DNA from: Desulfatitalea sp. BRH_c12
Lineage (GTDB): Bacteria > Desulfobacterota > Desulfobacteria > Desulfobacterales > Desulfosarcinaceae
Reading direction: 5' to 3'
NCBI GenBank assembly: GCA_000961655.1
Contig: LADR01000067.1
Span: forward strand, 62,001-126,000
Length of the DNA stretch: 64,000 nucleotides
The notes beneath the pieces were generated by a model that had not been told where the DNA came from, did no database searches, and worked only from the letters and a program-made list of their open reading frames with translations. Of this stretch, positions 1 through 64,000 are shown in pieces. Within the stretch, counting starts at the first letter, position 1, and every line of letters begins with the position of its first letter. Both the position numbers and the translations under genes were made by a program.

Positions 1-112
1 GTTGAAGTCAAACAATGCCATTGGCATCTGCATTCCGGTTTTGATGGACGTTGAAAGGACAGGGCAACCGCATTTTTTCGTGCTTTGAAGAGATTGGTGA
101 CAGCTATCGTTC

Positions 113-1609
113 TCAACTGGCTTCGGAGGTGGTTGGCGGTGTCGGCCGTCGCAGGTTTTCCACCAGTTTCAATTGTCCTTGGGTAAACTCAACCTCCTGG
201 TCATCGCTGATGCCTTCCAGTTCTCTCAGGGCTTCACGGATATCCTTGGAACCGTGTTGGTGGATTTTCCGGATCGTGTTGAATTCTCGCCGCGTTTCGC
301 GCAGGGGGAATTTGCCGTTTGTACTGCGCAGATAGTTTACCACCTTGTCGCGGATGGCGTCCCAGCTGTCGCGGCGTGTCTGGTTGGGCAAGGGCGTGAG
401 ATCGTCGCAATTTTTAAGGGTTCGGCGGTGAAAGCGGTTAAGGGAAAAAGACCGTACAGTAAATGCCCAGATCAACAAGGCCAAGGCGGTTGTGCCACCT
501 GCCGCGGCTAATTTGATGATCAGATCCGTGCCCGCCAGCGGCGGCGCAACCAGGGTCAGGACAAAAGCCATCGATCCTGCCAAAAGGGAGCCGGCGAAGC
601 CGGCCGCAAAGGAACGCATTTTAAAATTGCGGAGGCGTTTGCGGTAGCTGATCAGCGCTTCCAGCAAATGCGCCAGCCGTTCACCATGGGTTTCCACAAA
701 AGCAGCCAAGTTGTCCAGACGGTAGCGCGGGGCCTGCAGTACCGCTTTTTTCAACTCTTCACGCTGGTTTTCCAGGTAGCCCAGATAGCTGATGTCCCGG
801 TTCTTGTTATTTGCGGCCGCATCCTGAGACGAATAGGTCAGGTGGATCATGGGAATATCTTTGCGCCCGGTGATTTGAGACAGATTCCAGCACAAAGTCC
901 CATATACGCGCAGCAGGTCGATCATCGAGGCGCACTCGTCGATGCGGTTGAGGACGAAAAGCACACGATCCTCGAAAGTGCGCGAGGGCAGGGTCTCGCG
1001 CAGACTGGTGTGAATTTCGCGGACCGTGCCGGCCTTGTGCGGATCAAACAGCACCAGCACCAAATCGGCGATTTGAGCGAAATCGCCGATCACTTCCTGG
1101 TAATTGTAGCCGCGGTCGCGCTCGGTTATGCTGTCCAGCATGCCAGGGGTATCGATGATGGCCAGATTTCTCAGAAAAGGGGAATTAACCTTTTTCAGAC
1201 GAAAATGGGCGGCGAACCGCTGTCCGTGCTTCCGCAAGGTCTCAAAAGGATACTCGCTGTCATGCAGCAGAAATTTGCCATCGCGCGATTCTGTCACCTG
1301 GACGGGGGCGTCGGCCGATTGCGTGTCGTCGTGGGTAATGACCGTGAACGAATCATCGGTAGGTGCCTGACCGGTCGCCTGGATTGGGGCACCCAGAAAT
1401 TCGTTGATCAAGGTCGATTTACCAGAGGAGTAACTGCCCAGCACGAGCACCTGCGGTTTCCATTTGATCGTGGTTTCAAGCGGTACCTCGCTGTACCCGT
1501 AGCGGATGGCTACCGGCGAGAGCTGTTCGGCAACCATTTCCAGCATTTCCGTTCGCAGGGCCTTGATGTAGTTGTCTCGGTACATACTTTTTTCGTCGGG
1601 TGCCACCAT
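113..1609 (-). CDS. Dynamin-like GTPase with two membrane segments
   Basis: This 498-residue protein carries GTPase motifs: the P-loop GSYSSGKS at residues 58-65, DTPG (G3) at 153-156 and NRID (G4, in place of NKxD) at 221-224. Two hydrophobic segments at about 334-355 and 363-384 form a likely membrane hairpin. A charged helical tail follows. The layout (GTPase head, helices, membrane hairpin, C-terminal helices) is that of bacterial dynamin-like proteins, which bind or remodel membranes. The ATG has AAGG seven bases upstream. The next gene on the same strand lies about 270 bp upstream, so it is probably a separate unit. Bases 1-112, beyond its stop, hold nothing recognisable. The fold class is fairly certain; the cellular role is unknown. 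Confidence 0.8.
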   Translation of the reverse strand: MVAPDEKSMYRDNYIKALRTEMLEMVAEQLSPVAIRYGYSEVPLETTIKWKPQVLVLGSYSSGKSTLINEFLGAPIQATGQAPTDDSFTVITHDDTQSADAPVQVTESRDGKFLLHDSEYPFETLRKHGQRFAAHFRLKKVNSPFLRNLAIIDTPGMLDSITERDRGYNYQEVIGDFAQIADLVLVLFDPHKAGTVREIHTSLRETLPSRTFEDRVLFVLNRIDECASMIDLLRVYGTLCWNLSQITGRKDIPMIHLTYSSQDAAANNKNRDISYLGYLENQREELKKAVLQAPRYRLDNLAAFVETHGERLAHLLEALISYRKRLRNFKMRSFAAGFAGSLLAGSMAFVLTLVAPPLAGTDLIIKLAAAGGTTALALLIWAFTVRSFSLNRFHRRTLKNCDDLTPLPNQTRRDSWDAIRDKVVNYLRSTNGKFPLRETRREFNTIRKIHQHGSKDIREALRELEGISDDQEVEFTQGQLKLVENLRRPTPPTTSEAS

Positions 1610-1876
1610 TCCACAGCCTTTCTTTGGCTCGCATAAACATCCGTTGCACTTTTTGGGTGCTCAAGGGCATTTATATGCAACCGATCGAATCAAATCAATA
1701 ATTAATCAATGTAACAGATATCGTGCGGAAAGAGGGCAAGGCCCAACCCCATCGGGCTTACGTTGTGAATGCCTGTAGTGTGTCGGCCGGATAGGGCGTG
1801 GGCTCTGGCGGCAGTGCAATGGATATACACCGCAAAGAGAAACGCTCGTGTGGGTCCGGATGGCGGCCCACCTGCA

Positions 1877-2272
1877 TCAACAACTGCATCCACAGCCACA
1901 TGTGCCGCCGCATCCGTTGGACGACTGCGCCATGGCACGTACGACTTCCTGGGCGGGCGCCTCTTCGACCGATTGGACTGACACATGGATCGTGTACGGC
2001 GGCACCATGCCCAAGGCCTGGGTGAAGGTGCACAGCAGATGACCGAAAAAAACACTTTCGGCACCGGCTTCGACCGGCAGTGCAAAACGATCGCCGGCCT
2101 TTTTATCCAGAAGCAACCGTTCGAAGGGGGTTATCCCCGCCGATCCCACACCGAAAATCAGTGCTACCTGAGCGTCCATATCGGTGGTTATTTCGTTGCC
2201 CGGTGGCGGCACCGCATTTATCAATAAATGCACCTTATCCAACGGACCCACTTTGCGTTCTGGCGTATCCAT
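1877..2272 (-). CDS. Small SlyD/FKBP-like protein with Cys-rich C-terminus
   Basis: This protein has 131 residues. A segment reading ITPFERLLLDKKAGDRF resembles the loop of SlyD/FKBP-type peptidyl-prolyl isomerases and the GreA C-terminal fold, where a Glu-x-x-Leu and a Lys/Gly-Asp pair are usual. The last twelve residues, GCGGTCGCGCSC, hold five cysteines, recalling the metal-binding tails of SlyD. I chose the ATG at 2272 because GGAGG lies five bases upstream; a TTG start at 2302 would add ten residues. No signal peptide is visible, so it is probably cytoplasmic. The fold assignment is tentative; the Cys tail is directly visible. Confidence 0.6.
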   Translation of the reverse strand: MDTPERKVGPLDKVHLLINAVPPPGNEITTDMDAQVALIFGVGSAGITPFERLLLDKKAGDRFALPVEAGAESVFFGHLLCTFTQALGMVPPYTIHVSVQSVEEAPAQEVVRAMAQSSNGCGGTCGCGCSC

Positions 2273-2372
2273 TATAGCCTCCATGAAGTCAGCGTTCGCC
2301 AACTATAAGATCGCCTGTCCAATGATGCAAAGCGGTGCCTCTCGAGCCCGACCGGAACGGATGGCTCACGGC

Positions 2373-4520
2373 CTACCAAAGTTTCCAGTACGTGTTCAGA
2401 TCCACTGTGGTAAAAAATTGGGAACTTCGGTATTCCGCATTGAATTCATCCTCATGCAGGTAAAAATATTTGTGTTTCAGCGACAGGCTCAAATAAGAGT
2501 TGACCCGAACCGAGATGGCATTGTCTATTTCAGTGCGCAGGCCCCACCGGTCGCTATCCCCGCCTTGCATCGAGACGAAGTTGTCGATGTTGAAGGAATA
2601 GGTAAAGTGTTTGAGAAAAGGGTAGGTAACGCCCATGATGAGCTCTATACCGTAGACCGCGTCATCGGCGGGATCCTGAAGCATTTTTTCAAGGCCCAAG
2701 CCCAGTTTCCCGCTGAAAAAGTTCTTGTAGGTGGAGATCCCCATGGTCTCCCGAATGAGAATGGGGCGGCGCCCATCGACTTCCTCAACCACAGTATCGA
2801 CTTGAAATTTATTGTACGGCCTTATGTTTTCACTGAGGTTGTAATCATATAGAAAGGTGCCCCGCAGCAGGTTCTGAATATAGTCGTCGTTCTGACGCAC
2901 ATACAGAATATAGGGCGTCAGAACGAACCGATGAAACTGATTGTAAAAAGTCAAATCGATTCGGTCTTCCAGGCCCCACTTATCGTAATTTTCTATAGGC
3001 TGGTCCACTGGCGTGTCGCTGGTATTGCGGCGCTGTACACTGCCGGTGGCGACAAAATTGGAAAGGTAGACATCGATCAGGGTCCGGAAGCGTCGATCCA
3101 GGTAGGCATAATCGTCGCGCAAGGTCAGTTTTTCGTTTTTCAGATCCGCGGTAAGCAGATCGGTCACCGTAATCCAAGAATTGCGATAAGAGATGTCAGT
3201 CCCAAGGATCTGGCGAATCTTTTCAAAGGCGGGTTGTGTGGCCGCCACTCGGTACTTGCGCTGGCCATCTATGGGGTATCCTTGAATGAAGAGTTTGTCT
3301 TTTTGGGAGATTCCCGCGGAGATCAACCCGGACTGGTTTTGGTTCACCATCGCCAGTTGCGCTCCGGTCAGATCGAAAGTGAACACGGTAAAGTCCAAGT
3401 TCACCATGTTCAACACATCGGATTGCCGGATGTCGTTTTCGATCGGATAGCCTCTGATCGTGTTATTGTTCACGAAAGCCACTTCGCTGTTAAAGCGCGC
3501 CCTGAGCAACTGGGTCAGGCGCAGGTCGTTGAGCAGGTAATCCTGGCCGTCCGTGCTGGCGATTTTTTGATTTTGTTCCGCGAGGTACTTGCTTTTCCAC
3601 AGTGACAGACGATCGGCAAATTCCAGGTAGGTCGGATGCTGGGTCGGTTTATAACGGGCCTTGCGCGGTTGCATGGCTTGCGGAAACACACGGTCGTTCA
3701 ATGCGAGTTCTAAAATATAGTAATCAAAGCTGTCATCGATCATGAGAATGGATCGCCCATCCACCAGATCGATCCGGGATGCCTTGCTTTCGTAAAGCAT
3801 GCCGGTATAATCTCCTCCGCAAACAGCCATATCGATCTGCTTATAACTTTCAAGCAGTAGAACGGTTTCCTCAAGCTTCATACCCGAAAGCAAGACAATA
3901 TGGTCGATGCCTGCGCTACCGATTTCTTTCAAAACAGGCCCTAGCACCTCTTTCTCGTCTTTTAAAACTGTATCATAAAGATCTTTTTCGGCAATGTCGA
4001 ACTTCAATTGCTTGGAAGAAATCCCGATGAACGCGATTTTCGTTCCGCGCACATCCGCTATGACATAGGGGGTGAAAACAGAATTCGAAGCTCTTGATAT
4101 GTTGGCGGAAAGCAGTTTTACGTTTCGGCTCCCCCGCAAGAAATCCAGGTTCTGTAAGCCAATGTGGAGGTCCTTGGACGATACCAGGGTTGCCTTGCAG
4201 TCAAAGCCATCGAGAAAGTCCATCATGATCGAACCGGAACTGAATTTAGAGATAACACCAGGGTAAAAAGCATTTCCCAAATCCAGATACACATCCGTCG
4301 CTTCTTTTTCCGCTACGATATTCTGGGCCAGGACAAGCAAGGGATCGTGTTCTTCCTGGTTTGGAACATCGGGCGAAGACTTACCTTGAATATTGGATGT
4401 CAAAAGCAGTTTGATGGTCGTTTGTGCCTCAACCCCATGAACGCAGACCAATGCTGAATAAAAGGGGATAAGGAAGCAAAAAAGGATCGTTCGACTTGAA
4501 ACAAGGGTAGTTCGATACAT
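2373..4520 (-). CDS. Degenerate 5'-nucleotidase-like protein fused to an outer-membrane beta-barrel
   Basis: This protein has 715 residues. A signal peptide (about 1-32) precedes a region shaped like a UshA-type calcineurin phosphoesterase (about 35-270) and a 5'-nucleotidase C-terminal domain (about 330-480). The active-site motifs are changed: the usual TNDxHG is TSNIQG (41-46), LDxGD is LDLGN (79-83), GNHE is SSKD (114-117), LSH is LSGM (211-214) and GHTH is GGDY (235-238). Metal-dependent hydrolysis therefore looks lost. From about 518 to the end, alternating aromatic/polar strands ending in KLW look like an outer-membrane beta-barrel with the usual terminal aromatic residue. It follows a coiled-coil lipoprotein gene by 87 bp, probably in one operon. 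I infer a surface or periplasmic binding protein rather than an enzyme. Confidence 0.7.
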   Translation of the reverse strand: MYRTTLVSSRTILFCFLIPFYSALVCVHGVEAQTTIKLLLTSNIQGKSSPDVPNQEEHDPLLVLAQNIVAEKEATDVYLDLGNAFYPGVISKFSSGSIMMDFLDGFDCKATLVSSKDLHIGLQNLDFLRGSRNVKLLSANISRASNSVFTPYVIADVRGTKIAFIGISSKQLKFDIAEKDLYDTVLKDEKEVLGPVLKEIGSAGIDHIVLLSGMKLEETVLLLESYKQIDMAVCGGDYTGMLYESKASRIDLVDGRSILMIDDSFDYYILELALNDRVFPQAMQPRKARYKPTQHPTYLEFADRLSLWKSKYLAEQNQKIASTDGQDYLLNDLRLTQLLRARFNSEVAFVNNNTIRGYPIENDIRQSDVLNMVNLDFTVFTFDLTGAQLAMVNQNQSGLISAGISQKDKLFIQGYPIDGQRKYRVAATQPAFEKIRQILGTDISYRNSWITVTDLLTADLKNEKLTLRDDYAYLDRRFRTLIDVYLSNFVATGSVQRRNTSDTPVDQPIENYDKWGLEDRIDLTFYNQFHRFVLTPYILYVRQNDDYIQNLLRGTFLYDYNLSENIRPYNKFQVDTVVEEVDGRRPILIRETMGISTYKNFFSGKLGLGLEKMLQDPADDAVYGIELIMGVTYPFLKHFTYSFNIDNFVSMQGGDSDRWGLRTEIDNAISVRVNSYLSLSLKHKYFYLHEDEFNAEYRSSQFFTTVDLNTYWKLW

Positions 4521-4607
4521 AGAAATTGCTGTCGGGCCGGAAGGCTTTTGGGTTAATTGGTTGTCGGAATACGCTTTGGAATAGTACTCACGCTCCGGTG
4601 ATCGCTT

Positions 4608-5390
4608 TTAGCGGGTGTTCAGGAGGAGTTGGCCAGGCCCGCCTTTCAGTTTTTGAAACGAAACTTCAGTGGCGGCTTTCATTGACTTTAATTCGCGCTC
4701 AATTTGATCGCGGGCGAATTGACTCTGCGCAAGTTGTTCAGTCAGGGCGGTGAGTTGCACGGCAATTTCACTATTAGCGGCCCTAAGCGTGGAGACTTCG
4801 AGTTCCTTGGCATCCAGCGTTTTTTTTGTCGCATTCAGGGCGCTGGACAGTTCGAATTCTCTTTGCGCACTTTGTTGTTTGAAATCGTCCAGTTGTTTGC
4901 TGAAAGCATTATTTTGCGAGGCAATCAGCTCATTGAGCGCCTTGATCTCCTGGGCACGTTTCATTTCCAGATCGGTGACCAGAAAAGACAGTTCCGATAT
5001 TTTCAGGGCACTGTCGTTTTCAAGCAGGCTGTATTTCTGTTCGAGATTTCTGATCTGCTCTTCGTTCAGGGCAGTATCGTTTTGATATTTTTCGTTCAAT
5101 GTATCCAGGTCGGTATTCAACTTTTGGATATTGGCCGATAATTGTTTTGTTTTCAGGCGGTATTGCAGGTTTTCCTGCTTGAGAATATCATTTTCCCGCT
5201 CGATCAGGAGCAGACGCTTTTTCATTTGTCTGTTCTCGGCCATCATCCGGTTGGTGGCATCCGGGGGGATCCGGATCTCCTGACTTGTAGTGACACAGGC
5301 AGTGACCGTGACCAGCGCGATCAGGATAAAAATGATCGCTGCAAGGTTGGGAACAGGTTGGTTTTCACGATCCGAATGGTTTGCTGTCAT
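4608..5390 (-). CDS. Coiled-coil lipoprotein
   Basis: This protein has 260 residues. An N-terminal hydrophobic stretch (about 17-31) ends in VTAC, a lipobox with Cys32 as the lipidation site. From about residue 45 to 245 the sequence is almost entirely heptad-like, rich in Leu, Glu, Lys and Gln, which indicates a long coiled coil. No catalytic motif is seen. The gene lies 87 bp upstream of the 5'-nucleotidase-like barrel gene on the same strand, so the two may form an envelope complex with the coiled coil spanning the periplasm. The lipoprotein call is good; the function is unknown. Confidence 0.7.
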   Translation of the reverse strand: MTANHSDRENQPVPNLAAIIFILIALVTVTACVTTSQEIRIPPDATNRMMAENRQMKKRLLLIERENDILKQENLQYRLKTKQLSANIQKLNTDLDTLNEKYQNDTALNEEQIRNLEQKYSLLENDSALKISELSFLVTDLEMKRAQEIKALNELIASQNNAFSKQLDDFKQQSAQREFELSSALNATKKTLDAKELEVSTLRAANSEIAVQLTALTEQLAQSQFARDQIERELKSMKAATEVSFQKLKGGPGQLLLNTR

Positions 5391-5755
5391 AAGTACCGTC
5401 CAATTTTTCTTCGGTGAGCAAATGGCCAGAAATTCGCAGCAGATTCACCTGGGTTAACAAATCAACCGTAAGTCATGCGAAAGCTACCCTAAAAGCAAGG
5501 ATTTTGCAACCCGTATCTGCACAAAGCAGCTTGCACCAATCGTTTACGTTGATTTCTGCGAAAAACCGGGGCGGTGGAACGTCGCGGCGGACTTTAAAAA
5601 AACGTCAGAGCATTTCCCACTTTTCACTTTCAACTCCCGCAAAGCCGGTTTAAAGTGTGTGCGTTGAAAATGCGTGGCGTCTTCACCCGTGCGCTTGAGC
5701 AATCGCTCATGCTGCGTTGAGGCGTTCTAAAAGGTTCCATTCAAAGGAGATACGG
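5391..5755. other. Divergent intergenic region
   Basis: These 365 bases lie between the divergent lipoprotein and alcohol dehydrogenase genes and must hold both promoters. I see no convincing -35/-10 pair, no RNA gene and no repeat beyond a short GAGC-AATC-GCTC palindrome near 5697. The reading frames here lack ribosome-binding sites and recognisable protein sequence. Confidence 0.5.
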
Positions 5756-6676
5756 ATGAAAAAGGTTATCTATCGCGATATCCGGGATATCGACGTGGCA
5801 GAGGTGGTTGACAGCGATCCTGCAGAGGGCGAAGTCACGGTCCGGATTAAATATTGCGGTATCTGCGGTTCGGATCTACATGAGTATCTGCACGGTCCTT
5901 TTCCGATGAGTACTTTTGGTCATGAGGCTTGCGGTACAATCACCGCTATAGGTTCCCAGGTGACCGGATACGCCATAGGCGATCGGGTCTGCACCGTTTT
6001 TCCTGGAGCCTTTGCCGAAGCAATTGTCTGTCCGGTCGAGCGATTGATCAAAATTCCGCCGGAGATGTCATGGCAGCGGGCTGCCGTTCTGGAGCCGCTG
6101 TCCGGGGCGGCTTACGCAATAAAACGTGGCGGCATAGAGACGACGCATACGGTGTTTATTGCCGGAGCTGGTACCGTCGGGCTGATGTTCCTGATGGGTC
6201 TGAAAGCCATGGGTGTTGAGACGATCTACATGACAGACGTCCAGGAAAACCGCCGTAAGATGGCCGAAAAGTTGGGCGCCACGCTGGTGTGGAATCCGAC
6301 CGATCTCAAAAGTCCGGCCAAAATCAAGGCCTTGACGCAGGGCCGCGGCGTGGACATCGCCATCGAAGCGGTAGGCATCCAGGAAACCCTCAAAGATTGC
6401 CTGGCCTCAGTGCGTTATCAAGGCACGGTGATCGTGCAGGGCATCTTCACCGAGCGGGCCCAGATGCACATGCTCGGGTTCGTGACACGCGAAACGACCA
6501 TGATCGGGACCAGTTCGATCGACCCGGCACTGGCCTTGGCGTGGCTGAACACCGGACTGATCCATCCCGAAAGCATTGTCACCGACATTATTCCTCTTGC
6601 GGACATCGCAAGCAGCGGTTTTGAAGTGCTTGCCGAGAAAAACAAGCCGGCCATCAAAATATTGGTCGAACCGTAG
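5756..6676 (+). CDS. Zinc-type alcohol dehydrogenase (MDR family) without structural zinc lobe
   Basis: This 306-residue protein is a medium-chain dehydrogenase. Catalytic zinc ligands are visible: Cys37 in CGICGSD, His56-Glu57 in FGHEACG and Glu113 in VLEPLSG. The NAD(P) motif GAGTVG is at 137-142. The ICGSDLHEY stretch resembles butanediol, sorbitol and threonine dehydrogenases. Between GDRV (76-79) and the next conserved block the four-cysteine structural zinc lobe is absent, which explains the short length (about 350 is usual). The ATG at 5756 has AAGGAG upstream and is preferred over an upstream in-frame ATG at 5717. efpL follows after 48 bp. The substrate cannot be read from the sequence. 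Confidence 0.8.
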   Translation: MKKVIYRDIRDIDVAEVVDSDPAEGEVTVRIKYCGICGSDLHEYLHGPFPMSTFGHEACGTITAIGSQVTGYAIGDRVCTVFPGAFAEAIVCPVERLIKIPPEMSWQRAAVLEPLSGAAYAIKRGGIETTHTVFIAGAGTVGLMFLMGLKAMGVETIYMTDVQENRRKMAEKLGATLVWNPTDLKSPAKIKALTQGRGVDIAIEAVGIQETLKDCLASVRYQGTVIVQGIFTERAQMHMLGFVTRETTMIGTSSIDPALALAWLNTGLIHPESIVTDIIPLADIASSGFEVLAEKNKPAIKILVEP

Positions 6677-6724
6677 GCCGGCTTGAAGCCGCATTCCAAT
6701 TAAAACAAAAGGAGTTCATCACAC

Positions 6725-7291
6725 GTGAAAGCATCCCAACTACGCAAAGGCACTGTGGTCGGCATCAATGGCGCCGCTTACCGGGTGCGCGATGTCGATA
6801 CCCAGACACCCTCGGCGCGCGGCGCCAATACGCTGTACCGGGTGCGCCTGACCGGCATCGGCAGCGGCCATAATATGGAGCAGACCTTCAAAAGCAATGA
6901 TTTTCTCGAAGAGTTGAATGTAGAGCGCCGCGCAGTGACCTTCCTATATGCGGACCAGGAAAATTACCACTTCATGGACGCCCAGAGCTATGAACAGCAC
7001 AGCCTGCATGTCGATCAGATCGAGGATCAGAAAGAGTGGCTGGTGGAAAACATGGAAGGATTGTCCGCTCAGATGCTGGAGGGGCAGTTGGTCGCGCTTG
7101 AACTGCCGACCACTGTCGAACTGGATATCGTGGAAACAGCGCCGGTGATCAAGGGGGCCACAGCCACCAACCGCAACAAACCGGCGACGCTGACCAACCG
7201 GCGGGTGGTGCTGGTACCCGAATACATGGCCCCCGGCGACCGGGTGCGCATCAATACCGACACCGGCAAATTCATGGCGCGCGTACGCTGA
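6725..7291 (+). CDS. efpL: Elongation factor P-like protein EfpL (YeiP)
   Basis: This 188-residue protein has the three-domain beta-barrel layout of EF-P. The domain-I tip loop reads PSARGANT with Arg32 at the tip. That is the EfpL/YeiP signature, in contrast to the modified Lys or Arg loop of canonical EF-P. The C-terminal block ETAPVIKGATATNRNKPATL matches the YeiP family closely. It acts on ribosomes stalled at proline-rich and some other motifs. The start is GTG at 6725 with AAAGGAG ten bases upstream. It sits 48 bp behind the dehydrogenase gene and is probably cotranscribed with it. A canonical efp would be expected elsewhere in the genome. Confidence 0.88.
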   Translation: MKASQLRKGTVVGINGAAYRVRDVDTQTPSARGANTLYRVRLTGIGSGHNMEQTFKSNDFLEELNVERRAVTFLYADQENYHFMDAQSYEQHSLHVDQIEDQKEWLVENMEGLSAQMLEGQLVALELPTTVELDIVETAPVIKGATATNRNKPATLTNRRVVLVPEYMAPGDRVRINTDTGKFMARVR

Positions 7292-7337
7292 ACCACCTTT
7301 GTCATCCCAGCCCGATCGGGCAAGCAGTAACCGCTTA

Positions 7338-7401
7338 ACGGCGGCCTCGTCCGTCGGGGGCACTCAGGTGCGCTGAAAGTGCCCGTCGGAAGAGCCGCCG
7401 T
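7338..7401. terminator. Imperfect stem-loop between convergent genes
   Basis: ACGGCGGC (7338-7345) pairs with GCCGCCGT (7394-7401), and inside this GGGCACT (7358-7364) pairs with AGTGCCC (7378-7384). The position between the stops of efpL and the PHP gene suggests a bidirectional transcription barrier. No U-tract follows on either strand, so an intrinsic terminator is uncertain. Confidence 0.4.
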
Positions 7402-7408
7402 GCGCCTG

Positions 7409-8326
7409 CTACATGCCGAAATAGCTGCGCAGTCGGCGCGGCTTAAGATGATGATCTATTTGCCGGCGGACACCGTCGCGAAACGCGCATGATTTCAACT
7501 GGATCACCTTACGGCCATACCGGATGTTTTTCTCCAGAAGGTCCGGGCAATTGCTCAGGCTTGAGCGCAGCTTGAAACTGTTGCTCGCCATCTTGTGAAT
7601 CAGGGTGATCTCTTTGCCGGCTACCTGGTTGGCCTTGCACAGCACGGCATCCAGAAAATCATGCCGCGTTCTGGGGCATTCCGCAAAGGTCACGGACCGT
7701 CCCATGTGATGGAGAGTGTGCCCGTCACTGCCACCGACCATGGCGCGGTCCAGATTGAACCCTAGAACGGCGCATTTCAGGTTCCACTTGTTCAGATTGT
7801 TGGCGTTGATCACTTCCACGCCATCGACCATCTGAAACAAATGTTGCAGTTGCGCTTCGGAAAATTGCACATTGCAGACCCCTGTGTACATGGCGCAATA
7901 GGGGTGGGCGAATATGATGACGCAATGGTAGTCGCGAGCCCGCTCGATAGTCTCGGCCATGGTCAGGCTCAATGAACTCATCACGCCGGGGCCACGGTTG
8001 GGGGCGATCTCTTTGTCAAAAAAACGGCGCAATTCGGCTGTGGTGTAAAAATAGACCAGAAGGTGAGAACCTTCGGCCACCGTTATTTCAATACCCGGAA
8101 TCGTCAATAAATCGTCATATTGCGCGATCTCCAGGGCGCCGCGAATGTCATTGTGATCGGTAATGGCGATACCGATGCCCAGAGCCTTGGCGCGGGCCGC
8201 GATTTTATCGATCCGATTGCGGCCATCGGAATATATGGAATGAAAATGAAGATCAACAACAGTATTGGTCGGATTCAGCTGTTTGAGATCCGGTCTTTCG
8301 AATCGAACGCGATCGCTTGAATGCAT
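7409..8326 (-). CDS. PHP-domain metal-dependent phosphoesterase
   Basis: This protein has 305 residues. Metal-ligand motifs of the PHP (polymerase and histidinol phosphatase) superfamily are intact: HFH at 27-29, D57-H58 in ITDHND, H141 in FAHPY, and D201 and H203 in GGSDGH. Such stand-alone PHP proteins hydrolyse phosphoesters such as nucleoside 3',5'-bisphosphates or short RNA. The last 80 residues are basic (for example HHLKPRRLRS), which might help nucleic-acid binding. The ATG at 8326 has AAGGGGG upstream. The gene for a diguanylate cyclase lies 118 bp upstream on the same strand. The enzyme class is sure; the substrate is not. Confidence 0.8.
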   Translation of the reverse strand: MHSSDRVRFERPDLKQLNPTNTVVDLHFHSIYSDGRNRIDKIAARAKALGIGIAITDHNDIRGALEIAQYDDLLTIPGIEITVAEGSHLLVYFYTTAELRRFFDKEIAPNRGPGVMSSLSLTMAETIERARDYHCVIIFAHPYCAMYTGVCNVQFSEAQLQHLFQMVDGVEVINANNLNKWNLKCAVLGFNLDRAMVGGSDGHTLHHMGRSVTFAECPRTRHDFLDAVLCKANQVAGKEITLIHKMASNSFKLRSSLSNCPDLLEKNIRYGRKVIQLKSCAFRDGVRRQIDHHLKPRRLRSYFGM

Positions 8327-8444
8327 TAATAGCCCCCTTCAGATTTTGGTGCTTTTGACGCTGCGCTGAATGTTATGCAAAAGGTCTGCCGCTTGCGCCA
8401 ATCACCAAACGCGAGGACATCCATATAAGAATTTTCTTTACTAT

Positions 8445-9545
8445 TCAAGATTTTCTGCCCACTACGCGATTTTTACCTTTGCGTTTGGCGTCATAGAGCG
8501 CTTGGTCGGCACGGGCAATTAGGGTACTCATGGTGTCGCCTTTTTTGTAATGCGTCATCCCAATGCTGACGGTCATGCAAAGATAGTCACCATTCTGGCT
8601 CTCGCTCGTGGCATAGCGCACCGATGCGATGGTGTTGCACAATTTTTGTGCTATTTTGAGGGCATGCCGGAAAGCCGCACCTTCCAGAACAATCGTGAAC
8701 TCCTCGCCCCCGTAGCGTGCCAGAAAATCTTCACCGCGGATCGAGGCGCGGCATTTCTGAGCCAAGGCGAACAGGACGCGATCACCAATTATGTGACCGA
8801 ACTTATCATTGATCGTTTTGAAATTGTCAATATCGACCATCAAGACGCTGAAACCATCGGCGCCAGGTGAATTATGTTCGATTTTTTCTACCAAAAATTC
8901 GTCCAGGGCCTGTCGGTTGTAAATTCCGGTCAAACTGTCCGTCATGGCTTTGGCACGGGCCTCCACCAGTTGGTTCTGCAACGTATGCACCTGTCCGGCC
9001 AACTGACGGATCTGACGCCTTTCCTGGTCTTGTTTCAGACTGACGATTTCCCACATCTGCTCGACTTCGGCCTTTAGGGCATTCTTGATCTTCTTGATAT
9101 CGTCCAGCCCGCTTATCTTGATGATCGCTTCACCCTGTTTGTTGATACGGTGGTAAAAATCGCTGTTTTCAACATTCAGATTGGCCATGACCTTGGTGAG
9201 CAGATCGATGATGTCGCGCAGTTCCTGTTCCCTGTCCTTGATGTAAGCGTGCTGTCGATCGATAAAGGCGAGAATATCTTGTTGCTTTTGTTCGAAGTGC
9301 AACTCCTGACGCTTTGGTTTGTCGATTTCCTGAAATCGCGCGGCGAGCGCCTGGATATCGTCCTTAAACCGTTCGGAGTGAAGCTCTTCGACATCCAGGG
9401 CGAAAGCCTTCATCATATCCAAAGCGGCGGTGATGCTGCGCAGCAGCATATCGCACCTTTCCTGGACAGCGCCGACTTTTTCGCTCGATTCCAGTGCATT
9501 CACTTCTACCGGATTGCTCGAGGCGCGGCTGAATAGTTTCATCAT
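8445..9545 (-). CDS. GGDEF diguanylate cyclase with I-site
   Basis: This protein has 366 residues from the ATG at 9545. The C-terminal GGDEF domain has the active site GGEEF (279-283) and, five residues before it, RGED (270-273), the product-inhibition I-site. It should therefore make cyclic di-GMP from two GTP and be subject to feedback inhibition. The N-terminal 190 residues are soluble and helical with a coiled coil just ahead of the domain. No membrane segment, PAS or receiver domain is seen, so the input is unknown. A TTG at 9605 would extend the protein by 20 residues with no homology support. The start choice is uncertain; the enzyme call is firm. Confidence 0.88.
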   Translation of the reverse strand: MMKLFSRASSNPVEVNALESSEKVGAVQERCDMLLRSITAALDMMKAFALDVEELHSERFKDDIQALAARFQEIDKPKRQELHFEQKQQDILAFIDRQHAYIKDREQELRDIIDLLTKVMANLNVENSDFYHRINKQGEAIIKISGLDDIKKIKNALKAEVEQMWEIVSLKQDQERRQIRQLAGQVHTLQNQLVEARAKAMTDSLTGIYNRQALDEFLVEKIEHNSPGADGFSVLMVDIDNFKTINDKFGHIIGDRVLFALAQKCRASIRGEDFLARYGGEEFTIVLEGAAFRHALKIAQKLCNTIASVRYATSESQNGDYLCMTVSIGMTHYKKGDTMSTLIARADQALYDAKRKGKNRVVGRKS

Positions 9546-9955
9546 TGCTTGCAAACGTCCCTCTCTTTCGGAATTCGTACATACTGGCGTATGCACACCC
9601 GACAATGATATCGGGCTTTTCGAAATGAAACTTTATAGGGTCGTAAACAACTTTCGGGATAGGCTCGAGGTGCGGTGATCGGGTGCGGGCGCGAGACACT
9701 ATCAACCATATGATTTCGATGAGAGCAACTGCGGTCGCCCATGCAGACCTGGGGCAAGAGGCCTGTGGCCAAAAAGGAATGCGAAAGCGCGATTAGAGGT
9801 GGATACACGCTGCGTGCCAAACATCCGGGCTGCTGAGCCGCTGAGCTTTGCGCTTGAATTATCGGAAGGATTGGTTATAGAGGGGGTGTGAAAATCGCGC
9901 CGATTCGCGATATGCCATTGCTGCCGACCGCAAAGTTGGCAGCGAAATAGGACTT
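9546..9955. other. Divergent intergenic region upstream of pyrD
   Basis: These 410 bases separate the diguanylate cyclase from pyrD. I find no RNA gene, no clear promoter pair and no repeat. A 20-codon GTG frame at 9888-9950 ends just before pyrD, but it has no well-placed ribosome-binding site and no pyrimidine-related feature. There is no remnant of pyrK here. Confidence 0.45.
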
Positions 9956-10918
9956 ATGATCATGACTCCTGATTTATCGGTCGCTCTCGGCGGCCTGCGT
10001 TTGGCAAACCCTGTGATGACGGCCTCCGGAACTTTCGGATATGCTCGTGAATTCGCACAATTGATTGATTTGAACCGATTGGGCGCCATCATCGTGAAGG
10101 GCCTTTCATTGCAGCCCTCCAAGGGCAATCCCGGTCCGCGTATCGTGGAAACCGCCTGCGGCATGTTGAACGCCATCGGTCTTGAAAATGTTGGGCTGGA
10201 TGCCTTTGTCAGTGACAAGCTGCCTTTCCTGAAAACCCTTCAAACACCTGTGTTGGCCAATATCTACGGCACAAACATCGAAGCCTACACCGCTTTGGCC
10301 GAACGGCTCAACGACATCGAGGCGGTGGCCGGTATCGAGGTCAATATCTCTTGCCCCAATGTCAAGCTCGGCGGCGTGGCTTTCGGTGCGGATGCGCGTA
10401 CCGCCTGCCAGGTGACCCGATCCGTACGTACCAAATTCAAGCGCACGCTCATCGTCAAACTTTCGCCGAACGTGACTGATATCACGCAGATCGCCCGGAG
10501 CGTAGAAGAGGGCGGGGCCGATGCCGTGTCGCTGATCAACACCATTACGGGAATGGCAATCGACATCCATACGCGACGTCCCAAGCTGGCCAACATCACC
10601 GGAGGCCTGTCAGGCCCGGCGATCAAGCCGGTGGCTGTGCGCATGGTGTGGCAGGTGGCCCGGGCTATTCAATTGCCGGTGATCGGGGTGGGCGGTATCA
10701 TGACCGCAGAGGATGCCTTGGAGTTTATCATTGCCGGCGCCAGCGCGGTTCAGGTCGGCACGGCCAATTTTGTCAATCCGCGCTGCACCATGGAAATCAT
10801 CGACGGCATCGCCAACTATCTGCGTGAGCAGAAAATCGCGAGTGTCAAAGACCTGGTCGGCAGTCTGACGCATGACGGCTTCGCCGGGGTGGACCGTTGC
10901 AAGATAGCAGGAAATTGA
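9956..10918 (+). CDS. pyrD: Dihydroorotate dehydrogenase, class 1B catalytic subunit
   Basis: This 320-residue FMN TIM-barrel enzyme oxidises dihydroorotate to orotate in pyrimidine synthesis. Class 1 is shown by the catalytic cysteine Cys133 in VNISCPNVKLGG, where class 2 has Ser. The stretch GNPGPRIVETACGMLNAIGL is typical of the NAD-linked 1B subfamily. Class 1B enzymes normally work with the Fe-S/FAD subunit PyrK, often encoded next door, but no pyrK is present on either side here. The first ATG at 9956 has AGGA four bases upstream; a second ATG lies two codons in. It converges on the sirtuin gene with a 15-bp gap. Confidence 0.92.
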   Translation: MIMTPDLSVALGGLRLANPVMTASGTFGYAREFAQLIDLNRLGAIIVKGLSLQPSKGNPGPRIVETACGMLNAIGLENVGLDAFVSDKLPFLKTLQTPVLANIYGTNIEAYTALAERLNDIEAVAGIEVNISCPNVKLGGVAFGADARTACQVTRSVRTKFKRTLIVKLSPNVTDITQIARSVEEGGADAVSLINTITGMAIDIHTRRPKLANITGGLSGPAIKPVAVRMVWQVARAIQLPVIGVGGIMTAEDALEFIIAGASAVQVGTANFVNPRCTMEIIDGIANYLREQKIASVKDLVGSLTHDGFAGVDRCKIAGN

Positions 10919-10933
10919 GCAGGGGAGAGGATG

Positions 10934-11719
10934 TCATGCAGTGCCTGCACCGCGCGCATTGCCCGCCTTTAGCGCGGTAGCCAACGTTTGACCGATCTCC
11001 GCGTTGATCACCAAATCCGCGTAACGATCCATTTCGGTTGGATCACGGTTGATGATGACCAGACGGGCGCCGTTCTGTTTGGCTAATAAGGGGAACCCGG
11101 CTGCCGGATAGACGACCAGGGATGAGCCTATCGCTATGAACAGGTCGCAGGCCATCGTTACCTCTTTGGCGCGTTTCATCTCTTCTACGGGCATTGGTTG
11201 ACCAAAAGAGATTGTGGCGGTTTTGATGATCCCGCCGCACGCATCACACTGCGGAAGCGTTTCGTCCGGGAAGAAGATAGCGCGGATCGCATCGAGTTCA
11301 TAGCGTTTGGCGCAGTCAAGGCAAACGGCATAGGTGCTGTTGCCGTGCAGTTCGATGATCTTATCATCGGGAATACCTGAGACGTGATGCAGGCCGTCGA
11401 TGTTCTGGGTGATGACGGCGCTCAGTTTTTTCTGGCGGTGCAGCGACGATATCGCCATATGGCCCTGATTGGGCTTGGCGGCGCCGATAACTTTCTCTGT
11501 CGCAAATTTTATGCGCCAGGATTCGCGCCGTTTTTCCTCTGAGGCCATAAAATCCCTGAAATCGATGGGTTTGTAGCGGGTCCATAGCCCCCCCGGGCTC
11601 CTGAAGTCGGGAATGCCCGATTCGGTGCTGATGCCCGCGCCGGTAAAAACCACCAGACGGGTACTCTCGCCAAGAAACTTTCGCAGAAGGTCCAATTGGG
11701 GGGTGTGGATTGCGTTCAT
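10934..11719 (-). CDS. cobB: Sir2-family NAD-dependent protein deacylase
   Basis: This 261-residue sirtuin removes acyl groups from protein lysines using NAD. Motifs: GAGISTESGIPDFRS (27-41) for NAD binding, TQNIDGLH (104-111), the catalytic His125 in ELHG, and a zinc site from Cys133, Cys136, Cys158 and Cys161. The ATG at 11719 has a near-perfect AAGGAGG just upstream and gives the usual family length. A longer frame reaching 11959 would add 80 residues with no sirtuin character. It lies downstream of leuA on the same strand, but the leuA terminator separates them. The gene symbol is by family similarity. Confidence 0.9.
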   Translation of the reverse strand: MNAIHTPQLDLLRKFLGESTRLVVFTGAGISTESGIPDFRSPGGLWTRYKPIDFRDFMASEEKRRESWRIKFATEKVIGAAKPNQGHMAISSLHRQKKLSAVITQNIDGLHHVSGIPDDKIIELHGNSTYAVCLDCAKRYELDAIRAIFFPDETLPQCDACGGIIKTATISFGQPMPVEEMKRAKEVTMACDLFIAIGSSLVVYPAAGFPLLAKQNGARLVIINRDPTEMDRYADLVINAEIGQTLATALKAGNARGAGTA

Positions 11720-11942
11720 GCGCCCTCCTTTTTTTGCAGGTAAACCTGACTTTCGGTTTCGTACGGACGTGCGGTGGTCCGTGCCACGTCGAACCCATTG
11801 TATCGTAAGGTGGCTGGAGCAAAGAGCCGCATCTGGCGTGTAGCGCGCTTGCAAACCCGCCCGGAGAACCCTTTTGAACCGTCTTACGCATGCCGCGAAC
11901 CTTTGGTCCTGATCACCGGCTTTCGAAACGCATCCGACCGTA

Positions 11943-11977
11943 GCAAATAAGGCCGGCATAATGCTATTGCCGGCCTT
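11943..11977 (-). terminator. Intrinsic terminator of the BCAA operon (after leuA)
   Basis: On the minus strand AAGGCCGGCA (11977-11968) and TGCCGGCCTT (11958-11949) form a perfect 10-bp stem with a nine-base loop, followed by the weak U-rich tail ATTTGCT. It begins eight bases past the leuA stop. A GC-rich stem directly after the last gene of the cluster supports termination there. Confidence 0.75.
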
Positions 11978-11984
11978 AGGAGTG

Positions 11985-13526
11985 CTACAGACTGCCCTGG
12001 GCTTTGTCCACGGGATGCGTTTTTAAATATTCCAATCGGTTAAGGCCATTAATGTAGGCCAGGGCGCTGGCCGTGATGATATCCGGATCGGATCCGCGCC
12101 CCAAGGCCACTAAACCGTTTTCCCTTAGACGCACGGTCACTTCGCCTTGTGCATCGGTGCCGCCGGTCAAGGCACTGATTGAAAACCGCAGCAGTTCGGA
12201 CTCGGCCCCGGTCAGTTTGGCGATGGTGTTGTAAGCCGCATCGATGGGCCCGTTGCCGTAGCCGGCGTCTTTTACGGAACGGCCATTGATCGAGAGCTGA
12301 ACGCTTGCCATGGGCAACACGGTCGTGCCGGCTGAGACGTGCAGGTACTCCAGTACGAAAGTTTCGGCGGTGCGCAGTACGCCTTCGGTGATAATCGCTT
12401 CCAAGTCTTCGTCCATGACCTGTTTCTTTTTATCCGCCAGGGCTTTAAACTTGGTGAAGACAATCTGCAGTTCGTCATCGGACAGGTCGTAGCCCAGGTT
12501 CTTAAGATGCTCGCGCAGGGCGTGGCGCCCGGAGTGCTTGCCCAGCACCATTTGTGTGGCGCTCAGGCCAATGGTTTCCGGCCGCATGATCTCGTATGTC
12601 ATGGGGTTCTTGAGCATGCCATCCTGATGGATGCCGGCTTCGTGGGCAAATGCATTGGCACCCACAACGGCTTTGTTGGGCTGGACCATGATGCCGGTGA
12701 TCATACTCACCAGGCGGCTGCTTGGATAAATGTGTTCGGTCCGGATATGGGTGCTCAGTGGCAGGTAATTGGCGCGGGTGTGCAGGGCCATGACCACCTC
12801 TTCCAGGGACGTGTTGCCGGCCCGCTCGCCGATCCCATTGATGGTGACCTCGGCCTGGCGTGCACCGGCCATCAGGGCGGCCAGGGTGTTGGCCGTGGCC
12901 AGCCCCAGATCGTTGTGGCAGTGTACGCTGAGCACGGCCTGGTGTATGTTGGGTGTGTGCTGGACAACATACCGGACCAATTCGGCGAATTCGCTTGGGA
13001 TGGCGTAGCCGACCGTGTCGGGCAGGTTGACCGTTGTGGCGCCAGCCGCGATGGCTGTTTCGAATACTTTGCACAGAAAATCGCGATCGCTGCGTGAGCC
13101 GTCTTCGGCCGAAAACTCCACATTGTCGGTGAAGGTTTTGGCGTAGGCGACCGCTGCCTTGGCTTCGGCCAGCACCTGCTCGCGAGTCATTCTGAGTTTA
13201 TACTCCATGTGGATGTCGGAAGTGGCGATAAACGTGTGAATGCGCGGTTTTGCCGCCAGCTTGATGGCGCCCCAGGCACTGTCGATGTCCTGTTTGTTGG
13301 CGCGCGCCAGGCCGGCCACTTCGCTGTGCTTGAGTTTGGCGGCGATTTGGGAGACCGCCTCGAAATCACCCTCGGAAGCGGCCGGAAAACCCGCTTCGAT
13401 GATGTCGACGCCCAGTTTTTCAAGCTGCATGGCCAGGCGCAGTTTTTCAGCGGTGTTCATGCTCGCGCCCGGCGACTGCTCGCCATCGCGCAAGGTGGTA
13501 TCGAAGATTTTTACGATGTCAGACAT
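11985..13526 (-). CDS. leuA: 2-isopropylmalate synthase
   Basis: This 513-residue enzyme condenses 2-oxoisovalerate with acetyl-CoA, the first committed step to leucine. The HMGL-like TIM barrel starts DTTLRDGEQSPG and has the metal-binding SVHCHNDLG. The C-terminal LeuA dimer/regulatory domain is complete (about 390-513), so leucine feedback is likely. The ATG at 13526 has GAGGA close upstream and matches family starts; the longer frame to 13631 does not. It is the last gene of the ilvD-ilvB-ilvN-ilvC-cimA-leuA series, but a 486-bp gap with repeats separates it from cimA, so it may also have its own promoter. Confidence 0.94.
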   Translation of the reverse strand: MSDIVKIFDTTLRDGEQSPGASMNTAEKLRLAMQLEKLGVDIIEAGFPAASEGDFEAVSQIAAKLKHSEVAGLARANKQDIDSAWGAIKLAAKPRIHTFIATSDIHMEYKLRMTREQVLAEAKAAVAYAKTFTDNVEFSAEDGSRSDRDFLCKVFETAIAAGATTVNLPDTVGYAIPSEFAELVRYVVQHTPNIHQAVLSVHCHNDLGLATANTLAALMAGARQAEVTINGIGERAGNTSLEEVVMALHTRANYLPLSTHIRTEHIYPSSRLVSMITGIMVQPNKAVVGANAFAHEAGIHQDGMLKNPMTYEIMRPETIGLSATQMVLGKHSGRHALREHLKNLGYDLSDDELQIVFTKFKALADKKKQVMDEDLEAIITEGVLRTAETFVLEYLHVSAGTTVLPMASVQLSINGRSVKDAGYGNGPIDAAYNTIAKLTGAESELLRFSISALTGGTDAQGEVTVRLRENGLVALGRGSDPDIITASALAYINGLNRLEYLKTHPVDKAQGSL

Positions 13527-14012
13527 TGTTCCTCGCATATTTTGTTGAGTCGTTGATTCGTGGATCGTTAATCTGTTCAAACGTCTATTCGTCGATGCAT
13601 GCCGAGCTGGACGAGGTAACAAATTAACCATTTCTGATTATCCACTTCGGTCAAGTGACATACGGGCGTGGTGAGGAAAACCCCCGGTGATCCGGGTGGG
13701 TAGTCCGCGCCACCATCCATTCGATTAAGTGAGGCTATAAGGTAGGCGCCGAATACACTTCGCCAATAGTCACTGGAGAAACTGGATAACCAAATAACGA
13801 TTTTACAATGACGCTATCATGTGAACGAGAAACAAAGCATGGGCCGCAGGGAAATAATCCCCGCGGCGTGAGATCCTACCTTCTCCATATAGTCCTCATA
13901 CGGTTTGTTGATTCGTTCATTAGTGAAGGCCCTGATGTTACGATTTGTTTTCTATACGGCAAAACGCGATGGTTGCTGATTTACCCATCCGACGAATGAC
14001 CCGATCGACGAA
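13527..14012. other. Gene-free gap within the BCAA cluster, containing repeats and a hairpin
   Basis: These 486 bases lie between cimA and leuA. They contain CGTTGATTCG-type repeats near 13552-13590, 13909-13925 and in inverted orientation at 13990-14027 (partly in the cimA 3' end), plus a copy of the dispersed hairpin repeat near 13686-13733. A stem-loop GCCGCAGGGA/TCCCCGCGGC (13843-13852 with 13858-13867, one mismatch) is also present. I looked for a leucine-rich leader peptide ahead of leuA on the minus strand and found none. The hairpin could reduce read-through into leuA. Confidence 0.6.
13686..13733. repeat. Dispersed intergenic hairpin repeat, copy 1
   Basis: The core CCGGGTGGGTAGTCCGCGCC followed by CATTCGATTAAGT matches the copy at 28147-28183 closely, and GCGCCACCAT matches the copy at 21241-21250. 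It is the most diverged in its flanks and shows no terminal inverted repeats. Confidence 0.6.
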
Positions 14013-15602
14013 TCAACGATTTAACAAATCCTTGCCCAGCTTAAACTGAAAGCTGTCGGCCAGCGCCTGCCAACTGGCTTCGATGATATCTTCAGAAACC
14101 CCGATGGTGCTCCAAAGGTTCTCGTGATCGCGTGATTCTATGAAGACGCGTACTTTGGCTTCGGTGCCGTCGCGGCCATCAATGACACGCACTTTGAAGT
14201 CCACCAAACGCATGCTCTGCAAATCGTCCGGGAAAAACTTGCCCAAGGCTTTGCGCAACGCGTTGTCCAAAGCGCTTACCGGACCGTGTCCTTCGGCAGC
14301 GGTAATTTCATGGACGCCGTCCACATCGATCTTGATGGTTGCATGGGCCTTGCAGGGCTGGTCCTTGTCCTTTTCGATGGTTACGCGAAACGACTCCAGA
14401 GTGAAAAGTGGCGTGAACTGTTCGGTAAATTTCTGCAGCAGAATCTTCATCGAGCCGTCTGCCACATCGAACTGATACCCCTGATCTTCAAGAGTTTTGA
14501 TCTCGGCGGCGATCTTCTGGCTGTCGTAACCATTTCCGCCGAGCTCGACCCCCAACTCCTTGGCTTTGTATATCACGTTGCTTTTCCCACCAAGGTCGGA
14601 AACCAGCACGCGTCGCTTGTTGCCCACCAGGGCCGGATCGATGTGTTCGTAGGCCCGGGGCACCTTCATGATAGCGTTAACGTGCAATCCGCCCTTATGC
14701 GCGAAAGCACTGCGCCCAACGAAGGGGCGCGTATTGAGTGGCACGATATTAGCCGTTTCACTGACAAAACGCGAAAGGCTTTTCAGCTGCGTCAGACGGG
14801 CATCGGGAATACTGGTCAGGCCCATTTTGAGGTTCAACAGCGGAATGATGGTAATCAGGTCGGCATTGCCGCAGCGTTCGCCATAGCCGTTTATCGTTCC
14901 TTGTACCAAGGTGACGCCGGCGCGCACAGCGGCGATGCTGTTGGCCACGGCCAAACCGCAGTCGTTGTGGGCATGGATGCCCAGGCGAGGAGTCAGGCCT
15001 TGCCCCGTCAAAGCAGTTTGGACCGCGTTGACGATGGCTTCGAGGTCGAAGGGCAGGGTGCCGCCATTGGTATCGCAGAGCACGAGTGTGTCGGCCCCGC
15101 TTTGCGCTGCCGCTGTCAGCGTCTGCAACGCATACCCCGCATCATCTTTGTAGCCATCAAAAAAATGTTCGGCGTCGTAAATGACCTCGCGGCCCTGACC
15201 TTTGAGCAGAGCCACGCTGTCGCGGATCATGGCCAGGTTCTCGTCCCGTGTGTTTTCCATGATCTGTTCGACATGCAAGACCCACGATTTTCCGACGATG
15301 GCCACCACCGGCGCTTGGCTGGTGATCAGCGCCTGCAGGTTGGTATCCTGGCATGCCGGCACATTGGGCTTGCGTGTCGATCCAAAAGCCGTAATGCGGG
15401 CATGAGTAAAGGTTTCCTTCTGGGCCAGCTCGAAAAAGCGCGCATCGCGCGCGTTGGAACCCGGCCAGCCACCTTCGATATAGTGGACGCCTGTCTGATC
15501 CAACTTTTTGGCGATTTTTATCATTTCGGCGGATGAAAAGTTGATATTTTCGCCCTGGCTTCCATCGCGCAGCGTGGTGTCGTAGATATACACCTGTACC
15601 AT
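14013..15602 (-). CDS. cimA: Citramalate synthase
   Basis: This 529-residue enzyme condenses pyruvate and acetyl-CoA to (R)-citramalate, the threonine-independent entry to isoleucine. It resembles LeuA but reads DTTLRDGSQGENINFS at the N-terminus and IHAHNDCGLAVANS at the metal site, both typical of the CimA branch. A C-terminal LeuA-type regulatory domain (about 395-529) is present. The ATG at 15602 has GAGGT seven bases upstream; an upstream extension to 15671 lacks family character. It follows ilvC by 117 bp containing an inverted repeat. Together with leuA and the ilv genes it completes the 2-oxoacid supply for Ile, Val and Leu. Confidence 0.92.
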   Translation of the reverse strand: MVQVYIYDTTLRDGSQGENINFSSAEMIKIAKKLDQTGVHYIEGGWPGSNARDARFFELAQKETFTHARITAFGSTRKPNVPACQDTNLQALITSQAPVVAIVGKSWVLHVEQIMENTRDENLAMIRDSVALLKGQGREVIYDAEHFFDGYKDDAGYALQTLTAAAQSGADTLVLCDTNGGTLPFDLEAIVNAVQTALTGQGLTPRLGIHAHNDCGLAVANSIAAVRAGVTLVQGTINGYGERCGNADLITIIPLLNLKMGLTSIPDARLTQLKSLSRFVSETANIVPLNTRPFVGRSAFAHKGGLHVNAIMKVPRAYEHIDPALVGNKRRVLVSDLGGKSNVIYKAKELGVELGGNGYDSQKIAAEIKTLEDQGYQFDVADGSMKILLQKFTEQFTPLFTLESFRVTIEKDKDQPCKAHATIKIDVDGVHEITAAEGHGPVSALDNALRKALGKFFPDDLQSMRLVDFKVRVIDGRDGTEAKVRVFIESRDHENLWSTIGVSEDIIEASWQALADSFQFKLGKDLLNR

Positions 15603-15651
15603 GATATCGACCTCTTCCCCGGGGCCTGCTGAAGATCCCTTGGACAATTGT

Positions 15652-15706
15652 ATTCTCACCACAGAGGTCACAGAGGGAAAAAAATCTCTGTGCCCTCTAT
15701 GAGAAT
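15652..15706. repeat. Inverted repeat between ilvC and cimA
   Basis: The left arm (15652-15675, ATTCTCA..CAGAGG.CACAGAG) is nearly complementary to the right arm (15686-15706). The ten-base loop is A-rich on the plus strand. CACAGAGG-type units occur in both arms, a kind of short intergenic repeat seen in many bacterial genomes. In the ilv mRNA it would form a long hairpin between two coding regions and could set mRNA stability or partial termination. Confidence 0.65.
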
Positions 15707-15719
15707 AGAGAATTCGGAC

Positions 15720-16775
15720 CTATTTGCCACGGTTTTCCGGGCGTAGACTGCGCACGGCGCGGCCGGCACGCCACATTTCGGAATTGCCGATAACCGTCAG
15801 TTCGGCATCCAATTTCTCACGATAATCCGGGGTGCTGTTGGCGGTCAGCACGCGGCGGGTCTCTGTACCGTCCTTAACGCTTTGGTACAGGGCATCGAAG
15901 ACCGGAACCACCGCCTCACGAAATTTAGGCGCCCAATCGAGTGCCCCACGCTGTGCCGTGGTGCTGCAATTGGCATACATCCAGTCCATGCCGTTTTCAG
16001 CCACCAACCGGATAAGGCTTTGGGTCAGTTCTTCGACTGTTTCATTGAAAGCTTCGCTGGGGCTGTGACCGTGTTTGCGCAGCAGGTTGTATTGGGCTTC
16101 CATGACGCCGGCCAGGCAGCCCATCAGCACGCCACGCTCGCCGGTCAGATCGCTATAGACTTCCTGTTCGAATGTGGTCGGGAAAAGGTAGCCCGAGCCG
16201 ATGGCGATGCCCACGGCCAGGGTACGCTCCTTGGCGCGGCCCGTGAAGTCCTGGAAAATGGCGTAGCTGGAATTGATGCCGCTGCCGTCCAGGAAGTTCA
16301 GGCGCACATTACGGCCGGAGCCTTTGGGTGCCACCAAAATCACATCCACGTTCTCCGGCGGAATGACTTTGGTCTGTTCTTTGTACACAATCGAGAAACC
16401 ATGTGAAAAGTACAGTGCATCGCCGGGGTTGAGACATTTTTTGAGGTCGTCCCAAACGGCCATCTGACCGGCATCCGAGAGCAGATATTGAATGATCGTG
16501 CCGCGTCGGGCGGCTTCTTCGACCGAGAAAAGCGTTTTGCCCGGTACGAAACCGTCGGCAATCGCTTTGTCCCAGCACTTTTTGTCCGCTTCCAACTGCC
16601 CAATGATGACCGGAAAGCCATTATCGCGCATATTCAGCGCCTGGGCAGGTCCCTGAACGCCGTATCCCAGAACCGCGATAGTTTCGTTGGCCAGAACCTG
16701 GCGCGCTTTTTCCAGCGTAAACTCTTCTGATGTGATGACGTCTTCCACTACTCCGCCGAAATCGATTTTTGCCAT
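15720..16775 (-). CDS. ilvC: Ketol-acid reductoisomerase, class I
   Basis: This 351-residue enzyme isomerises and reduces acetolactate and acetohydroxybutyrate. The Rossmann motif GYGVQG is at 38-43 and the knotted C-terminal domain is complete. The loop after the second beta strand reads IIGQLEADKKCW, where NADPH enzymes usually have Arg and Ser residues (as in GLRxGSxSW) that hold the 2'-phosphate. The Glu and Asp here suggest a preference for NADH; this is inference. The ATG at 16775 has AGGAGAGG upstream. It follows ilvN by 122 bp. Confidence 0.93.
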   Translation of the reverse strand: MAKIDFGGVVEDVITSEEFTLEKARQVLANETIAVLGYGVQGPAQALNMRDNGFPVIIGQLEADKKCWDKAIADGFVPGKTLFSVEEAARRGTIIQYLLSDAGQMAVWDDLKKCLNPGDALYFSHGFSIVYKEQTKVIPPENVDVILVAPKGSGRNVRLNFLDGSGINSSYAIFQDFTGRAKERTLAVGIAIGSGYLFPTTFEQEVYSDLTGERGVLMGCLAGVMEAQYNLLRKHGHSPSEAFNETVEELTQSLIRLVAENGMDWMYANCSTTAQRGALDWAPKFREAVVPVFDALYQSVKDGTETRRVLTANSTPDYREKLDAELTVIGNSEMWRAGRAVRSLRPENRGK

Positions 16776-16897
16776 TTTTCCTCTCCTTTGGATTGAATGC
16801 GATGGGCCGTATGGCCGCAACACGTTAAAGCATTAAACAGACCGGAAGCGCAAAAGACCGGTCGCTTTAGTGACCTGCCGGCAACGCCGTGCAGGGG

Positions 16898-17407
16898 TTA
16901 AATGCCGCGTTTGGGTTCCCTGAAAAGCGCCACAGTACCGGTGCGGGCGATCTTTTTGATGCCCATGGGGCGCAACAGCCCGATCAGGGCCTTCATTTTG
17001 TCTTCATCGCCGCTGGCCTCGATGGTGTAGCAATTGGAGGCCACATCGATGACCTTGGCGCGGAACAGATTGACCAAGCGCAGGATCTCATCCCGATTTT
17101 CAGGCCGGGCCTGCACACAGATCAGGGCCATTTCCCGACGCACCGAACTGTCGTCGGACATGTCGCGTAGCTTGATGACATTGATCAGTTTGCGCAGCTG
17201 CTTTTCGATCTGCTCCAGCAGCGGCTGGTTGGCCTGGGTGACGATGGTGATCCGCGACACTTTGGGATCCATGGTTTCCGCCACGCACAGGCTATCGATG
17301 TTGAAGCCGCGGCCGCTGAACAATCCCACCACCCGCGACAGGACACCCGGTTCGTTGTCCACCAGCATGGTCAAGGTGTGCTTTTCAGATTTCATAATTC
17401 TTTTCAT
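16898..17407 (-). CDS. ilvN: Acetolactate synthase small (regulatory) subunit
   Basis: This protein has about 169 residues. An N-terminal ACT domain (TLTMLVDNEPGVLSRVVGLF) binds valine for feedback inhibition, and a second ACT-like/C-terminal domain completes the family length. It pairs with IlvB, whose gene ends 77 bp upstream. Starts at 17407 (ATG), 17395 (ATG) and 17419 (GTG) are all possible and none has an ideal ribosome-binding site. Homology begins at about the 17395 Met. Confidence 0.92.
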   Translation of the reverse strand: MKRIMKSEKHTLTMLVDNEPGVLSRVVGLFSGRGFNIDSLCVAETMDPKVSRITIVTQANQPLLEQIEKQLRKLINVIKLRDMSDDSSVRREMALICVQARPENRDEILRLVNLFRAKVIDVASNCYTIEASGDEDKMKALIGLLRPMGIKKIARTGTVALFREPKRGI

Positions 17408-17484
17408 CCCTGCATCCACGGGTCGCGTCGCACGGATCTTGCGGCGAGCACCGCTTGATAAGTAATCACCGGTTCACGGCCCAA

Positions 17485-19173
17485 TCACACCAAGAGCATG
17501 TCCGTGATGGGTTTGCCGGCCGGCACCATGGGGTAGACGCACTCTTCGGATTCGACTACGAAATCCATGATGACCGGTCCTTTGATGGCCAAACCCCGTG
17601 CCAGCGTGGCTTCGACCTCATCCGGCCGTGTGGCGCGCAGGCCGTGCGCGCCAAAAGCCTCGGCCAGCTTGACGAAATCGGGAGCATGCTCGAAAAGGGT
17701 GTGAGCATAACGTTTGTCATAGAAAAGCTGCTGCCATTGGCGCACCATGCCCAGACAGCGATTGTTCAGAATCACCACCTTGACCGGCAATTTATACTGC
17801 ACGGCCGTGGCCATTTCCTGAATATTCATTTGGATGCTGCCATCTCCTGCGATATCCACGACCGTCTGTTCCGGATAAGCTACCTGGGCGCCGATGGCCG
17901 CAGGCAGTCCGAACCCCATGGTGCCCAGGCCGCCGGATGTCAGAAACTGCTGGGGGCGGTCGAAATGGTAAAATTGCGCCGACCACATCTGATTCTGTCC
18001 GACCTCGGTGGTGATAATGGCCTCGCCGCGGGTCAATTTATAAAGCTTTTCGATCACGTATTGCGGCTTGATCACCTCTGCGGTTTGCTCATAGGCCAGC
18101 TTGTGCTGTTTGCGCCATAAGAGGACCTGGTCCAGCCATTCCTGGCGCTGTTCGTCGGAGGCCACGAGACCTTCTTCGGTGATCATGCGGTTGAGCGCGA
18201 TCAGGCTCTGACGGCAATCGCCCACCACCGGTACCGCTACCGGAATGTTTTTGCGGATGGAGGTCGGGTCGATGTCGATGTGCACGATTTTGGCCTGGTC
18301 GGCAAAACAGTCGGTTTTGCCGGTTACCCGGTCATCGAAGCGTACTCCCACCGCAATCAGTAAATCGCAGTTGGAGATGGCCATATTCGCCCGATAGGTG
18401 CCGTGCATGCCCAGCATGCCCAGCCAGAGCGGGTCTGATCCTGGGAATGCCCCCAGGCCCATGAGCGAGGTGGTCACCGGTATCCGCAATGCGTGTGCCA
18501 AGGTGGACAATTCTTGGGAGGCTTTGGACAGGATCACGCCACCGCCGCCGAAAATGACTGGCCGCTTGGCGGTTTTCAACAGGGCCAAGGCCTTTCGGAT
18601 CTGCTTCATGTTGGGCAGATAGGTCGGATTATAGGATTTGATGCTGACCGGAGGAATCGGTTGGTAATCGGTTTTGGCCAACCCTAAGTTTTTGGGAATA
18701 TCGACCAGCACCGGCCCGGGCCGACCGCTACGGGCGATGAAGAAGGCCTCTTTGAGCGTTCGGGCCAGGTCTTGCACGCGGTTGACCAGATAGTTGTGTT
18801 TGGTGCATGGTCGCGTAATGCCGACAATATCGACCTCCTGAAAAGCATCATTGCCGATCAGGTGGGCGGATACCTGTCCCGTAACGATCACCATGGGAAT
18901 GGAATCCATGTAGGCTGTAGCAATGCCGGTCACGGTGTTGGTTGCCCCGGGTCCGGAGGTTACCAGGCAGACGCCGACCTTGCCGGAGGCCCGGGCGTAG
19001 CCATCAGCCGCGTGCACGGCTCCCTGCTCGTGTCGGACCAGGATGTGCCGCAGCTCGCTGCGAATCAGCTCATCGTACAGGTCGATGACGGCACCGCCGG
19101 GAAATCCAAATATGGTATCCACACCTTCTTCTTTCAGGATTTCCATTAAAATTTGTGCGCCGGTTAATTCCAT
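17485..19173 (-). CDS. ilvB: Acetolactate synthase large (catalytic) subunit
   Basis: This 562-residue ThDP/FAD enzyme makes acetolactate and acetohydroxybutyrate from pyruvate and 2-oxobutyrate. The catalytic Glu49 lies in VRHEQGAVHAADGYAR. The ThDP-binding GDGSIQMN...NN motif is near 440-470. Three domains (PYR, central FAD-binding, PP) are intact. The ATG at 19173 has AAGGGG nine bases upstream. It lies between ilvD (109 bp upstream) and ilvN. Confidence 0.95.
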   Translation of the reverse strand: MELTGAQILMEILKEEGVDTIFGFPGGAVIDLYDELIRSELRHILVRHEQGAVHAADGYARASGKVGVCLVTSGPGATNTVTGIATAYMDSIPMVIVTGQVSAHLIGNDAFQEVDIVGITRPCTKHNYLVNRVQDLARTLKEAFFIARSGRPGPVLVDIPKNLGLAKTDYQPIPPVSIKSYNPTYLPNMKQIRKALALLKTAKRPVIFGGGGVILSKASQELSTLAHALRIPVTTSLMGLGAFPGSDPLWLGMLGMHGTYRANMAISNCDLLIAVGVRFDDRVTGKTDCFADQAKIVHIDIDPTSIRKNIPVAVPVVGDCRQSLIALNRMITEEGLVASDEQRQEWLDQVLLWRKQHKLAYEQTAEVIKPQYVIEKLYKLTRGEAIITTEVGQNQMWSAQFYHFDRPQQFLTSGGLGTMGFGLPAAIGAQVAYPEQTVVDIAGDGSIQMNIQEMATAVQYKLPVKVVILNNRCLGMVRQWQQLFYDKRYAHTLFEHAPDFVKLAEAFGAHGLRATRPDEVEATLARGLAIKGPVIMDFVVESEECVYPMVPAGKPITDMLLV

Positions 19174-19282
19174 AATTCTTTCCCCTTGGGCCTTGACCCT
19201 TCATTATATACATTCACGCAAGAGCGTGTTGCCGACGTCATCGTTCAACGCCGGCGACCGGAATTTAAGGCCGTTGCATCGA

Positions 19283-20953
19283 CTATTTGACGACCGCGCC
19301 GCTGTCGGCCGAGCCGACCAGCCGCGCATAACGTGCCAGGTACCCATGTTTAATTTTGGGCTCCGGCGGCTGCCACTGGCTGCGTCGTTGGTTCAGTTGG
19401 GCTTCGTCAACCTTGAGCGCGATCGTTTTGGCCGAGATGTCGATAGCGATGATGTCGCCATCGTGGACCAAAGCAATCGGACCGCCCTGGGCGGCTTCAG
19501 GCGAAATATGGCCAATGGCCGCGCCGCGCGTGCCGCCCGAGAACCGGCCATCGGTCAGCAGGGCAACCTCGCCATCGAGCTGCATGCCGGCAATGGCCGA
19601 AGTGGGGGTGAGCATTTCGCGCATGCCCGGACCGCCCTTGGGCCCTTCGTAGCGGACTACCACGACATCACCCGCCTGAATACTGCCTTGCATGATGGCG
19701 GCTGTGGCAGCATCTTCAGAGTCGAACACCCGCGCCGGGCCTTCGTGGCGCATCATCTCGGGGCGGACCGCGCTCTGCTTGACCACGCACCCATCCGGCG
19801 CCAGATTGCCGAACAGAACCGCCAATCCCCCCTGGGCATGGTACGCTTTGTCCAGTGAACGGATCACATCCGAGTCCTTGGTCCGGGCGTTGGCGATGTT
19901 CGCGCCTACCGTTTGCGCAGTAACTGTCATGCAGTTCACGTCAATGAAACCACCTTTGACCAGTTCCAGTAAAACCGCCTGGATACCGCCGGCGCGATCT
20001 AGGTCTTCGATATGGTGGGCCCCGCCAGGACTCAGTGAGCACAGGTGAGGTGTTTTCTGGCTGATGGTGTTGATTTCTTTGAGTTCGAATGGCACTCCGG
20101 CCTCATGCGCGATGGCAGCCAGGTGCAGTGTGGTGTTGGTCGAGCATCCCAGGGCCATATCGACGGCCAGGGCGTTGGCGAAGGCCTGCGGGGTCAGGAT
20201 GCGACTTGGCGTGATCTGTTCCTGCCACAGGGTCATGATCTGCATGCCGGCCTGTTTGGCCAGGCGCGTGCGCGCAGCCATCACCGCAGGGATAGTGCCG
20301 TTGCCCGGCAATCCCATGCCGATGGCCTCGGTCAGGCAGTTCATCGAATTGGCCGTGAACATGCCGGCGCACGATCCGCAGGTCGGACAGGCGGCCTCCT
20401 CGATATCGGCCAGCTGCGCTTCGTTCATGCGGCCTGATTTGACAGCGCCCACCGCCTCGAAGACGGTGATCAAGTCAATTCGGGGACCATTGGGGTCATT
20501 GGGACTGCGCCCGGCCAGCATCGGACCGCCGCTGATGAAGATCGTCGGCAAATCCAGGCGTGCCGCCGCCATCAGCATGCCCGGCACGATCTTGTCGCAA
20601 TTGGGAATCATCACCATTGCGTCCAGGCCGTGGGCCCGGGCCACAATTTCCACCGAATCGGCGATCACTTCACGACTGGCCAGCGAGTACTTCATGCCTT
20701 CGTGGTTCATGGCGATGCCGTCGCACACGCCAATGACCCCGAACTCCACAGGTGTTCCACCGGCCATGTAAATGCCGGCTTTGACCGCTTCGGCCAGGGT
20801 ATTGAGGTGCACATGCCCCGGAATGATGGTGTTGGCGGAGTTGGCTATGCCGATAAGAGGGCGTCGAATTTCAGCATCGCTGTACCCGCAGGCTTTCAGC
20901 AGGGCACGATGAGGTGCGCGTTCCACACCTTGTTTGACTTGATTGCTTTTCAT
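19283..20953 (-). CDS. ilvD: Dihydroxy-acid dehydratase
   Basis: This 556-residue Fe-S dehydratase forms 2-oxoisovalerate and 2-oxo-3-methylvalerate. Cluster-binding cysteines are seen in [10 protein letters not shown] and [18 protein letters not shown], with [11 protein letters not shown] nearby. The ATG at 20953 has AAAGGA six bases upstream; the ATG at 20959 is too close to that site. It is the first structural gene of the operon and lies 17 bases after the attenuator U-tract, so its expression should depend on the leader peptide. Confidence 0.95.
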
Positions 20954-20970
20954 GCGCATTCCTTTCTTCC

Positions 20971-21015
20971 AAAAAAAAATCCGTTATCAGCCAGATGGGG
21001 CCGATAACGGATTTT
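20971..21015 (-). terminator. Attenuator: intrinsic terminator ahead of ilvD
   Basis: On the minus strand AAAATCCGTTATC (21015-21003) pairs with GATAACGGATTTT (20988-20976). The stem continues by four more pairs (one G-U) to a six-base loop, giving about 17 bp, and nine U residues follow. This is a very strong terminator placed between the leader peptide and ilvD. Its 5' arm (CCGTTATCG, 21010-21002) can alternatively pair with CGATAATGG (21050-21042) at the end of the leader peptide frame, nine pairs with one G-U. That makes a mutually exclusive antiterminator. Confidence 0.93.
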
Positions 21016-21036
21016 GTGTTTCACCGGGGTGCTGCT

Positions 21037-21126
21037 TTAAACCATTATCGTCCCCTTGACCCGGAGTCTAATAATGACACCGAGTACGAGAATAAGGTTG
21101 ACGATGTGTACGATGTAACTCTTCAT
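21037..21126 (-). CDS. ilvL: BCAA leader peptide (29 aa) of the ilv attenuator
   Basis: The frame begins MKSYIVHIVNLILVLGVII and ends RLRVKGTIMV. Sixteen of 29 residues are Ile (6), Val (6) or Leu (4). CAGGTG lies nine bases before the ATG. Stalling within the Ile/Val/Leu codons would leave the last codons (21042-21050) free to pair with the 5' arm of the downstream terminator, allowing read-through. A ribosome reaching the stop at 21037-21039 would cover that segment, so the terminator forms. This is the logic of enteric ilv/leu attenuation. The peptide is too short for routine gene calling. The symbol is by analogy. Confidence 0.9.
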   Translation of the reverse strand: MKSYIVHIVNLILVLGVIIRLRVKGTIMV

Positions 21127-21155
21127 GATGGCAATCACCTGAATAATTTAGCCGG

Positions 21156-21184
21156 TCTTTAGCAGCAAGATATTGGAGTGTCAA
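21156..21184 (-). promoter_or_regulatory. Sigma70-type promoter of the ilv operon
   Basis: On the minus strand a perfect TTGACA (21184-21179) is followed after 17 bases by TAAAGA (21161-21156) as a weak -10. Transcription would start near 21149, about 23 bases before the leader peptide ATG. Confidence 0.65.
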
Positions 21185-21203
21185 CTAAATTCTTAAAAAG
21201 ACG

Positions 21204-21268
21204 TTCGGGTTCCAAACAGCGGTGACCCGTGGGGTGGTTTGCGCCACCATGGAAGGCATTCTGCCTCT
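21204..21268. repeat. Dispersed intergenic hairpin repeat, copy 2
   Basis: TTCGGGTTCCAAAC (21204-21217) matches 28122-28135 exactly, and the following GTGACCCGTGGGGTGGTTTG and GCGCCACCAT match copies 3 and 1. GGGTGGT and GCCACC can pair in a small hairpin. It lies just upstream of the ilv promoter on the other side from the leader. Confidence 0.65.
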
Positions 21269-21419
21269 ATAATGGTTGGCGCTTCAATTTTTCTTTAAGA
21301 TGGCCGGGATTTGTGGCAGAATAGCTGGGCTAAGTCTCCGAAGTTATCTTCTTAACTCACTTCTGGACGGCCCGTTCATCCGGAAAATTGTTTTCTTTTC
21401 ATTGTTAAGGACAACAACG

Positions 21420-22442
21420 ATGATGCACATTGCCAGATTATTCCTGTTGGCTTTTTTGCTGATCACCGGGCCGGGCTGTGCAGGGGGAGGCGCCGATCCC
21501 GGGCCCTTGCAAGTTCAAAACAGGTTTCCACTGCACCTGCTTTTTCTGACACCACGTCCTGCCTCGGCGCTAACACCGCCGGCAGGTGGATGGCGTGCCG
21601 CGCTGGCCATCGATTACAGCAGTATTTATGTGGATGAAAGCAGCCGGCAGTGGAATTTTCTGGCGGATATGGAAACGGCCGTCGTGGATCTGTCGGTGGT
21701 GTACGGTCTTTCCAACCGCGCGGCCATTCGCCTGGATATGCCGCTGGTTCACATGGGCGGCGGGTTTTTGGACAGCTTTCTGGAAAGTTATCACGACGCC
21801 TTGGGAGTATCGAATTATGGAAGAGAAAACCGGCCCAAGGACAGCTTCGCTTATCGCATCGATCGGGAAGGTTCTTTATGGTTTGAAGGGGAATCGGGTG
21901 GGTTGCACTTGGCCGACATCACCATTTCCGGGCAATGGACCATCTTCCCTTCCATCGCCGGATATCACGCATACAGTTCCATGCTGGTCAGTTTAAAAGT
22001 GCCCACCGGAGATTCCAGGCATGGGTATGGCAGCGGACGCTGGGATGCAGGTGTGTTCCTGCCCACCGAGTGGCGGCGCAATCAATGGTCCCTCTACGCC
22101 ATGCCCGGGTTCATGTGGCACAGCGACCCGGATACCCGGGGTGCAGACGTATCGGCCCGCAATGCCTTCTCGATGTTTGTCGGTGCGGCCTATGCTTACA
22201 GTGAACAATGGCACTGGATGGCCCAACTGAACTATTTTTCTTCACCCATTGAAAAGACCGGGGTGGCCCTGGTGGATGACGGGGCTTATGAACTGGCATT
22301 GGGGTTCCGGCGCACGTTGAACGATGCATGGCACCTGGAGTTCGCTTTTTGTGAGGATATCTTTACGAAGGCCGCGCCGGATTTCAGCCTCCATCTGGGA
22401 GTGGTTTGGACGCGCGCCGACTTGGACTTTGATAGGCGGTGA
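21420..22442 (+). CDS. DUF3187 outer-membrane barrel-like protein
   Basis: This protein has 340 residues. After an N-terminal hydrophobic signal ending in GPGC (Cys20, not a standard lipobox) come DUF3187 hallmarks: PLQVQNRFPL, VYGLSNRAAIRLDMPLVHMG, GGFLDSFLESYHDALG and LKVPTGDSRHGYGSG. Alternating strands suggest an outer-membrane beta-barrel. The ATG at 21420 has AAGGA eight bases upstream; an upstream in-frame start at 21276 adds an implausible segment that would cover the dispersed repeat's edge. The SDR gene follows after 45 bp. The function of the family is not known. Confidence 0.75.
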   Translation: MMHIARLFLLAFLLITGPGCAGGGADPGPLQVQNRFPLHLLFLTPRPASALTPPAGGWRAALAIDYSSIYVDESSRQWNFLADMETAVVDLSVVYGLSNRAAIRLDMPLVHMGGGFLDSFLESYHDALGVSNYGRENRPKDSFAYRIDREGSLWFEGESGGLHLADITISGQWTIFPSIAGYHAYSSMLVSLKVPTGDSRHGYGSGRWDAGVFLPTEWRRNQWSLYAMPGFMWHSDPDTRGADVSARNAFSMFVGAAYAYSEQWHWMAQLNYFSSPIEKTGVALVDDGAYELALGFRRTLNDAWHLEFAFCEDIFTKAAPDFSLHLGVVWTRADLDFDRR

Positions 22443-22487
22443 TTACATTCGCAGCAGGTCTTTATAGCGTTGAAGGGAGAACGGCAC

Positions 22488-23318
22488 ATGGGCGCAACGC
22501 CCGAAAAATCCGCCTACATCGTTACCGGGACAACCCGGGGCATCGGTCTGGCCTTGGCGCAAGGTGTTGTCGCCCGCGGTGATCTGCTTTATACCATTTC
22601 GCGTGCTCCCGAGCATCGCGCGCCAGGCAACCAGAACTATTGTTGCGATCTGCGCGATCTGGCCCAGGTGCAGGCGGTCATGAATCGAATCATGCAGGAC
22701 ATTCCTTATGCTTCCTGCAGCGACCTTGTCCTGATCAACAATGCAGGCATGCTCGCCCCGATAGGATTTCTCGAAAACATCGCTGCAGCGCAAATGGAGG
22801 CGCATTTGCACGTCAACGTAATGGCGCCTTCGTTGCTCATGTCGGAATTTATCCATCTGTCGAATCAATTGGCGAAATCGGCGACTCAATCGGCGGATCA
22901 TCTGGCGGACAGATTGCCCTGCCGGCGCCGTATCTTGAATATAACTTCGGGCGCGGCTTCAACCCCCTATGCGGGCTGGTCGGTCTACTGCGCGGGCAAG
23001 GCCGCTTTGAACATGATCACGCGGTGTGCGGCCCTCGAACAAAGTGAGGGCCCCGGCGGCGTTTCCATCAGTGCCATTGCGCCGGGGGTTGTGGATACCG
23101 ATATGCAGGCGCAGATCCGGGCTTCGAACGAGGCTGATTTCCCCGCCCGATCGCGCTTTGTCCAAATGCGGGCTGAAGGGCGCATGCCGACGTCAGCGCA
23201 GGTGGCTGCCCTGATCCTGGATTTGGATGGGGATGGTCAGTTTCGTAATGGCGGGATCTACGATCTGCGCGATGCTGTCAATTGCGATGGCAAACCGTAT
23301 ATTGAAAAAAGGCAATAA
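22488..23318 (+). CDS. Short-chain dehydrogenase/reductase
   Basis: This protein has 276 residues. The Rossmann motif TGTTRGIG is at 13-20, NNAG at 84-87, and the catalytic Ser154, Tyr167 and Lys171 lie in ITSGAAS and YCAGK. The pattern GVVDTDMQAQIR and the low-complexity insert near 128-146 recall sepiapterin-reductase-like SDRs. It probably uses NADP(H). The ATG at 22488 has AAGGGAG upstream. The next gene (yqgE) starts 28 bp after the stop, so these genes may be cotranscribed. The substrate cannot be predicted. Confidence 0.82.
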   Translation: MGATPEKSAYIVTGTTRGIGLALAQGVVARGDLLYTISRAPEHRAPGNQNYCCDLRDLAQVQAVMNRIMQDIPYASCSDLVLINNAGMLAPIGFLENIAAAQMEAHLHVNVMAPSLLMSEFIHLSNQLAKSATQSADHLADRLPCRRRILNITSGAASTPYAGWSVYCAGKAALNMITRCAALEQSEGPGGVSISAIAPGVVDTDMQAQIRASNEADFPARSRFVQMRAEGRMPTSAQVAALILDLDGDGQFRNGGIYDLRDAVNCDGKPYIEKRQ

Positions 23319-23346
23319 AGTTCAAGTATCACTTGAGGTAATTCGA

Positions 23347-23907
23347 ATGCCTGTCGATTATCTAAAAAGTCATTTCCTGATGGCCATGCCCGCGTTGCTG
23401 GATGTCAACTTTCGGCAATCGGTAACATGCATCTCCGAGCATAACGAAGACGGCGCCATGGGCATCGTGATCAATCAGCGGTATGACGATTTGAACGCCA
23501 AAATGATTTTTGAGGAATTGGGCATCGCTTTCAGCGAGGATGCCATGACCATTCCCATCCACATCGGCGGACCTGTGCACACCAATGAGCTGTTCGTTCT
23601 GCACGGGCCGCCATTGGACTGGGGTGGTAGTCTCATTATCACCGATTATCTTGCCCTGAGCAACTCGCGTGATATCCTTAAAGCCATTGCGGCAAAAAAC
23701 GGCCCGCAAAATTATATCATCAGCCTGGGATGCGCAGGGTGGGCGCCCGGTCAGCTGGAATGGGAAGTCAGCCAGAACGCATGGCTGGTGACACCGTGCA
23801 GCCATGAAATTATTTTCGAGGTGCCGGTTGAAGCGCGCTGGAAAAGGGCTATTCAGAACCTGGGCATCGATCCTGAACAACTGTCGGATGCCGCTGGACG
23901 CGCATAA
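23347..23907 (+). CDS. yqgE: YqgE/AlgH family protein
   Basis: This 186-residue protein has the normal family length. It starts with the diagnostic LKSHFLMAMPALLDVNFRQSV and contains GAMGIVINQR and the conserved GGPVHTNELFVLH stretch; the later segment ISLGCAGWAPGQLEWE is also typical. The role is uncertain: the family is often called a transcriptional regulator (AlgH), but its structure does not look like a DNA-binding protein. The ATG at 23347 has GAGGT eight bases upstream. The frame extends further upstream (to 23227) only as an overlap with the SDR gene. Confidence 0.9.
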   Translation: MPVDYLKSHFLMAMPALLDVNFRQSVTCISEHNEDGAMGIVINQRYDDLNAKMIFEELGIAFSEDAMTIPIHIGGPVHTNELFVLHGPPLDWGGSLIITDYLALSNSRDILKAIAAKNGPQNYIISLGCAGWAPGQLEWEVSQNAWLVTPCSHEIIFEVPVEARWKRAIQNLGIDPEQLSDAAGRA

Positions 23908-24058
23908 GCGTCCTCTGCGGTGCCTTAGGCTGCGGTTGTGCCTTTCTTCTCGATGATCGTCGCCTCGTCCGTGTCGGTTCAGGTCAAAGCCTAAGACCTG
24001 CGATTGCGCATTTCCCTGATAGCCGCCGCTATCAATATGCGGCCGGTGTCGGCATCGG

Positions 24059-24089
24059 AAAAAGAAAAGGGGATGCTTGACGCATCCCC
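24059..24089 (-). terminator. Intrinsic terminator of the small Cys protein gene
   Basis: On the minus strand GGGGATGC (24089-24082) pairs with GCATCCCC (24076-24069) around a five-base loop, followed by TTTTCTTTTT (24068-24059). It lies 34 bases past the stop of the 49-codon gene and supports that gene being real. Confidence 0.85.
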
Positions 24090-24123
24090 CTCGGTTCCGT
24101 TCTTTCAATTAAGCTGAAGGAGG

Positions 24124-24273
24124 CTATTCTTCATCCTCTTTGGTTTTCTGTTTGGGTTTTTTCTTTTTAAGACAAGCTCTGTCCTTCCTGACAAAAGCGC
24201 AAAGTTTGGGATTGTAGTATTCCTTGCAATTTAAGGGATTATATAACGGGCATTCAGGATGTTTTTCGGACAT
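24124..24273 (-). CDS. Small cysteine-containing protein (49 aa)
   Basis: The protein starts MSEKHPECPLYNPLNCKEYY and has four cysteines at 8, 16, 25 and 34, spaced about nine apart, then a Lys/Glu tail. The spacing suggests one metal site or two disulfides. The ATG at 24273 has GAGGGGA about ten bases upstream; a longer frame to 24312 is possible but less likely. A strong terminator follows. I recognise the style (CPLYNxxNCxE..NPKxCAxxRxDxxC) as a short conserved protein of unknown function, but cannot name a family. Confidence 0.6.
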   Translation of the reverse strand: MSEKHPECPLYNPLNCKEYYNPKLCAFVRKDRACLKKKKPKQKTKEDEE

Positions 24274-24655
24274 GAAGCTTGGTTCCCCTCTTCCTTTGAA
24301 TTGCGCAACCACTGGTATTCAATGTGAATAGGATGTTTAAATATCATTAAAGCATAGCATTTACAAGCCATTATATTTTTTTGGCAGCGCAGCGAGGTCG
24401 TTGAAGCCTACCCTTTTTTGTGAATTGCTGCTTCGAACCGAAGGTTTTTGACAATCAAGGGCAAGCATTGGTATATCGTCCGACACGGTGACAGCGACCC
24501 GCTCATAGCGGTAGCTTCTGGCGATGAATGCCAGCCATCAGCGACCGGAAAAAGCCGATGACTGATAAGCGTTTCCGACCGATCCCGGAAGGTACGACGC
24601 ACAGCGTCATCAAACCCGGAATCTTTGAATCATAACGTATACGGATCCAATCTTC
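24274..24655. other. Divergent intergenic region
   Basis: These 382 bases lie between the small Cys gene and the second dynamin-like gene. They hold AT-rich sequence on the left and the candidate plus-strand promoter at 24448-24477. The remaining 180 bases before the GTPase ATG show no RNA family or protein that I can recognise. Confidence 0.5.
24448..24477 (+). promoter_or_regulatory. Sigma70-type promoter candidate for the dynamin-like gene
   Basis: TTGACA (24448-24453), 18 bases, then TATATC (24472-24477). Transcription would start near 24484, giving a leader of about 170 bases before the ATG at 24656. Confidence 0.55.
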
Positions 24656-26899
24656 ATGGACATTTATCATCAAAACAGGGAAACCATTCTGTCGGTGAAC
24701 CGGACAATGGCTGAATTGATCCAAGAGACCAGAACCGTTCTCGATGGAAAATCGTCTGCTTTCGATCATTGGACACATTCATGCGACACAATTGCCCGAC
24801 AACTGCTCGATCATGTCGTGCGGGTCGCCGTGGTGGGGGCCATCAAATCAGGAAAAAGCACCTTGGTGAACGCGCTGCTTAAAGAGGATCACCTCAAGCG
24901 CGGTGCGGGGGTGGTGACATCCATCGTCACGCGCATCCGCCAGGGCGATGCTTTGCGCGCGCGTCTGTTTTTTAAATCGTGGGATGAGGTAAATGCCGAA
25001 ATTCAGCAGGCGCTCGTTCTTTTTCCGACCGATGAGTGGCGTGCAGAGCATCAGGGATTCGATATCCGCCGCAGTCAGGATCGCCATGACCTGAAGAAGG
25101 CCTTGGAGACCTTGGATAAGGCGTTGCGCATCGCCCAGGATAGCCTCAATGCAAACAGTGTCCTGTTAACGTCGTACCTCAAAGGATACAAACAGGTTCT
25201 GGCTTACGTTTCGGCCGAAAACACAACGCGTGAATTCGATGGCGACGCCTTTGCCGAGCATCGTGCATTCGTGAGTGACGATGCATTGGCGGTCTATTTA
25301 AAAGATATCCAGCTCGAGGTCACCGGCGCTGTGCTGACAAGCAACATCGAAATGGCCGATTGCCAGGGAAGCGATTCTCCTAATCCGCTGCACCTGGCCA
25401 TGATCCAGGATTATCTGCTCAAGGCCCATTTGATTGTTTATGTGGTCAGCAGCCGAACCGGATTGCGGCAAGCCGACATTCGGTTTCTATCGATCATCAA
25501 GCGCATGGGCATCGCCGGCAACATGTTGTTTGTGTGCAACTGCGATTTTAACGAGCATGACAATCTGGAGGACCTTCAAGTTCTTGTTCAGCGAATCCGG
25601 GATGAGCTGTCGCTTATTGTCGAAACGCCCTGTCTATTCGCTCTTTCGGCCTTATTTAATCTGTTCAATGCGATCGAAGGCAAGTTGCCCGAAAAAGATC
25701 GCGACCGGCTTCTGCAATGGCGCAAATCCACCGATCTGGCATCGTTTTCCGACCAGGAAACAAAGCGCCTGCAATCGATGCTGACGCATAAACTCACGCG
25801 TGAACGCTCCGTATTGCTGTTGCAGAATCAACTCGAACGTATTGACGTCACGGCCGACGGCCTGCGACAATGGCTGCGCCTCAACCGCGACCTGCTGCGC
25901 AGGGATGCCGGAGACGCCAATCTCATTGCCGAACGGCTCCGTTCCCATCAGAGCCACATGAACCAGGTGCAATCCATGATTCATAATACCATGGACGGCG
26001 CGATACAGAAGCTCGGGCGGGATCTGAAAAAGGAAGTGGACCGTTTTTTTGATCCTTATAGCGGCACTCTGCTCAACAACGCTGTCGCCTTTGTACGCGA
26101 CTTCCGCATCGACTTGACCCGTTATCAGGAGCAGTTCGCCAATGCCGGTTTTACCCATATTCTTTACCTGGTCTTTCAGGAAATGAAACTGGCTGTGGAC
26201 AGCTACATGGCCGAAAAGGTCAATCCGGAGATCGTCGCTTTTGTCGGGCGCGAGGAAAAACTCCTGCGTGAAAGGCTGCAATTGGTCGCCGAACCTTTTG
26301 AAGCCATGGTGCGCGACGCTTTGGTGCAATACGAAGATGCCCTGTCGCAGTTCGGTTTGGCGCGCCATTCAGGCGATTGGACCCTGCGGATTGATCCGGA
26401 CCTGGAAGCCGTCAAACAGATGGTTGGGTTAACTTTGCCGCCGGCTGCCGCGGCGATGCGCTACTCGGCCCAGATCAAAACCCAGGCTGTTATGCGTCTC
26501 GGATTCTATTCCCTCGTGCGCGCCGTGCGTAAGCTGATGCGAAAATCGGTGGGCGCTGAAAAAGATGAAGAGATGCGGGCGCTCAAAGCCGGGATCCGCA
26601 AAATGAAAGAGGAGACCGAACGGTCGATCCTCTATCATTTCAAAGATTACCGTGAGAATATCAAATTCCAGTACATGCAGCGTCTGGCCGAGTTGGCCGG
26701 CAATGCCTTGTATGAAATCCTCACTGAGAGATTCGGCGCTTACGTCGGAGATGTCCGGGACCTGGTGGGTGCGGTGGCCGAACGGCGTAGCGACAAAGAG
26801 CGCGTGGACAGTGCCCTGGGCTCTATCGAACAAGCGGTTGCCACTCAGCAGGCCAAGCTGGAGACAGTGCGTCTGTCGGTTGGACCGTGTGCCCAGTGA
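24656..26899 (+). CDS. Large dynamin-like GTPase
   Basis: This protein has 747 residues. The P-loop GAIKSGKST is at 61-69; the G3 motif is a variant (MADCQGSDS) and the G4 region (VCNCDFNEHD) lacks NKxD. Long helical segments fill residues 390-740, with repeated heptads. Between them lies a moderately hydrophobic stretch (about 575-625) that may contact membrane. The architecture is of the bacterial dynamin-like group, paralogous in type to the gene at 113-1609 but longer and with weaker G4. No ribosome-binding site is obvious at the ATG (24656). An orphan ParA follows after 251 bp on the same strand. The role is unknown. Confidence 0.75.
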   Translation: MDIYHQNRETILSVNRTMAELIQETRTVLDGKSSAFDHWTHSCDTIARQLLDHVVRVAVVGAIKSGKSTLVNALLKEDHLKRGAGVVTSIVTRIRQGDALRARLFFKSWDEVNAEIQQALVLFPTDEWRAEHQGFDIRRSQDRHDLKKALETLDKALRIAQDSLNANSVLLTSYLKGYKQVLAYVSAENTTREFDGDAFAEHRAFVSDDALAVYLKDIQLEVTGAVLTSNIEMADCQGSDSPNPLHLAMIQDYLLKAHLIVYVVSSRTGLRQADIRFLSIIKRMGIAGNMLFVCNCDFNEHDNLEDLQVLVQRIRDELSLIVETPCLFALSALFNLFNAIEGKLPEKDRDRLLQWRKSTDLASFSDQETKRLQSMLTHKLTRERSVLLLQNQLERIDVTADGLRQWLRLNRDLLRRDAGDANLIAERLRSHQSHMNQVQSMIHNTMDGAIQKLGRDLKKEVDRFFDPYSGTLLNNAVAFVRDFRIDLTRYQEQFANAGFTHILYLVFQEMKLAVDSYMAEKVNPEIVAFVGREEKLLRERLQLVAEPFEAMVRDALVQYEDALSQFGLARHSGDWTLRIDPDLEAVKQMVGLTLPPAAAAMRYSAQIKTQAVMRLGFYSLVRAVRKLMRKSVGAEKDEEMRALKAGIRKMKEETERSILYHFKDYRENIKFQYMQRLAELAGNALYEILTERFGAYVGDVRDLVGAVAERRSDKERVDSALGSIEQAVATQQAKLETVRLSVGPCAQ

Positions 26900-27083
26900 T
26901 CCGCTGGCCCGTTGGCATCGGGGCTGCGGGCAGCCGACGAGGTGGACGATATGCCGTCTACAGAGTCATCCGGAAACGGGATGAAGGGACATCCCCTTAG
27001 AACAGCACCAATGGGCAAAATAGCCCTCGTGCAACCATTTGGTTGCGAGGCTGCTATGTTAGGAAACAAGCTGTGAATCACGT

Positions 27084-27120
27084 CCACGGGCAAACGGGCC
27101 CACGGGCAAACGGCCCACGG
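27084..27120. repeat. Short tandem repeat upstream of parA
   Basis: Two and a half copies of a 15-16 base unit CCCACGGGCAAACGG lie in tandem, 30 bases before the parA start. Its reverse complement (CCGTTTGCCCGTGGG) resembles the CCCGTTGG units on the other side of parA and the CCCGTTGG near 26909. Confidence 0.6.
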
Positions 27121-27150
27121 CTTTTCGAATTCAAGCAAGGAGGCGAATAG

Positions 27151-27972
27151 ATGCAGACCTGGACTGTTGCCGTTGCCAATGAAAAAGGAGGTGTCGGCAA
27201 GACTGTGACCGTGATCAACCTGGGAGCCGCCCTGTACCTGTGTAATCAAAAAGTTCTGGTTGTGGACATGGATCCGCAAGCCAATGCCACCAAAGGGCTC
27301 GGCGTGGAAGTACCCGAGAACGCGCCGACTGTGTACGACCTGCTGGACCCGCAAACACGTTTCGTTGCGCGCGATGCCATTTTGCCAACTGCCTGGGACG
27401 GACTGGATGTGCTGCCGTCGCATGTCGATTTGTCGGGTGCGGAGATTGAACTGGCGGACGTGGAAGGCCGCGAGAACCGGCTCAAGGAAGTTTTGACGGA
27501 TCTGTCCGGCGACTATGACTATATTCTACTTGATACGCCGCCCAGCCTTTCGCTGCTGACGATTAATGTTTTTTCTTACGCCCGGCACGTGTTGATCCCA
27601 TGTCAGACCCATCCGTATGCCTTCGCGGCCATGGAGGAATTGTGCGACACCATCGCGGCGGTCAAGGACGCCATCAATCCGGATATTTCCATCTTGGGCA
27701 TCCTGCCGACATTTTTTGATTCGCGGACACGGGTCAGTCAACGCATTCTGAACCTGATGCGCGAAGATGATCGTTACCGCGATTTGCTCTTCAAAACCAT
27801 CGTGCGCGCGAATACGGCCATTATCGAAAGCGCCGATGCACGGCGCCCGGTGGTCTTCTACCGGAAAAGCTGCTACGGCGCCATCGATTACAATCATGCA
27901 GCGGAAGAACTGATGGCAAGGGTTTTGTCGTCCCAGCCCGTTGGCCCGTTGGCCGTTGGGTCGGCCCATTAG
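27151..27972 (+). CDS. ParA/Soj-family ATPase, orphan
   Basis: This protein has 273 residues. The deviant Walker A motif KGGVGKT with signature Lys12 is at 12-18, the switch region VVDMDPQANATKGLG follows, and LLDTPPSLSLLT is the Walker B region. These are typical of ParA/Soj ATPases that bind DNA non-specifically and move cargo. No ParB or CheW-like partner is encoded nearby; the flanking genes are a dynamin-like GTPase and a YcaO protein. AAGGAGG lies eight bases before the ATG. The last eleven residues (PVGPLAVGSAH) are encoded by intergenic-type CCCGTTGG repeats, so the C-terminus has probably been extended by repeat growth. Confidence 0.88.
   Translation: MQTWTVAVANEKGGVGKTVTVINLGAALYLCNQKVLVVDMDPQANATKGLGVEVPENAPTVYDLLDPQTRFVARDAILPTAWDGLDVLPSHVDLSGAEIELADVEGRENRLKEVLTDLSGDYDYILLDTPPSLSLLTINVFSYARHVLIPCQTHPYAFAAMEELCDTIAAVKDAINPDISILGILPTFFDSRTRVSQRILNLMREDDRYRDLLFKTIVRANTAIIESADARRPVVFYRKSCYGAIDYNHAAEELMARVLSSQPVGPLAVGSAH
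27937..27960. repeat. CCCGTTGG tandem repeat in the 3' end of parA
   Basis: CCCGTTGG (27937-27944), CCCGTTGG (27945-27952) and CCGTTGGG (27953-27960), with further degenerate units to about 28016 (for example CCCGTTGGGTCG). The repeat encodes part of the ParA C-terminus. Confidence 0.65.
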
Positions 27973-28115
27973 GTCGATAGACCCGCTGACCCGTTATGCC
28001 CGTTGGGTCGCTCGCCGGTTTTTTGGGCGCTCACCCCGGTCGTTTGATGGTGGGCACGCGGTTGATGTGGACGTTCCACTCCGTCCATGTCGTCTCACAT
28101 CGTTCAAGTCAGTAT

Positions 28116-28229
28116 TCAACTTTCGGGTTCCAAACGCCGATGATGCGGGCGGGTGGTCCGCGCACACGCCATTTCGCTCAAGTACCACCCGCCCGGCTCA
28201 CCTCACTACGTGCCAATCCCGAAAGTTGA
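28116..28229. repeat. MITE-like palindromic element (dispersed repeat copy 3)
   Basis: The ends TCAACTTTCGGG (28116-28127) and CCCGAAAGTTGA (28218-28229) are perfect 12-bp inverted repeats. Inside, GGGCGGGTGGT (28147-28157) and ACCACCCGCCC (28184-28194) are perfect 11-bp inverted repeats. The 114-bp element has no coding capacity and sits in the gap after parA. Related pieces occur near 21204 and 13686. It could be a transposase-mobilised MITE, a REP-type element, or a structured terminator; no flanking target duplication is obvious. Confidence 0.75.
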
Positions 28230-28256
28230 GTCAGTAGTTATTCTGGGGCAACGATA

Positions 28257-29984
28257 TTAAAGAAGTTGCGCCAGATGTTCCCGTGCAAAGTCGATGCCGT
28301 TGTCCAGGCTTAGCGCCAATTGATAGTATTCGATCGCTTTGGCTGTGTCGCCCAGTGCACGGTAGTTGACTGCCAGATTGGCATAATCGATGGCCGAACT
28401 GGGATTCAACGCGATGACTCGCTTGAAAATGGCAATGGCCTGTTCGTAGGCTTTTTGTTTGAAGTGGCAAAAGCCTATCAAATTGAGTGTGTCGGTCCGT
28501 TCGGGATCGATCTTGTCCGCTTTGGTCAGAACCGCGAGCGCTTGTGCATAATGGGCCGTCTCTTTGTGGGCGATCCCAATGTAGGTATAAATCGCGGCCA
28601 GATCTTCGTCGGGCGGTTCAAGGTTCGAGGCCTGGTTCAAATGGGTAATGGCCTGCGCGTAGTCGCCCTGGTTTAAATAAACTTGCCCCAGATAGAAGTG
28701 GACATAGTATTTGCCGGGCATATCTTTGTTTATCTGGTGCAAGCGGGCCATGGCGGCATCGGCCGGGAAATTTTCCGCGATGATCTTGGCGCACATCATG
28801 CCCACGCTTGGACAGGCGGCCCTTTCGCGAAATTGGGTGCCCGGAATAATCGAGTAAAAGGCCGGTATGTCTAAAAGGGGATGGCGCACATCTACCAGAA
28901 AGACGTCCATATTACGGGCGGTCAAAGCGGCGATGCAACGCTCGACTTCGCTCCGGATATTGTTGTCGCTTAGATTGGGCAGCGCATTCAGGCTAACGCT
29001 GCGCCCCGGATGAACGATGTAACCGGCATCATCCGGCCGGCTGAACTTGGGCAGACCGCTGGCCACGTAATTTCCGCCGCTGTTGAAATCACCGGCCAAT
29101 TGGGCCACTTCGGTCAATGCGCGGCACAATGCTTTGGTGGCACTGGGCATGGTGCCGGCCGTCCATACGATTTCGCTCTTGTCGGGGAAAGTGGAAGGAT
29201 CCCAAGCCAACGCGCCGATGGTGGGAATGCCTGTGCCGAGAGTGAAGTCGGATAGATACAGGTGGATGCCGTTCGCCTGAAAGCGACCGATCAATTCGCG
29301 GGCGACCGGATCCTGGATCGAGTCATCTTCAATGCGCGACACCGGTATGCGATGCCGGCTGACCAGCGCCGACACATGACGCTCGACCACCTCGCAGATC
29401 CCCTGGCAAATGGCCTCTTCATTGCAATTACCGGCTGAGGCCCCGTTGAACTCGTTGATGCTCCAAAACCAGTCAAAGGGCACTCTGACAGTGCGCTCCT
29501 GTCCGAGTTGGTGAGACCAAGCCCACTGCAGGGGCAGTTCGGCAAAAATTTTGAGTGCGGCCGGTAAGTCATTGGATTGATCGGAGACTGATTGCGCAAT
29601 GGCATCCAAGCTGATGAGAGGGTCCTTGATTGCGCTCATCGGGGCGCGCACGAAGTTGGCAGCGTTGCGATAAAAGCTGAAAAGGCTGAACCGTTCGCCG
29701 AGTTCCATGACGGCGCTGGCCTGCGATTGGGCCGGGGTGGCGCCCTTGCCCATTTGTTTGTAATTACCGATGGCGGCCCGGGCATCGGGACCGCAAACGC
29801 TGAAATATACCGGAATACCGAGGCGCCCGTTGTCGACCCGCGTTATGTTATCAAGTAGTTTTAAGCCGGTATCCGACAGGCGTTGTTTAAAACGGGCGAC
29901 GGTCGCCTCGGGTGTCATGATCTTGTCCTGATCATGTTGGTATTTTTTAAAGGCGTCTTTCAGAATGATTGGCTGGGGCTGCAT
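28257..29984 (-). CDS. YcaO-domain protein with C-terminal TPR repeats
   Basis: This protein has 575 residues. The YcaO ATP-binding motif is visible as GKGATPAQSQASAVMELGER (79-98), with a second Glu set in NEEAICQGICEVVERH (188-203) and the conserved ENxCxx/ALTEVAQ part further on. YcaO proteins use ATP to activate peptide backbone amides (azoles, thioamides) or assist ribosomal protein S12 methylthiolation. From about 430 to the end are four tetratricopeptide repeats (for example YVHFYLGQVYLNQGDYAQAI), likely for binding the substrate or a partner. AAGGAG lies ten bases before the ATG at 29984. No azole dehydrogenase, TfuA or precursor peptide gene is seen nearby. Confidence 0.82.
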   Translation of the reverse strand: MQPQPIILKDAFKKYQHDQDKIMTPEATVARFKQRLSDTGLKLLDNITRVDNGRLGIPVYFSVCGPDARAAIGNYKQMGKGATPAQSQASAVMELGERFSLFSFYRNAANFVRAPMSAIKDPLISLDAIAQSVSDQSNDLPAALKIFAELPLQWAWSHQLGQERTVRVPFDWFWSINEFNGASAGNCNEEAICQGICEVVERHVSALVSRHRIPVSRIEDDSIQDPVARELIGRFQANGIHLYLSDFTLGTGIPTIGALAWDPSTFPDKSEIVWTAGTMPSATKALCRALTEVAQLAGDFNSGGNYVASGLPKFSRPDDAGYIVHPGRSVSLNALPNLSDNNIRSEVERCIAALTARNMDVFLVDVRHPLLDIPAFYSIIPGTQFRERAACPSVGMMCAKIIAENFPADAAMARLHQINKDMPGKYYVHFYLGQVYLNQGDYAQAITHLNQASNLEPPDEDLAAIYTYIGIAHKETAHYAQALAVLTKADKIDPERTDTLNLIGFCHFKQKAYEQAIAIFKRVIALNPSSAIDYANLAVNYRALGDTAKAIEYYQLALSLDNGIDFAREHLAQLL

Positions 29985-30293
29985 GATGGTCGTGCTCCTT
30001 GGTTCCTATGCTCCGCGTATCATCATGATACGCAATCAAATAGATACCACTCAAAGCGTATCTTTTTGATGAATGTTAATGATGAGAATGTCCTAGTGGA
30101 TTGTTGATTAGGGTATAAGCGCATCACCGCCCGGTTCCCCTGGTTAAATCCGAAGTTAGTCGGCAAACGCAAGGAATGTATCGGGATAGCTGTTTGAAAT
30201 CAACCCCATATTGATTTTTGGCCCCTAGTACGGTAGGAAAGAAGAATCTAATCACCTGAGCACACCCCATCACATTCAACGTAAGGACCTTCG
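29985..30293. other. Divergent intergenic region between YcaO and hisB
   Basis: These 309 bases carry promoters for two divergent genes, the palindrome at 30015-30033, and a related half-site GCGTATC near 30056. No RNA gene or short precursor peptide for YcaO is recognised here. Confidence 0.5.
30015..30033. promoter_or_regulatory. Perfect palindrome upstream of the YcaO gene
   Basis: GCGTATCA-TCA-TGATACGC is an 8+3+8 perfect inverted repeat, 31 bases upstream of the YcaO start codon, the size of a dimeric repressor site. A partial GCGTATC lies 40 bases further. The binding protein is unknown. Confidence 0.5.
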
Positions 30294-30881
30294 ATGAATC
30301 GTTCCGCCGAAATAGAACGAAAGACCAATGAGACGCAAATTCGGGTGAAACTGGACCTGGACGGTAGTGGCCAATATGATGTTTCCTCGGGTATGGGCTT
30401 TTTCGATCACATGCTGACACTGATGAGCGTGCATGGTCTGGTGGATCTGACCGTCCAGGCGGAAGGCGATCTTCAGGTGGACTGGCATCACACGGTTGAG
30501 GACGTCGGGTTGGTTCTGGGCGAAGCGCTGAGCCGTTCTTTGGGGGATCGCAAGGGCATCTGCCGCTACGGGTATGCGGTCATTCCGATGGACGATGCTT
30601 TGGCGCAAGTGGCCGTCGATATGTCCAATCGGCCCTATCTAAAACTCAGACTGCCTGCATCCTTGCCGCGACAGAACGATTTAGACGCTTCTCTGGCCCA
30701 GGAGTTTTTTCGTGCGCTGGCATTCAAGGGCGGGATGAACCTGCACATCCATGTCCCCTACGGAGACAACTGGCATCACATCATTGAAGCCGTTTTCAAA
30801 GGCGTTGGACGTGCGCTACGCCAAGCTGTCGGTTTAGATCAGCGTGCAACCGGAATCCCTTCATCAAAGGGCAGCCTTTAA
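30294..30881 (+). CDS. hisB: Imidazoleglycerol-phosphate dehydratase
   Basis: This 195-residue protein has the monofunctional IGPD length. It dehydrates imidazoleglycerol phosphate in histidine synthesis. Metal-binding motifs: GFFDHML, DWHHTVEDVG and WHHIIEAVFKGVGRAL. The ATG at 30294 has AAGGAC seven bases upstream. No other his gene lies in the window, so the pathway is dispersed or this gene is separate from a his operon. Confidence 0.95.
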   Translation: MNRSAEIERKTNETQIRVKLDLDGSGQYDVSSGMGFFDHMLTLMSVHGLVDLTVQAEGDLQVDWHHTVEDVGLVLGEALSRSLGDRKGICRYGYAVIPMDDALAQVAVDMSNRPYLKLRLPASLPRQNDLDASLAQEFFRALAFKGGMNLHIHVPYGDNWHHIIEAVFKGVGRALRQAVGLDQRATGIPSSKGSL

Positions 30882-31056
30882 TTCCTTTGTTGTTTCGACA
30901 GACGTTGCGGATCAGACTCTCATTGACCTCTCCATTGGTTTGGACCATTGAGGCTTAGGCGTTTTCCCACTGGCACTGGAAAATGGACCCATTTTATTGG
31001 GTAAAAACATTATCCGAAACGGGTACGAAGAACGTGCCTCATAGAGGAAGGCCACG

Positions 31057-31818
31057 ATGGCAAAACCGATAAAATACATGTGTGTGCTGCTTAAAATGGT
31101 GCACCTGACTGGCCGACCGGACCGTTTCAGGCTCCTTCGCCATTTCTCGCAAACAATCGCCATTTTATCCCTTTTCGGGGGCCAACCCGGTTTCATATAT
31201 AATGCGCATGCGGAGGCGCCGCTTGAACGCAAGCAATCCATGGCCAGCCTGGAACGCGTTCTGCTGTTGCCCAGTCTGAATATGAGCGCCATATATGGCG
31301 AGAACAACGGCTTGCAAGGACCTTTGTCCGGCAAAGTATTCGTCACCGGAGCAGTTTCTCAGAATGCCACCGAATTTCTCGATACCGCATTGCGGCAAAA
31401 AATCAAACAATTGTGGGCTGTGAACCTGGTCGATCCGATGGTTGACGATATCACGTCGCTGATCGGCGTGGTGCCGGTGGAAGGATCGCGTGGCGAACGC
31501 ATTGCGGCCATTCAACAGGTCGGCCGGGCAAGGGGGGCCGAGGCTGTTTTTTGTGCGTATGTGTATGCCTTTCGCGAACGTGTCGGCACAGCCTACGGGG
31601 TTGATGCACCCGCCATGGTCTCGATCGAGTTAAATCTGGTCAGCGTCGCGAGCGGGGCTTTGTTGTACCAGCACAGCTTTACGGAAACTCAAAAAGCCTT
31701 GAATGAGGACGTACTGCGGATCGATCAATTCCTGAAGCGCAAAGGGCGCTGGATCACCGCCGAAGAAATGGCGGAACGGGCACTCGAAGAGCTGTTGAAA
31801 CAGCAGGATGGTAAATAA
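31057..31818 (+). CDS. Secreted protein of unknown function
   Basis: This protein has 253 residues. An N-terminal hydrophobic stretch (about 28-50, QTIAILSLFGGQPGFIYNAHA) with a basic lead suggests a long signal peptide cleaved after AHA or AEA. The mature part has mixed alpha/beta character and ends in a charged helix (ITAEEMAERALEELLKQ). Regions such as AARGAEAVFCAYVYAFRERVG look like those of periplasmic proteins of the penicillin-binding-activator/CsgG-like type, but I cannot assign a family. AGGAAGG lies upstream of the ATG. It stands alone between hisB and dnaG. Confidence 0.6.
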   Translation: MAKPIKYMCVLLKMVHLTGRPDRFRLLRHFSQTIAILSLFGGQPGFIYNAHAEAPLERKQSMASLERVLLLPSLNMSAIYGENNGLQGPLSGKVFVTGAVSQNATEFLDTALRQKIKQLWAVNLVDPMVDDITSLIGVVPVEGSRGERIAAIQQVGRARGAEAVFCAYVYAFRERVGTAYGVDAPAMVSIELNLVSVASGALLYQHSFTETQKALNEDVLRIDQFLKRKGRWITAEEMAERALEELLKQQDGK

Positions 31819-31892
31819 CGCCAAACAATCGAATAAGGCGTGCATATCGAAAAAACGTGGTTAAAATGGATGTCTATGCATCTGATAATGGA

Positions 31893-31921
31893 TTGACACC
31901 ACTTCGTATTTGATGTAATTT
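31893..31921 (+). promoter_or_regulatory. Sigma70-type promoter for dnaG-rpoD
   Basis: TTGACA (31893-31898), 17 bases, then TAATTT (31916-31921). It lies about 170 bases upstream of the dnaG start and is the best promoter match in this gap. Confidence 0.7.
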
Positions 31922-32090
31922 TGTAAATTTTAAAACGAGGTACGCATAAGTATGGTGGCAATGAAATCCCCATCCGGCATGAAAAAAGCTCTCCCGATCG
32001 GCACCCTGGTTTTTCAACAATGGCATCCGGCGGTGTGAAACCCGGCGACACGACTGTAAGGCCGATCTGCATGATGGAGGGCACTCTTTT

Positions 32091-33875
32091 TTGGCACATT
32101 CAATCCCAGATGACACGATCCGTCGAATCAAGAACGCGGCCAACATTGTCGATATCGTTTCCGAGCACGTGGTGCTTAAAAAAGCCGGCCGTAACCACCT
32201 GGGACTTTGCCCTTTTCACGTCGAAAAAACGCCATCGTTTACAGTCAACGCCGAAAAACAGATCTTTTACTGTTTCGGGTGCCATACCGGTGGCAATATC
32301 TTCAGTTTTGTCATGCAGAAAGAAGGGGTTTCATTTCCCGACGCCGTGCGTGCAATCGCCGGGCGGTACGGCATTGATGTGCCGGCGCGGCATCTGACGG
32401 CTGCACAGAAAGAGCAGCTTTCAGATAACGAGCGGCTTTGTCGTATCAACGAGGAGGCCATGCGCTATTACCAGCGCATGCTGCTTGACGCGCGGCATGG
32501 CCAAAAGGCCATGAATTACTTGTTGGGACGCGGCATGACGCGCGAGGTTATCGAGGGGTATCAACTCGGCTTCGCACCCGCGCGCTGGGATGGGTTGTTG
32601 CGTCACTGCCAGGATAAAAAGATTTCTGCCGAATGGCTGGTGAAGGCCGGCTTGGTCATTCCGCGAAAGGAAGGCAATGGTCATTACGACCGCTTCCGTG
32701 ATCGCGTGCTCTTTCCCATTGCGAATTTGAGTCAGCAGGTGATCGGATTTGGCGGGCGTGTCATGGGCGACGATTTGCCTAAGTACCTGAACTCGCCCGA
32801 GACGCCGGTTTACAATAAACGCAGATGCCTGTACGGCATTCACAAAGCCAATCGCCCCGCGCGTGCGGCTGGCAGGGTGTATGTGGTCGAGGGCTATTTC
32901 GACGTTCTGGCCATGCATCTGCACGGTTTAGACAACACTGTGGCAACGCTGGGCACCGCCTTGACGCCCGATCATGTGCAATTGCTCAAGGGGATGGTGG
33001 GCCAGGCGGGCCAGGTTTACCTGGTGTTCGATTCAGACCAGGCCGGTATCAAGGCCGCTCAGCGAAGCGTGACGGTTTTCGAGCAGGGTTTTTTGGATGC
33101 GCGCATCCTGGTGTTGAAGAGCGGTCACGATCCGGATACTTTTTTGCGCGAATTCGGCCCTGATGATTTTTTGAAATCAGCCGATAAAGCTTTGGGGATG
33201 ATCCCGTTCATCATCGATGCGGCAATCACCACCCATGGGTTGACCTTGCAAGGAAAAGTCAAGGTGGTTTCCGAGGTGCAGGACGCCTTGGTGGCTGTTC
33301 AGGACAGCGTGGCACGCACGCTGTACATCAAGGAGTTGTCCGAAAGGCTTCAGATTGATGAAAGCGCTATTTTGGACAAGATGCGCCACGTATCGGGGCA
33401 ACACCAGAGGCAAGCGCCCAGCGCGGCAGGACCCGCAGTTGTGTTCGCACCCGCGGACGGACGCCGGTTGGAGCAGCAGATAGTGGCCATGATGTTGTGT
33501 TACCCATTAATGATTCCGGAGATTGTCGGACGCAACTTGACAGAGTGTTTTGAGGATCTGAACCTAAAAGAAATCGCAAAAATGATAGTCGAACGGGGCG
33601 CCGGCGAACAGGAAAGTGCCGCCGATATCGTTTCCTTGGTCGACGATCCTGCTTACCGCAATTTGGTGGCGCAATTGGCGGTAAGCGATTGTCACTGGGA
33701 CCGTCAGGGGTGTGAACGCATTCTGGCACAATTTGAGATGCGAAATCAACGCCGCGGCAGAGAGGATTTGCAGCGCCAGATCGAAGAGGCTGAAAAAAAT
33801 AATGATATCGATTTGCTTTCCAGATTGTTAAAAACAAAACAACGACAGGCGGGCAAAGGACTGATCAACTTGTAG
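32091..33875 (+). CDS. dnaG: DNA primase
   Basis: This 594-residue primase makes RNA primers for DNA replication. The CHC2 zinc finger (Cys40, His43, Cys61, Cys64), the TOPRIM core with [12 protein letters not shown] and VFDSDQAG, and a C-terminal DnaB-interacting region are in the usual order. The start is TTG at 32091 with GGAGG about ten bases upstream; no in-frame ATG lies at the homology start. It is 20 bp upstream of rpoD, the conserved macromolecular-synthesis pairing. Confidence 0.93.
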
Positions 33876-33895
33876 GGCGCAGGAGGCTCATTCCA

Positions 33896-35782
33896 ATGGC
33901 AAAAAAAACCGACCTAAAAACCAATAGCGCCAATGCTGCCAAAGGCGGACAAAGCAGAGCGAAAATGATGGATGATTTAAAAACAGATTCGGAATCCAAC
34001 AATGCTTCGGAAATGACCGATGATGAGGATACCGGGGGAAAAAGCGATAGGCACATGACCGAGAAGGCTATGAAGGCATTGATTGCCCAGGGAAAGAAGC
34101 AGGGGTTTCTGACCTACGAGGAAATCAATACGGCATTGCCCGACGACATGCTGTCCTCCGATCAAGTGGATGATACCTTGATGATGTTCGATGATATGGG
34201 CATAGACATCATCGATGAAAACAATCGCAATCTGGCCAAGGTAAAATCAAAAAAAGCCGATCCGGACCTCAAATCGGATGAAGCCGGTCTGACGGATTAC
34301 GGCTCTGTCACCGATCCGGTGAAGATGTACCTTCGTGAGATGGGGTTGGTGACCCTGCTCAGCCGTGAAGGCGAAGTCGAAATCGCCAAAAAGATCGAGG
34401 CTGGCGAGCAAGATGTTCTCAAAGCTCTCCTCGAGACGACCCTGGGAGTCGACTTCATTTTAGACCTGGGCCGACGCATCGAAAGCCAGTTGTTGCGTCC
34501 TAAACACGTGCTGCGTGATGTGGATGAGGGCGATACGTACCAGGACGAGTTGGTCCAAATCGAAGCCTTCATGAGCACTATCAAGGCCATTGCCGAAGTT
34601 CATGCCGAGAACATGGAGTTTCGCCAACAGCTATTCGATGACCAGAAACTCAAACCCGATGAGCAGCGGCGTATCCGGCGTTGTATCACGCGTCGAAATC
34701 AGAAAATTTTCGATATGCTCAAAGAGTGGCGGCTCGAGGGCAGCGTGATCGATCAGATCGAGGAAGATATTCGCACACTGATCGATTGGTTCGACGCCAT
34801 GAACCGGATGGTGACCGCCATGGCCGAAACGCTGAACGTTCCTGTGGCTGTTTTTCGCGAAAATCTGAGCGCCAAAAACAAATTCAATAAAATGGTCGGC
34901 AAGCAAGGGGATCTGACCCGCAATGAGTTGGAGCACCTTTTCGACTACGTGAATGACGCACAGAACCAGATCACTACCAAAGAAAGTGACATCAAGGCCA
35001 ACAGCCGCATCCTCAAAAGAATTCTATCCAGTGTGGATGAAGGGCGCGCCCGGGCCAAATTGGCTAAGAGCGAATTGATCAAAGCCAACCTCCGGTTGGT
35101 GGTGAGCATCGCCAAGAAGTATACCAATCGCGGCCTTCAATTTCTGGATTTGATCCAGGAAGGCAACATCGGCTTGATGAAGGCCGTGGATAAATTCGAA
35201 TATAGACGTGGCTATAAATTCAGTACCTATGCCACGTGGTGGATCCGGCAAGCCATTACCCGGGCCATCGCAGACCAGGCCCGCACCATCCGCATACCGG
35301 TGCACATGATCGAGACCATTAATAAGTTGATCCGTACGTCTCGCTATCTGGTGCAGGAGTTGGGACGCGAACCACGGCCAGAGGAGATCGCCGAGAAAAT
35401 GGAGATACCTTTGGACAAGGTGCGTAAGGTGTTGAAGATCGCCCGCGAACCCATTTCCCTGGAAACCCCTATTGGCGAGGAGGAAGACAGCCATTTGGGA
35501 GATTTTATCGAGGACAAAAAATTCATGCTGCCGTCGGATGCCGCCGTCAGCCTGAATCTGGCCGAGCAGACACGCAAAGTGCTGGCCACGCTGACCCCGA
35601 GAGAGGAAAAGGTTTTGCGCATGCGCTTCGGAATAGGTGAAAAGGCCGATCATACCCTGGAAGAGGTCGGGCAGGATTTCACCGTGACACGCGAGCGTAT
35701 TCGTCAGATCGAAGCCAAGGCCCTGCGCAAACTCCGGCATCCGACGCGCAGTCGGAAATTGAAGAGCTTTATTGAAAATTGA
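33896..35782 (+). CDS. rpoD: RNA polymerase primary sigma factor
   Basis: This 628-residue group 1 sigma70 has all regions visible: an acidic, Lys-rich N-terminus with region 1.1 (about 50-115), region 1.2 ([11 protein letters not shown]), a long non-conserved insert (about 165-370), regions 2.1-2.4 (for example [26 protein letters not shown]) and regions 3-4 ending in the helix-turn-helix [36 protein letters not shown] lies nine bases before the ATG. It is cotranscribed with dnaG, and a tRNA gene follows 57 bp later. Confidence 0.95.
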
Positions 35783-35839
35783 TATGCACCGATTTCTTGA
35801 CAAACCGGCCGGCGACCGATAATAAGCGCTTGCTGTTGA

Positions 35840-35912
35840 GGGCCCATAGCTCAGTTGGTAGAGCCACCGGCTCATAACCGGTCGGTCCCTGGTTCGACCC
35901 CAGGTGGGCCCA
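35840..35912 (+). tRNA. tRNA with anticodon CAT (Met, or Ile2 if lysidine-modified)
   Basis: The 73-base cloverleaf: acceptor GGGCCCA/TGGGCCC, D arm GCTC...GAGC, anticodon stem ACCGG/CCGGT with loop CTCATAA (anticodon CAT), T arm CCTGG-TTCGACC-CCAGG. The 3' CCA is not encoded. The CTCATAA loop and acceptor do not fit an initiator tRNA. Elongator Met and Ile2 (converted by TilS) cannot be told apart by eye. Confidence 0.9.
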
Positions 35913-35932
35913 CTTCATCACATAAGTTTCAG

Positions 35933-35971
35933 AGGGCATGGTTTGACAGTCAAACCATGCCCTTGCTGTTT
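35933..35971 (+). terminator. Intrinsic terminator after the tRNA
   Basis: AGGGCATGGTTTG (35933-35945) pairs perfectly with CAAACCATGCCCT (35951-35963) around a five-base loop, followed by TGCTGTTTT. It should end the dnaG-rpoD-tRNA transcript. Confidence 0.88.
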
Positions 35972-36034
35972 TGAATATCTCATTGCAATCAGAGCATAAA
36001 AGTTATAGAGGCACTCCCGAAAAGGATGGTCTTT

Positions 36035-36871
36035 ATGAAAAAAAATGGTTCCATGGCATGTGTCGCCGATATTATCCAAGCGATGGAATACCTGGCGCCA
36101 CCTTGTTTGGCCGAGGAATGGGATAATTGTGGTCTGCAAGTGGGCTCACGTCAATGGGCTGTGCGGCGCATCTGGATCGCCCTGGATCCTTTGACATCGG
36201 TTGTGCAGGCTGCCGCCACGGAAAAGATCGACATGGTGATCACGCATCATCCGCTGTTTTTTCAACCGTTAAGGACCATCGATGCGGATACCCCGGTTGG
36301 TCGCATCATCGAGACGGCACTGTCAGCCCGAATGGCATTGTACGCTGCGCACACTAACCTGGACAGCGCCTTTCAAGGTGTCAACGACGTCTTGGCCCAG
36401 GCGATCGGACTCCGGGATTTAAGACCCATGATCCCCGCGGAATGCGCGACCCACAAAAAGAATGACCAGCCGGAAGGTTTGGGAAGGGTTGGCCGCTTGG
36501 GCGAACCGGTATCGCTGGCCGCATTGGCAGAGCAGATCAAAACCCGTTTGAAACTTCCGGTGGTCAAGGTCGCCGGAGACCTTAGCCGCATCGTCGAGTA
36601 CGTGGCTGTCTGTTCGGGCAGTGGCGGCAGCCTATTAGAGACATTTCTGGATATGCCAGCCCAGGTTTACGTCAGCGGCGATTTGCGCTACCATGATGCG
36701 CGCAGTGTCGAAGATGCCGATCGTGGGCTCATCGATATAGGGCACTTTTGTTCAGAACATATAGTACTCGATCCTCTGGCCGAAAGATTGCGGGATCTGG
36801 CGAGAGAAAAAGGGTGGCGGGTATCGATCGAGACCTGTCCATTGGAGCGTGATCCATTTGCATCATTATGA
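36035..36871 (+). CDS. Nif3-like dinuclear metal-binding protein
   Basis: This 278-residue NIF3/YbgI-family protein has motifs EEWDNCGLQVGS near the N-terminus and ITHHPLFF with the metal-binding histidines; a late His-Glu pair (GHFCSEHI) completes the site. The family is linked to GTP cyclohydrolase I type 2 and to iron-sulfur or metal handling, but its reaction is unsettled. The ATG at 36035 has AAAGGA eight bases upstream, better placed than the ATG at 36026. It is followed by the zinc-ribbon gene and rnpB, a conserved order in Desulfobacterota. Confidence 0.85.
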   Translation: MKKNGSMACVADIIQAMEYLAPPCLAEEWDNCGLQVGSRQWAVRRIWIALDPLTSVVQAAATEKIDMVITHHPLFFQPLRTIDADTPVGRIIETALSARMALYAAHTNLDSAFQGVNDVLAQAIGLRDLRPMIPAECATHKKNDQPEGLGRVGRLGEPVSLAALAEQIKTRLKLPVVKVAGDLSRIVEYVAVCSGSGGSLLETFLDMPAQVYVSGDLRYHDARSVEDADRGLIDIGHFCSEHIVLDPLAERLRDLAREKGWRVSIETCPLERDPFASL

Positions 36872-36945
36872 TCCGAATAAAGGCACTCGTGACGACTCGT
36901 GCGAACCCGGCATCTTCCTGATCCCTCAATTGAAAGCGGTGGATA

Positions 36946-37680
36946 ATGGATGAAAAATTAAAGGCAAATCTGAAATTGCTCGCTCAGTTACAGTTCACGG
37001 ATACCGAGCGTGCAGCGATCGAGAAGAAACTCGCCGGTGTCGAAGAGAGCATCGCGGCTCTCGGAGCGCGTTTGGCTGCGTTCGAGCAACAAGTCGCTCA
37101 AGAGCGGGAACAACTTGATTCCGTTAAGAAGCATTATCGCGCCAGCGAAAGCGAAGTCCAATCGATCGAAAACAGCATTGTTAAAAGTGACGATAAGTTG
37201 GGGGCGGTGAAAACCAATAAAGAGTACCAAAGCATGCTCAAGGGCATTGATGATTTGAAGGTCAAAAAAGGTTTGATCGAGGACAGCATGATCGAAATGC
37301 TCGATCAGATCGCGGATGCCGACCGTCAGGCCGCTATCCTGAAGGCCGATCTGGCCGACATGCGGCGGGAGATTGAATACAAGCAGGCCGATATTCGCAA
37401 GGAGGCCGAAGAACAGCGTCTCGAACTGGAAGATCTCAACGAAGAACGGGATTCGATATGGGCGCGGCTTGACCCCAAACTGCAGAAGATGTACGCACGG
37501 GCAAAACATCAGGGCAGGGGCATCGCCGTGGCGGCGGTCGAGAATGCGATTTGTCTGGTATGTCGCGTCAATATTCCGCCCCAGGCATACATTGAGTTGC
37601 TGCGTATCAATTCATTGAGTATGTGCCCCAGTTGTCAACGTATTATGTATCCCAAGGCCATTACGGAAGAGGATGTATAG
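36946..37680 (+). CDS. Coiled-coil protein with C4 zinc ribbon
   Basis: This protein has 244 residues. A long antiparallel coiled coil (about 15-185) is followed by a C4 zinc ribbon with CLVC and CPSC. This is the CT398/CdsZ-type family, a nucleic-acid or ribosome-associated group that sits next to nif3 in many bacteria. The start at 36946 follows nif3 by 74 bp with a weak GTGG ribosome site. rnpB begins nine bases after its stop, so rnpB may be partly transcribed from the same promoter. Confidence 0.85.
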   Translation: MDEKLKANLKLLAQLQFTDTERAAIEKKLAGVEESIAALGARLAAFEQQVAQEREQLDSVKKHYRASESEVQSIENSIVKSDDKLGAVKTNKEYQSMLKGIDDLKVKKGLIEDSMIEMLDQIADADRQAAILKADLADMRREIEYKQADIRKEAEEQRLELEDLNEERDSIWARLDPKLQKMYARAKHQGRGIAVAAVENAICLVCRVNIPPQAYIELLRINSLSMCPSCQRIMYPKAITEEDV

Positions 37681-37689
37681 ATAATCAAC

Positions 37690-38067
<378 letters not shown>

Positions 38068-38077
38068 GTTCATTTTG

Positions 38078-38185
38078 TTGGTTCGTTAAATCGTGATTGG
38101 TTAAATCGTTGATGGACCCCCGACATTTCGTGCTCTGCGGCTGACGATTGAACGATGTGACGATTTAACGGTTTAACGAATAACG
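38078..38185. repeat. CGTTAAATCG-type inverted repeat array between rnpB and sufC
   Basis: Units GTTCGTTAAATCGT and GGTTAAATCGTTGAT on the left are answered by ACGATTTAACGGTTTAACGAAT on the right, giving a long imperfect hairpin. Similar units (CGTTGATTCG, CAACGATTTAAC) lie in the gap near cimA and leuA. It reads through the space where a sufC promoter should be. Confidence 0.55.
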
Positions 38186-38197
38186 CAGAGGTGAGAA

Positions 38198-38962
38198 ATG
38201 TTACTGATCGAGGAACTCCAGGTGGAGGTCGGCGGGCGAACAATCCTGAACAATGTGAATATGGAAATACCGCGTGGTGAAACCCACATTCTTTTCGGTC
38301 CCAATGGGTCAGGGAAAACCAGCTTGATGATGACCATCATGGGTTTTTCAGGCTATGCTGTCACGCACGGTAAAATAACGTTCAAAAATCATGATATCAC
38401 CTATATGCCGATCCATGAACGGGCAAGATTGGGTATCGGGGTGTCGGTTCAGCGTCCGCCCACCATCCAGGGGCTGAAAACGCGCAACCTGGTCGAGGTT
38501 TGCGCCAAGCACTGTGGGCGGGACGTGGATGTCGAACTCTTGGCTGCCGAGGTGAATTTTACCGGGTTTCTGGATCGGGATGTGAACCATAAGTTTTCCG
38601 GTGGTGAAATCAAACGAAGCGAAATGCTGCAGTTGTTGGCCCAGGATCCCGACCTGATTCTGTTGGATGAGCCCGAATCGGGCGTGGATCTTGAAAACAT
38701 GGCCGTAATCGGTGAGAGCATCAATACCTTGCTGCATCGCGGTGTGAAAAAATCGCACCGCCAAAAGATTGGTGACAAAAGCAAATCCGCACTGATTATC
38801 ACCCATACCGGTCATATTCTGGATTATATCACCGCCGACAAGGGGCAGGTTCTTTATAACGGCCATCTTTGTTGTTCTCGCAATGCCCGTGAAATTTTAA
38901 AATGGATCGGCGAATTCGGTTACGAGGAGTGTGTTCGATGCGCAATGGACCTACAGATGTAG
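38198..38962 (+). CDS. sufC: SufC-type ABC ATPase of a minimal (SMS-like) Fe-S assembly system
   Basis: This protein has 254 residues. Walker A GPNGSGKT (34-41), ABC signature FSGGEIKR, Walker B LILLDEPESGVD and the H-loop THTG are present. An insert HRQKIGDKSKS lies before the H-loop, as in the archaeal/bacterial SmsC group rather than enteric SufC. It powers Fe-S cluster assembly on a SufB-type scaffold, encoded by the next gene with a 25-bp overlap. GAGGTGAG lies before the ATG. No sufD, sufS, sufU or sufE is in the window. Confidence 0.9.
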   Translation: MLLIEELQVEVGGRTILNNVNMEIPRGETHILFGPNGSGKTSLMMTIMGFSGYAVTHGKITFKNHDITYMPIHERARLGIGVSVQRPPTIQGLKTRNLVEVCAKHCGRDVDVELLAAEVNFTGFLDRDVNHKFSGGEIKRSEMLQLLAQDPDLILLDEPESGVDLENMAVIGESINTLLHRGVKKSHRQKIGDKSKSALIITHTGHILDYITADKGQVLYNGHLCCSRNAREILKWIGEFGYEECVRCAMDLQM

Positions 38963-40128
38963 AAAATGATGCCGGCGGCATCGATTTAAAACAATATCAG
39001 TCGGATGCTGAGAAACACGCCTATGTTGAGGACCTGTCGCAGATTGCGGCAGTCGATGCGGCCAAATTTCTGGATGTGGGTATCGACACGGCACAGAGCA
39101 TCCGGTCCGGCACCTTTATCCAGAAAGATCGTTCGGTCATCCATTCACATGCCCATCAGGCGGGTGTCGAGGTGATGTCCATTACCCAGGCACAAAGCCG
39201 GCATACCTGGCTATCGGATTATCTGTGGCGCTACATCGAACCTGACAGGGACGTTTTTACCGCCCAAGCCAAAGCAAATCCCCATGAAGGGTATTTCATC
39301 CGTGCGGCCCAGGGGGCGCACATCGAACAGCCGGTTCAATCGTGCCTCTATATCGCTCGCGAAGGGTTCTCACAGAACGTTCATAACGTCGTGATTGCCG
39401 AAGAAGGTTCACGATTGCAGGTCATTACCGGGTGTGCCACAGCGCCCCACCTGGTATCCGGGCTGCATGTGGGCGTATCGGAATTTTATGTCAAAAAAGG
39501 GGCCCAGCTTCATTTTACCATGATTCACGATTGGGGCGCGCAGGTCAATGTGCGTCCGCGCACGTATGTCCATGTGGAAGCTGGCGGCGTCTTCGTCTCC
39601 AATTATATATCGTTGAAGCCCGTCGGATCGTTACAGATGAACCCGACCACCCATCTGGCTGGCGAAGGTGCTGTCGCCCGTTTCAACAGTGTGCTGGTCG
39701 CGGGCAAGGGATGCCATTTGGATGTGGGCTCGCGCGTAATCCTCAGCGCGCCCGGAACCCGTGCCGAAATCATTTCGCGCGCGATTGCCGCCGGCGGGAC
39801 CATCATTGCGCGCGGCGAGCTGATCGGACAATCCACCGGCATTAAAGCCCACCTGGAGTGCAAGGGTTTGATTCTCAAGGAAGGACTGATGCATGCCATT
39901 CCCGAACTGCGCGGATATATTCCCGGTGTGGAGATGTCCCACGAAGCAGCGGTCGGCAAGATCGACCAGGGTGAGATCGAATACCTGATGGCACGCGGTG
40001 TCGACGAGGAAGAGGCGGTGTCCATGATCGTGCGCGGCTTTTTGAATGTGGATATCGAGGGGCTTCCGCCGGGATTGCGCCAGAAAATAGATAGCATCAT
40101 CAAAGACACCCAAAAAGACATGATGTAG
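38938..40128 (+). CDS. sufB: SufB/SmsB-type Fe-S scaffold protein
   Basis: This 396-residue protein of the SufBD beta-helix family has conserved VITGCATAPHLVSG and HLECKGLILKEG blocks, and the C-terminal H-E-A-A-x-G-K-I motif (SHEAAVGKIDQGEIEYLMARG) seen in SufB scaffolds. With SufC alone it makes the two-gene set of the SMS-type minimal SUF system described in archaea and some anaerobic bacteria. The ATG at 38938 has GAGGAG upstream and overlaps sufC by 25 bp; the frame extends to 38902 without support. The HPr-domain gene begins directly at the base after the stop. Confidence 0.88.
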   Translation: MRNGPTDVENDAGGIDLKQYQSDAEKHAYVEDLSQIAAVDAAKFLDVGIDTAQSIRSGTFIQKDRSVIHSHAHQAGVEVMSITQAQSRHTWLSDYLWRYIEPDRDVFTAQAKANPHEGYFIRAAQGAHIEQPVQSCLYIAREGFSQNVHNVVIAEEGSRLQVITGCATAPHLVSGLHVGVSEFYVKKGAQLHFTMIHDWGAQVNVRPRTYVHVEAGGVFVSNYISLKPVGSLQMNPTTHLAGEGAVARFNSVLVAGKGCHLDVGSRVILSAPGTRAEIISRAIAAGGTIIARGELIGQSTGIKAHLECKGLILKEGLMHAIPELRGYIPGVEMSHEAAVGKIDQGEIEYLMARGVDEEEAVSMIVRGFLNVDIEGLPPGLRQKIDSIIKDTQKDMM

Positions 40129-41451
40129 ATGAAATACTTGAACAACAGCCACAGCGACGTTTGCGAAATATCTTTTTCCGAAAAGGTGCGGCTTTTTTCG
40201 CATGACTACCTTAAGTGTTGCCTTTACCTGGCCAATGCGCCCTTGCCAACGTACGTATTCACCAAAAAACTCTACTCGGAACTGATTTCAAGCTCGCAAG
40301 TCCTGGAAGATTTTTTGGATTTTCACGGCGCCAAGAACAATGAAGATTGGTATCTATATCGTGAACTGGCCGCGGCGATACGCCATTTGAGTCTGGGGGC
40401 CTATTCCCAAAAGCACATCGCCAACCGGCTTATTTTTTATGAACTTCCGCAGAGCGAGGAATTCAGCGCGGCCGGTCAGGATGCATCGGCTTTTCTCAAT
40501 ACCTCTTTGATGAAATTGGCTCCCGTAATCCTTGAAGAAGCTCGGCGACTGGGTATACCGATTCCCGAACGAACATTTCACCCGGAGGATTTCCCGGGGA
40601 CCACTACCGCTGAAATGCTTCCCTATAATATCAACGACGAAGCCAAGGACTTGCAAAAAAAGCACATCGTCAAAATCGCCAGCGAGTTTCTGGGCATTTC
40701 CACCCGTTTCGACCAATTGGGATTTTTCGAGCCGTACAGCATCGAAGAGATCAGACAACTGGTGCCCGCGCAGGTCAACGAAGTGGAGATACGCCGCTTC
40801 GAGATGGTGGTGCACAATCTGCAATCTTCTTTTGACACCTACGTCATCCACGGCGGGTTCCGATTTGGCGACCGCAAACTCAAAAACCTGCGCAGCTATT
40901 TTTCGGTTGTCTTTCATTTGTTGCAAATGATGGGGCGCCTGCTGCACTTTTATGAGCGGCACCTGCATGAAGCCGGCTACAAAAACATTTACAAGCGCGT
41001 ACAGGACCGTTTGGCTGGACTTGTCGACCCCGATCAGTTGCTGGGATATACCGTCAATTACGGACTCTATTATGCCTGCAATTTTTTGAGCACAGGCAAG
41101 GATGTGGCCCGTGAGATATTAAACCAGAATATCGAACGCGGCCGCATTCAGGTAGGCATCCCCGTGAAACTGGGGTTTCACAGCCGGCCGAGTTTGCTGG
41201 TGGCCAAGATCGTTCAGCACTATGGTGGGCAAGTGGAACTGGTTATCGGTGAGGATCGTTTCGATGCGAGCAGCGTTCTGGACATTCAGTGGGCCGGCGG
41301 TAAAATTCAAAAAGAGAATATCGCCCAGGTGGTGTTCGAAGGCGATGCCCGCGCGTTGGCCGATATTGAAATCCTGGCCGCCGCCAATTATGGGGAAGAT
41401 ACCATGGGCAAAGGCGTGCCGCTACCCAAGGAGTTGAAGTACCTGCGATGA
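40129..41451 (+). CDS. Large protein with C-terminal HPr-like domain
   Basis: This protein has 440 residues. Residues 1-335 are helical with no recognised domain; from about 340 to 430 the sequence looks like HPr, with LGFHSRPS in place of GLHARPA and the phosphorylatable His351. HPr domains are phosphorylated by PTS enzyme I or HPr kinase and serve transport or regulation. The gene starts one base after sufB's stop (TAG ATG) and overlaps ispD by four bases (ATGA), so it is translationally coupled to both. No PTS sugar permease is in the window, so a regulatory role is more likely (inference). Confidence 0.7.
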   Translation: MKYLNNSHSDVCEISFSEKVRLFSHDYLKCCLYLANAPLPTYVFTKKLYSELISSSQVLEDFLDFHGAKNNEDWYLYRELAAAIRHLSLGAYSQKHIANRLIFYELPQSEEFSAAGQDASAFLNTSLMKLAPVILEEARRLGIPIPERTFHPEDFPGTTTAEMLPYNINDEAKDLQKKHIVKIASEFLGISTRFDQLGFFEPYSIEEIRQLVPAQVNEVEIRRFEMVVHNLQSSFDTYVIHGGFRFGDRKLKNLRSYFSVVFHLLQMMGRLLHFYERHLHEAGYKNIYKRVQDRLAGLVDPDQLLGYTVNYGLYYACNFLSTGKDVAREILNQNIERGRIQVGIPVKLGFHSRPSLLVAKIVQHYGGQVELVIGEDRFDASSVLDIQWAGGKIQKENIAQVVFEGDARALADIEILAAANYGEDTMGKGVPLPKELKYLR

Positions 41452-42128
41452 TTGCCGCCTTGATCGTGGCTGCCGGGCAGGGCGTGCGCATGGGGTCGCG
41501 CCGGCGCAAACAGTACCTGACTCTGGGCGATCGGCCCATTCTGACGCATACCCTCCAGATCTTCGATGGCTGTCGCGCCATCGACAGGATCGCGGTTGCC
41601 GTGCCGGCGCAAGAGATCGATTTCTGCCGGCGGACTTTGACGGCAGGCATGACATGGCGCGCCCCGATCGCGTGGATTGCGGGCGGCGAGCGCCGCCAGG
41701 ATTCGGTGTACAATGGCCTTCAGGCTCTGGGCGCTGAAGACGGCATCGTCCTGATCCACGACGGTGTGCGCCCGTTGATCACGGCCGCTTTGATCGAACG
41801 ATGCATCCAAGGGGCACAGAGATGGGGTGCCTGCATCCCCGTGGTGCCCGTGACCGATACGCTCAAGCGGGTGGGTTCCGATGGGACCGTCGAGCGGACC
41901 GTTTCCAGGGAGCGGTTGAGTATGGCCCAGACGCCTCAAGCGTTCCGTCTCTCCCTTATCCTGGAGGCGCACCGTCAAGCCAGACAGAATGATTGGCAGG
42001 CCACGGATGACGCATCGCTGGTAGAACGCCTGGGCGCTGGCGTGCATGTGGTTGCCGGCTCCGCGAACAATATCAAAATCACTACCCCCGAAGACCTGCG
42101 ATGGGCGGAAGTTTTGTTGGATTCTTAA
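41448..42128 (+). CDS. ispD: 2-C-methyl-D-erythritol 4-phosphate cytidylyltransferase
   Basis: This 226-residue enzyme of the MEP isoprenoid pathway joins CTP to methylerythritol phosphate. The CTP-binding LIVAAGQGVRMG...KQY motif, IHDGVRPLI and QTPQAFR are typical. It begins inside the stop of the HPr-domain gene (ATGA). It converges on the LOG-like gene with 21 bp between. Confidence 0.93.
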   Translation: MIAALIVAAGQGVRMGSRRRKQYLTLGDRPILTHTLQIFDGCRAIDRIAVAVPAQEIDFCRRTLTAGMTWRAPIAWIAGGERRQDSVYNGLQALGAEDGIVLIHDGVRPLITAALIERCIQGAQRWGACIPVVPVTDTLKRVGSDGTVERTVSRERLSMAQTPQAFRLSLILEAHRQARQNDWQATDDASLVERLGAGVHVVAGSANNIKITTPEDLRWAEVLLDS

Positions 42129-42149
42129 ACAATCGACAAATGACCAAAA

Positions 42150-42641
42150 TCAACGAACCCCAAAGTATTCCTTTATCTTTTCGATAACCTCTTCGGGGGT
42201 TTGCGCACTGGACATCGATCCGCGGGCATCCATCCCTTCAAAGCACGATTGCACATCGAAATCCAAGGTGATGACCGGCTTGCCGTGCTTCAACGCCAAG
42301 GCTATCTCGGAAACCGTGCCTGCGCCTCCGCGGCAAGCCACGACGAAATCGCTGCTCAGGACATTGATAGTGTTGCGCGCGCTGCCCATGCCCGTACATA
42401 TCGGAATGCGGACAAACGGGCTGGCATCGGCGGTATCGGCATCCGGCAGGACGCCGACCGTCAAACCCCCATTTTCAGCAGCGCCCCGGGCGGACGCGGC
42501 CATGATGCCGGCATTGCGGCCGCCATTGAGCAAAATCCAGCCCTGCGCCGCTATCAGTGCGCCTAATCGGTACGCCTGGCGATCACACGCTTTATTGTCC
42601 CGGCCGGCGCCCATGACACCGATGATCAAAGGACGCTTCAT
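42150..42641 (-). CDS. LOG-type Rossmann protein (TIGR00725-like)
   Basis: This 163-residue protein has the nucleotide-binding GGRNAGIMAASARGA and CRGGAGTVSEIALALKHGKPV blocks, close to the GGGxGxM and PGGxGTxxE motifs of lysine-decarboxylase-like (LOG) proteins. The short size and sequence fit the TIGR00725 branch, whose substrate is unknown. Its start overlaps yvcK's stop by four bases, so it is translationally coupled to yvcK. Confidence 0.78.
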   Translation of the reverse strand: MKRPLIIGVMGAGRDNKACDRQAYRLGALIAAQGWILLNGGRNAGIMAASARGAAENGGLTVGVLPDADTADASPFVRIPICTGMGSARNTINVLSSDFVVACRGGAGTVSEIALALKHGKPVITLDFDVQSCFEGMDARGSMSSAQTPEEVIEKIKEYFGVR

Positions 42642-43657
42642 GACCGCTCCCGGGCTTGAAAAAGCGCATGATTGAACATGTCCTCGAGCAACACGGCCAA
42701 TTTTTTTGGATCATGCCGCAGAACGACACCATCGGTTTCCAAAAGGTCGCCTATATAGAGAGGGCGCCGGTGCCAATAGGGAGCGCCGGCGTCCAACACG
42801 ACGCATTCGGATTTCTGGGCTGCATACATCTTACAGACAGCTTCCGGCGGGGTGTTGCTGTTGTATACAACCCCGTCCACGCTTCGCCCGACATACTCCT
42901 CCAGGCGTTCGACAAAATCCACTGCTCCGAAATTGTGGGTTTCACCAAACTTGGTCATAATGTTCATAATGTAGATCAACCGGGCAGGGGTTCTACGCAA
43001 CGCCTCCGCCACGCCGGGAACGATGAGATTGGGAATGATACTGGTATATAAATCGCCTGGGCCCAGCAGGATGACGTCGGCGCCGGCGATGGCCGATACC
43101 ACCGGCGGGTAGACATGAATCGCGTCAGAATGGTGCGGCACCAGAAAAACATCCTTGATTTTTTCACGCTGGTTGCCGCGCGGCATGTCGATGGCCTCTT
43201 CACCATAAATGCGGTGGCCATCGGTAAGTTCAGCCACCAGCGTGGCCTGATCGGTGGTTACCGGTAAAATTGTTCCCCTGGCATCCAGAATTTCACAAAG
43301 TGCGGCCACACCGGACGGAAAACTGCCTGTATAGCGTGAAAGCATGGTCAGCAACATGTTGCCGGCGTTGTGTCCGACAAGGCGCCGGTCTTTGATGAAG
43401 CGTTTCTGAAGAATTGTGCGGGCAAACTCCTGATGCGGAGAAAGTGCCACAACGCACTTGAGGATATCGCCAGGCGGAAGAATGCCCAGTTCATCGCGCA
43501 AGCGGCCGGTGCTGCCGCCGCTGTCCATCATGGAAACCACGGCCGTTATGGCAATGCCTTCTATAGTGCGCAGCCCCGATAAGAGAGAGAATTGCCCGCT
43601 GCCACCTCCAATGGTCACGATCTGCAGGGGATTATCGTCGATCGAGGAACGATTCAT
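42638..43657 (-). CDS. yvcK: YvcK/CofD-like protein (gluconeogenesis factor)
   Basis: This 339-residue protein has IVTIGGGSGQFSLLSGLR and the SMMDSGGSTGRLRDELGILPPGD block that define YvcK/YbhK, a UDP-sugar-binding relative of CofD. It influences cell-wall precursor and carbon metabolism in other bacteria; in some it binds UDP-GlcNAc. Homology starts near residue 10. The ATG at 43657 has a weak GAG-containing ribosome site. Confidence 0.87.
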   Translation of the reverse strand: MNRSSIDDNPLQIVTIGGGSGQFSLLSGLRTIEGIAITAVVSMMDSGGSTGRLRDELGILPPGDILKCVVALSPHQEFARTILQKRFIKDRRLVGHNAGNMLLTMLSRYTGSFPSGVAALCEILDARGTILPVTTDQATLVAELTDGHRIYGEEAIDMPRGNQREKIKDVFLVPHHSDAIHVYPPVVSAIAGADVILLGPGDLYTSIIPNLIVPGVAEALRRTPARLIYIMNIMTKFGETHNFGAVDFVERLEEYVGRSVDGVVYNSNTPPEAVCKMYAAQKSECVVLDAGAPYWHRRPLYIGDLLETDGVVLRHDPKKLAVLLEDMFNHALFQARERS

Positions 43658-44024
43658 AGGCTCTACTTAATCCTTTACTTTAAGGTTTGCATGGCGTCCT
43701 GCAAAGGATGCGATTGTGCGCGCTCGTCAGCCTGATGAATTCATGTATCCTCCGATATTTCAAGTCAGAAATCAATGCCTGACATGGTAGGAGAAAGGCA
43801 CCCGTATCTCCACTGATGACCAGATTTGACAAAAAGGGGGATTACACCCATCTTATTGCCGTTTGTCTGGTACCTATTTTAGTATCCATTCAATGCTTGT
43901 ATGATGAGACTCGACTAATTTGTAACATATAGAGAAATATGGCATCGACAGCATGCCATACTTTAAAAGGAAAAACACCGGTGTAGCCGGTTCAGGTCGA
44001 CGATTCGAAACGGAAGGAGTAAGC
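43658..44024. other. Divergent intergenic region upstream of the thioredoxin-reductase fusion
   Basis: These 367 bases hold a TTGACA (43829) without a well-spaced -10, the inverted repeat ATGGCAT-n7-ATGCCAT (43939-43959) and a palindrome ACACCGGTGT just after it, both within 90 bases of the downstream start. These could be operator sites for redox control, but I cannot name a regulator. No RNA gene is seen. Confidence 0.45.
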
Positions 44025-45677
44025 ATGGCCCTTGGACATGATCATACCAATCAAGCAGCGGACAATGCACAACAGGCATTCTTGCAGCAGCTCAAACAGA
44101 CTTTTGGATCGCTGCCCAATAAGATTCCGATTTTTTTGTTTGTACAGCGCGGCAAGGAAGATGTTTTTGTCGATGCTTGCCGGCAGGTGATTCGCGCTTT
44201 CCGGAGCCTGACCGATAAAATCACGCTCAAGGAATACTATCTCGACCATGAAATGGCGGACAAATGGCGTGTGGACAGTTCCCCTACGCTGGTGATCGAT
44301 CCGGATCATTACAACATTCGCTGGATCGGTGCGCCCATGGGAGAGGAAGGCCGTTCATTTCTCGAAGCGATGCTGCTGATCGGCGCGGGCAAAAGCGATC
44401 TGAGCGATCAATCACAGCAAGTTTTGCAGCGTCTGCAAGAGCCGCGCAAGGTGAAGGTATTCGTCAGTCCGACCTGCCCGTATTGCCCCCAGCAAGTGGT
44501 CAACGGCCTGAAAGCGGCCATTGAAAAACCGGACCTGGTATCGCTGGAGATCATTGATATTCAATGCAGGCCGGATTTGGCCGAACAATATAACGCCCAA
44601 AGCGTTCCGCAAGCCTATGCCAACGATGTTTTGATCGGACAAGGTGCCCAGCAGGAAGAGGTCTTCATGTCTTCTTTGCTCAAGCTGGAAGCGCAAACCA
44701 TTTTCATCCCCGAAAGCACCGACAAGGTGGTGGAGACCGACGTTGTGATTGTGGGCGGAGGACCCGCCGGGCTCACAGCTGGTATCTATACGGTACGCAG
44801 TGGTTTGCGAACGGCCGTCGTCGAAAAGGAAGCTTTGGGCGGACAAGTGGCCTTGACGCCGATTGTTGAAAACTACCCGGGGTTTGCCCAGGTCGGCGGC
44901 AAGACGCTGGTGGATATTATGGTCAGCCATGCATTACAGTATGTCCAGATCTTTCAGGGTGAAGAGGTGTTGGACATCAAGCGCGGCCAACCCATGGAAG
45001 TCACCACCACACGCCGTAAATTTCTGACCAAGACCATTTTGCTGGCAACCGGTGCCACCCACCGACATCTGGGCGTGCCCGGCGAGCAACAATTTTCGGG
45101 CCGCGGAGTCAGCTACTGCGCCACTTGCGATGGTCCGCTTTTTAAAGGACGCAAAGTCATCATGGTCGGCGGTGGCAACTCGGCCGTTACTGAAGCGCTT
45201 TATCTTAAGCACATGGGGGTTTCCGTCTCTATCGTGCATCGCCGTGATAAACTGCGCGCCCAGGATGTGCTGACCAATCAGTTGCAGATCAATGATATCC
45301 CGGTGATCTGGAATACCGAGATCAAAGCCATTGAGGGCAAAGAGCGCGTTCAAAAAGTGATCCTTCTGAACAACAAAACCGGGCAGACGTCCGAGACGCC
45401 CGTGGATGGCGTCTTTATCGCTGTCGGGTATCAGCCTTCGGTCGCTTTGGCAGAGAAATTGGGCATCGAGTTGAATGAAGATGGGTACATCCGGCACGAT
45501 GCGTTTCATCGTACCAATATTCCCGGCATCTATTCAGCCGGTGACGTGGAAGGCGGCTACAAGCAGATCGTTACGGCCACCGGACAAGGGGCCGCTGCGG
45601 CCATGACCATTTTCGAGGATCTGATCAATCCTTATTGGAAGCACGACGAACTCGCCGGTGTATTGACCGGCGCTTAA
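44025..45677 (+). CDS. AhpF-like thioredoxin reductase with N-terminal double thioredoxin fold
   Basis: This protein has 550 residues. The N-terminal half has two thioredoxin-like folds; the first lacks CxxC, the second has CPYC (151-154). It is followed by a thioredoxin-reductase module with FAD motif GGGPAG (244-249), redox CATC (365-368) and the NAD(P)H motif GGGNSA (382-387). Electrons should pass NAD(P)H-FAD-CATC-CPYC to an outside acceptor, as in AhpF. No ahpC or peroxiredoxin gene is adjacent. The ATG at 44025 has GGAAGGAG upstream; a longer frame to 43953 lacks support. Its stop overlaps that of aroQ by four bases. Confidence 0.88.
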   Translation: MALGHDHTNQAADNAQQAFLQQLKQTFGSLPNKIPIFLFVQRGKEDVFVDACRQVIRAFRSLTDKITLKEYYLDHEMADKWRVDSSPTLVIDPDHYNIRWIGAPMGEEGRSFLEAMLLIGAGKSDLSDQSQQVLQRLQEPRKVKVFVSPTCPYCPQQVVNGLKAAIEKPDLVSLEIIDIQCRPDLAEQYNAQSVPQAYANDVLIGQGAQQEEVFMSSLLKLEAQTIFIPESTDKVVETDVVIVGGGPAGLTAGIYTVRSGLRTAVVEKEALGGQVALTPIVENYPGFAQVGGKTLVDIMVSHALQYVQIFQGEEVLDIKRGQPMEVTTTRRKFLTKTILLATGATHRHLGVPGEQQFSGRGVSYCATCDGPLFKGRKVIMVGGGNSAVTEALYLKHMGVSVSIVHRRDKLRAQDVLTNQLQINDIPVIWNTEIKAIEGKERVQKVILLNNKTGQTSETPVDGVFIAVGYQPSVALAEKLGIELNEDGYIRHDAFHRTNIPGIYSAGDVEGGYKQIVTATGQGAAAAMTIFEDLINPYWKHDELAGVLTGA

Positions 45678-46171
45678 CTGTGCTTTTGATCTTTATCTTC
45701 GGGGGCCAAGAGGGCACTGGTTTCGAGAATGTCCGCCAAAGCATGCAGGGCCAGGTAGTAGCCGTCCGCACCAAGGCCGACGATCTGACCGGTGACGATC
45801 GCTGCCATCAAAGAGGTGTGCCGAAAAGCCTCGCGTTTGTGGATGTTGGACAGATGCACCTCGATAATGGGTACTGATAGCATGGCCAGGGCGTCGCGGA
45901 TCGCGATGCTGGTGTGCGTGTAGGCGGCTGGATTGATGATGAGCCCATCGATGGTTCCCATTGCTGAATGCAGTTTGTCGACAATGGCCCCTTCGTGATT
46001 GGATTGAAATACCTGAACGGTCAAGCCCCAACGGGTGCCCGACAGGACCAACTTTGAGTCGATGTCCGCCAACCGGGTGCGGCCGTAAGTGTCGGGCTCA
46101 CGCAACCCCAGCATGTTCAGATTGGGGCCGTGAACCACCAGTACCTGCTTGGGTCCGGTTTCAGAGTTCAC
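45674..46171 (-). CDS. aroQ: 3-dehydroquinate dehydratase, type II
   Basis: This 165-residue enzyme dehydrates dehydroquinate in the shikimate pathway. Motifs: [17 protein letters not shown] with the catalytic Tyr, NPAAYTHTS with the catalytic His, and [10 protein letters not shown]. The start is GTG at 46171 with GGAGGA seven bases upstream. It overlaps rpe by 11 bp. The C-terminal tail ([14 protein letters not shown]) is longer than usual. Confidence 0.94.
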
Positions 46172-46832
46172 CGGCTTTCCTCCGATCTGTGGATTTTAAC
46201 TGCGCGATGGTTGTCGCGTAATCACTGCTGCCGAAAATCGCCGATCCGGCCACCAACACATCCGCGCCGGCATCGGTCACCTGCGCGACGGTGTGCTTAT
46301 TCACGCCGCCATCTATTTCAACCAAGGTCTTCAATTCCTGTTGTTTGATGAGCGCTTTTAAGCGACGGATCTTGTCCAGGCTCGCTGGAATGAACGCCTG
46401 GCCTCCGAAACCTGGATTGACGCTCATGATCAACACAAAATCCAAATCGGCGAGTACCCATTCCAGGGCCGACAACCCCGTGGCCGGATTGAGCACGGCC
46501 CCGGCTTTTGCGCCGGCTTCCTTGATCATGTGGATCGTGCGGTCCAGGTGGACGCAGGTTTCGACCTGGACTGAAATATAGTCGGCGCCGGCTTTGGCAA
46601 AGTCCGTGACATACCGATCGGGGTTTTCGATCATCAGATGCACATCCACGGGCAGTGACGTGGAACGGCGGACCGCTTCGACCACCAGGGGGCCCATGGT
46701 GATATTGGGTACAAAATGGCCATCCATGACATCGACGTGAATCCAATCGGCGCCGGCCGCCTGAACGGCACGGATTTCGTTGCCCAATTCCGCAAAATCA
46801 GCTGAAAGAATCGAGGGGGCGATCAGTGGCAT
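46161..46832 (-). CDS. rpe: Ribulose-phosphate 3-epimerase
   Basis: This 223-residue TIM-barrel enzyme of the pentose phosphate pathway interconverts ribulose 5-phosphate and xylulose 5-phosphate. Motifs: [42 protein letters not shown] and [10 protein letters not shown], with metal ligands in place. AAGGAG lies before the ATG at 46832. It is cotranscribed with aroQ. Confidence 0.95.
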
Positions 46833-47112
46833 ATCTGTTCATCTCCTTTGGCATCGTTCATAGGGCACGCATTGTCAAAACACGCGAATCTTGAATAGAC
46901 CGAATAACGATTGTTGTCAAACCATTGAGCAGGGGCACCCAGGGTAACCGCATTTAAGTATGGGCCGCATTTCAGAAATGGAACATCGTTTTTCCTCAGG
47001 GGCGAACCTTGTGTTTGCCGGGTGTATGACAAAATTCGTTCTTGCCGCTGAAGACCGTGCGTCGACCATGGCGAAAAGATTCGGCCTACCGCGCAAAGGG
47101 TACCGAATTCGA

Positions 47113-48060
47113 TTAGAAAGCGCCATGCCATTGAATCGAGAACGCATCTGAGGAAGACCGTCCAGCGGATTGAAGAGGGCCGGCGCCGATGACCAGATGT
47201 TGTCTGAGTTGTTCGACGAATCCCTGCTTTTGGGCCTGATTGTATTTGTGCGCGCTTGAAACCGCTCCGTAAATATTTGCCGTGTAAAATCCGAGCCCCA
47301 CAATTGAAATCAGCCCACCCAACGCATTGAGGTCGTTGTCGAAAGATTCGTAAGCTGCCCAGAACAGGCCGCCATTGACCACCAAAGCGGCCAGCCCATC
47401 TTGATAGCGGCCAGTGTACATCTGGCCCGCGCCCGGAAAAATGGAGAGAGCGCCGGCGAGTTTGGGATTTTTCTCCGGCAGATGGTCCGCGCGGTCAAGT
47501 TCGCTTTCAAGCGCTTCAACCTGCAAATCGCGACTGCCTGCAGGTGAAACACGTGCCAGGATATCTTTTGCTTTGGTCCAGTCCATTTGCTCGATGTGAA
47601 TCCATGCAATCCGCACATGGGCGCGATCCTTGACCGTGGTCCGTTCGGTGCGGCCAATGAGAGTGTTCAAGATGGACACTGCCTGATCCGGGTTGCTGAG
47701 CATCAGATAACTTTCGGCCGCCATGAAGTAGGCATCCTCAAGCAGGGGCGTCTGCACACCGCTTTGAATGAGCGTGCCAAAGCGCTGCAGGGCAGCCATG
47801 CTGTCTCCAGCACGCAGCAAAGCTTCGCCGGCTTTGAATAGGGCTGTCTCGCGGTTGGGGGCCTCCGGGAAGAAAAAAAGAAAGCGGTCGTACTCTTCGG
47901 CCGCACGCTGAAATTGACCTTCCTCGAAGAGTTGCTGCGCATACTGAAATTGCTTTTGCGCATCGATAATCAACCACGCCGAATCCGCCATCGCCAACGG
48001 AACGGCCAGTGAAAAAAGGACGGTGATCAGCACGGCAAGAGAATTCAGATGCTTGTGCAT
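47113..48060 (-). CDS. TPR protein with C-terminal membrane segments, YidD partner gene
   Basis: This protein has 315 residues. A signal peptide (about 1-25) is followed by four to five tetratricopeptide repeats (about 30-190) and two to three hydrophobic segments (about 205-285, including SIFPGAGQMYTGRYQDGLAAL and LGGLISIVGLGFYTANIYG). The pattern SxxPGxGQxYxGxxxxG is common in small integral proteins (DUF5683-like). It begins one base after the stop of the yidD-like gene, so they are coupled. Functions in envelope assembly are plausible (inference). Confidence 0.7.
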   Translation of the reverse strand: MHKHLNSLAVLITVLFSLAVPLAMADSAWLIIDAQKQFQYAQQLFEEGQFQRAAEEYDRFLFFFPEAPNRETALFKAGEALLRAGDSMAALQRFGTLIQSGVQTPLLEDAYFMAAESYLMLSNPDQAVSILNTLIGRTERTTVKDRAHVRIAWIHIEQMDWTKAKDILARVSPAGSRDLQVEALESELDRADHLPEKNPKLAGALSIFPGAGQMYTGRYQDGLAALVVNGGLFWAAYESFDNDLNALGGLISIVGLGFYTANIYGAVSSAHKYNQAQKQGFVEQLRQHLVIGAGPLQSAGRSSSDAFSIQWHGAF

Positions 48061-48061
48061 G

Positions 48062-48442
48062 TCATTTTTTATCCCACCAAAAGGTGTTGGAAGCCAGTGG
48101 GTCATAAGCTCTGCGCACGCCTTTGACCCTTATCGGTGTGGCCAACCTGGTTTCATCCCGCCCGCAGCGCATCAGTCGGTCGCTGGTCAGCAGCCATCCT
48201 TTGATCACACCATGTTGTTCGAACGCCTGCGCGGCATAATGAGAACATCCCGGATACATGGCGCAGCGGTCGCCATCGGCCTTGGATATGATTTTCTGGA
48301 ACAAACCAATAGGCGACCCCCATGCGGGCGTATTCATGGTCATGGGTACGGATACGACATCATCGGCCTGCACGGGGCCGACGCCAAGCGCGCATATGCA
48401 TAGGACTATCGCCAGCCCAATGGCTGGTTTAAAACGTGACAT
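48062..48442 (-). CDS. yidD: YidD-like protein with signal peptide
   Basis: This protein has 126 residues. Residues 40-110 contain the YidD core: ISKADGDRCAMYPGCSHYAAQAFEQHGVIKGWLLTSDRLMRCG. A cleavable-looking signal peptide (1-26, ending VQA) precedes it. Classical YidD is about 75-85 residues, cytoplasmic and membrane-attached, and helps membrane-protein insertion. An exported version is unusual and may act in the periplasm. It is coupled to the TPR protein gene. No rnpA, yidC or trmE is nearby. Confidence 0.8.
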   Translation of the reverse strand: MSRFKPAIGLAIVLCICALGVGPVQADDVVSVPMTMNTPAWGSPIGLFQKIISKADGDRCAMYPGCSHYAAQAFEQHGVIKGWLLTSDRLMRCGRDETRLATPIRVKGVRRAYDPLASNTFWWDKK

Positions 48443-48530
48443 CTGGCTGGAACTCCTTGTTTCAAGGTGGACGCTAACCCGATTCCAATCATAGAAGCGC
48501 GCTGGCCGTTAAATAGCGGACGAAAGACAA

Positions 48531-50264
48531 CTACTTCTGGGTGACGCGGATCACTTCTTCAATGCTGGTGATACCACGCAAGACTTTTTCGATACCATCG
48601 CGCCGTAGCGTCACCATACCTTGCTTCAAAGCCTCCTGTTTGATCTGGTAGGCATCGAAGGTGCGCTGCACCAGGGACTTGAGTTTGTTGTCCATCAGCA
48701 TGATTTCATAGATGCCGATACGCCCGCGATAACCGGTGTTGAAACACTGGTCGCAGCCTTTGGGCCGGTAAAAGGTGTATTTACCCAAACGATCGGGTCT
48801 GACCCCTAATGACTGAAGCGTCATGTCGGGTTTGTAAGCTTCCTTGCAATGCTCGCACAGGACGCGTACCAGGCGTTGGGCGATCACCGCCAACAGGGAA
48901 GAAGAGAGCAGAAAGGGCTCGATACCGATATCCACAAGCCGCGTGATGGCTCCGGCCGAATCGTTGGTATGCAGCGTCGAGAAGACCAAATGGCCGGTCA
49001 GGGCGGACTGTACGGCAATTTCGGCTGTTTCGCGGTCACGGATTTCGCCGATCAGAATGACATCCGGATCCTGGCGTACGATGGAGCGCAGGCCGCGTGA
49101 AAAGGTCAAATCGATTTTGGGGTTGACCTGGATCTGGCTGATGCCTTTGAGCTGATACTCTACCGGGTCTTCGATAGTGATAATGTTGATGTCCGACGTA
49201 TTGATCGAGGAGAGCACCGCGTATAACGATGTGGTCTTGCCACTACCGGTCGGCCCGGTCACCAGGATGATGCCGTTGGGTGAACTGACCAGATCCTTGA
49301 GTTGTTTGAGTTGGGCCGGCGAAAGCCCGATTTCGCTCAAATCGAACACCGAGCTGGATTTGTTCAGCAGGCGCATAACCACGCGTTCGCCGAAAGTGGT
49401 CGGCAATGTGGAGACGCGCACATCAATCATCTGCGTTCCGATTTTAACTTCAAAGCGGCCGTCTTGAGGCAATCGTTTTTCAGCGATATTGAGCTTGGAC
49501 ATGACCTTGATGCGCGAGGTCAGGGCCGGCTGAATCCATTTGGGCGGCGAGAGCAAATCGTACAGAATGCCGTCCACACGGTAACGTATTTTAAAGCTAT
49601 CCTGATAGGGTTCGATGTGAATATCGCTGGCCCGCGCTTTAATCGATTGTGACAGAACATGGTTGACCAGTTTGATAATCGGTGCATCGCTGGCATCTTC
49701 GAGCAGATCGGCGGTATCTTCGATCTGGCTGATGATGTCGTTCTCATCCTCCATGTCCTGCACGAGTTGCTGGGCCGAATCCTTGTTCAAGTCGAAAGCC
49801 AGGTTGATTGCGGCCAGTATGGCCTGGCGGGTGGACAGAACCGTTTTGTAGGATGTAAGGCCCAACAGTCGCGTCAGATCGTCCACGGCATTGAAATCAC
49901 TGGGATCGTTGACGGCGATAATGAATACGGAATCCTCTGAGTGGGCTTGCCGCGCCTCCAACGCACCGCTCTGGGAGGTGGGGTTGGGAACCGAAAGCGG
50001 CACCATGTGATGTCTTTTTAAGAATTGTATCGAGACCTTTTTGGAAAATTCACTGCCCATGATATTTTCCATAGGCAATTCGGGCCAGAAAGGAATTTCA
50101 TACTGCATGCTCAATGCTTCGAGCAGCTGGGTTTCTGAAATCGCCTGTCGTTGCACCAGAATATCTCCCAACCGGCCGCCTTTTTCTTGCTGCAGGTGGC
50201 GCGCGTCGGACAGGGCGTCGTCGGGCAATTTGAAACGATGTTTAAGTATATGGGACAGTTCCAT
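48531..50264 (-). CDS. gspE: Type II secretion ATPase GspE
   Basis: This 577-residue protein has the N-terminal N1E/MshEN domain, Walker A GPTGSGKTTS, the Asp and His boxes (VEYQLKGISQIQVN and SALTGHLVFSTLHTND), and a tetracysteine zinc site (CEHC...CDQC). It drives pseudopilus assembly at the inner membrane. It follows gspD by nine bases and is the last gene of the operon. Confidence 0.95.
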   Translation of the reverse strand: MELSHILKHRFKLPDDALSDARHLQQEKGGRLGDILVQRQAISETQLLEALSMQYEIPFWPELPMENIMGSEFSKKVSIQFLKRHHMVPLSVPNPTSQSGALEARQAHSEDSVFIIAVNDPSDFNAVDDLTRLLGLTSYKTVLSTRQAILAAINLAFDLNKDSAQQLVQDMEDENDIISQIEDTADLLEDASDAPIIKLVNHVLSQSIKARASDIHIEPYQDSFKIRYRVDGILYDLLSPPKWIQPALTSRIKVMSKLNIAEKRLPQDGRFEVKIGTQMIDVRVSTLPTTFGERVVMRLLNKSSSVFDLSEIGLSPAQLKQLKDLVSSPNGIILVTGPTGSGKTTSLYAVLSSINTSDINIITIEDPVEYQLKGISQIQVNPKIDLTFSRGLRSIVRQDPDVILIGEIRDRETAEIAVQSALTGHLVFSTLHTNDSAGAITRLVDIGIEPFLLSSSLLAVIAQRLVRVLCEHCKEAYKPDMTLQSLGVRPDRLGKYTFYRPKGCDQCFNTGYRGRIGIYEIMLMDNKLKSLVQRTFDAYQIKQEALKQGMVTLRRDGIEKVLRGITSIEEVIRVTQK

Positions 50265-50273
50265 GATAATTCG

Positions 50274-52799
50274 CTATAGTTTGATGAGTAAGGGATTAAA
50301 TTGATCACCCCGCAGCCTGTCCATAATTGGATCAGACTCTTTTTTGCTGGGGAAATAGCCGACGCGTACCCGGTACCAGACCGCCCCGCCTTCTTCCATG
50401 CGCACCGTATAGGCGGCATAGCCCCTGGCGTTCAATTGATCCAGGATTTCATTGGCTTTTTCGGGATCTTGCAGCGAAATGACCTGCAAGGTATACCCGG
50501 CTATCTTTCCCGGGCCGGCATTTGCTTTGGAAGCGGGCGTTTTGTTTCTTTCCTGGGCCGTTGGCGGAGAAGATGTCGGTGGGGCTCCGGCATCTTGTAT
50601 GTTTTTATCGGGTGCGGCAGAATCACTCTGCGCGTCGGATGCGGCCGGCAGTCCGGCGGCATCCGACGCCCCCTGGCCCGAAGAGGCTACAAAGATTCCG
50701 CCTTGTTCGGAATCCTCGTCAAGGGAGCCCCTGGGGGGCAGGGCGTCGTTCTCACCGTCTACCCCAGGGGTGTTGTTCTGCGGCGGCGGGCCGGGCACGC
50801 GCAAATGCTCCAGGATCGGTCTTTCGCGCTGTTCATAGAGATTGATATTCTCTTCGCGCGTGTGAACGATCTCATTGCGCTTGTTAGACGATACCTTGTT
50901 GGCCTCGTCGGGATTCTGAATCACCCGGGGGGTTAGAAAAATGTAGAGGTTGGAGCGGTCGAAACTCGTCGATTTGGTGCGGAACAGGTAGCCGAAGCCG
51001 GGGATGTCTCCCAGACACGGTACTTTGGTGGTTGCATTGCCGTCCGTGTCGTCGATCAGGCCGCCAAGCACCACCGTATGGCCATCGTGAACGATGGCGG
51101 TGGTGTCCACGGTGCGCTTCAACGTGATGGGCCGGTTGTCCGCGGCCGATTCCAGAGCGGTCACCTCCAATGAGAGCACGAGGCGCACCATACGGTCCTT
51201 GCTGATCTGGGGTGTGATTTTCAGCGTCTTGCCGACATCGCGGTATTCGAAAGAGTTGTACACCTCGCCGGCACTCGAACTGGATAAGGTGGCCGTGGTC
51301 TGAAAGGGCACATTTCTGCCCACGTAGATCTTGGCTTCCTGGTTGTCCGTGGTCAGAATTTGCGGGGTGGAAAGAATGCGCGCATCCCGGTCGTTCCGGT
51401 AGGCCTGAATGACGGCGCTGATGCTGGGGAAAGTGATTCCCGCAATGTCCAGCGCTTCACCGAAAATCCCCAGTGAAAAACCGGAAGGCAGTGAAGGCGT
51501 AATGGTCGTTCCGGTAACGGTGCCTGAAATCAGCGGATCTTGGGGTTTAAAACCGCCACCATAGACGAATCCCTTGTCGTCGTGGCTGCCCTCTTCACCG
51601 ACCTGCCATTGGGTCCCCAACTGGAAGTTTTTGGACGCATTGACCTCCATGATCAGGGCTTCGATGTAGACCATGGCCCTGGGGATATCGATTTTTTTGA
51701 TGATCTCTTCAAGCACCTGATACTCTTGAGCGTCGGCGGTGATGATCAGGCTGTTGGTGGCTTTGTCCGCAGCGATGCGCACCTTGCCGGAAATGGCCGG
51801 AGCGGTTGGTTTGCCTTCCTGGTTGGGGGCGCCGCCCTCTTTCTGAGGAATATCCTGCAAAACCTTGGCCAAGTCTTCAGCCGAAGCATGTTCCAGGTAG
51901 TAGACATTGATATTGCCTTGTCCCCTGGGGGTTTCCTGGTCGAGATTGCGGATCAGTTTGCGGATATTGTCAACTTCGCCTTCAGTGGCCATCACCACCA
52001 CCACATTGGTGCGTTCGTCGGCCACGAACGTGACATCCTTGGCCGCCGCCCCCTTGCCGGGTTGCGGCGTGCTTTTGAAAATCGCTTGAAGCAACGTGAC
52101 CAATTTGACCGAGTTGGCATTCTCCACGGGGATGATGGCGATCTGCTGACCGACGCCGGTAGTATCGATCGCTTTGAGAATGTGCAGCAGTCGTTGGATA
52201 TTGGATTGAACATCGGTGACAATCAGGGTGTTGGTCGGCGGATAAGACTGGATAATGCTGTTACGCGAAATCAAAGGCGTGAACAGGTTCTTGATTTCAT
52301 TGGGATCGGCGTAGCGCAGGGGAATGATCTGGGTGACGATGGTATCGCCCGACGCACCTGCCTCTGCCTGCAGGCGGGTCTTGATATTTTTGGAGCGCGC
52401 ATCCGGAGAGGGAACGATCTTGGTAATTTCACCCGTTCGGATGGCGGTGAAACCATACACCTCCAATACCGATTCAAAGACCTTGTAAGCTTCGGCGACC
52501 GTGATTCGGCCGGGGGAAATGATGGTCACTTTGCCCCTGACCTTGTCGTCGACGACGAAATTGCGTTTTGTCAGGTCACTGATGAACTTGATGAAAACGC
52601 CAATGTCCACGTTGTTGAAGTCGATCGAAACCAATTGATTGCCGTTGCCCGGAGAAGTGTCCGGCGCTCCTTGCTGCGGGACGTTTGGAGAAGCAGGCGT
52701 CTCAGCGGGTTGGGCCACAGCTGGAACGGCCATCAGTAAGCAGCATAGGCATGCGATAACGAAGGTCACCGAAAGATAATACGAAAAAGCAGTTTTCAT
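50274..52799 (-). CDS. gspD: Type II secretion secretin GspD with C-terminal SPOR domain
   Basis: This protein has 841 residues, about 150-190 more than most GspD. A signal peptide (about 1-29) is followed by N0-N3 domains, the secretin barrel with its conserved VPFLGDIPxxGxLFR-like block (KVPCLGDIPGFGYLFR) and TPRVI. From about 645 to 765 a disordered Pro/Ser/Asp-rich linker leads to a SPOR-type domain (YTLQVISLQDPEKANEILDQ...WYRVRVGYFPSKKE). SPOR domains bind denuded peptidoglycan glycans, so this secretin may be anchored to the wall. It precedes gspE by nine bases. Confidence 0.9.
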   Translation of the reverse strand: MKTAFSYYLSVTFVIACLCCLLMAVPAVAQPAETPASPNVPQQGAPDTSPGNGNQLVSIDFNNVDIGVFIKFISDLTKRNFVVDDKVRGKVTIISPGRITVAEAYKVFESVLEVYGFTAIRTGEITKIVPSPDARSKNIKTRLQAEAGASGDTIVTQIIPLRYADPNEIKNLFTPLISRNSIIQSYPPTNTLIVTDVQSNIQRLLHILKAIDTTGVGQQIAIIPVENANSVKLVTLLQAIFKSTPQPGKGAAAKDVTFVADERTNVVVVMATEGEVDNIRKLIRNLDQETPRGQGNINVYYLEHASAEDLAKVLQDIPQKEGGAPNQEGKPTAPAISGKVRIAADKATNSLIITADAQEYQVLEEIIKKIDIPRAMVYIEALIMEVNASKNFQLGTQWQVGEEGSHDDKGFVYGGGFKPQDPLISGTVTGTTITPSLPSGFSLGIFGEALDIAGITFPSISAVIQAYRNDRDARILSTPQILTTDNQEAKIYVGRNVPFQTTATLSSSSAGEVYNSFEYRDVGKTLKITPQISKDRMVRLVLSLEVTALESAADNRPITLKRTVDTTAIVHDGHTVVLGGLIDDTDGNATTKVPCLGDIPGFGYLFRTKSTSFDRSNLYIFLTPRVIQNPDEANKVSSNKRNEIVHTREENINLYEQRERPILEHLRVPGPPPQNNTPGVDGENDALPPRGSLDEDSEQGGIFVASSGQGASDAAGLPAASDAQSDSAAPDKNIQDAGAPPTSSPPTAQERNKTPASKANAGPGKIAGYTLQVISLQDPEKANEILDQLNARGYAAYTVRMEEGGAVWYRVRVGYFPSKKESDPIMDRLRGDQFNPLLIKL

Positions 52800-52882
52800 A
52801 AGTTCATGTCATTCCATTGCGCGCTTTTCAAGCGTGCGTCTGTGGATCCGTGTTAAAAAACAATGACCGACCGCTTATGTGA

Positions 52883-53776
52883 TTATCGAATATTGTAATT
52901 GATCGAGCGTTCCTGGCCGCGACGCTTCAATTGAAGCTGAATCGCGGTTTCGGATTTAAGACCTTCGTATATGCGCATGGCATCCTCGGCGGATTGGATA
53001 GGCTGGCCGTTGACACCGAGAAGCACATCGCCGTTGCGCAAACCCATTCGCCTGAATATGGAATCCGGTGCAATCCGACTCAACGACAATCCGGCGGGCT
53101 GCCCATCCTGCATATTGGGGACGATCGCAATTTGGGTCATCAGCTTGTTCATATCCTGAAACGATTCATCGATCATGCTGCGTTGCAGGGATATTTGCTG
53201 CTCTCCCGGAGCTTGCGGAGACGACATAGGCATTATCCGCCGACCACCGGCGGCTGCCACCATGCCTCCCGGTTGCCCGCCTTCTTCCATGGCAAGCACT
53301 TCATCCTTGCCGTCCACATTCAGGATGATCTTTTCGCGCAGAATCATCTTGATCGAGGCGTGTTGGATGCTGTCGCCCACGCGATACAAATTCTGTTCCC
53401 TTTTCTGAGTGTCTTCGATGACCGCGTACGCCTGTTCAGGGTCGCCCGAAACAGTCCCCCAGAGCTTGAGGCTCAGCTGGGTTTTCTCCAGATTTTCAAG
53501 ATCGACCGAAGGCTTGACTGAAGCGGTTTGAGCTTTGTGGCCAACCTGGAACAGATCGCGTTCGAGGATCGGGCGGTAGTAGCTGAGCGGTTGTGTGGCA
53601 TTCAGCGTGTCGCTCGTGCCGCTCTCGGTAACCGAAGACTGCGCCTGGGGTATTTGCAGCTGAAGCCCGATGATCTGATAGAAGAGGCCAGCACCGAAAT
53701 AGGCGCCCAAAACGATCAACACCAAATTGATCGTCATCGTAAGCCGTTGCAGGGTGAATAGGTTAGCGTATGACAT
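52883..53776 (-). CDS. gspC: Type II secretion protein GspC
   Basis: This 297-residue protein has a transmembrane helix near 15-40, an HR domain (LSLKLWGTVSGDPEQAYAVIEDTQKREQ) and a C-terminal PDZ domain (GLRNGDVLLGVNGQPIQSAEDAMRIYEGLK). It links the inner-membrane platform to GspD. The ATG at 53776 lies inside the gspN 3' end (14-bp overlap), without a strong ribosome site. In this operon it sits behind gspN rather than at the front. Confidence 0.88.
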   Translation of the reverse strand: MSYANLFTLQRLTMTINLVLIVLGAYFGAGLFYQIIGLQLQIPQAQSSVTESGTSDTLNATQPLSYYRPILERDLFQVGHKAQTASVKPSVDLENLEKTQLSLKLWGTVSGDPEQAYAVIEDTQKREQNLYRVGDSIQHASIKMILREKIILNVDGKDEVLAMEEGGQPGGMVAAAGGRRIMPMSSPQAPGEQQISLQRSMIDESFQDMNKLMTQIAIVPNMQDGQPAGLSLSRIAPDSIFRRMGLRNGDVLLGVNGQPIQSAEDAMRIYEGLKSETAIQLQLKRRGQERSINYNIR

Positions 53777-54638
53777 AGCTTGGATTTCCCAAAGTTCCGG
53801 AAATGCGTATAATAACACCACGTTTCTGGGCTGTTTCAGATCCCAGGAAGGTCGCGAGCATATCGTTTTTATGTTCCGCCATAAAGGCCGGTTGCGGTTT
53901 TAAGGTACATGACAGCGTGATCCGGCTGTTCTGAGCCGGCTCACGAAAGACAATCGCGCCGGTGACCTTGCCCTCGAGCTGAGAACCAGACAATTCACAG
54001 CGTTTGATCTGAAGCATGCGCGGGGTGACCGTCATTTCCGCCGTGAGCTGGCTGAACTCCATCTGCTCAAGACCGACAATCGGCGGATTGAAAACGATTC
54101 TGGTAGGAGTGACATCCATTTTGACATTGGCGGTCCCACCAGCACCCTTGCGGCTGTCATAATCGATATAAGCCGTCATTTCACCTAACAACTTATAATT
54201 GGGCCATTGCTGCAAAATCTCGATGACATCGATCGGAACCTCGGTCAGATTCATTGTTACCTTGGTCTGCGGTTTCGGACCCTGCAGCGACACCGCGGCA
54301 TGCCCTTTCAATGTGCCCGCGCCCAACGGTCCATTGAATGTGAATTCCTTCTGATCGCCGATGAACGAAAAAATCGCCGGCATCACCTTGAAATAGGGCA
54401 TGTGCATAACCGGAATATCGGCGTAGGCCACCGATAAAGGTTCGAATTTAAAACCGGGCGGCAAAACCGACGGGCGGGTATCATTGAGGCTGACCTGTAC
54501 TTGCGGGTTGATTCCGGCAATCCGGCTGACAATCAGCGCACTGACCATTTGCGACGGGAAAAGCAGATACAGGAAGACGCAAAATGCCGTTATCGCAAAG
54601 ATGCCGTAAATGAATAATCTGGCTTTGGTTTTTATCAT
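53763..54638 (-). CDS. gspN: Type II secretion protein GspN
   Basis: This 291-residue protein has an N-terminal membrane anchor (about 8-30) and a beta-rich periplasmic domain with GspN-like segments (GPLGAGTLKGHAAVS, GEMTAYIDYDSRKGAGGTANVKMD). Its start overlaps gspM's stop (TAATG). It probably acts in the periplasmic part of the platform. Confidence 0.82.
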   Translation of the reverse strand: MIKTKARLFIYGIFAITAFCVFLYLLFPSQMVSALIVSRIAGINPQVQVSLNDTRPSVLPPGFKFEPLSVAYADIPVMHMPYFKVMPAIFSFIGDQKEFTFNGPLGAGTLKGHAAVSLQGPKPQTKVTMNLTEVPIDVIEILQQWPNYKLLGEMTAYIDYDSRKGAGGTANVKMDVTPTRIVFNPPIVGLEQMEFSQLTAEMTVTPRMLQIKRCELSGSQLEGKVTGAIVFREPAQNSRITLSCTLKPQPAFMAEHKNDMLATFLGSETAQKRGVIIRISGTLGNPSYVIR

Positions 54639-55216
54639 TATTGGAAAGTTTCCACTTGCAGTACCGAGTTGATCAAATCGTTCTCTTTTTCACCCCTATC
54701 GATCGATATGCGTTTAATCCAAATCAGGTTGGGCGAAGTCTCCACACCGTGCATAAAACTGACCAATTGCTCCATGGTCAAGGCATTGATTTTCAACTCC
54801 ACCATCGATAGGCTATATGAACTGTTTTTCAAGTTGCTTGTGGACGGCTTCATGTAGTCGATATTTTGCTTGATACCGCTCTGGCCCGCCAGTGTATCCA
54901 GAAAAGAAAAAAGCGTGAATCCCTGGGGCCGAGATTTAAGTTGAACCTCATTGCTGTGCGCATTGCGTGTCAAGGTGACGTATTCGGTCTTGAGTTGCTG
55001 CATCTCCTGCAATGCCAGGCTCCTGGAAACAATCTGGCGTTTCAGGCTGTCCCGATGGTTCAGGACCGGGTAAATAAACACATGTGCAAGAATGAAGATA
55101 AACAGCAGCGCACCGGCGATGCCAACGATAATTTTCTCGCGCTTTTGCAAGTTGAACGGCAGCGACAGAGATTTAATGGATTTAAACGATAAGTTTTTTA
55201 TAGGTAAAGTAATCAT
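54638..55216 (-). CDS. gspM: Type II secretion protein GspM
   Basis: This 192-residue bitopic protein has a basic N-terminus, a transmembrane helix near 28-50 (IIVGIAGALLFIFILAHVFIYP), a coiled coil and a ferredoxin-like periplasmic domain. It partners GspL. The start is inside gspL's stop (ATGA). Identification rests on topology and position. Confidence 0.8.
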   Translation of the reverse strand: MITLPIKNLSFKSIKSLSLPFNLQKREKIIVGIAGALLFIFILAHVFIYPVLNHRDSLKRQIVSRSLALQEMQQLKTEYVTLTRNAHSNEVQLKSRPQGFTLFSFLDTLAGQSGIKQNIDYMKPSTSNLKNSSYSLSMVELKINALTMEQLVSFMHGVETSPNLIWIKRISIDRGEKENDLINSVLQVETFQ

Positions 55217-56661
55217 AGGTCGATTTTTAATTTGAAATTCACTTTTTTGCCACCCTTGTCCATGTTGGCCGATGCGATCGTCACCTGTTTGAACACGTCG
55301 GCCTTTTCCAAACGCCCTTTGACATCGTCCACCGTGTTGAAGGCCGGCGCTTCACCGGACAACGTGAGGCCATCGTTGCCAAACACCAGCCGACTGAAAA
55401 CGACGTCGACCTCTTTGGGAATCAGCGCGCTGAGTTCATGCAGAATATCGATGGTGCGGACCTTGTTTTCGCTTTGACCGCCGTCAATGCTGCCGCCTTT
55501 GATTTTTTTGATTTCGCTTTTCATCTGATCCAGCGCATCACCCACCCGGCGCGTCTGCGGAAAGGTCGCGGCGAAGATATTTTCGATCTGGGCATTAAGC
55601 TGGTTTACATTTTTTTTAAGCAAGAAACTGTCGAACACCACACCGCTCAGGGCAAGGAGCATAACCACGACCAGCAGTGCCATTGGTCCTTTCAGATAGG
55701 GGCGGTAGGTCGTCCAATAGTTTCTCAGAGGCGAACCGCTGCGGTGAAAATGGGGGCATGCGCGGCCTTCGGACTCGATCAATGCCAGTGAGAGAGCGCC
55801 GTCGAAAATACATGGCTGCCAATGGTCGAGATGGGGCGCGGTATCCAGTTTAGATATCATGGCCCGCAAGTCCAGGCGATGCGACGGCAGTTCCAGCGCT
55901 TTATCCAGGCGCGCTACGGTGGCGTCATCGGTCAGGGCAGGACCGCTGAAAAAGAGTTTTCTTACGCTAAAACCATCCGGGCGGCTATCGCCAAAAGCGG
56001 TTAGGGTCTGACGGACCTTAAGGGCCAGCGCTTCGATCCCTGTTTCGGAGCTGATGTCGGATACCAGCGATCGGACCAGTTCGATGCGTCCCGAAACGAT
56101 ACCCAGTACAGTGGTTTTGGACAGGCCGACATTCAGCAGCAGCACCTGATCGTCGGGTGCATCGCTGTGAGCGGCAATACTGAGCGCCAAAGGGTAATCA
56201 CCCGGAACCACCCGCTGGGGGTCCAGATCGGTCTGCGATAAATCGGCCATGACGCGCTCCAGGAAATGTCGGTCGACGGCCGCTGCCAATAAACCGTTTT
56301 TACCAGGATCGGTATTGGGCTGATAATCGATGACCAACTGATCCACGCTCACCGGTAAATTCGGTTCCAGCTCGAACGGCAGGATCTGGCGGATTTTTTT
56401 ATCTTCCCTGAATGGGACGAAAACGGTTCTGTATATGGTTCGGTCTGCGGGCAGCCCGATGATCAGACTGCTGTGCGCTTGCGTCATCTTTTGCAACAAT
56501 TCCGAAAGCGCGGCGGGCAAGGGGTTTTCTCCTTCGGCGCCGGCCGTCGGCAGCGGTACGTGAGCGCAGGCTTCAATGGTATTATTTTTCAAGCCCGTAC
56601 TGAGAACGACCGCAGCGATGGATGAGTTGCGTATATCAATTGCGAGAATTTGTCGGCTCAT
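55213..56661 (-). CDS. gspL: Type II secretion protein GspL (PilM/PilN-like)
   Basis: This protein has 482 residues. The N-terminal actin-like cytoplasmic domain (ILAIDIRNSSIAAVVL..., LLNVGLSKTTVLGI) resembles PilM; one transmembrane helix lies near 325-350, followed by a PilN-like periplasmic part. It recruits GspE to the membrane. The 133-bp gap before it, after gspK, is the largest in the operon between J and E, but no promoter is obvious there. Confidence 0.85.
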   Translation of the reverse strand: MSRQILAIDIRNSSIAAVVLSTGLKNNTIEACAHVPLPTAGAEGENPLPAALSELLQKMTQAHSSLIIGLPADRTIYRTVFVPFREDKKIRQILPFELEPNLPVSVDQLVIDYQPNTDPGKNGLLAAAVDRHFLERVMADLSQTDLDPQRVVPGDYPLALSIAAHSDAPDDQVLLLNVGLSKTTVLGIVSGRIELVRSLVSDISSETGIEALALKVRQTLTAFGDSRPDGFSVRKLFFSGPALTDDATVARLDKALELPSHRLDLRAMISKLDTAPHLDHWQPCIFDGALSLALIESEGRACPHFHRSGSPLRNYWTTYRPYLKGPMALLVVVMLLALSGVVFDSFLLKKNVNQLNAQIENIFAATFPQTRRVGDALDQMKSEIKKIKGGSIDGGQSENKVRTIDILHELSALIPKEVDVVFSRLVFGNDGLTLSGEAPAFNTVDDVKGRLEKADVFKQVTIASANMDKGGKKVNFKLKIDL

Positions 56662-56794
56662 GTTTTTCTTTACTAACGATCCGCCGAAGCAGGCGAGCGG
56701 TTTTTCGATGAGTTACCTGTTCGGGCCGGACGGGATTAGGTCAACGCAAATCATGTGTATGGATTCGGTCACCTTGTTAATAGTGTCTTATATG

Positions 56795-57901
56795 CTATTC
56801 CGTCTTCCAATTCAAGATCTTACATTGCCAGGGATCGGTTTCCAACGGCTTGGTGCGTTCGATGATAGCGGTCGTGACCACACGGGCATTGTTCAAGGTA
56901 GCGCTTGCCTGAATCCTGAAGATCTGACTGGCGACCGAAATCACGGAGGCATTCATCGTGACTCCGGAAAGCCCGGGCACCTGCTTGTACCAATCGATGC
57001 GAGTGACATCATTGGTGTAAATGGTTCCGCTCTTGGCGTCGCGATGCTCGATCAGCAGGGGCGCGAAATCGGCGCTTTCCAAAGGTAAAAGTGCCGCCAG
57101 TACCGGCAGTTCGGCCGTGTTGATGTTGATTTTGCCGGGGAAGGTAAACTTTTCATCACCGCTTTTTTCAGTGCCGTACACGGTTACATATTGCCCCAGG
57201 CCACCCGCACCGCCAACGCCGGCGAATATTTCGGGGGTTATCCCCTTTACCAGAGCGACTTCGGACAAAAAGTCGAAAGGTCCGTTTTTACAGGAATAGG
57301 GCGGTTCCAGCCCTTCGTAGTAATCCGACTCGGCCCCGCTCAGCCCCGTTGTGGCGTCGTCGTCACCGGAGTCCAGCCAATCCTTGATCGAATTGATGAT
57401 GGTCAGAGGGTCGTTGTCCTCGTCTTTGTCGGAGATGTTTCCTGGGCCGTCGGTCTCTTCCGCGTTTTCCAAAGAGGACATCAGCAGAAGACCGAAACGC
57501 TCCCAAAGGTCGCGTTGGGGGCTGACCATTTGCTGTCCTTCGGGAAATTTGACCAGGGCATTGATTTGGATTTTTCCCATTTCATCAGCCACGGTCACTT
57601 CCAGTTTTCCTTCCTCGAAGGGAATCTCGCCCAAAGTGGCCGCAATGCTATCTGCATCAGCCCAATCTTCCTGCAGTGAATCGGTTTCCGATTCCATGCG
57701 GTCCTTGATCAGCATCGCCATGGCCAGATGAATGCCCGATGCAGCCATCTGCTCGAGTGTGGCACGGTCGCGCATGACCGCTGCATTCAGCATGTTGTCG
57801 CGTTGACTGATATGCAGCTCGAGCGCGGCCGTCACGACCAAAAGCATGGTGGACAGTGCCATGACGACAGCGATACCGCGATTATTGGTAAGAAACTTCA
57901 C
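56795..57901 (-). CDS. gspK: Type II secretion minor pseudopilin GspK
   Basis: This 368-residue protein has a prepilin-like start NNRG|IAVVMALSTML without Glu5, as usual for GspK. The large globular domain has the IxxNTA-type block FPGKININTAELPVLAALL. It caps the pseudopilus tip with GspI and GspJ. It begins 12 bases after gspJ. Confidence 0.9.
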   Translation of the reverse strand: MKFLTNNRGIAVVMALSTMLLVVTAALELHISQRDNMLNAAVMRDRATLEQMAASGIHLAMAMLIKDRMESETDSLQEDWADADSIAATLGEIPFEEGKLEVTVADEMGKIQINALVKFPEGQQMVSPQRDLWERFGLLLMSSLENAEETDGPGNISDKDEDNDPLTIINSIKDWLDSGDDDATTGLSGAESDYYEGLEPPYSCKNGPFDFLSEVALVKGITPEIFAGVGGAGGLGQYVTVYGTEKSGDEKFTFPGKININTAELPVLAALLPLESADFAPLLIEHRDAKSGTIYTNDVTRIDWYKQVPGLSGVTMNASVISVASQIFRIQASATLNNARVVTTAIIERTKPLETDPWQCKILNWKTE

Positions 57902-57913
57902 TTTTTACCTGAC

Positions 57914-58618
57914 CTACCTTTTGGCTGAAATAAACCGACGCATGGGCAATGAAATGATGGTGCCGAATTCATAAGGCGCCTCTTCCGTCCCGATCTTCAA
58001 TGTGATCTTGACGGCGCCGGGTGTACTGTAATCATAATCGTCGTCGTCCGATTGCCACTCTTCTCTTTCGCGGCCCTCCTGATCGTAAAAGAGCACCTTG
58101 AAGCCGAGCAGTTGTTCGCATAAAATAGGGTCCGACTCCTTGGGTTCGAATTCAGGGTAAGGGTAGAGTTTGTCCGAGCGGCGCAACGCATAGACGTTGT
58201 TTTCCATTTCCTGCACATAATAAACGATTTCGGCAATGCCGTCCCGGATGTCGCCGCCGATGGGCAAGTGCGCCAGGGTGGCAAATCGCATCTGGCTGAA
58301 TGTTTTGCTGCCCATACTTTCATTTTTGGAAGTCACCCGGTAGATATCCGGCTCTGAATTCATATCCGGCTTTTGATAGCGCGGCGCTTGCAGCACATGA
58401 ATCGATTGCAGGTCCTGGGATATGCGCCCTATGCAGGCATCGGCCATTTCGTAAATTTCGCCAGCGGTGTTGACGTGATCGGCACTGGAGAATACACCTT
58501 CAAAAGTGCCGAAAATCAGCCCCATGACAATGGCGAAAATCGACATGGCGACCAAGATCTCCATAAGCGTGAATCCCTGATCGCCACGTGCGCGACTGCG
58601 ATGTCTTTTAATCCACAT
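57914..58618 (-). CDS. gspJ: Type II secretion minor pseudopilin GspJ
   Basis: This 234-residue protein has a prepilin cleavage region RGDQG|FTLMEILVAMSIF with Glu5, followed by a globular domain typical of GspJ. The ATG at 58618 overlaps the gspI 3' end by 11 bases; an earlier start at 58642 is possible. A run DDDDYDY (near 208) may bind calcium. Confidence 0.88.
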   Translation of the reverse strand: MWIKRHRSRARGDQGFTLMEILVAMSIFAIVMGLIFGTFEGVFSSADHVNTAGEIYEMADACIGRISQDLQSIHVLQAPRYQKPDMNSEPDIYRVTSKNESMGSKTFSQMRFATLAHLPIGGDIRDGIAEIVYYVQEMENNVYALRRSDKLYPYPEFEPKESDPILCEQLLGFKVLFYDQEGREREEWQSDDDDYDYSTPGAVKITLKIGTEEAPYEFGTIISLPMRRFISAKR

Positions 58619-59024
58619 AGAAGCGGTAGGTGCGCAGTTCATAAGTCAGCTCTTCATTCTGGGCGATCGTCAGATCGATTCGCGTCAGGTGGTGCTTCGG
58701 GCTCTTGATCAGTTCGGACCGGAGGTCTTCCATGCGAACGGACCAGGTATATTCCGGGTACTCTTGTCCGAAGTCACCGGAGCCGTCGGTCGCGTTTTTA
58801 AAACCCTGTTGTTCGATCTCCGCCAATTTACTTTTGGCCAGCATGGGCGCCAGGGTATAGAACCGTGCATCGGAGCTCATACGGAAGGTATCGCTTTGCA
58901 GCCGGTACACGGCAGTCAGCGTGATGGCGATAATGGACAAAGCCACCAGTACCTCGATCAACGTAAAACCGGGTGCGCACCGCATGCCATCCATACTCAG
59001 GGTGGTTTTGCGTCGTGCCTGCAT
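58608..59024 (-). CDS. gspI: Type II secretion minor pseudopilin GspI
   Basis: This 138-residue protein has the prepilin motif APG|FTLIEVLVALSIIAI and a small GspI C-terminal domain. The ATG at 59024 overlaps gspH's stop (TGATG), giving coupling; an ATG at 59039 would add five residues. Confidence 0.88.
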   Translation of the reverse strand: MQARRKTTLSMDGMRCAPGFTLIEVLVALSIIAITLTAVYRLQSDTFRMSSDARFYTLAPMLAKSKLAEIEQQGFKNATDGSGDFGQEYPEYTWSVRMEDLRSELIKSPKHHLTRIDLTIAQNEELTYELRTYRFYVD

Positions 59025-59680
59025 CAGTAGGAGACCCATTCTTCCACCACCTTTACTTTGGGCAGCAAGGGTTCCACTTTGTACGCGAACCGCCGGGCAT
59101 TGTCGTGGATCATATTAATGGCCACCTGATCCGAAAAACCACCTGGATAAAATAGTATTTCCGCTGTACCCGATCCTATGCTCTTTTTGGCTGCGAACTG
59201 CAATTCCACCATTTTAATCCCGCCTGGCAGCTCGAACGCATTTTGGGCCGCCGCCGAAAGGGCTTCTTCATCCATTGCGGCATCCGCGGTCCATATCCGC
59301 CCGTTGTCCATGTCGAGGAAGAGAATCTGTCTCGTTTGCCGCTCGATGGCCGCGGAGCGCAAAACCCTAACGGTATTCATAAGCATACGGGTTGTTTTTT
59401 TTCTGGGGTCTTGCAGCAAGCTGCTGTCCAGGCGGGGAACGGTCACTGCGAAAATGATCGTGATCAACAGCATGACCACCATCAATTCAATCAAGGTAAA
59501 ACCCTGGTTATGTTGGCCAAGACATGTTTTCTGCCCGCCAACGCCTTTTCGGAGGACCGGTCCCGATAGGCAATACGTCGGGGGGCAATTTTGATGTCGT
59601 CTATTTTTTTGCATAATGAATGGATGCACAGCATCCTTGATCTTCGGAAGCATCATTGCTTTTGATGGCAGGCCGACCAT
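59024..59680 (-). CDS. gspH: Type II secretion pseudopilin GspH
   Basis: The prepilin motif HNQG|FTLIELMVVMLLITII is preceded by an unusually long leader (about 60 residues from 59680). Other in-frame ATGs at 59656, 59653 and 59614 would shorten it. None has a clear ribosome site, so the start is unsure. The globular part (RSAAIERQTRQILFLD...) is GspH-like. Confidence 0.83.
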   Translation of the reverse strand: MVGLPSKAMMLPKIKDAVHPFIMQKNRRHQNCPPTYCLSGPVLRKGVGGQKTCLGQHNQGFTLIELMVVMLLITIIFAVTVPRLDSSLLQDPRKKTTRMLMNTVRVLRSAAIERQTRQILFLDMDNGRIWTADAAMDEEALSAAAQNAFELPGGIKMVELQFAAKKSIGSGTAEILFYPGGFSDQVAINMIHDNARRFAYKVEPLLPKVKVVEEWVSY

Positions 59681-59707
59681 GAGAGCGGGAGCGTAGGGTG
59701 ATGCTGA

Positions 59708-60154
59708 TTATTCCGATTCCCAATTGTTGATGTCCTTATTGTAATCTTCGCCGCCGGCCACGCCATCCGCGCCATATGACATCAAATCGAAATCGCCATT
59801 GGCGCCAGGACTCATATAAACATAGTCATTGAGCCAGGGATCTTGGGGTACCTTGCCTTTTTCCAGATAACCGCCTTTGCGCCATTTTTTAGGAACATCA
59901 CCGGATTGGGGCGGCGCAACCAGCGCCTCCAGCCCTTGTTCCGTGCTGGGATAGCGGCCATTGTCCAGTTTGTACATTTTCAGGGCGGAGCTCAGGCTTT
60001 CGATTTGAATTCTGGCCGCGCTGACTTTGGCGTCGTCGCCGCGTCCCATCAGTTTAGGCCCTACAATGCCGATCAGAAGGCCCAGTATGAGCATCACCAC
60101 CAACAGTTCGATCAGCGTGAATCCTTTATTGTTGTCAGTATGAATTGTTTTCAT
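59708..60154 (-). CDS. gspG: Type II secretion major pseudopilin GspG
   Basis: This 148-residue protein has the prepilin motif NNKG|FTLIELLVVMLILGLLIGIVGPKLMGRGDDAK and the GspG calcium-loop region (DPWLNDYVYMSPGANGDFDLMSYGADG). GGAGG lies 13 bases before the ATG at 60154. It is separated from gspF by 214 bp of AT-rich sequence with a small CCCCA/TGGGG hairpin near 60299, which might hold an extra promoter for this abundant subunit. Confidence 0.95.
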   Translation of the reverse strand: MKTIHTDNNKGFTLIELLVVMLILGLLIGIVGPKLMGRGDDAKVSAARIQIESLSSALKMYKLDNGRYPSTEQGLEALVAPPQSGDVPKKWRKGGYLEKGKVPQDPWLNDYVYMSPGANGDFDLMSYGADGVAGGEDYNKDINNWESE

Positions 60155-60368
60155 CGGTTGTTGTCATCCTCCATCGATTACTTTATTGCGCCTGAATGAA
60201 CGTCCTCGAACCGTGCCGATAGAGGCCACGGAGCTCGCCGCCGGCAACGGCATTTACGAATCGGGTCGATCTTACGTCCATTGCATGGAACTTTCAACCC
60301 CCAGTGTAAAATTTGGGGAATTCACTAAAATGAAAAGGTTTTTTCCTTAAATTGGAGGGGAAATCCTA

Positions 60369-61598
60369 CTATCGAATCAACTGATTCATTTCGAATATCG
60401 GTAAACAAATAGCCAGCACCACAAACAGCACAATGCAAGCCATGATCAATACCATGACGGGCTCGACCAGGGCCGTAAGCCGCATGGCCGTGGTCTCCAC
60501 CTCTCTTTCGAAAACATCGGCCACCTTGTTGAGCATTTCTTCCAGATTGCCGCTCTGCTCACCGACCTGGATCATCTGAATGGCCAGCGGTGGAAAGGCT
60601 TTGCCGACATCCAGGGCTTTGCCCAGCCCCTGGCCTTTACTCACTTCGGTCGACCCGTTGGCCACCACTTCTGCAAGGTATACGTTGCCCACGATATTCT
60701 GCACGATGCTCAGCGCCGGGAGCATGGAAATGCCGTTATCCAGCAGCGAACCCAGGGTTCGCGCGAAGCGCGCCGCGGCCAGCTTACGCACCAGGGATCC
60801 GAAAAGCGGCAGTGAGAGGACCTTGGTATCCATCCAACGGCGACCCTTCTCATTGCGATAGGTCGCGCGGATGCCGAGCAGCAAGGCGATGATCAGGAGC
60901 ACCAGGGCCCACCAATAGGCTTGGAAAAAATCACTGGACCCAACCAGGATGCGGGTGGGCAGTGGCAAAGACTGTTTCATGTTTTCGAACATGGACATGA
61001 TCTTGGGGGTCACATAGATCAAAAGAAACGATACGATCAGGCCACTGATCATCAGGATCAGCAGCGGATAGATCATCGCCGTGATCATGCGCGCTTTGAG
61101 CGCTTCATGTTTTTCGGTGATATCGGCCAGGCGCTCCAATACGATTTCCAGGGTGCCCGAGGACTCGCCGGACCCCACCATATTGACAAAAATAGGGGGG
61201 AACACATGTGGATACCGGCTCATGGCATTGGCGAAGGTACTGCCTTCGACCACCGTCGCCTTGACGCCGGCGATCACTTTTTTCAGAGCGGGACTGTTGA
61301 TTTGTGTGATCAACGAATCCAATGCCGACACCAACGGAAAGCCTGCCCCGATCAGGGTGGCCAGCTGCCTGGTCATGATGGCCACTTCAGCCGGCCGCAC
61401 GCGCGTAAACAGTTGGGAAAGCGCCAGGCGCCGGACATCGCTCTTTTCGACAGCGTTGTTTTTAACCTGGCGAAGGTTGACCGGGTATTGTCCGCTCGAT
61501 CGGATTTTTTGACGTGCAGCCGTTTCGCCGTCGGCGTCAATGATGCCTGTAATTGTCTTGCCCCTGGCATCCAGGGCTGTGTAGTCATAAATGGTCAT
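60369..61598 (-). CDS. gspF: Type II secretion inner-membrane platform protein GspF
   Basis: This 409-residue protein has two T2SSF domains (about 70-190 and 275-400) and three transmembrane helices (near 170-200, 220-240, 375-400). The start MTIYDYTALDARGKTITG is typical. The ATG at 61598 is preferred over the longer frame to 61658. It is the first gene of the T2SS operon, 64 bp after rsmB. Confidence 0.94.
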   Translation of the reverse strand: MTIYDYTALDARGKTITGIIDADGETAARQKIRSSGQYPVNLRQVKNNAVEKSDVRRLALSQLFTRVRPAEVAIMTRQLATLIGAGFPLVSALDSLITQINSPALKKVIAGVKATVVEGSTFANAMSRYPHVFPPIFVNMVGSGESSGTLEIVLERLADITEKHEALKARMITAMIYPLLILMISGLIVSFLLIYVTPKIMSMFENMKQSLPLPTRILVGSSDFFQAYWWALVLLIIALLLGIRATYRNEKGRRWMDTKVLSLPLFGSLVRKLAAARFARTLGSLLDNGISMLPALSIVQNIVGNVYLAEVVANGSTEVSKGQGLGKALDVGKAFPPLAIQMIQVGEQSGNLEEMLNKVADVFEREVETTAMRLTALVEPVMVLIMACIVLFVVLAICLPIFEMNQLIR

Positions 61599-61662
61599 AG
61601 AATTTCTTTGCGTGGACCCTTTTTGGGATTTCGGAATGGAACCCGATTTTTTCAGCAAACGA

Positions 61663-63018
61663 CTATGCTTCTTTAACGAAAGCCGCTGCGAAGAAACCGT
61701 CCATCCGATGCCGATGGGGAAAGGTATTCAGCCAACCGCGCGGGGTCAGCACTATATCGGACCGGGTCACTCTATCCATGCTGGGGCTGTGTATAACAAA
61801 CTCCGGCCGGTTTTGCAAAAAGGCATTTACGACCGCTTCATTTTCCTCCGGCTCGAAGCTGCATACCGCATAAACCAGGATGCCGCCAGGCCGAAGATGA
61901 CGGCCGGCTGTGTCGAGCAAGGCGATCTGGCGCCGCTGGCAGCGCTTTAGATCCGCGCGGTTCACGGTCCATTTGCCATCGGGATTTTTTTGTAGAACCC
62001 CCAAGCCGGAGCAGGGTGCATCGACCAGGATGCGATCGAAAAGAGGCAGGTCGTCCAACGCGGCGGAAGGGGCTTCCAGGTCGATACGGCGCGAAGAGAC
62101 GATGTCGACCCCAAGACGCTGCATTTCTTTGTTCAGGCGATCCAGCTTGACGGCATTCAGGTCTGTGGCTATCAAGGTGCCGCGATTGTTCATCAGTTGC
62201 GCCAGGTGGGCCGTTTTGGTGCCCAGGCCCGCGCAGGCGTCCCAGACGGTCTCGCCGGGCAGCGGCGCCAGAAAGTGCGCCACGAGTTGGGCGGCTTCGT
62301 CCTGCACCTGAAACCATCCATCCTGAAAGGCGCGCCACTGGGGCAGGGGCCGGGCCACCCCATTCAGGACAATGCCTTCGGGAGTATGCTCGGTAGGGAC
62401 GGCGTTGAGCGTTTCCTCCCCAATGGCAGCGAGCAGGTTTGCCCGATCCGTTTTGAGCGAATTGACACGCAGGGGTATCGGCGGGATGGTGTTGATGGCA
62501 TCGCCAAGCTGTTCGCTTTCATGCGGGCCGAAGCGTGCTAACCAGCGCTTTGCCAGCCAGCGCGGCAACGCGTGGCGGACCGACAGGGCCAGTTCGGGAG
62601 CAACGGCCGGGTCCGGCCAGGGGATCATCGACTGGTTCCGGATCGCATTGCGCAGCAGGCCGTTGACAAAACCGGCCGACCAGGCACGCTCATTTTGCTT
62701 GGTCATCTCGACGGCTGTGTGGACAGCGGCGGAAACCGGTATCCGGTCGAGGTGCTGCATCTGAAAGAGCGCCATGCGAAATATGATGCGCACCTGCGCG
62801 TCGATCTTGCCGGGTTTGCTGGCCAGATGATCGATACAATAATCCAGGCGGCTCTGCCAGCGCAACGTGCCATATACCAACGCATGCACGAGTGCCCGAT
62901 CGGCCTTGTTTAATGGCGTGATGCGCGGCTCGGCCTCATCCAGCCAATAGTCCAGGGGCTGGCGGCCCAAAGAGACCTGGTTGAGCAGATCGAAGGCGAT
63001 TTGGCGTGCGTTAGCCAT
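61663..63018 (-). CDS. rsmB: 16S rRNA (cytosine-967-C5)-methyltransferase
   Basis: This 451-residue protein has an N-terminal NusB-like domain (about 1-135), then a Rossmann methyltransferase domain with DACAGLGTKTAHLA for AdoMet, the catalytic-cysteine motif VDAPCSGLGVL and the second cysteine in YAVCSFEPEENE. It methylates C967 of 16S rRNA. It starts three bases after fmt's stop, the common fmt-rsmB pairing. Confidence 0.94.
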   Translation of the reverse strand: MANARQIAFDLLNQVSLGRQPLDYWLDEAEPRITPLNKADRALVHALVYGTLRWQSRLDYCIDHLASKPGKIDAQVRIIFRMALFQMQHLDRIPVSAAVHTAVEMTKQNERAWSAGFVNGLLRNAIRNQSMIPWPDPAVAPELALSVRHALPRWLAKRWLARFGPHESEQLGDAINTIPPIPLRVNSLKTDRANLLAAIGEETLNAVPTEHTPEGIVLNGVARPLPQWRAFQDGWFQVQDEAAQLVAHFLAPLPGETVWDACAGLGTKTAHLAQLMNNRGTLIATDLNAVKLDRLNKEMQRLGVDIVSSRRIDLEAPSAALDDLPLFDRILVDAPCSGLGVLQKNPDGKWTVNRADLKRCQRRQIALLDTAGRHLRPGGILVYAVCSFEPEENEAVVNAFLQNRPEFVIHSPSMDRVTRSDIVLTPRGWLNTFPHRHRMDGFFAAAFVKEA

Positions 63019-63021
63019 GCT

Positions 63022-63960
63022 TCAGGTCAGCACCGTTCCTGGCGGCAGGGGATGTCCCCGCAGAAAATCCTTGATGGGCAACCGTTTTCCCGACTCGCTC
63101 TGAATTTCATCGAGGAACAGGACGCCCTGATTGGTCGCAATGCGCAATTCATCGGGGAAGCCAGGCACCACTGTACCCGATGGCGCCGGCAAAAGCGTCT
63201 CTTCAGCTGCGTGGGCCTTCAGGATCTTCAAACGCTTGCCATTTAATAGGCAAAAGGCTCCCGGCCAAGGGGTCATGGCGCGCACGAAAGCGTCCAGGCG
63301 TCCGGCCGGCTGGTGCCAGCGAACGTGACCGTCCTCTTTTTTCAGCATGGGTGCATAGGTAGCGTCATCGTGGCGCTGTGCACGGGGAAAAAGGGTGCCT
63401 GCCTTCAACTGGGCCAGCGTGTCCATCAGTAACTCGGCCCCCATGCGCGAAAGGCGCCGCAACAGCGTATCCGCCGTATCATCGGGACTGATAGCGGTTT
63501 CGGCACGCAACAGGATGTCTCCGGTATCCACGCCGCTGTCCATCAGCATTGTGGTGACGCCGGTTTTCTGTTCACCCCGGATCATGGCCCACTGGACGGG
63601 CGCAGGTCCCCGGTACTTGGGCAGCAGCGAGCCGTGAATATTGATTGCGCCATGCCGCGGAATTTTCAGGACGCTCACCGGCAGTATTTGTCCGAACGCC
63701 ACAACGACCATGAAGTCGGGTCGAAGTTCTTGCAGGCGGGCCACAAAGGCGGGCTCTCGAATTTTGGCTGGTTGGGCCACTGCAAAGCCGAGTTGCTGCG
63801 CTGCCTGTTTGACCGGTGGCGCAGCGAGACTGCGGCCTCTGCCTTTGGGGCGGTCGGGTTGGGTCACAACCAGCGACACATCGCAGCCCGCCGCATGCAG
63901 CGCATGCAGCGGCGGCACTGCAAAATCCGGGGTTCCCATGAAGACGATGGATGTTTTCAC
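63022..63960 (-). CDS. fmt: Methionyl-tRNA formyltransferase
   Basis: This 312-residue enzyme formylates initiator Met-tRNA. The core is FMGTPDFAVPPLHAL and INIHGSLLPKYRGPAPVQWAM with the catalytic Asn-His pair, then the Asp in DSGVDTGDILL. The C-terminal OB-like domain is complete. The start is GTG at 63960 with AGGGAGA about six bases upstream. The first gene beyond it, ending two bases away, is probably def. Confidence 0.95.
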   Translation of the reverse strand: MKTSIVFMGTPDFAVPPLHALHAAGCDVSLVVTQPDRPKGRGRSLAAPPVKQAAQQLGFAVAQPAKIREPAFVARLQELRPDFMVVVAFGQILPVSVLKIPRHGAINIHGSLLPKYRGPAPVQWAMIRGEQKTGVTTMLMDSGVDTGDILLRAETAISPDDTADTLLRRLSRMGAELLMDTLAQLKAGTLFPRAQRHDDATYAPMLKKEDGHVRWHQPAGRLDAFVRAMTPWPGAFCLLNGKRLKILKAHAAEETLLPAPSGTVVPGFPDELRIATNQGVLFLDEIQSESGKRLPIKDFLRGHPLPPGTVLT

Positions 63961-63962
63961 GC

Positions 63963-64000
63963 CTATTCTCCCTGATGCTTGAGGTATTTCTTCACGCGGC
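63963..64000 (-). CDS. Partial CDS at window edge, probably peptide deformylase C-terminus
   Basis: Only the last twelve codons are inside: the frame ends RVKKYLKHQGE and stop TAG (63965-63963), two bases before the fmt start. The basic tail and the position upstream of fmt fit peptide deformylase (def), since def-fmt is a common pair. The identity is an inference from context; the sequence is too short to prove it. Confidence 0.4.
   Translation of the reverse strand, partial: RVKKYLKHQGE

Follow-up and report, generated by a model that had tools for sequence, protein, structure and literature searches.

The ilv and leu leader attenuators of enteric bacteria encode a short peptide with many residues of the product amino acids, form an antiterminator and a terminator that exclude each other, place the stop codon where the ribosome masks the antiterminator arm, and use uncommon Leu codons. 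In many ribosome-mediated attenuators, an untranslated leader lets segment 1 of the RNA pair with segment 2. T-box, riboswitch, and RNA-binding antiterminator mechanisms likewise use alternative terminator and antiterminator folds. The enteric ilvGMEDA, ilvBN, and leu leaders are named as known attenuators in the available part of PMC1183508. The Corynebacterium ilvB-II and ilvB-OMG motifs, as described in an excerpt of PMC10272879, have an upstream open reading frame (uORF) rich in branched-chain codons over a hairpin, and one arm of the ilvB-II terminator has the P1 region as an alternative partner. Predicted leaders of actinobacterial ilvB genes have runs of Ile, Val, and Leu codons over a terminator; the available part of PMC1262725 calls their mode of regulation unclear and reports that changing the candidate control codons before ilvB in Streptomyces coelicolor had no effect, a result that advises caution in any codon-based reading of a leader. 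The main text of a broad survey of premature terminators contains none of the words ilv, Desulf-, and deltaproteobacteria (PMC2965389).

We analyzed 64,000 nucleotides of DNA (the window) from Desulfatitalea sp. BRH_c12 and found an element that spans positions 21184-20971 of the minus strand, ahead of ilvD-ilvB-ilvN-ilvC-cimA-leuA. Ribosome-mediated attenuation is already known as a mechanism, and the element is very probably a further case of that kind; an earlier note on this DNA had likened its logic to that of enteric ilvGMEDA and leu attenuation, and the parts and predicted mechanism agree with this. Like the enteric ilv and leu leaders, it has product codons in the leader, exclusive folds, a stop codon positioned to mask the antiterminator arm, and uncommon Leu codons. 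Unlike them, it precedes a different first gene and a different gene order that includes cimA and leuA, its antiterminator arm is encoded by the last leader codons (or holds the stop codon), a conserved hairpin lies inside the leader, and the element as a whole has no match in Rfam. It shares with ilvB-II and ilvB-OMG the branched-chain-codon uORF over a hairpin, and with ilvB-II also the alternative pairing of a terminator arm; compared by description alone, in the part of the source available, those motifs differ in lying upstream of ilvB, with ilvB-II confined to Corynebacterium. The Ile, Val, and Leu codon runs over a terminator recall the actinobacterial ilvB leaders as far as the source at hand describes them, whereas an antiterminator and covariation are seen in the Desulfobacterales element. 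Among the open-licence papers listed in our searches, no title or abstract opening describes such an element, and single members may already have been predicted in subscription papers on proteobacterial attenuators. We consider the match between leader codons and operon content, described below, to be the most interesting part of the finding.

The element and its operon in Desulfatitalea

The promoter, leader, and terminator that the earlier note had described were all recovered (Table 1). The two promoter hexamers are separated by 17 nt, and TG directly precedes the second. A strict promoter scan, whose rule needs T as the sixth base of the second hexamer, called no promoter at the leader. 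For the -35 comparison, 20 of the 69 leader sequences described below were printed and one, cut by a contig end, was left out; TTGAC was at the matching place in 19/19 sequences (the window and 18 relatives), as TTGACA in 12 and TTGACT in 7. By eye, the -10 counterparts in members of the genus (TGTTGTTAAAGA/TTAAACA) are similar to TAAAGA. The leader peptide is MKSYIVHIVNLILVLGVIIRLRVKGTIMV. When the 348 ATG-started open reading frames of 20-50 codons from the two strands of the window are compared, that of the leader has the largest share of Ile, Leu, and Val; it contains no CTG and no GTG codons.

Table 1. Positions of the proposed attenuator parts and downstream genes in the window
Feature	Position	Strand	Basis
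-35 element TTGACA, leader promoter	21179-21184	-	sequence
-10 element TAAAGA, with TG directly before it (extended -10)	21156-21161	-	sequence
Leader peptide ORF, 29 codons, 16 Ile/Leu/Val	21037-21126	-	ORF list; conservation in relatives
Region 1, candidate anti-antiterminator arm, weak (6 + 3 pairs around an internal loop)	21095-21106	-	relatives
P1 hairpin within the leader ORF, 9 pairs, 7-nt loop	21059-21085	-	codon shuffles; covariation
Region 2, antiterminator 5' arm GGGGACGATAATGG, end of the leader ORF	21042-21055	-	pairing; covariation
Region 3, common to antiterminator and terminator, CCGTTATCGGCCCC	20997-21010	-	pairing; covariation
Region 4, terminator 3' arm	20979-20992	-	terminator scan; alignment
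Intrinsic terminator hairpin, 17 pairs, 6-nt loop	20976-21015	-	terminator scan; alignment
U tract, nine T	20971-20979	-	sequence
ilvD, first structural gene	19283-20953	-	TIGR00110 and NF002068 above cut-off; start by conservation in relatives
ilvB	17485-19173	-	TIGR00118
ilvN/ilvH	16898-17419	-	TIGR00119
ilvC	15720-16823	-	TIGR00465
cimA, citramalate synthase	14013-15671	-	TIGR00977
leuA	11985-13631	-	NF002086, TIGR00973

The element belongs to the ilvD operon, since its upstream neighbor, a gene for a DUF3187 protein, is on the opposite strand. Profile matches identified the six genes, of which ilvD comes first. Judging from conservation, the ilvD start is probably the ATG at 20953 and not the mechanical ORF start at 20959. 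We take the genes together to serve synthesis of Val, of Ile from pyruvate via citramalate, and the first step toward Leu. The ilvC product passes TIGR00465 and falls under the cut-off of three other IlvC models listed; it may be a divergent ketol-acid reductoisomerase. The host genome (6.0 Mb) is from the family Desulfosarcinaceae in the order Desulfobacterales, and the guess of Desulfobacterota in the earlier note was right: the nearest named relatives by IlvD are Desulfatitalea, Desulfobacterales.

The end of the leader can pair extensively with the 5' arm of the terminator. Regions 2 and 3 form 13 pairs with one A/G mismatch (-20.3 kcal/mol). When the codons of the leader were shuffled, 3 of 2000 versions attained this energy, as did 14 of 1422 90-nt blocks taken from the window. 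The nine-base pairing proposed earlier therefore exists and was drawn too short, as it really extends to 13 pairs over 14 positions. A region of 180 nt that contains the element folds better than 200/200 shuffles (z -4.5), with the terminator accounting for much of this.

Two further structures had been missed in the earlier account: the hairpin P1 within the leader (z -2.98 against codon shuffles in the window) and, in relatives, an anti-antiterminator segment (region 1) that pairs with region 2. For the window itself the region 1:2 pairing was no better than chance (z +0.31 against codon shuffles), and we dropped a four-segment model for its own element.

Conservation and covariation among relatives

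We collected 130 ilvD loci (30 + 80 + 20), which gave 117 distinct upstream regions. A region-3 motif was near the gene in 72 of them (one further duplicate was dropped), and removal of a terminator without a leader (L059) and two chance matches (L096 and L097) left 69 leaders, the window's included. In the near group, made up of loci numbered under 72 or over 109, 69 of the 78 distinct upstream regions contain the element. The nine near-group regions without it are L059, which keeps just the terminator, L068, which is cut by a contig end, and L066, L070, L071, L112, L123, L127, and L130. An automatic terminator search, which missed or misplaced a few hairpins at other loci (L002 and L044, for example), found no elements at the more distant loci L072-L109.

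The leaders have similar lengths, compositions, and stop positions. We took as the leader the frame richest in Ile, Leu, and Val with a stop codon -12 to +60 nt from region 2, and as region 2 the best complement of region 3, with five region-2 anchors corrected by hand, so the match across relatives is partly by construction. All 69 distinct leaders have 25-33 codons, of which 34-63% are for Ile, Leu, or Val; each of these three amino acids occurs at least twice, and ATG is the start codon in 68. In 69/69, the stop falls -10 to +15 nt from the region-2 core. The leaders end in one frame in 44 cases, in another in 24 (the window's among these), and in a third in one (L051); the RNA arm stays in place as the reading frame shifts. 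The stop codon lies inside region 2 in 42/69 leaders; the view that the antiterminator arm is within the leader ORF thus describes the window and has to be widened for relatives. In 18 of the 44 shorter-frame leaders (L058, L046, and others), a mini-ORF of ATG, GCN, and a stop codon overlaps the end of region 2. It may be a relic of the longer frame or, alternatively, a site of reinitiation.

Codon choice in the leaders differs from that in the genes that follow. CTG makes up 7% of leader Leu codons versus 44% in the ilvD genes, and CTA 12% versus 2%. The RNA structure could explain part of this bias.

The pairings are supported by covariation. The alignment contained 30 sequences picked by hand from 47 diverse ones (69 in all); several with unusual spacing were excluded, and P1 was drawn from one row (L019). 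The shuffle controls used on it leave relatedness among the 30 sequences in place. For P1 and region 2:3 together, 85.9% of cells were paired versus 80.4% after shuffling (0 of 500 shuffles as high) and 28-57% in slid versions, and in 12 of 24 pairs both partners vary. For the terminator (regions 3 and 4), 95.7% of cells were paired versus 90.3% after shuffling, and 5 of 14 pairs change on both sides. One pair in 2:3 is U-G in 27/30 sequences and the same place in the terminator is G-C in 30/30, such that the antiterminator would stay the weaker of the two. Alignment with relatives was one of the tests that the earlier note had named, and its reading came through: the Ile/Leu/Val-rich leader is kept in 69/69, both helices are kept, and pairs change on both sides.

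P1 and region 1:2 were also compared with codon shuffles. For P1 in the 69 leaders the mean z was -2.49, with 64 below 0 and 46 at p<0.05. For region 1:2 it was -1.32, with 56 of 69 below 0 and 21 at p<0.05. Another 29 leaders, of which 26 come from outside the order and two lie ahead of genes unrelated to branched-chain synthesis, gave a mean z of -2.05 for region 1:2, with 28 below 0; this mean includes L161, L173, and L202, in which the automatic region 2 is wrong or doubtful. In L150 and L156, region 1:2 changes on both sides with pairing preserved.

Predicted switching and alternative readings

Formation of the antiterminator depends on ribosome position in a folding model. Each RNA was folded through region 3, leaving out all nucleotides upstream of the leading edge of the ribosome. 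When the A site was placed in the control region, a mean of 12.2 region 2:3 pairs was expected, and at least 6 in 69/69 leaders. With the A site at the stop codon, the mean was 0.02 and the value was below 1 in 69/69, in agreement with the earlier proposal that a ribosome there covers the antiterminator arm. The companion proposal, that stalling at Ile, Leu, or Val codons frees the arm, held in the model for 13 of the 16 codons (codons 5-21, with at least 8 pairs left) and failed for the last three. Modelled without a ribosome, 42/69 leaders still formed at least 6 of these pairs, including the window's (12.8).

We infer use of the promoter, translation of the leader, stalling, termination, and a response to starvation as follows. 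RNA polymerase would initiate at the TTGACA promoter, with a ribosome trailing along the leader. If Ile-, Leu-, or Val-tRNA were scarce, the ribosome would stall in control codons 5-21, region 2 would be free to pair with region 3 once that is transcribed, and region 4 would be left without a partner, such that polymerase would continue into ilvD-ilvBN-ilvC-cimA-leuA. If Ile, Leu, and Val were plentiful, the ribosome would reach the stop codon and cover region 2, region 3 would pair with region 4, and transcription would end at the U tract. Most relatives have a region 1 toward the beginning of the leader that could hold region 2 when there is no ribosome. Because region 1 of the window looks weak, its untranslated leader should tend toward read-through. 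P1 would act as a polymerase-pausing or spacing hairpin.

Based on the product-codon-rich leader, the intrinsic terminator, the antiterminator that shares an arm with it, and the modelled switching between stall and stop, we believe, with a probability of about 0.9, that the element is a ribosome-mediated transcription attenuator sensing Ile, Leu, and Val. We rejected a bare terminator, as the leader, region 2, and the stop position are all conserved. A small functional protein followed by an ordinary, uncoupled terminator would suit the hydrophobic character of the leader peptide and its partial conservation in close relatives. However, the leaders end in two frames (once in a third), always within the same short distance of region 2, regions 2:3 and P1 covary, the leader codons vary between operons with gene content, and the common Leu codon CTG is avoided, and we regard such a protein as very unlikely.

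The RNA might instead be recognized by a protein or a tRNA, as in T-box, riboswitch, or RNA-binding antiterminator systems, with the ORF incidental; alternative terminator and antiterminator folds are typical of all such mechanisms. We give this little credence, because leaders rich in Ile, Leu, and Val are found in 69/69 and no Rfam family was above threshold at the site or at 10 related loci; a search with the element alone gave three matches, all far below threshold. Across the whole 64-kb window, Rfam matched just two RNAs, both away from the element: a bacterial class A RNase P RNA (37694-38067, plus strand) and a tRNA gene (35840-35912, plus strand). Leader-translation attenuation could also be general, responding to slow translation or coupled to growth and not specific to branched-chain amino acids, and the ribosome-free RNA of the window, which already favors the antiterminator in the folding model, would suit this. 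Such a general switch is improbable, since the codons tend to fit the pathway: mostly Ile before cimA alone, Ile and Leu before cimA-leuA, Ile, Leu, and Val before ilvD operons, and Phe, Tyr, and Trp before aromatic genes.

Leader codons, operon content, and distribution

The number of Leu codons in cimA leaders was related to the presence of leuA. We read 54 cimA loci (14 via model matches and 40 via a CimA search, not a random draw), of which 25 had scorable leaders and one was cut by a contig end (L205); the other 28 had no leader within 420 nt, 25 of these being less similar cimA genes. There were 6-12 Leu codons with leuA adjoining (n=11) and 0-6 without leuA in the stretch read (n=14; one-sided rank p 1.3e-5, kinship uncorrected). 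For L208, the leader scored was the one adjoining a terminator. Two families hold both states: f121 has 6-12 Leu codons with leuA and 4 without, and f106 has 9-11 with and 5-6 without.

In the home order we read 20 stretches, partly chosen for high or low Leu, comprising 19 ilvD operons and one LeuA-like locus. Sixteen of the ilvD operons have leuA (2-8 Leu codons) and three do not (2-3 Leu codons; one-sided p 0.009). The match between codons and operon clusters by family, and the p-values are not from independent events. There are exceptions: G056 has leuA and yet two Leu codons in its leader, and 4-6 Leu codons remain in the leaders of G503, G545, and G370, with no leuA close by. The multivalent switch suggested in the earlier note gains support, since leader codons follow operon content, with these exceptions.

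In two genomes of family f35 (G155 and G293), the ilvD operon is without leuA and its leader has two Leu codons; in the four f35 genomes that were read, a LeuA-like gene is preceded by a leader of its own, with 6-10. At L250, L251, L252, and L254, a Leu-rich leader precedes a LeuA-like gene whose product is about 31% identical to the window's LeuA, and the leader points to a role of the gene in leucine synthesis; the ilvD operon, read in two of the four genomes, is without leuA. The L252 product is below NCBIfam cut-offs. The LeuA-like genes are perhaps those for isopropylmalate synthase there.

Matches to the element are common among sulfate-reducing relatives. A covariance model built from the 30 aligned sequences matched 253 of 291 genomes of Desulfobacterales, five of these only at E above 1e-6 and at least one (G170) at a site where no leader was seen. 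It found one site in the genome of the window; the sole other match there, rejected as a second site, was the opposite strand of the same terminator palindrome. In a search of the phylum, 46 of 395 genomes had matches; the 31 outside the order were weaker (best E 4.8e-11 to 3.3e-4). Of 30 outside-order matches read, 27 precede cimA (18), ilvB (5), leuA (3), or ilvD (1); the others are L177, a bare terminator-like match, and L170 and L181, before other genes. Among 28 matches read in 16 chosen genomes, 21 were before ilvD, ilvB, cimA, or a LeuA-like gene, two before aromatic genes, and five before none of these (L244, with a leader; L255, at a contig end; and L256, L267, and L270, apparently terminators). 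The specificity of the model is incomplete: on reading, the matches in G170 and G442 and a second match in G144 resembled terminators lacking an Ile/Leu/Val leader.

We lean toward the view that one modular attenuator family (1-P1-2-3-4) is the usual switch for branched-chain synthesis in much of Desulfobacterota, placed before whichever gene leads the operon, with control codons re-cut as genes join or leave, such that leader composition predicts the end products. If so, a leader in which Ile, Leu, and Val all occur would work as an OR gate for the three amino acids. For a group of anaerobes in which the literature searched describes no leader-peptide control, the element provides a probable operon switch that is conserved and easily tested. 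The link between leader codons and operon content amounts to a natural experiment on attenuation by leader peptides, and it could aid the prediction of gene function.

Leaders of similar design were also found before other genes. In G603 (L170), an Ile/Leu-rich leader of the same design precedes an acyl-CoA dehydrogenase-like gene (best profile match of the product acryloyl-CoA reductase, below cut-off), possibly a further regulated gene. Phe/Tyr-rich leaders, one with Trp, precede a shikimate-kinase-like gene at L181 (G439; product below the NCBIfam cut-off) and L257 (G411), in a similar attenuator design. Desulfobacterales have an aromatic version, with Phe/Tyr/Trp-rich leaders (e.g., MAHNFSSNFFNYYWYYFFSTGLPGVR; L269, L272-L280, and L288) followed, by eye, by apparently two terminators in a row. 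Nine more distant homologues of 2-amino-3,7-dideoxyheptulosonate synthase that were scanned had no Phe/Tyr/Trp leader, and the window's own genome had no match to this enzyme at E 1e-20. The aromatic leader was before the gene for this enzyme (TIGR01949, tested on L269) at 11/11 loci of at least 70% identity, L269 included, and may sense all three aromatic amino acids.
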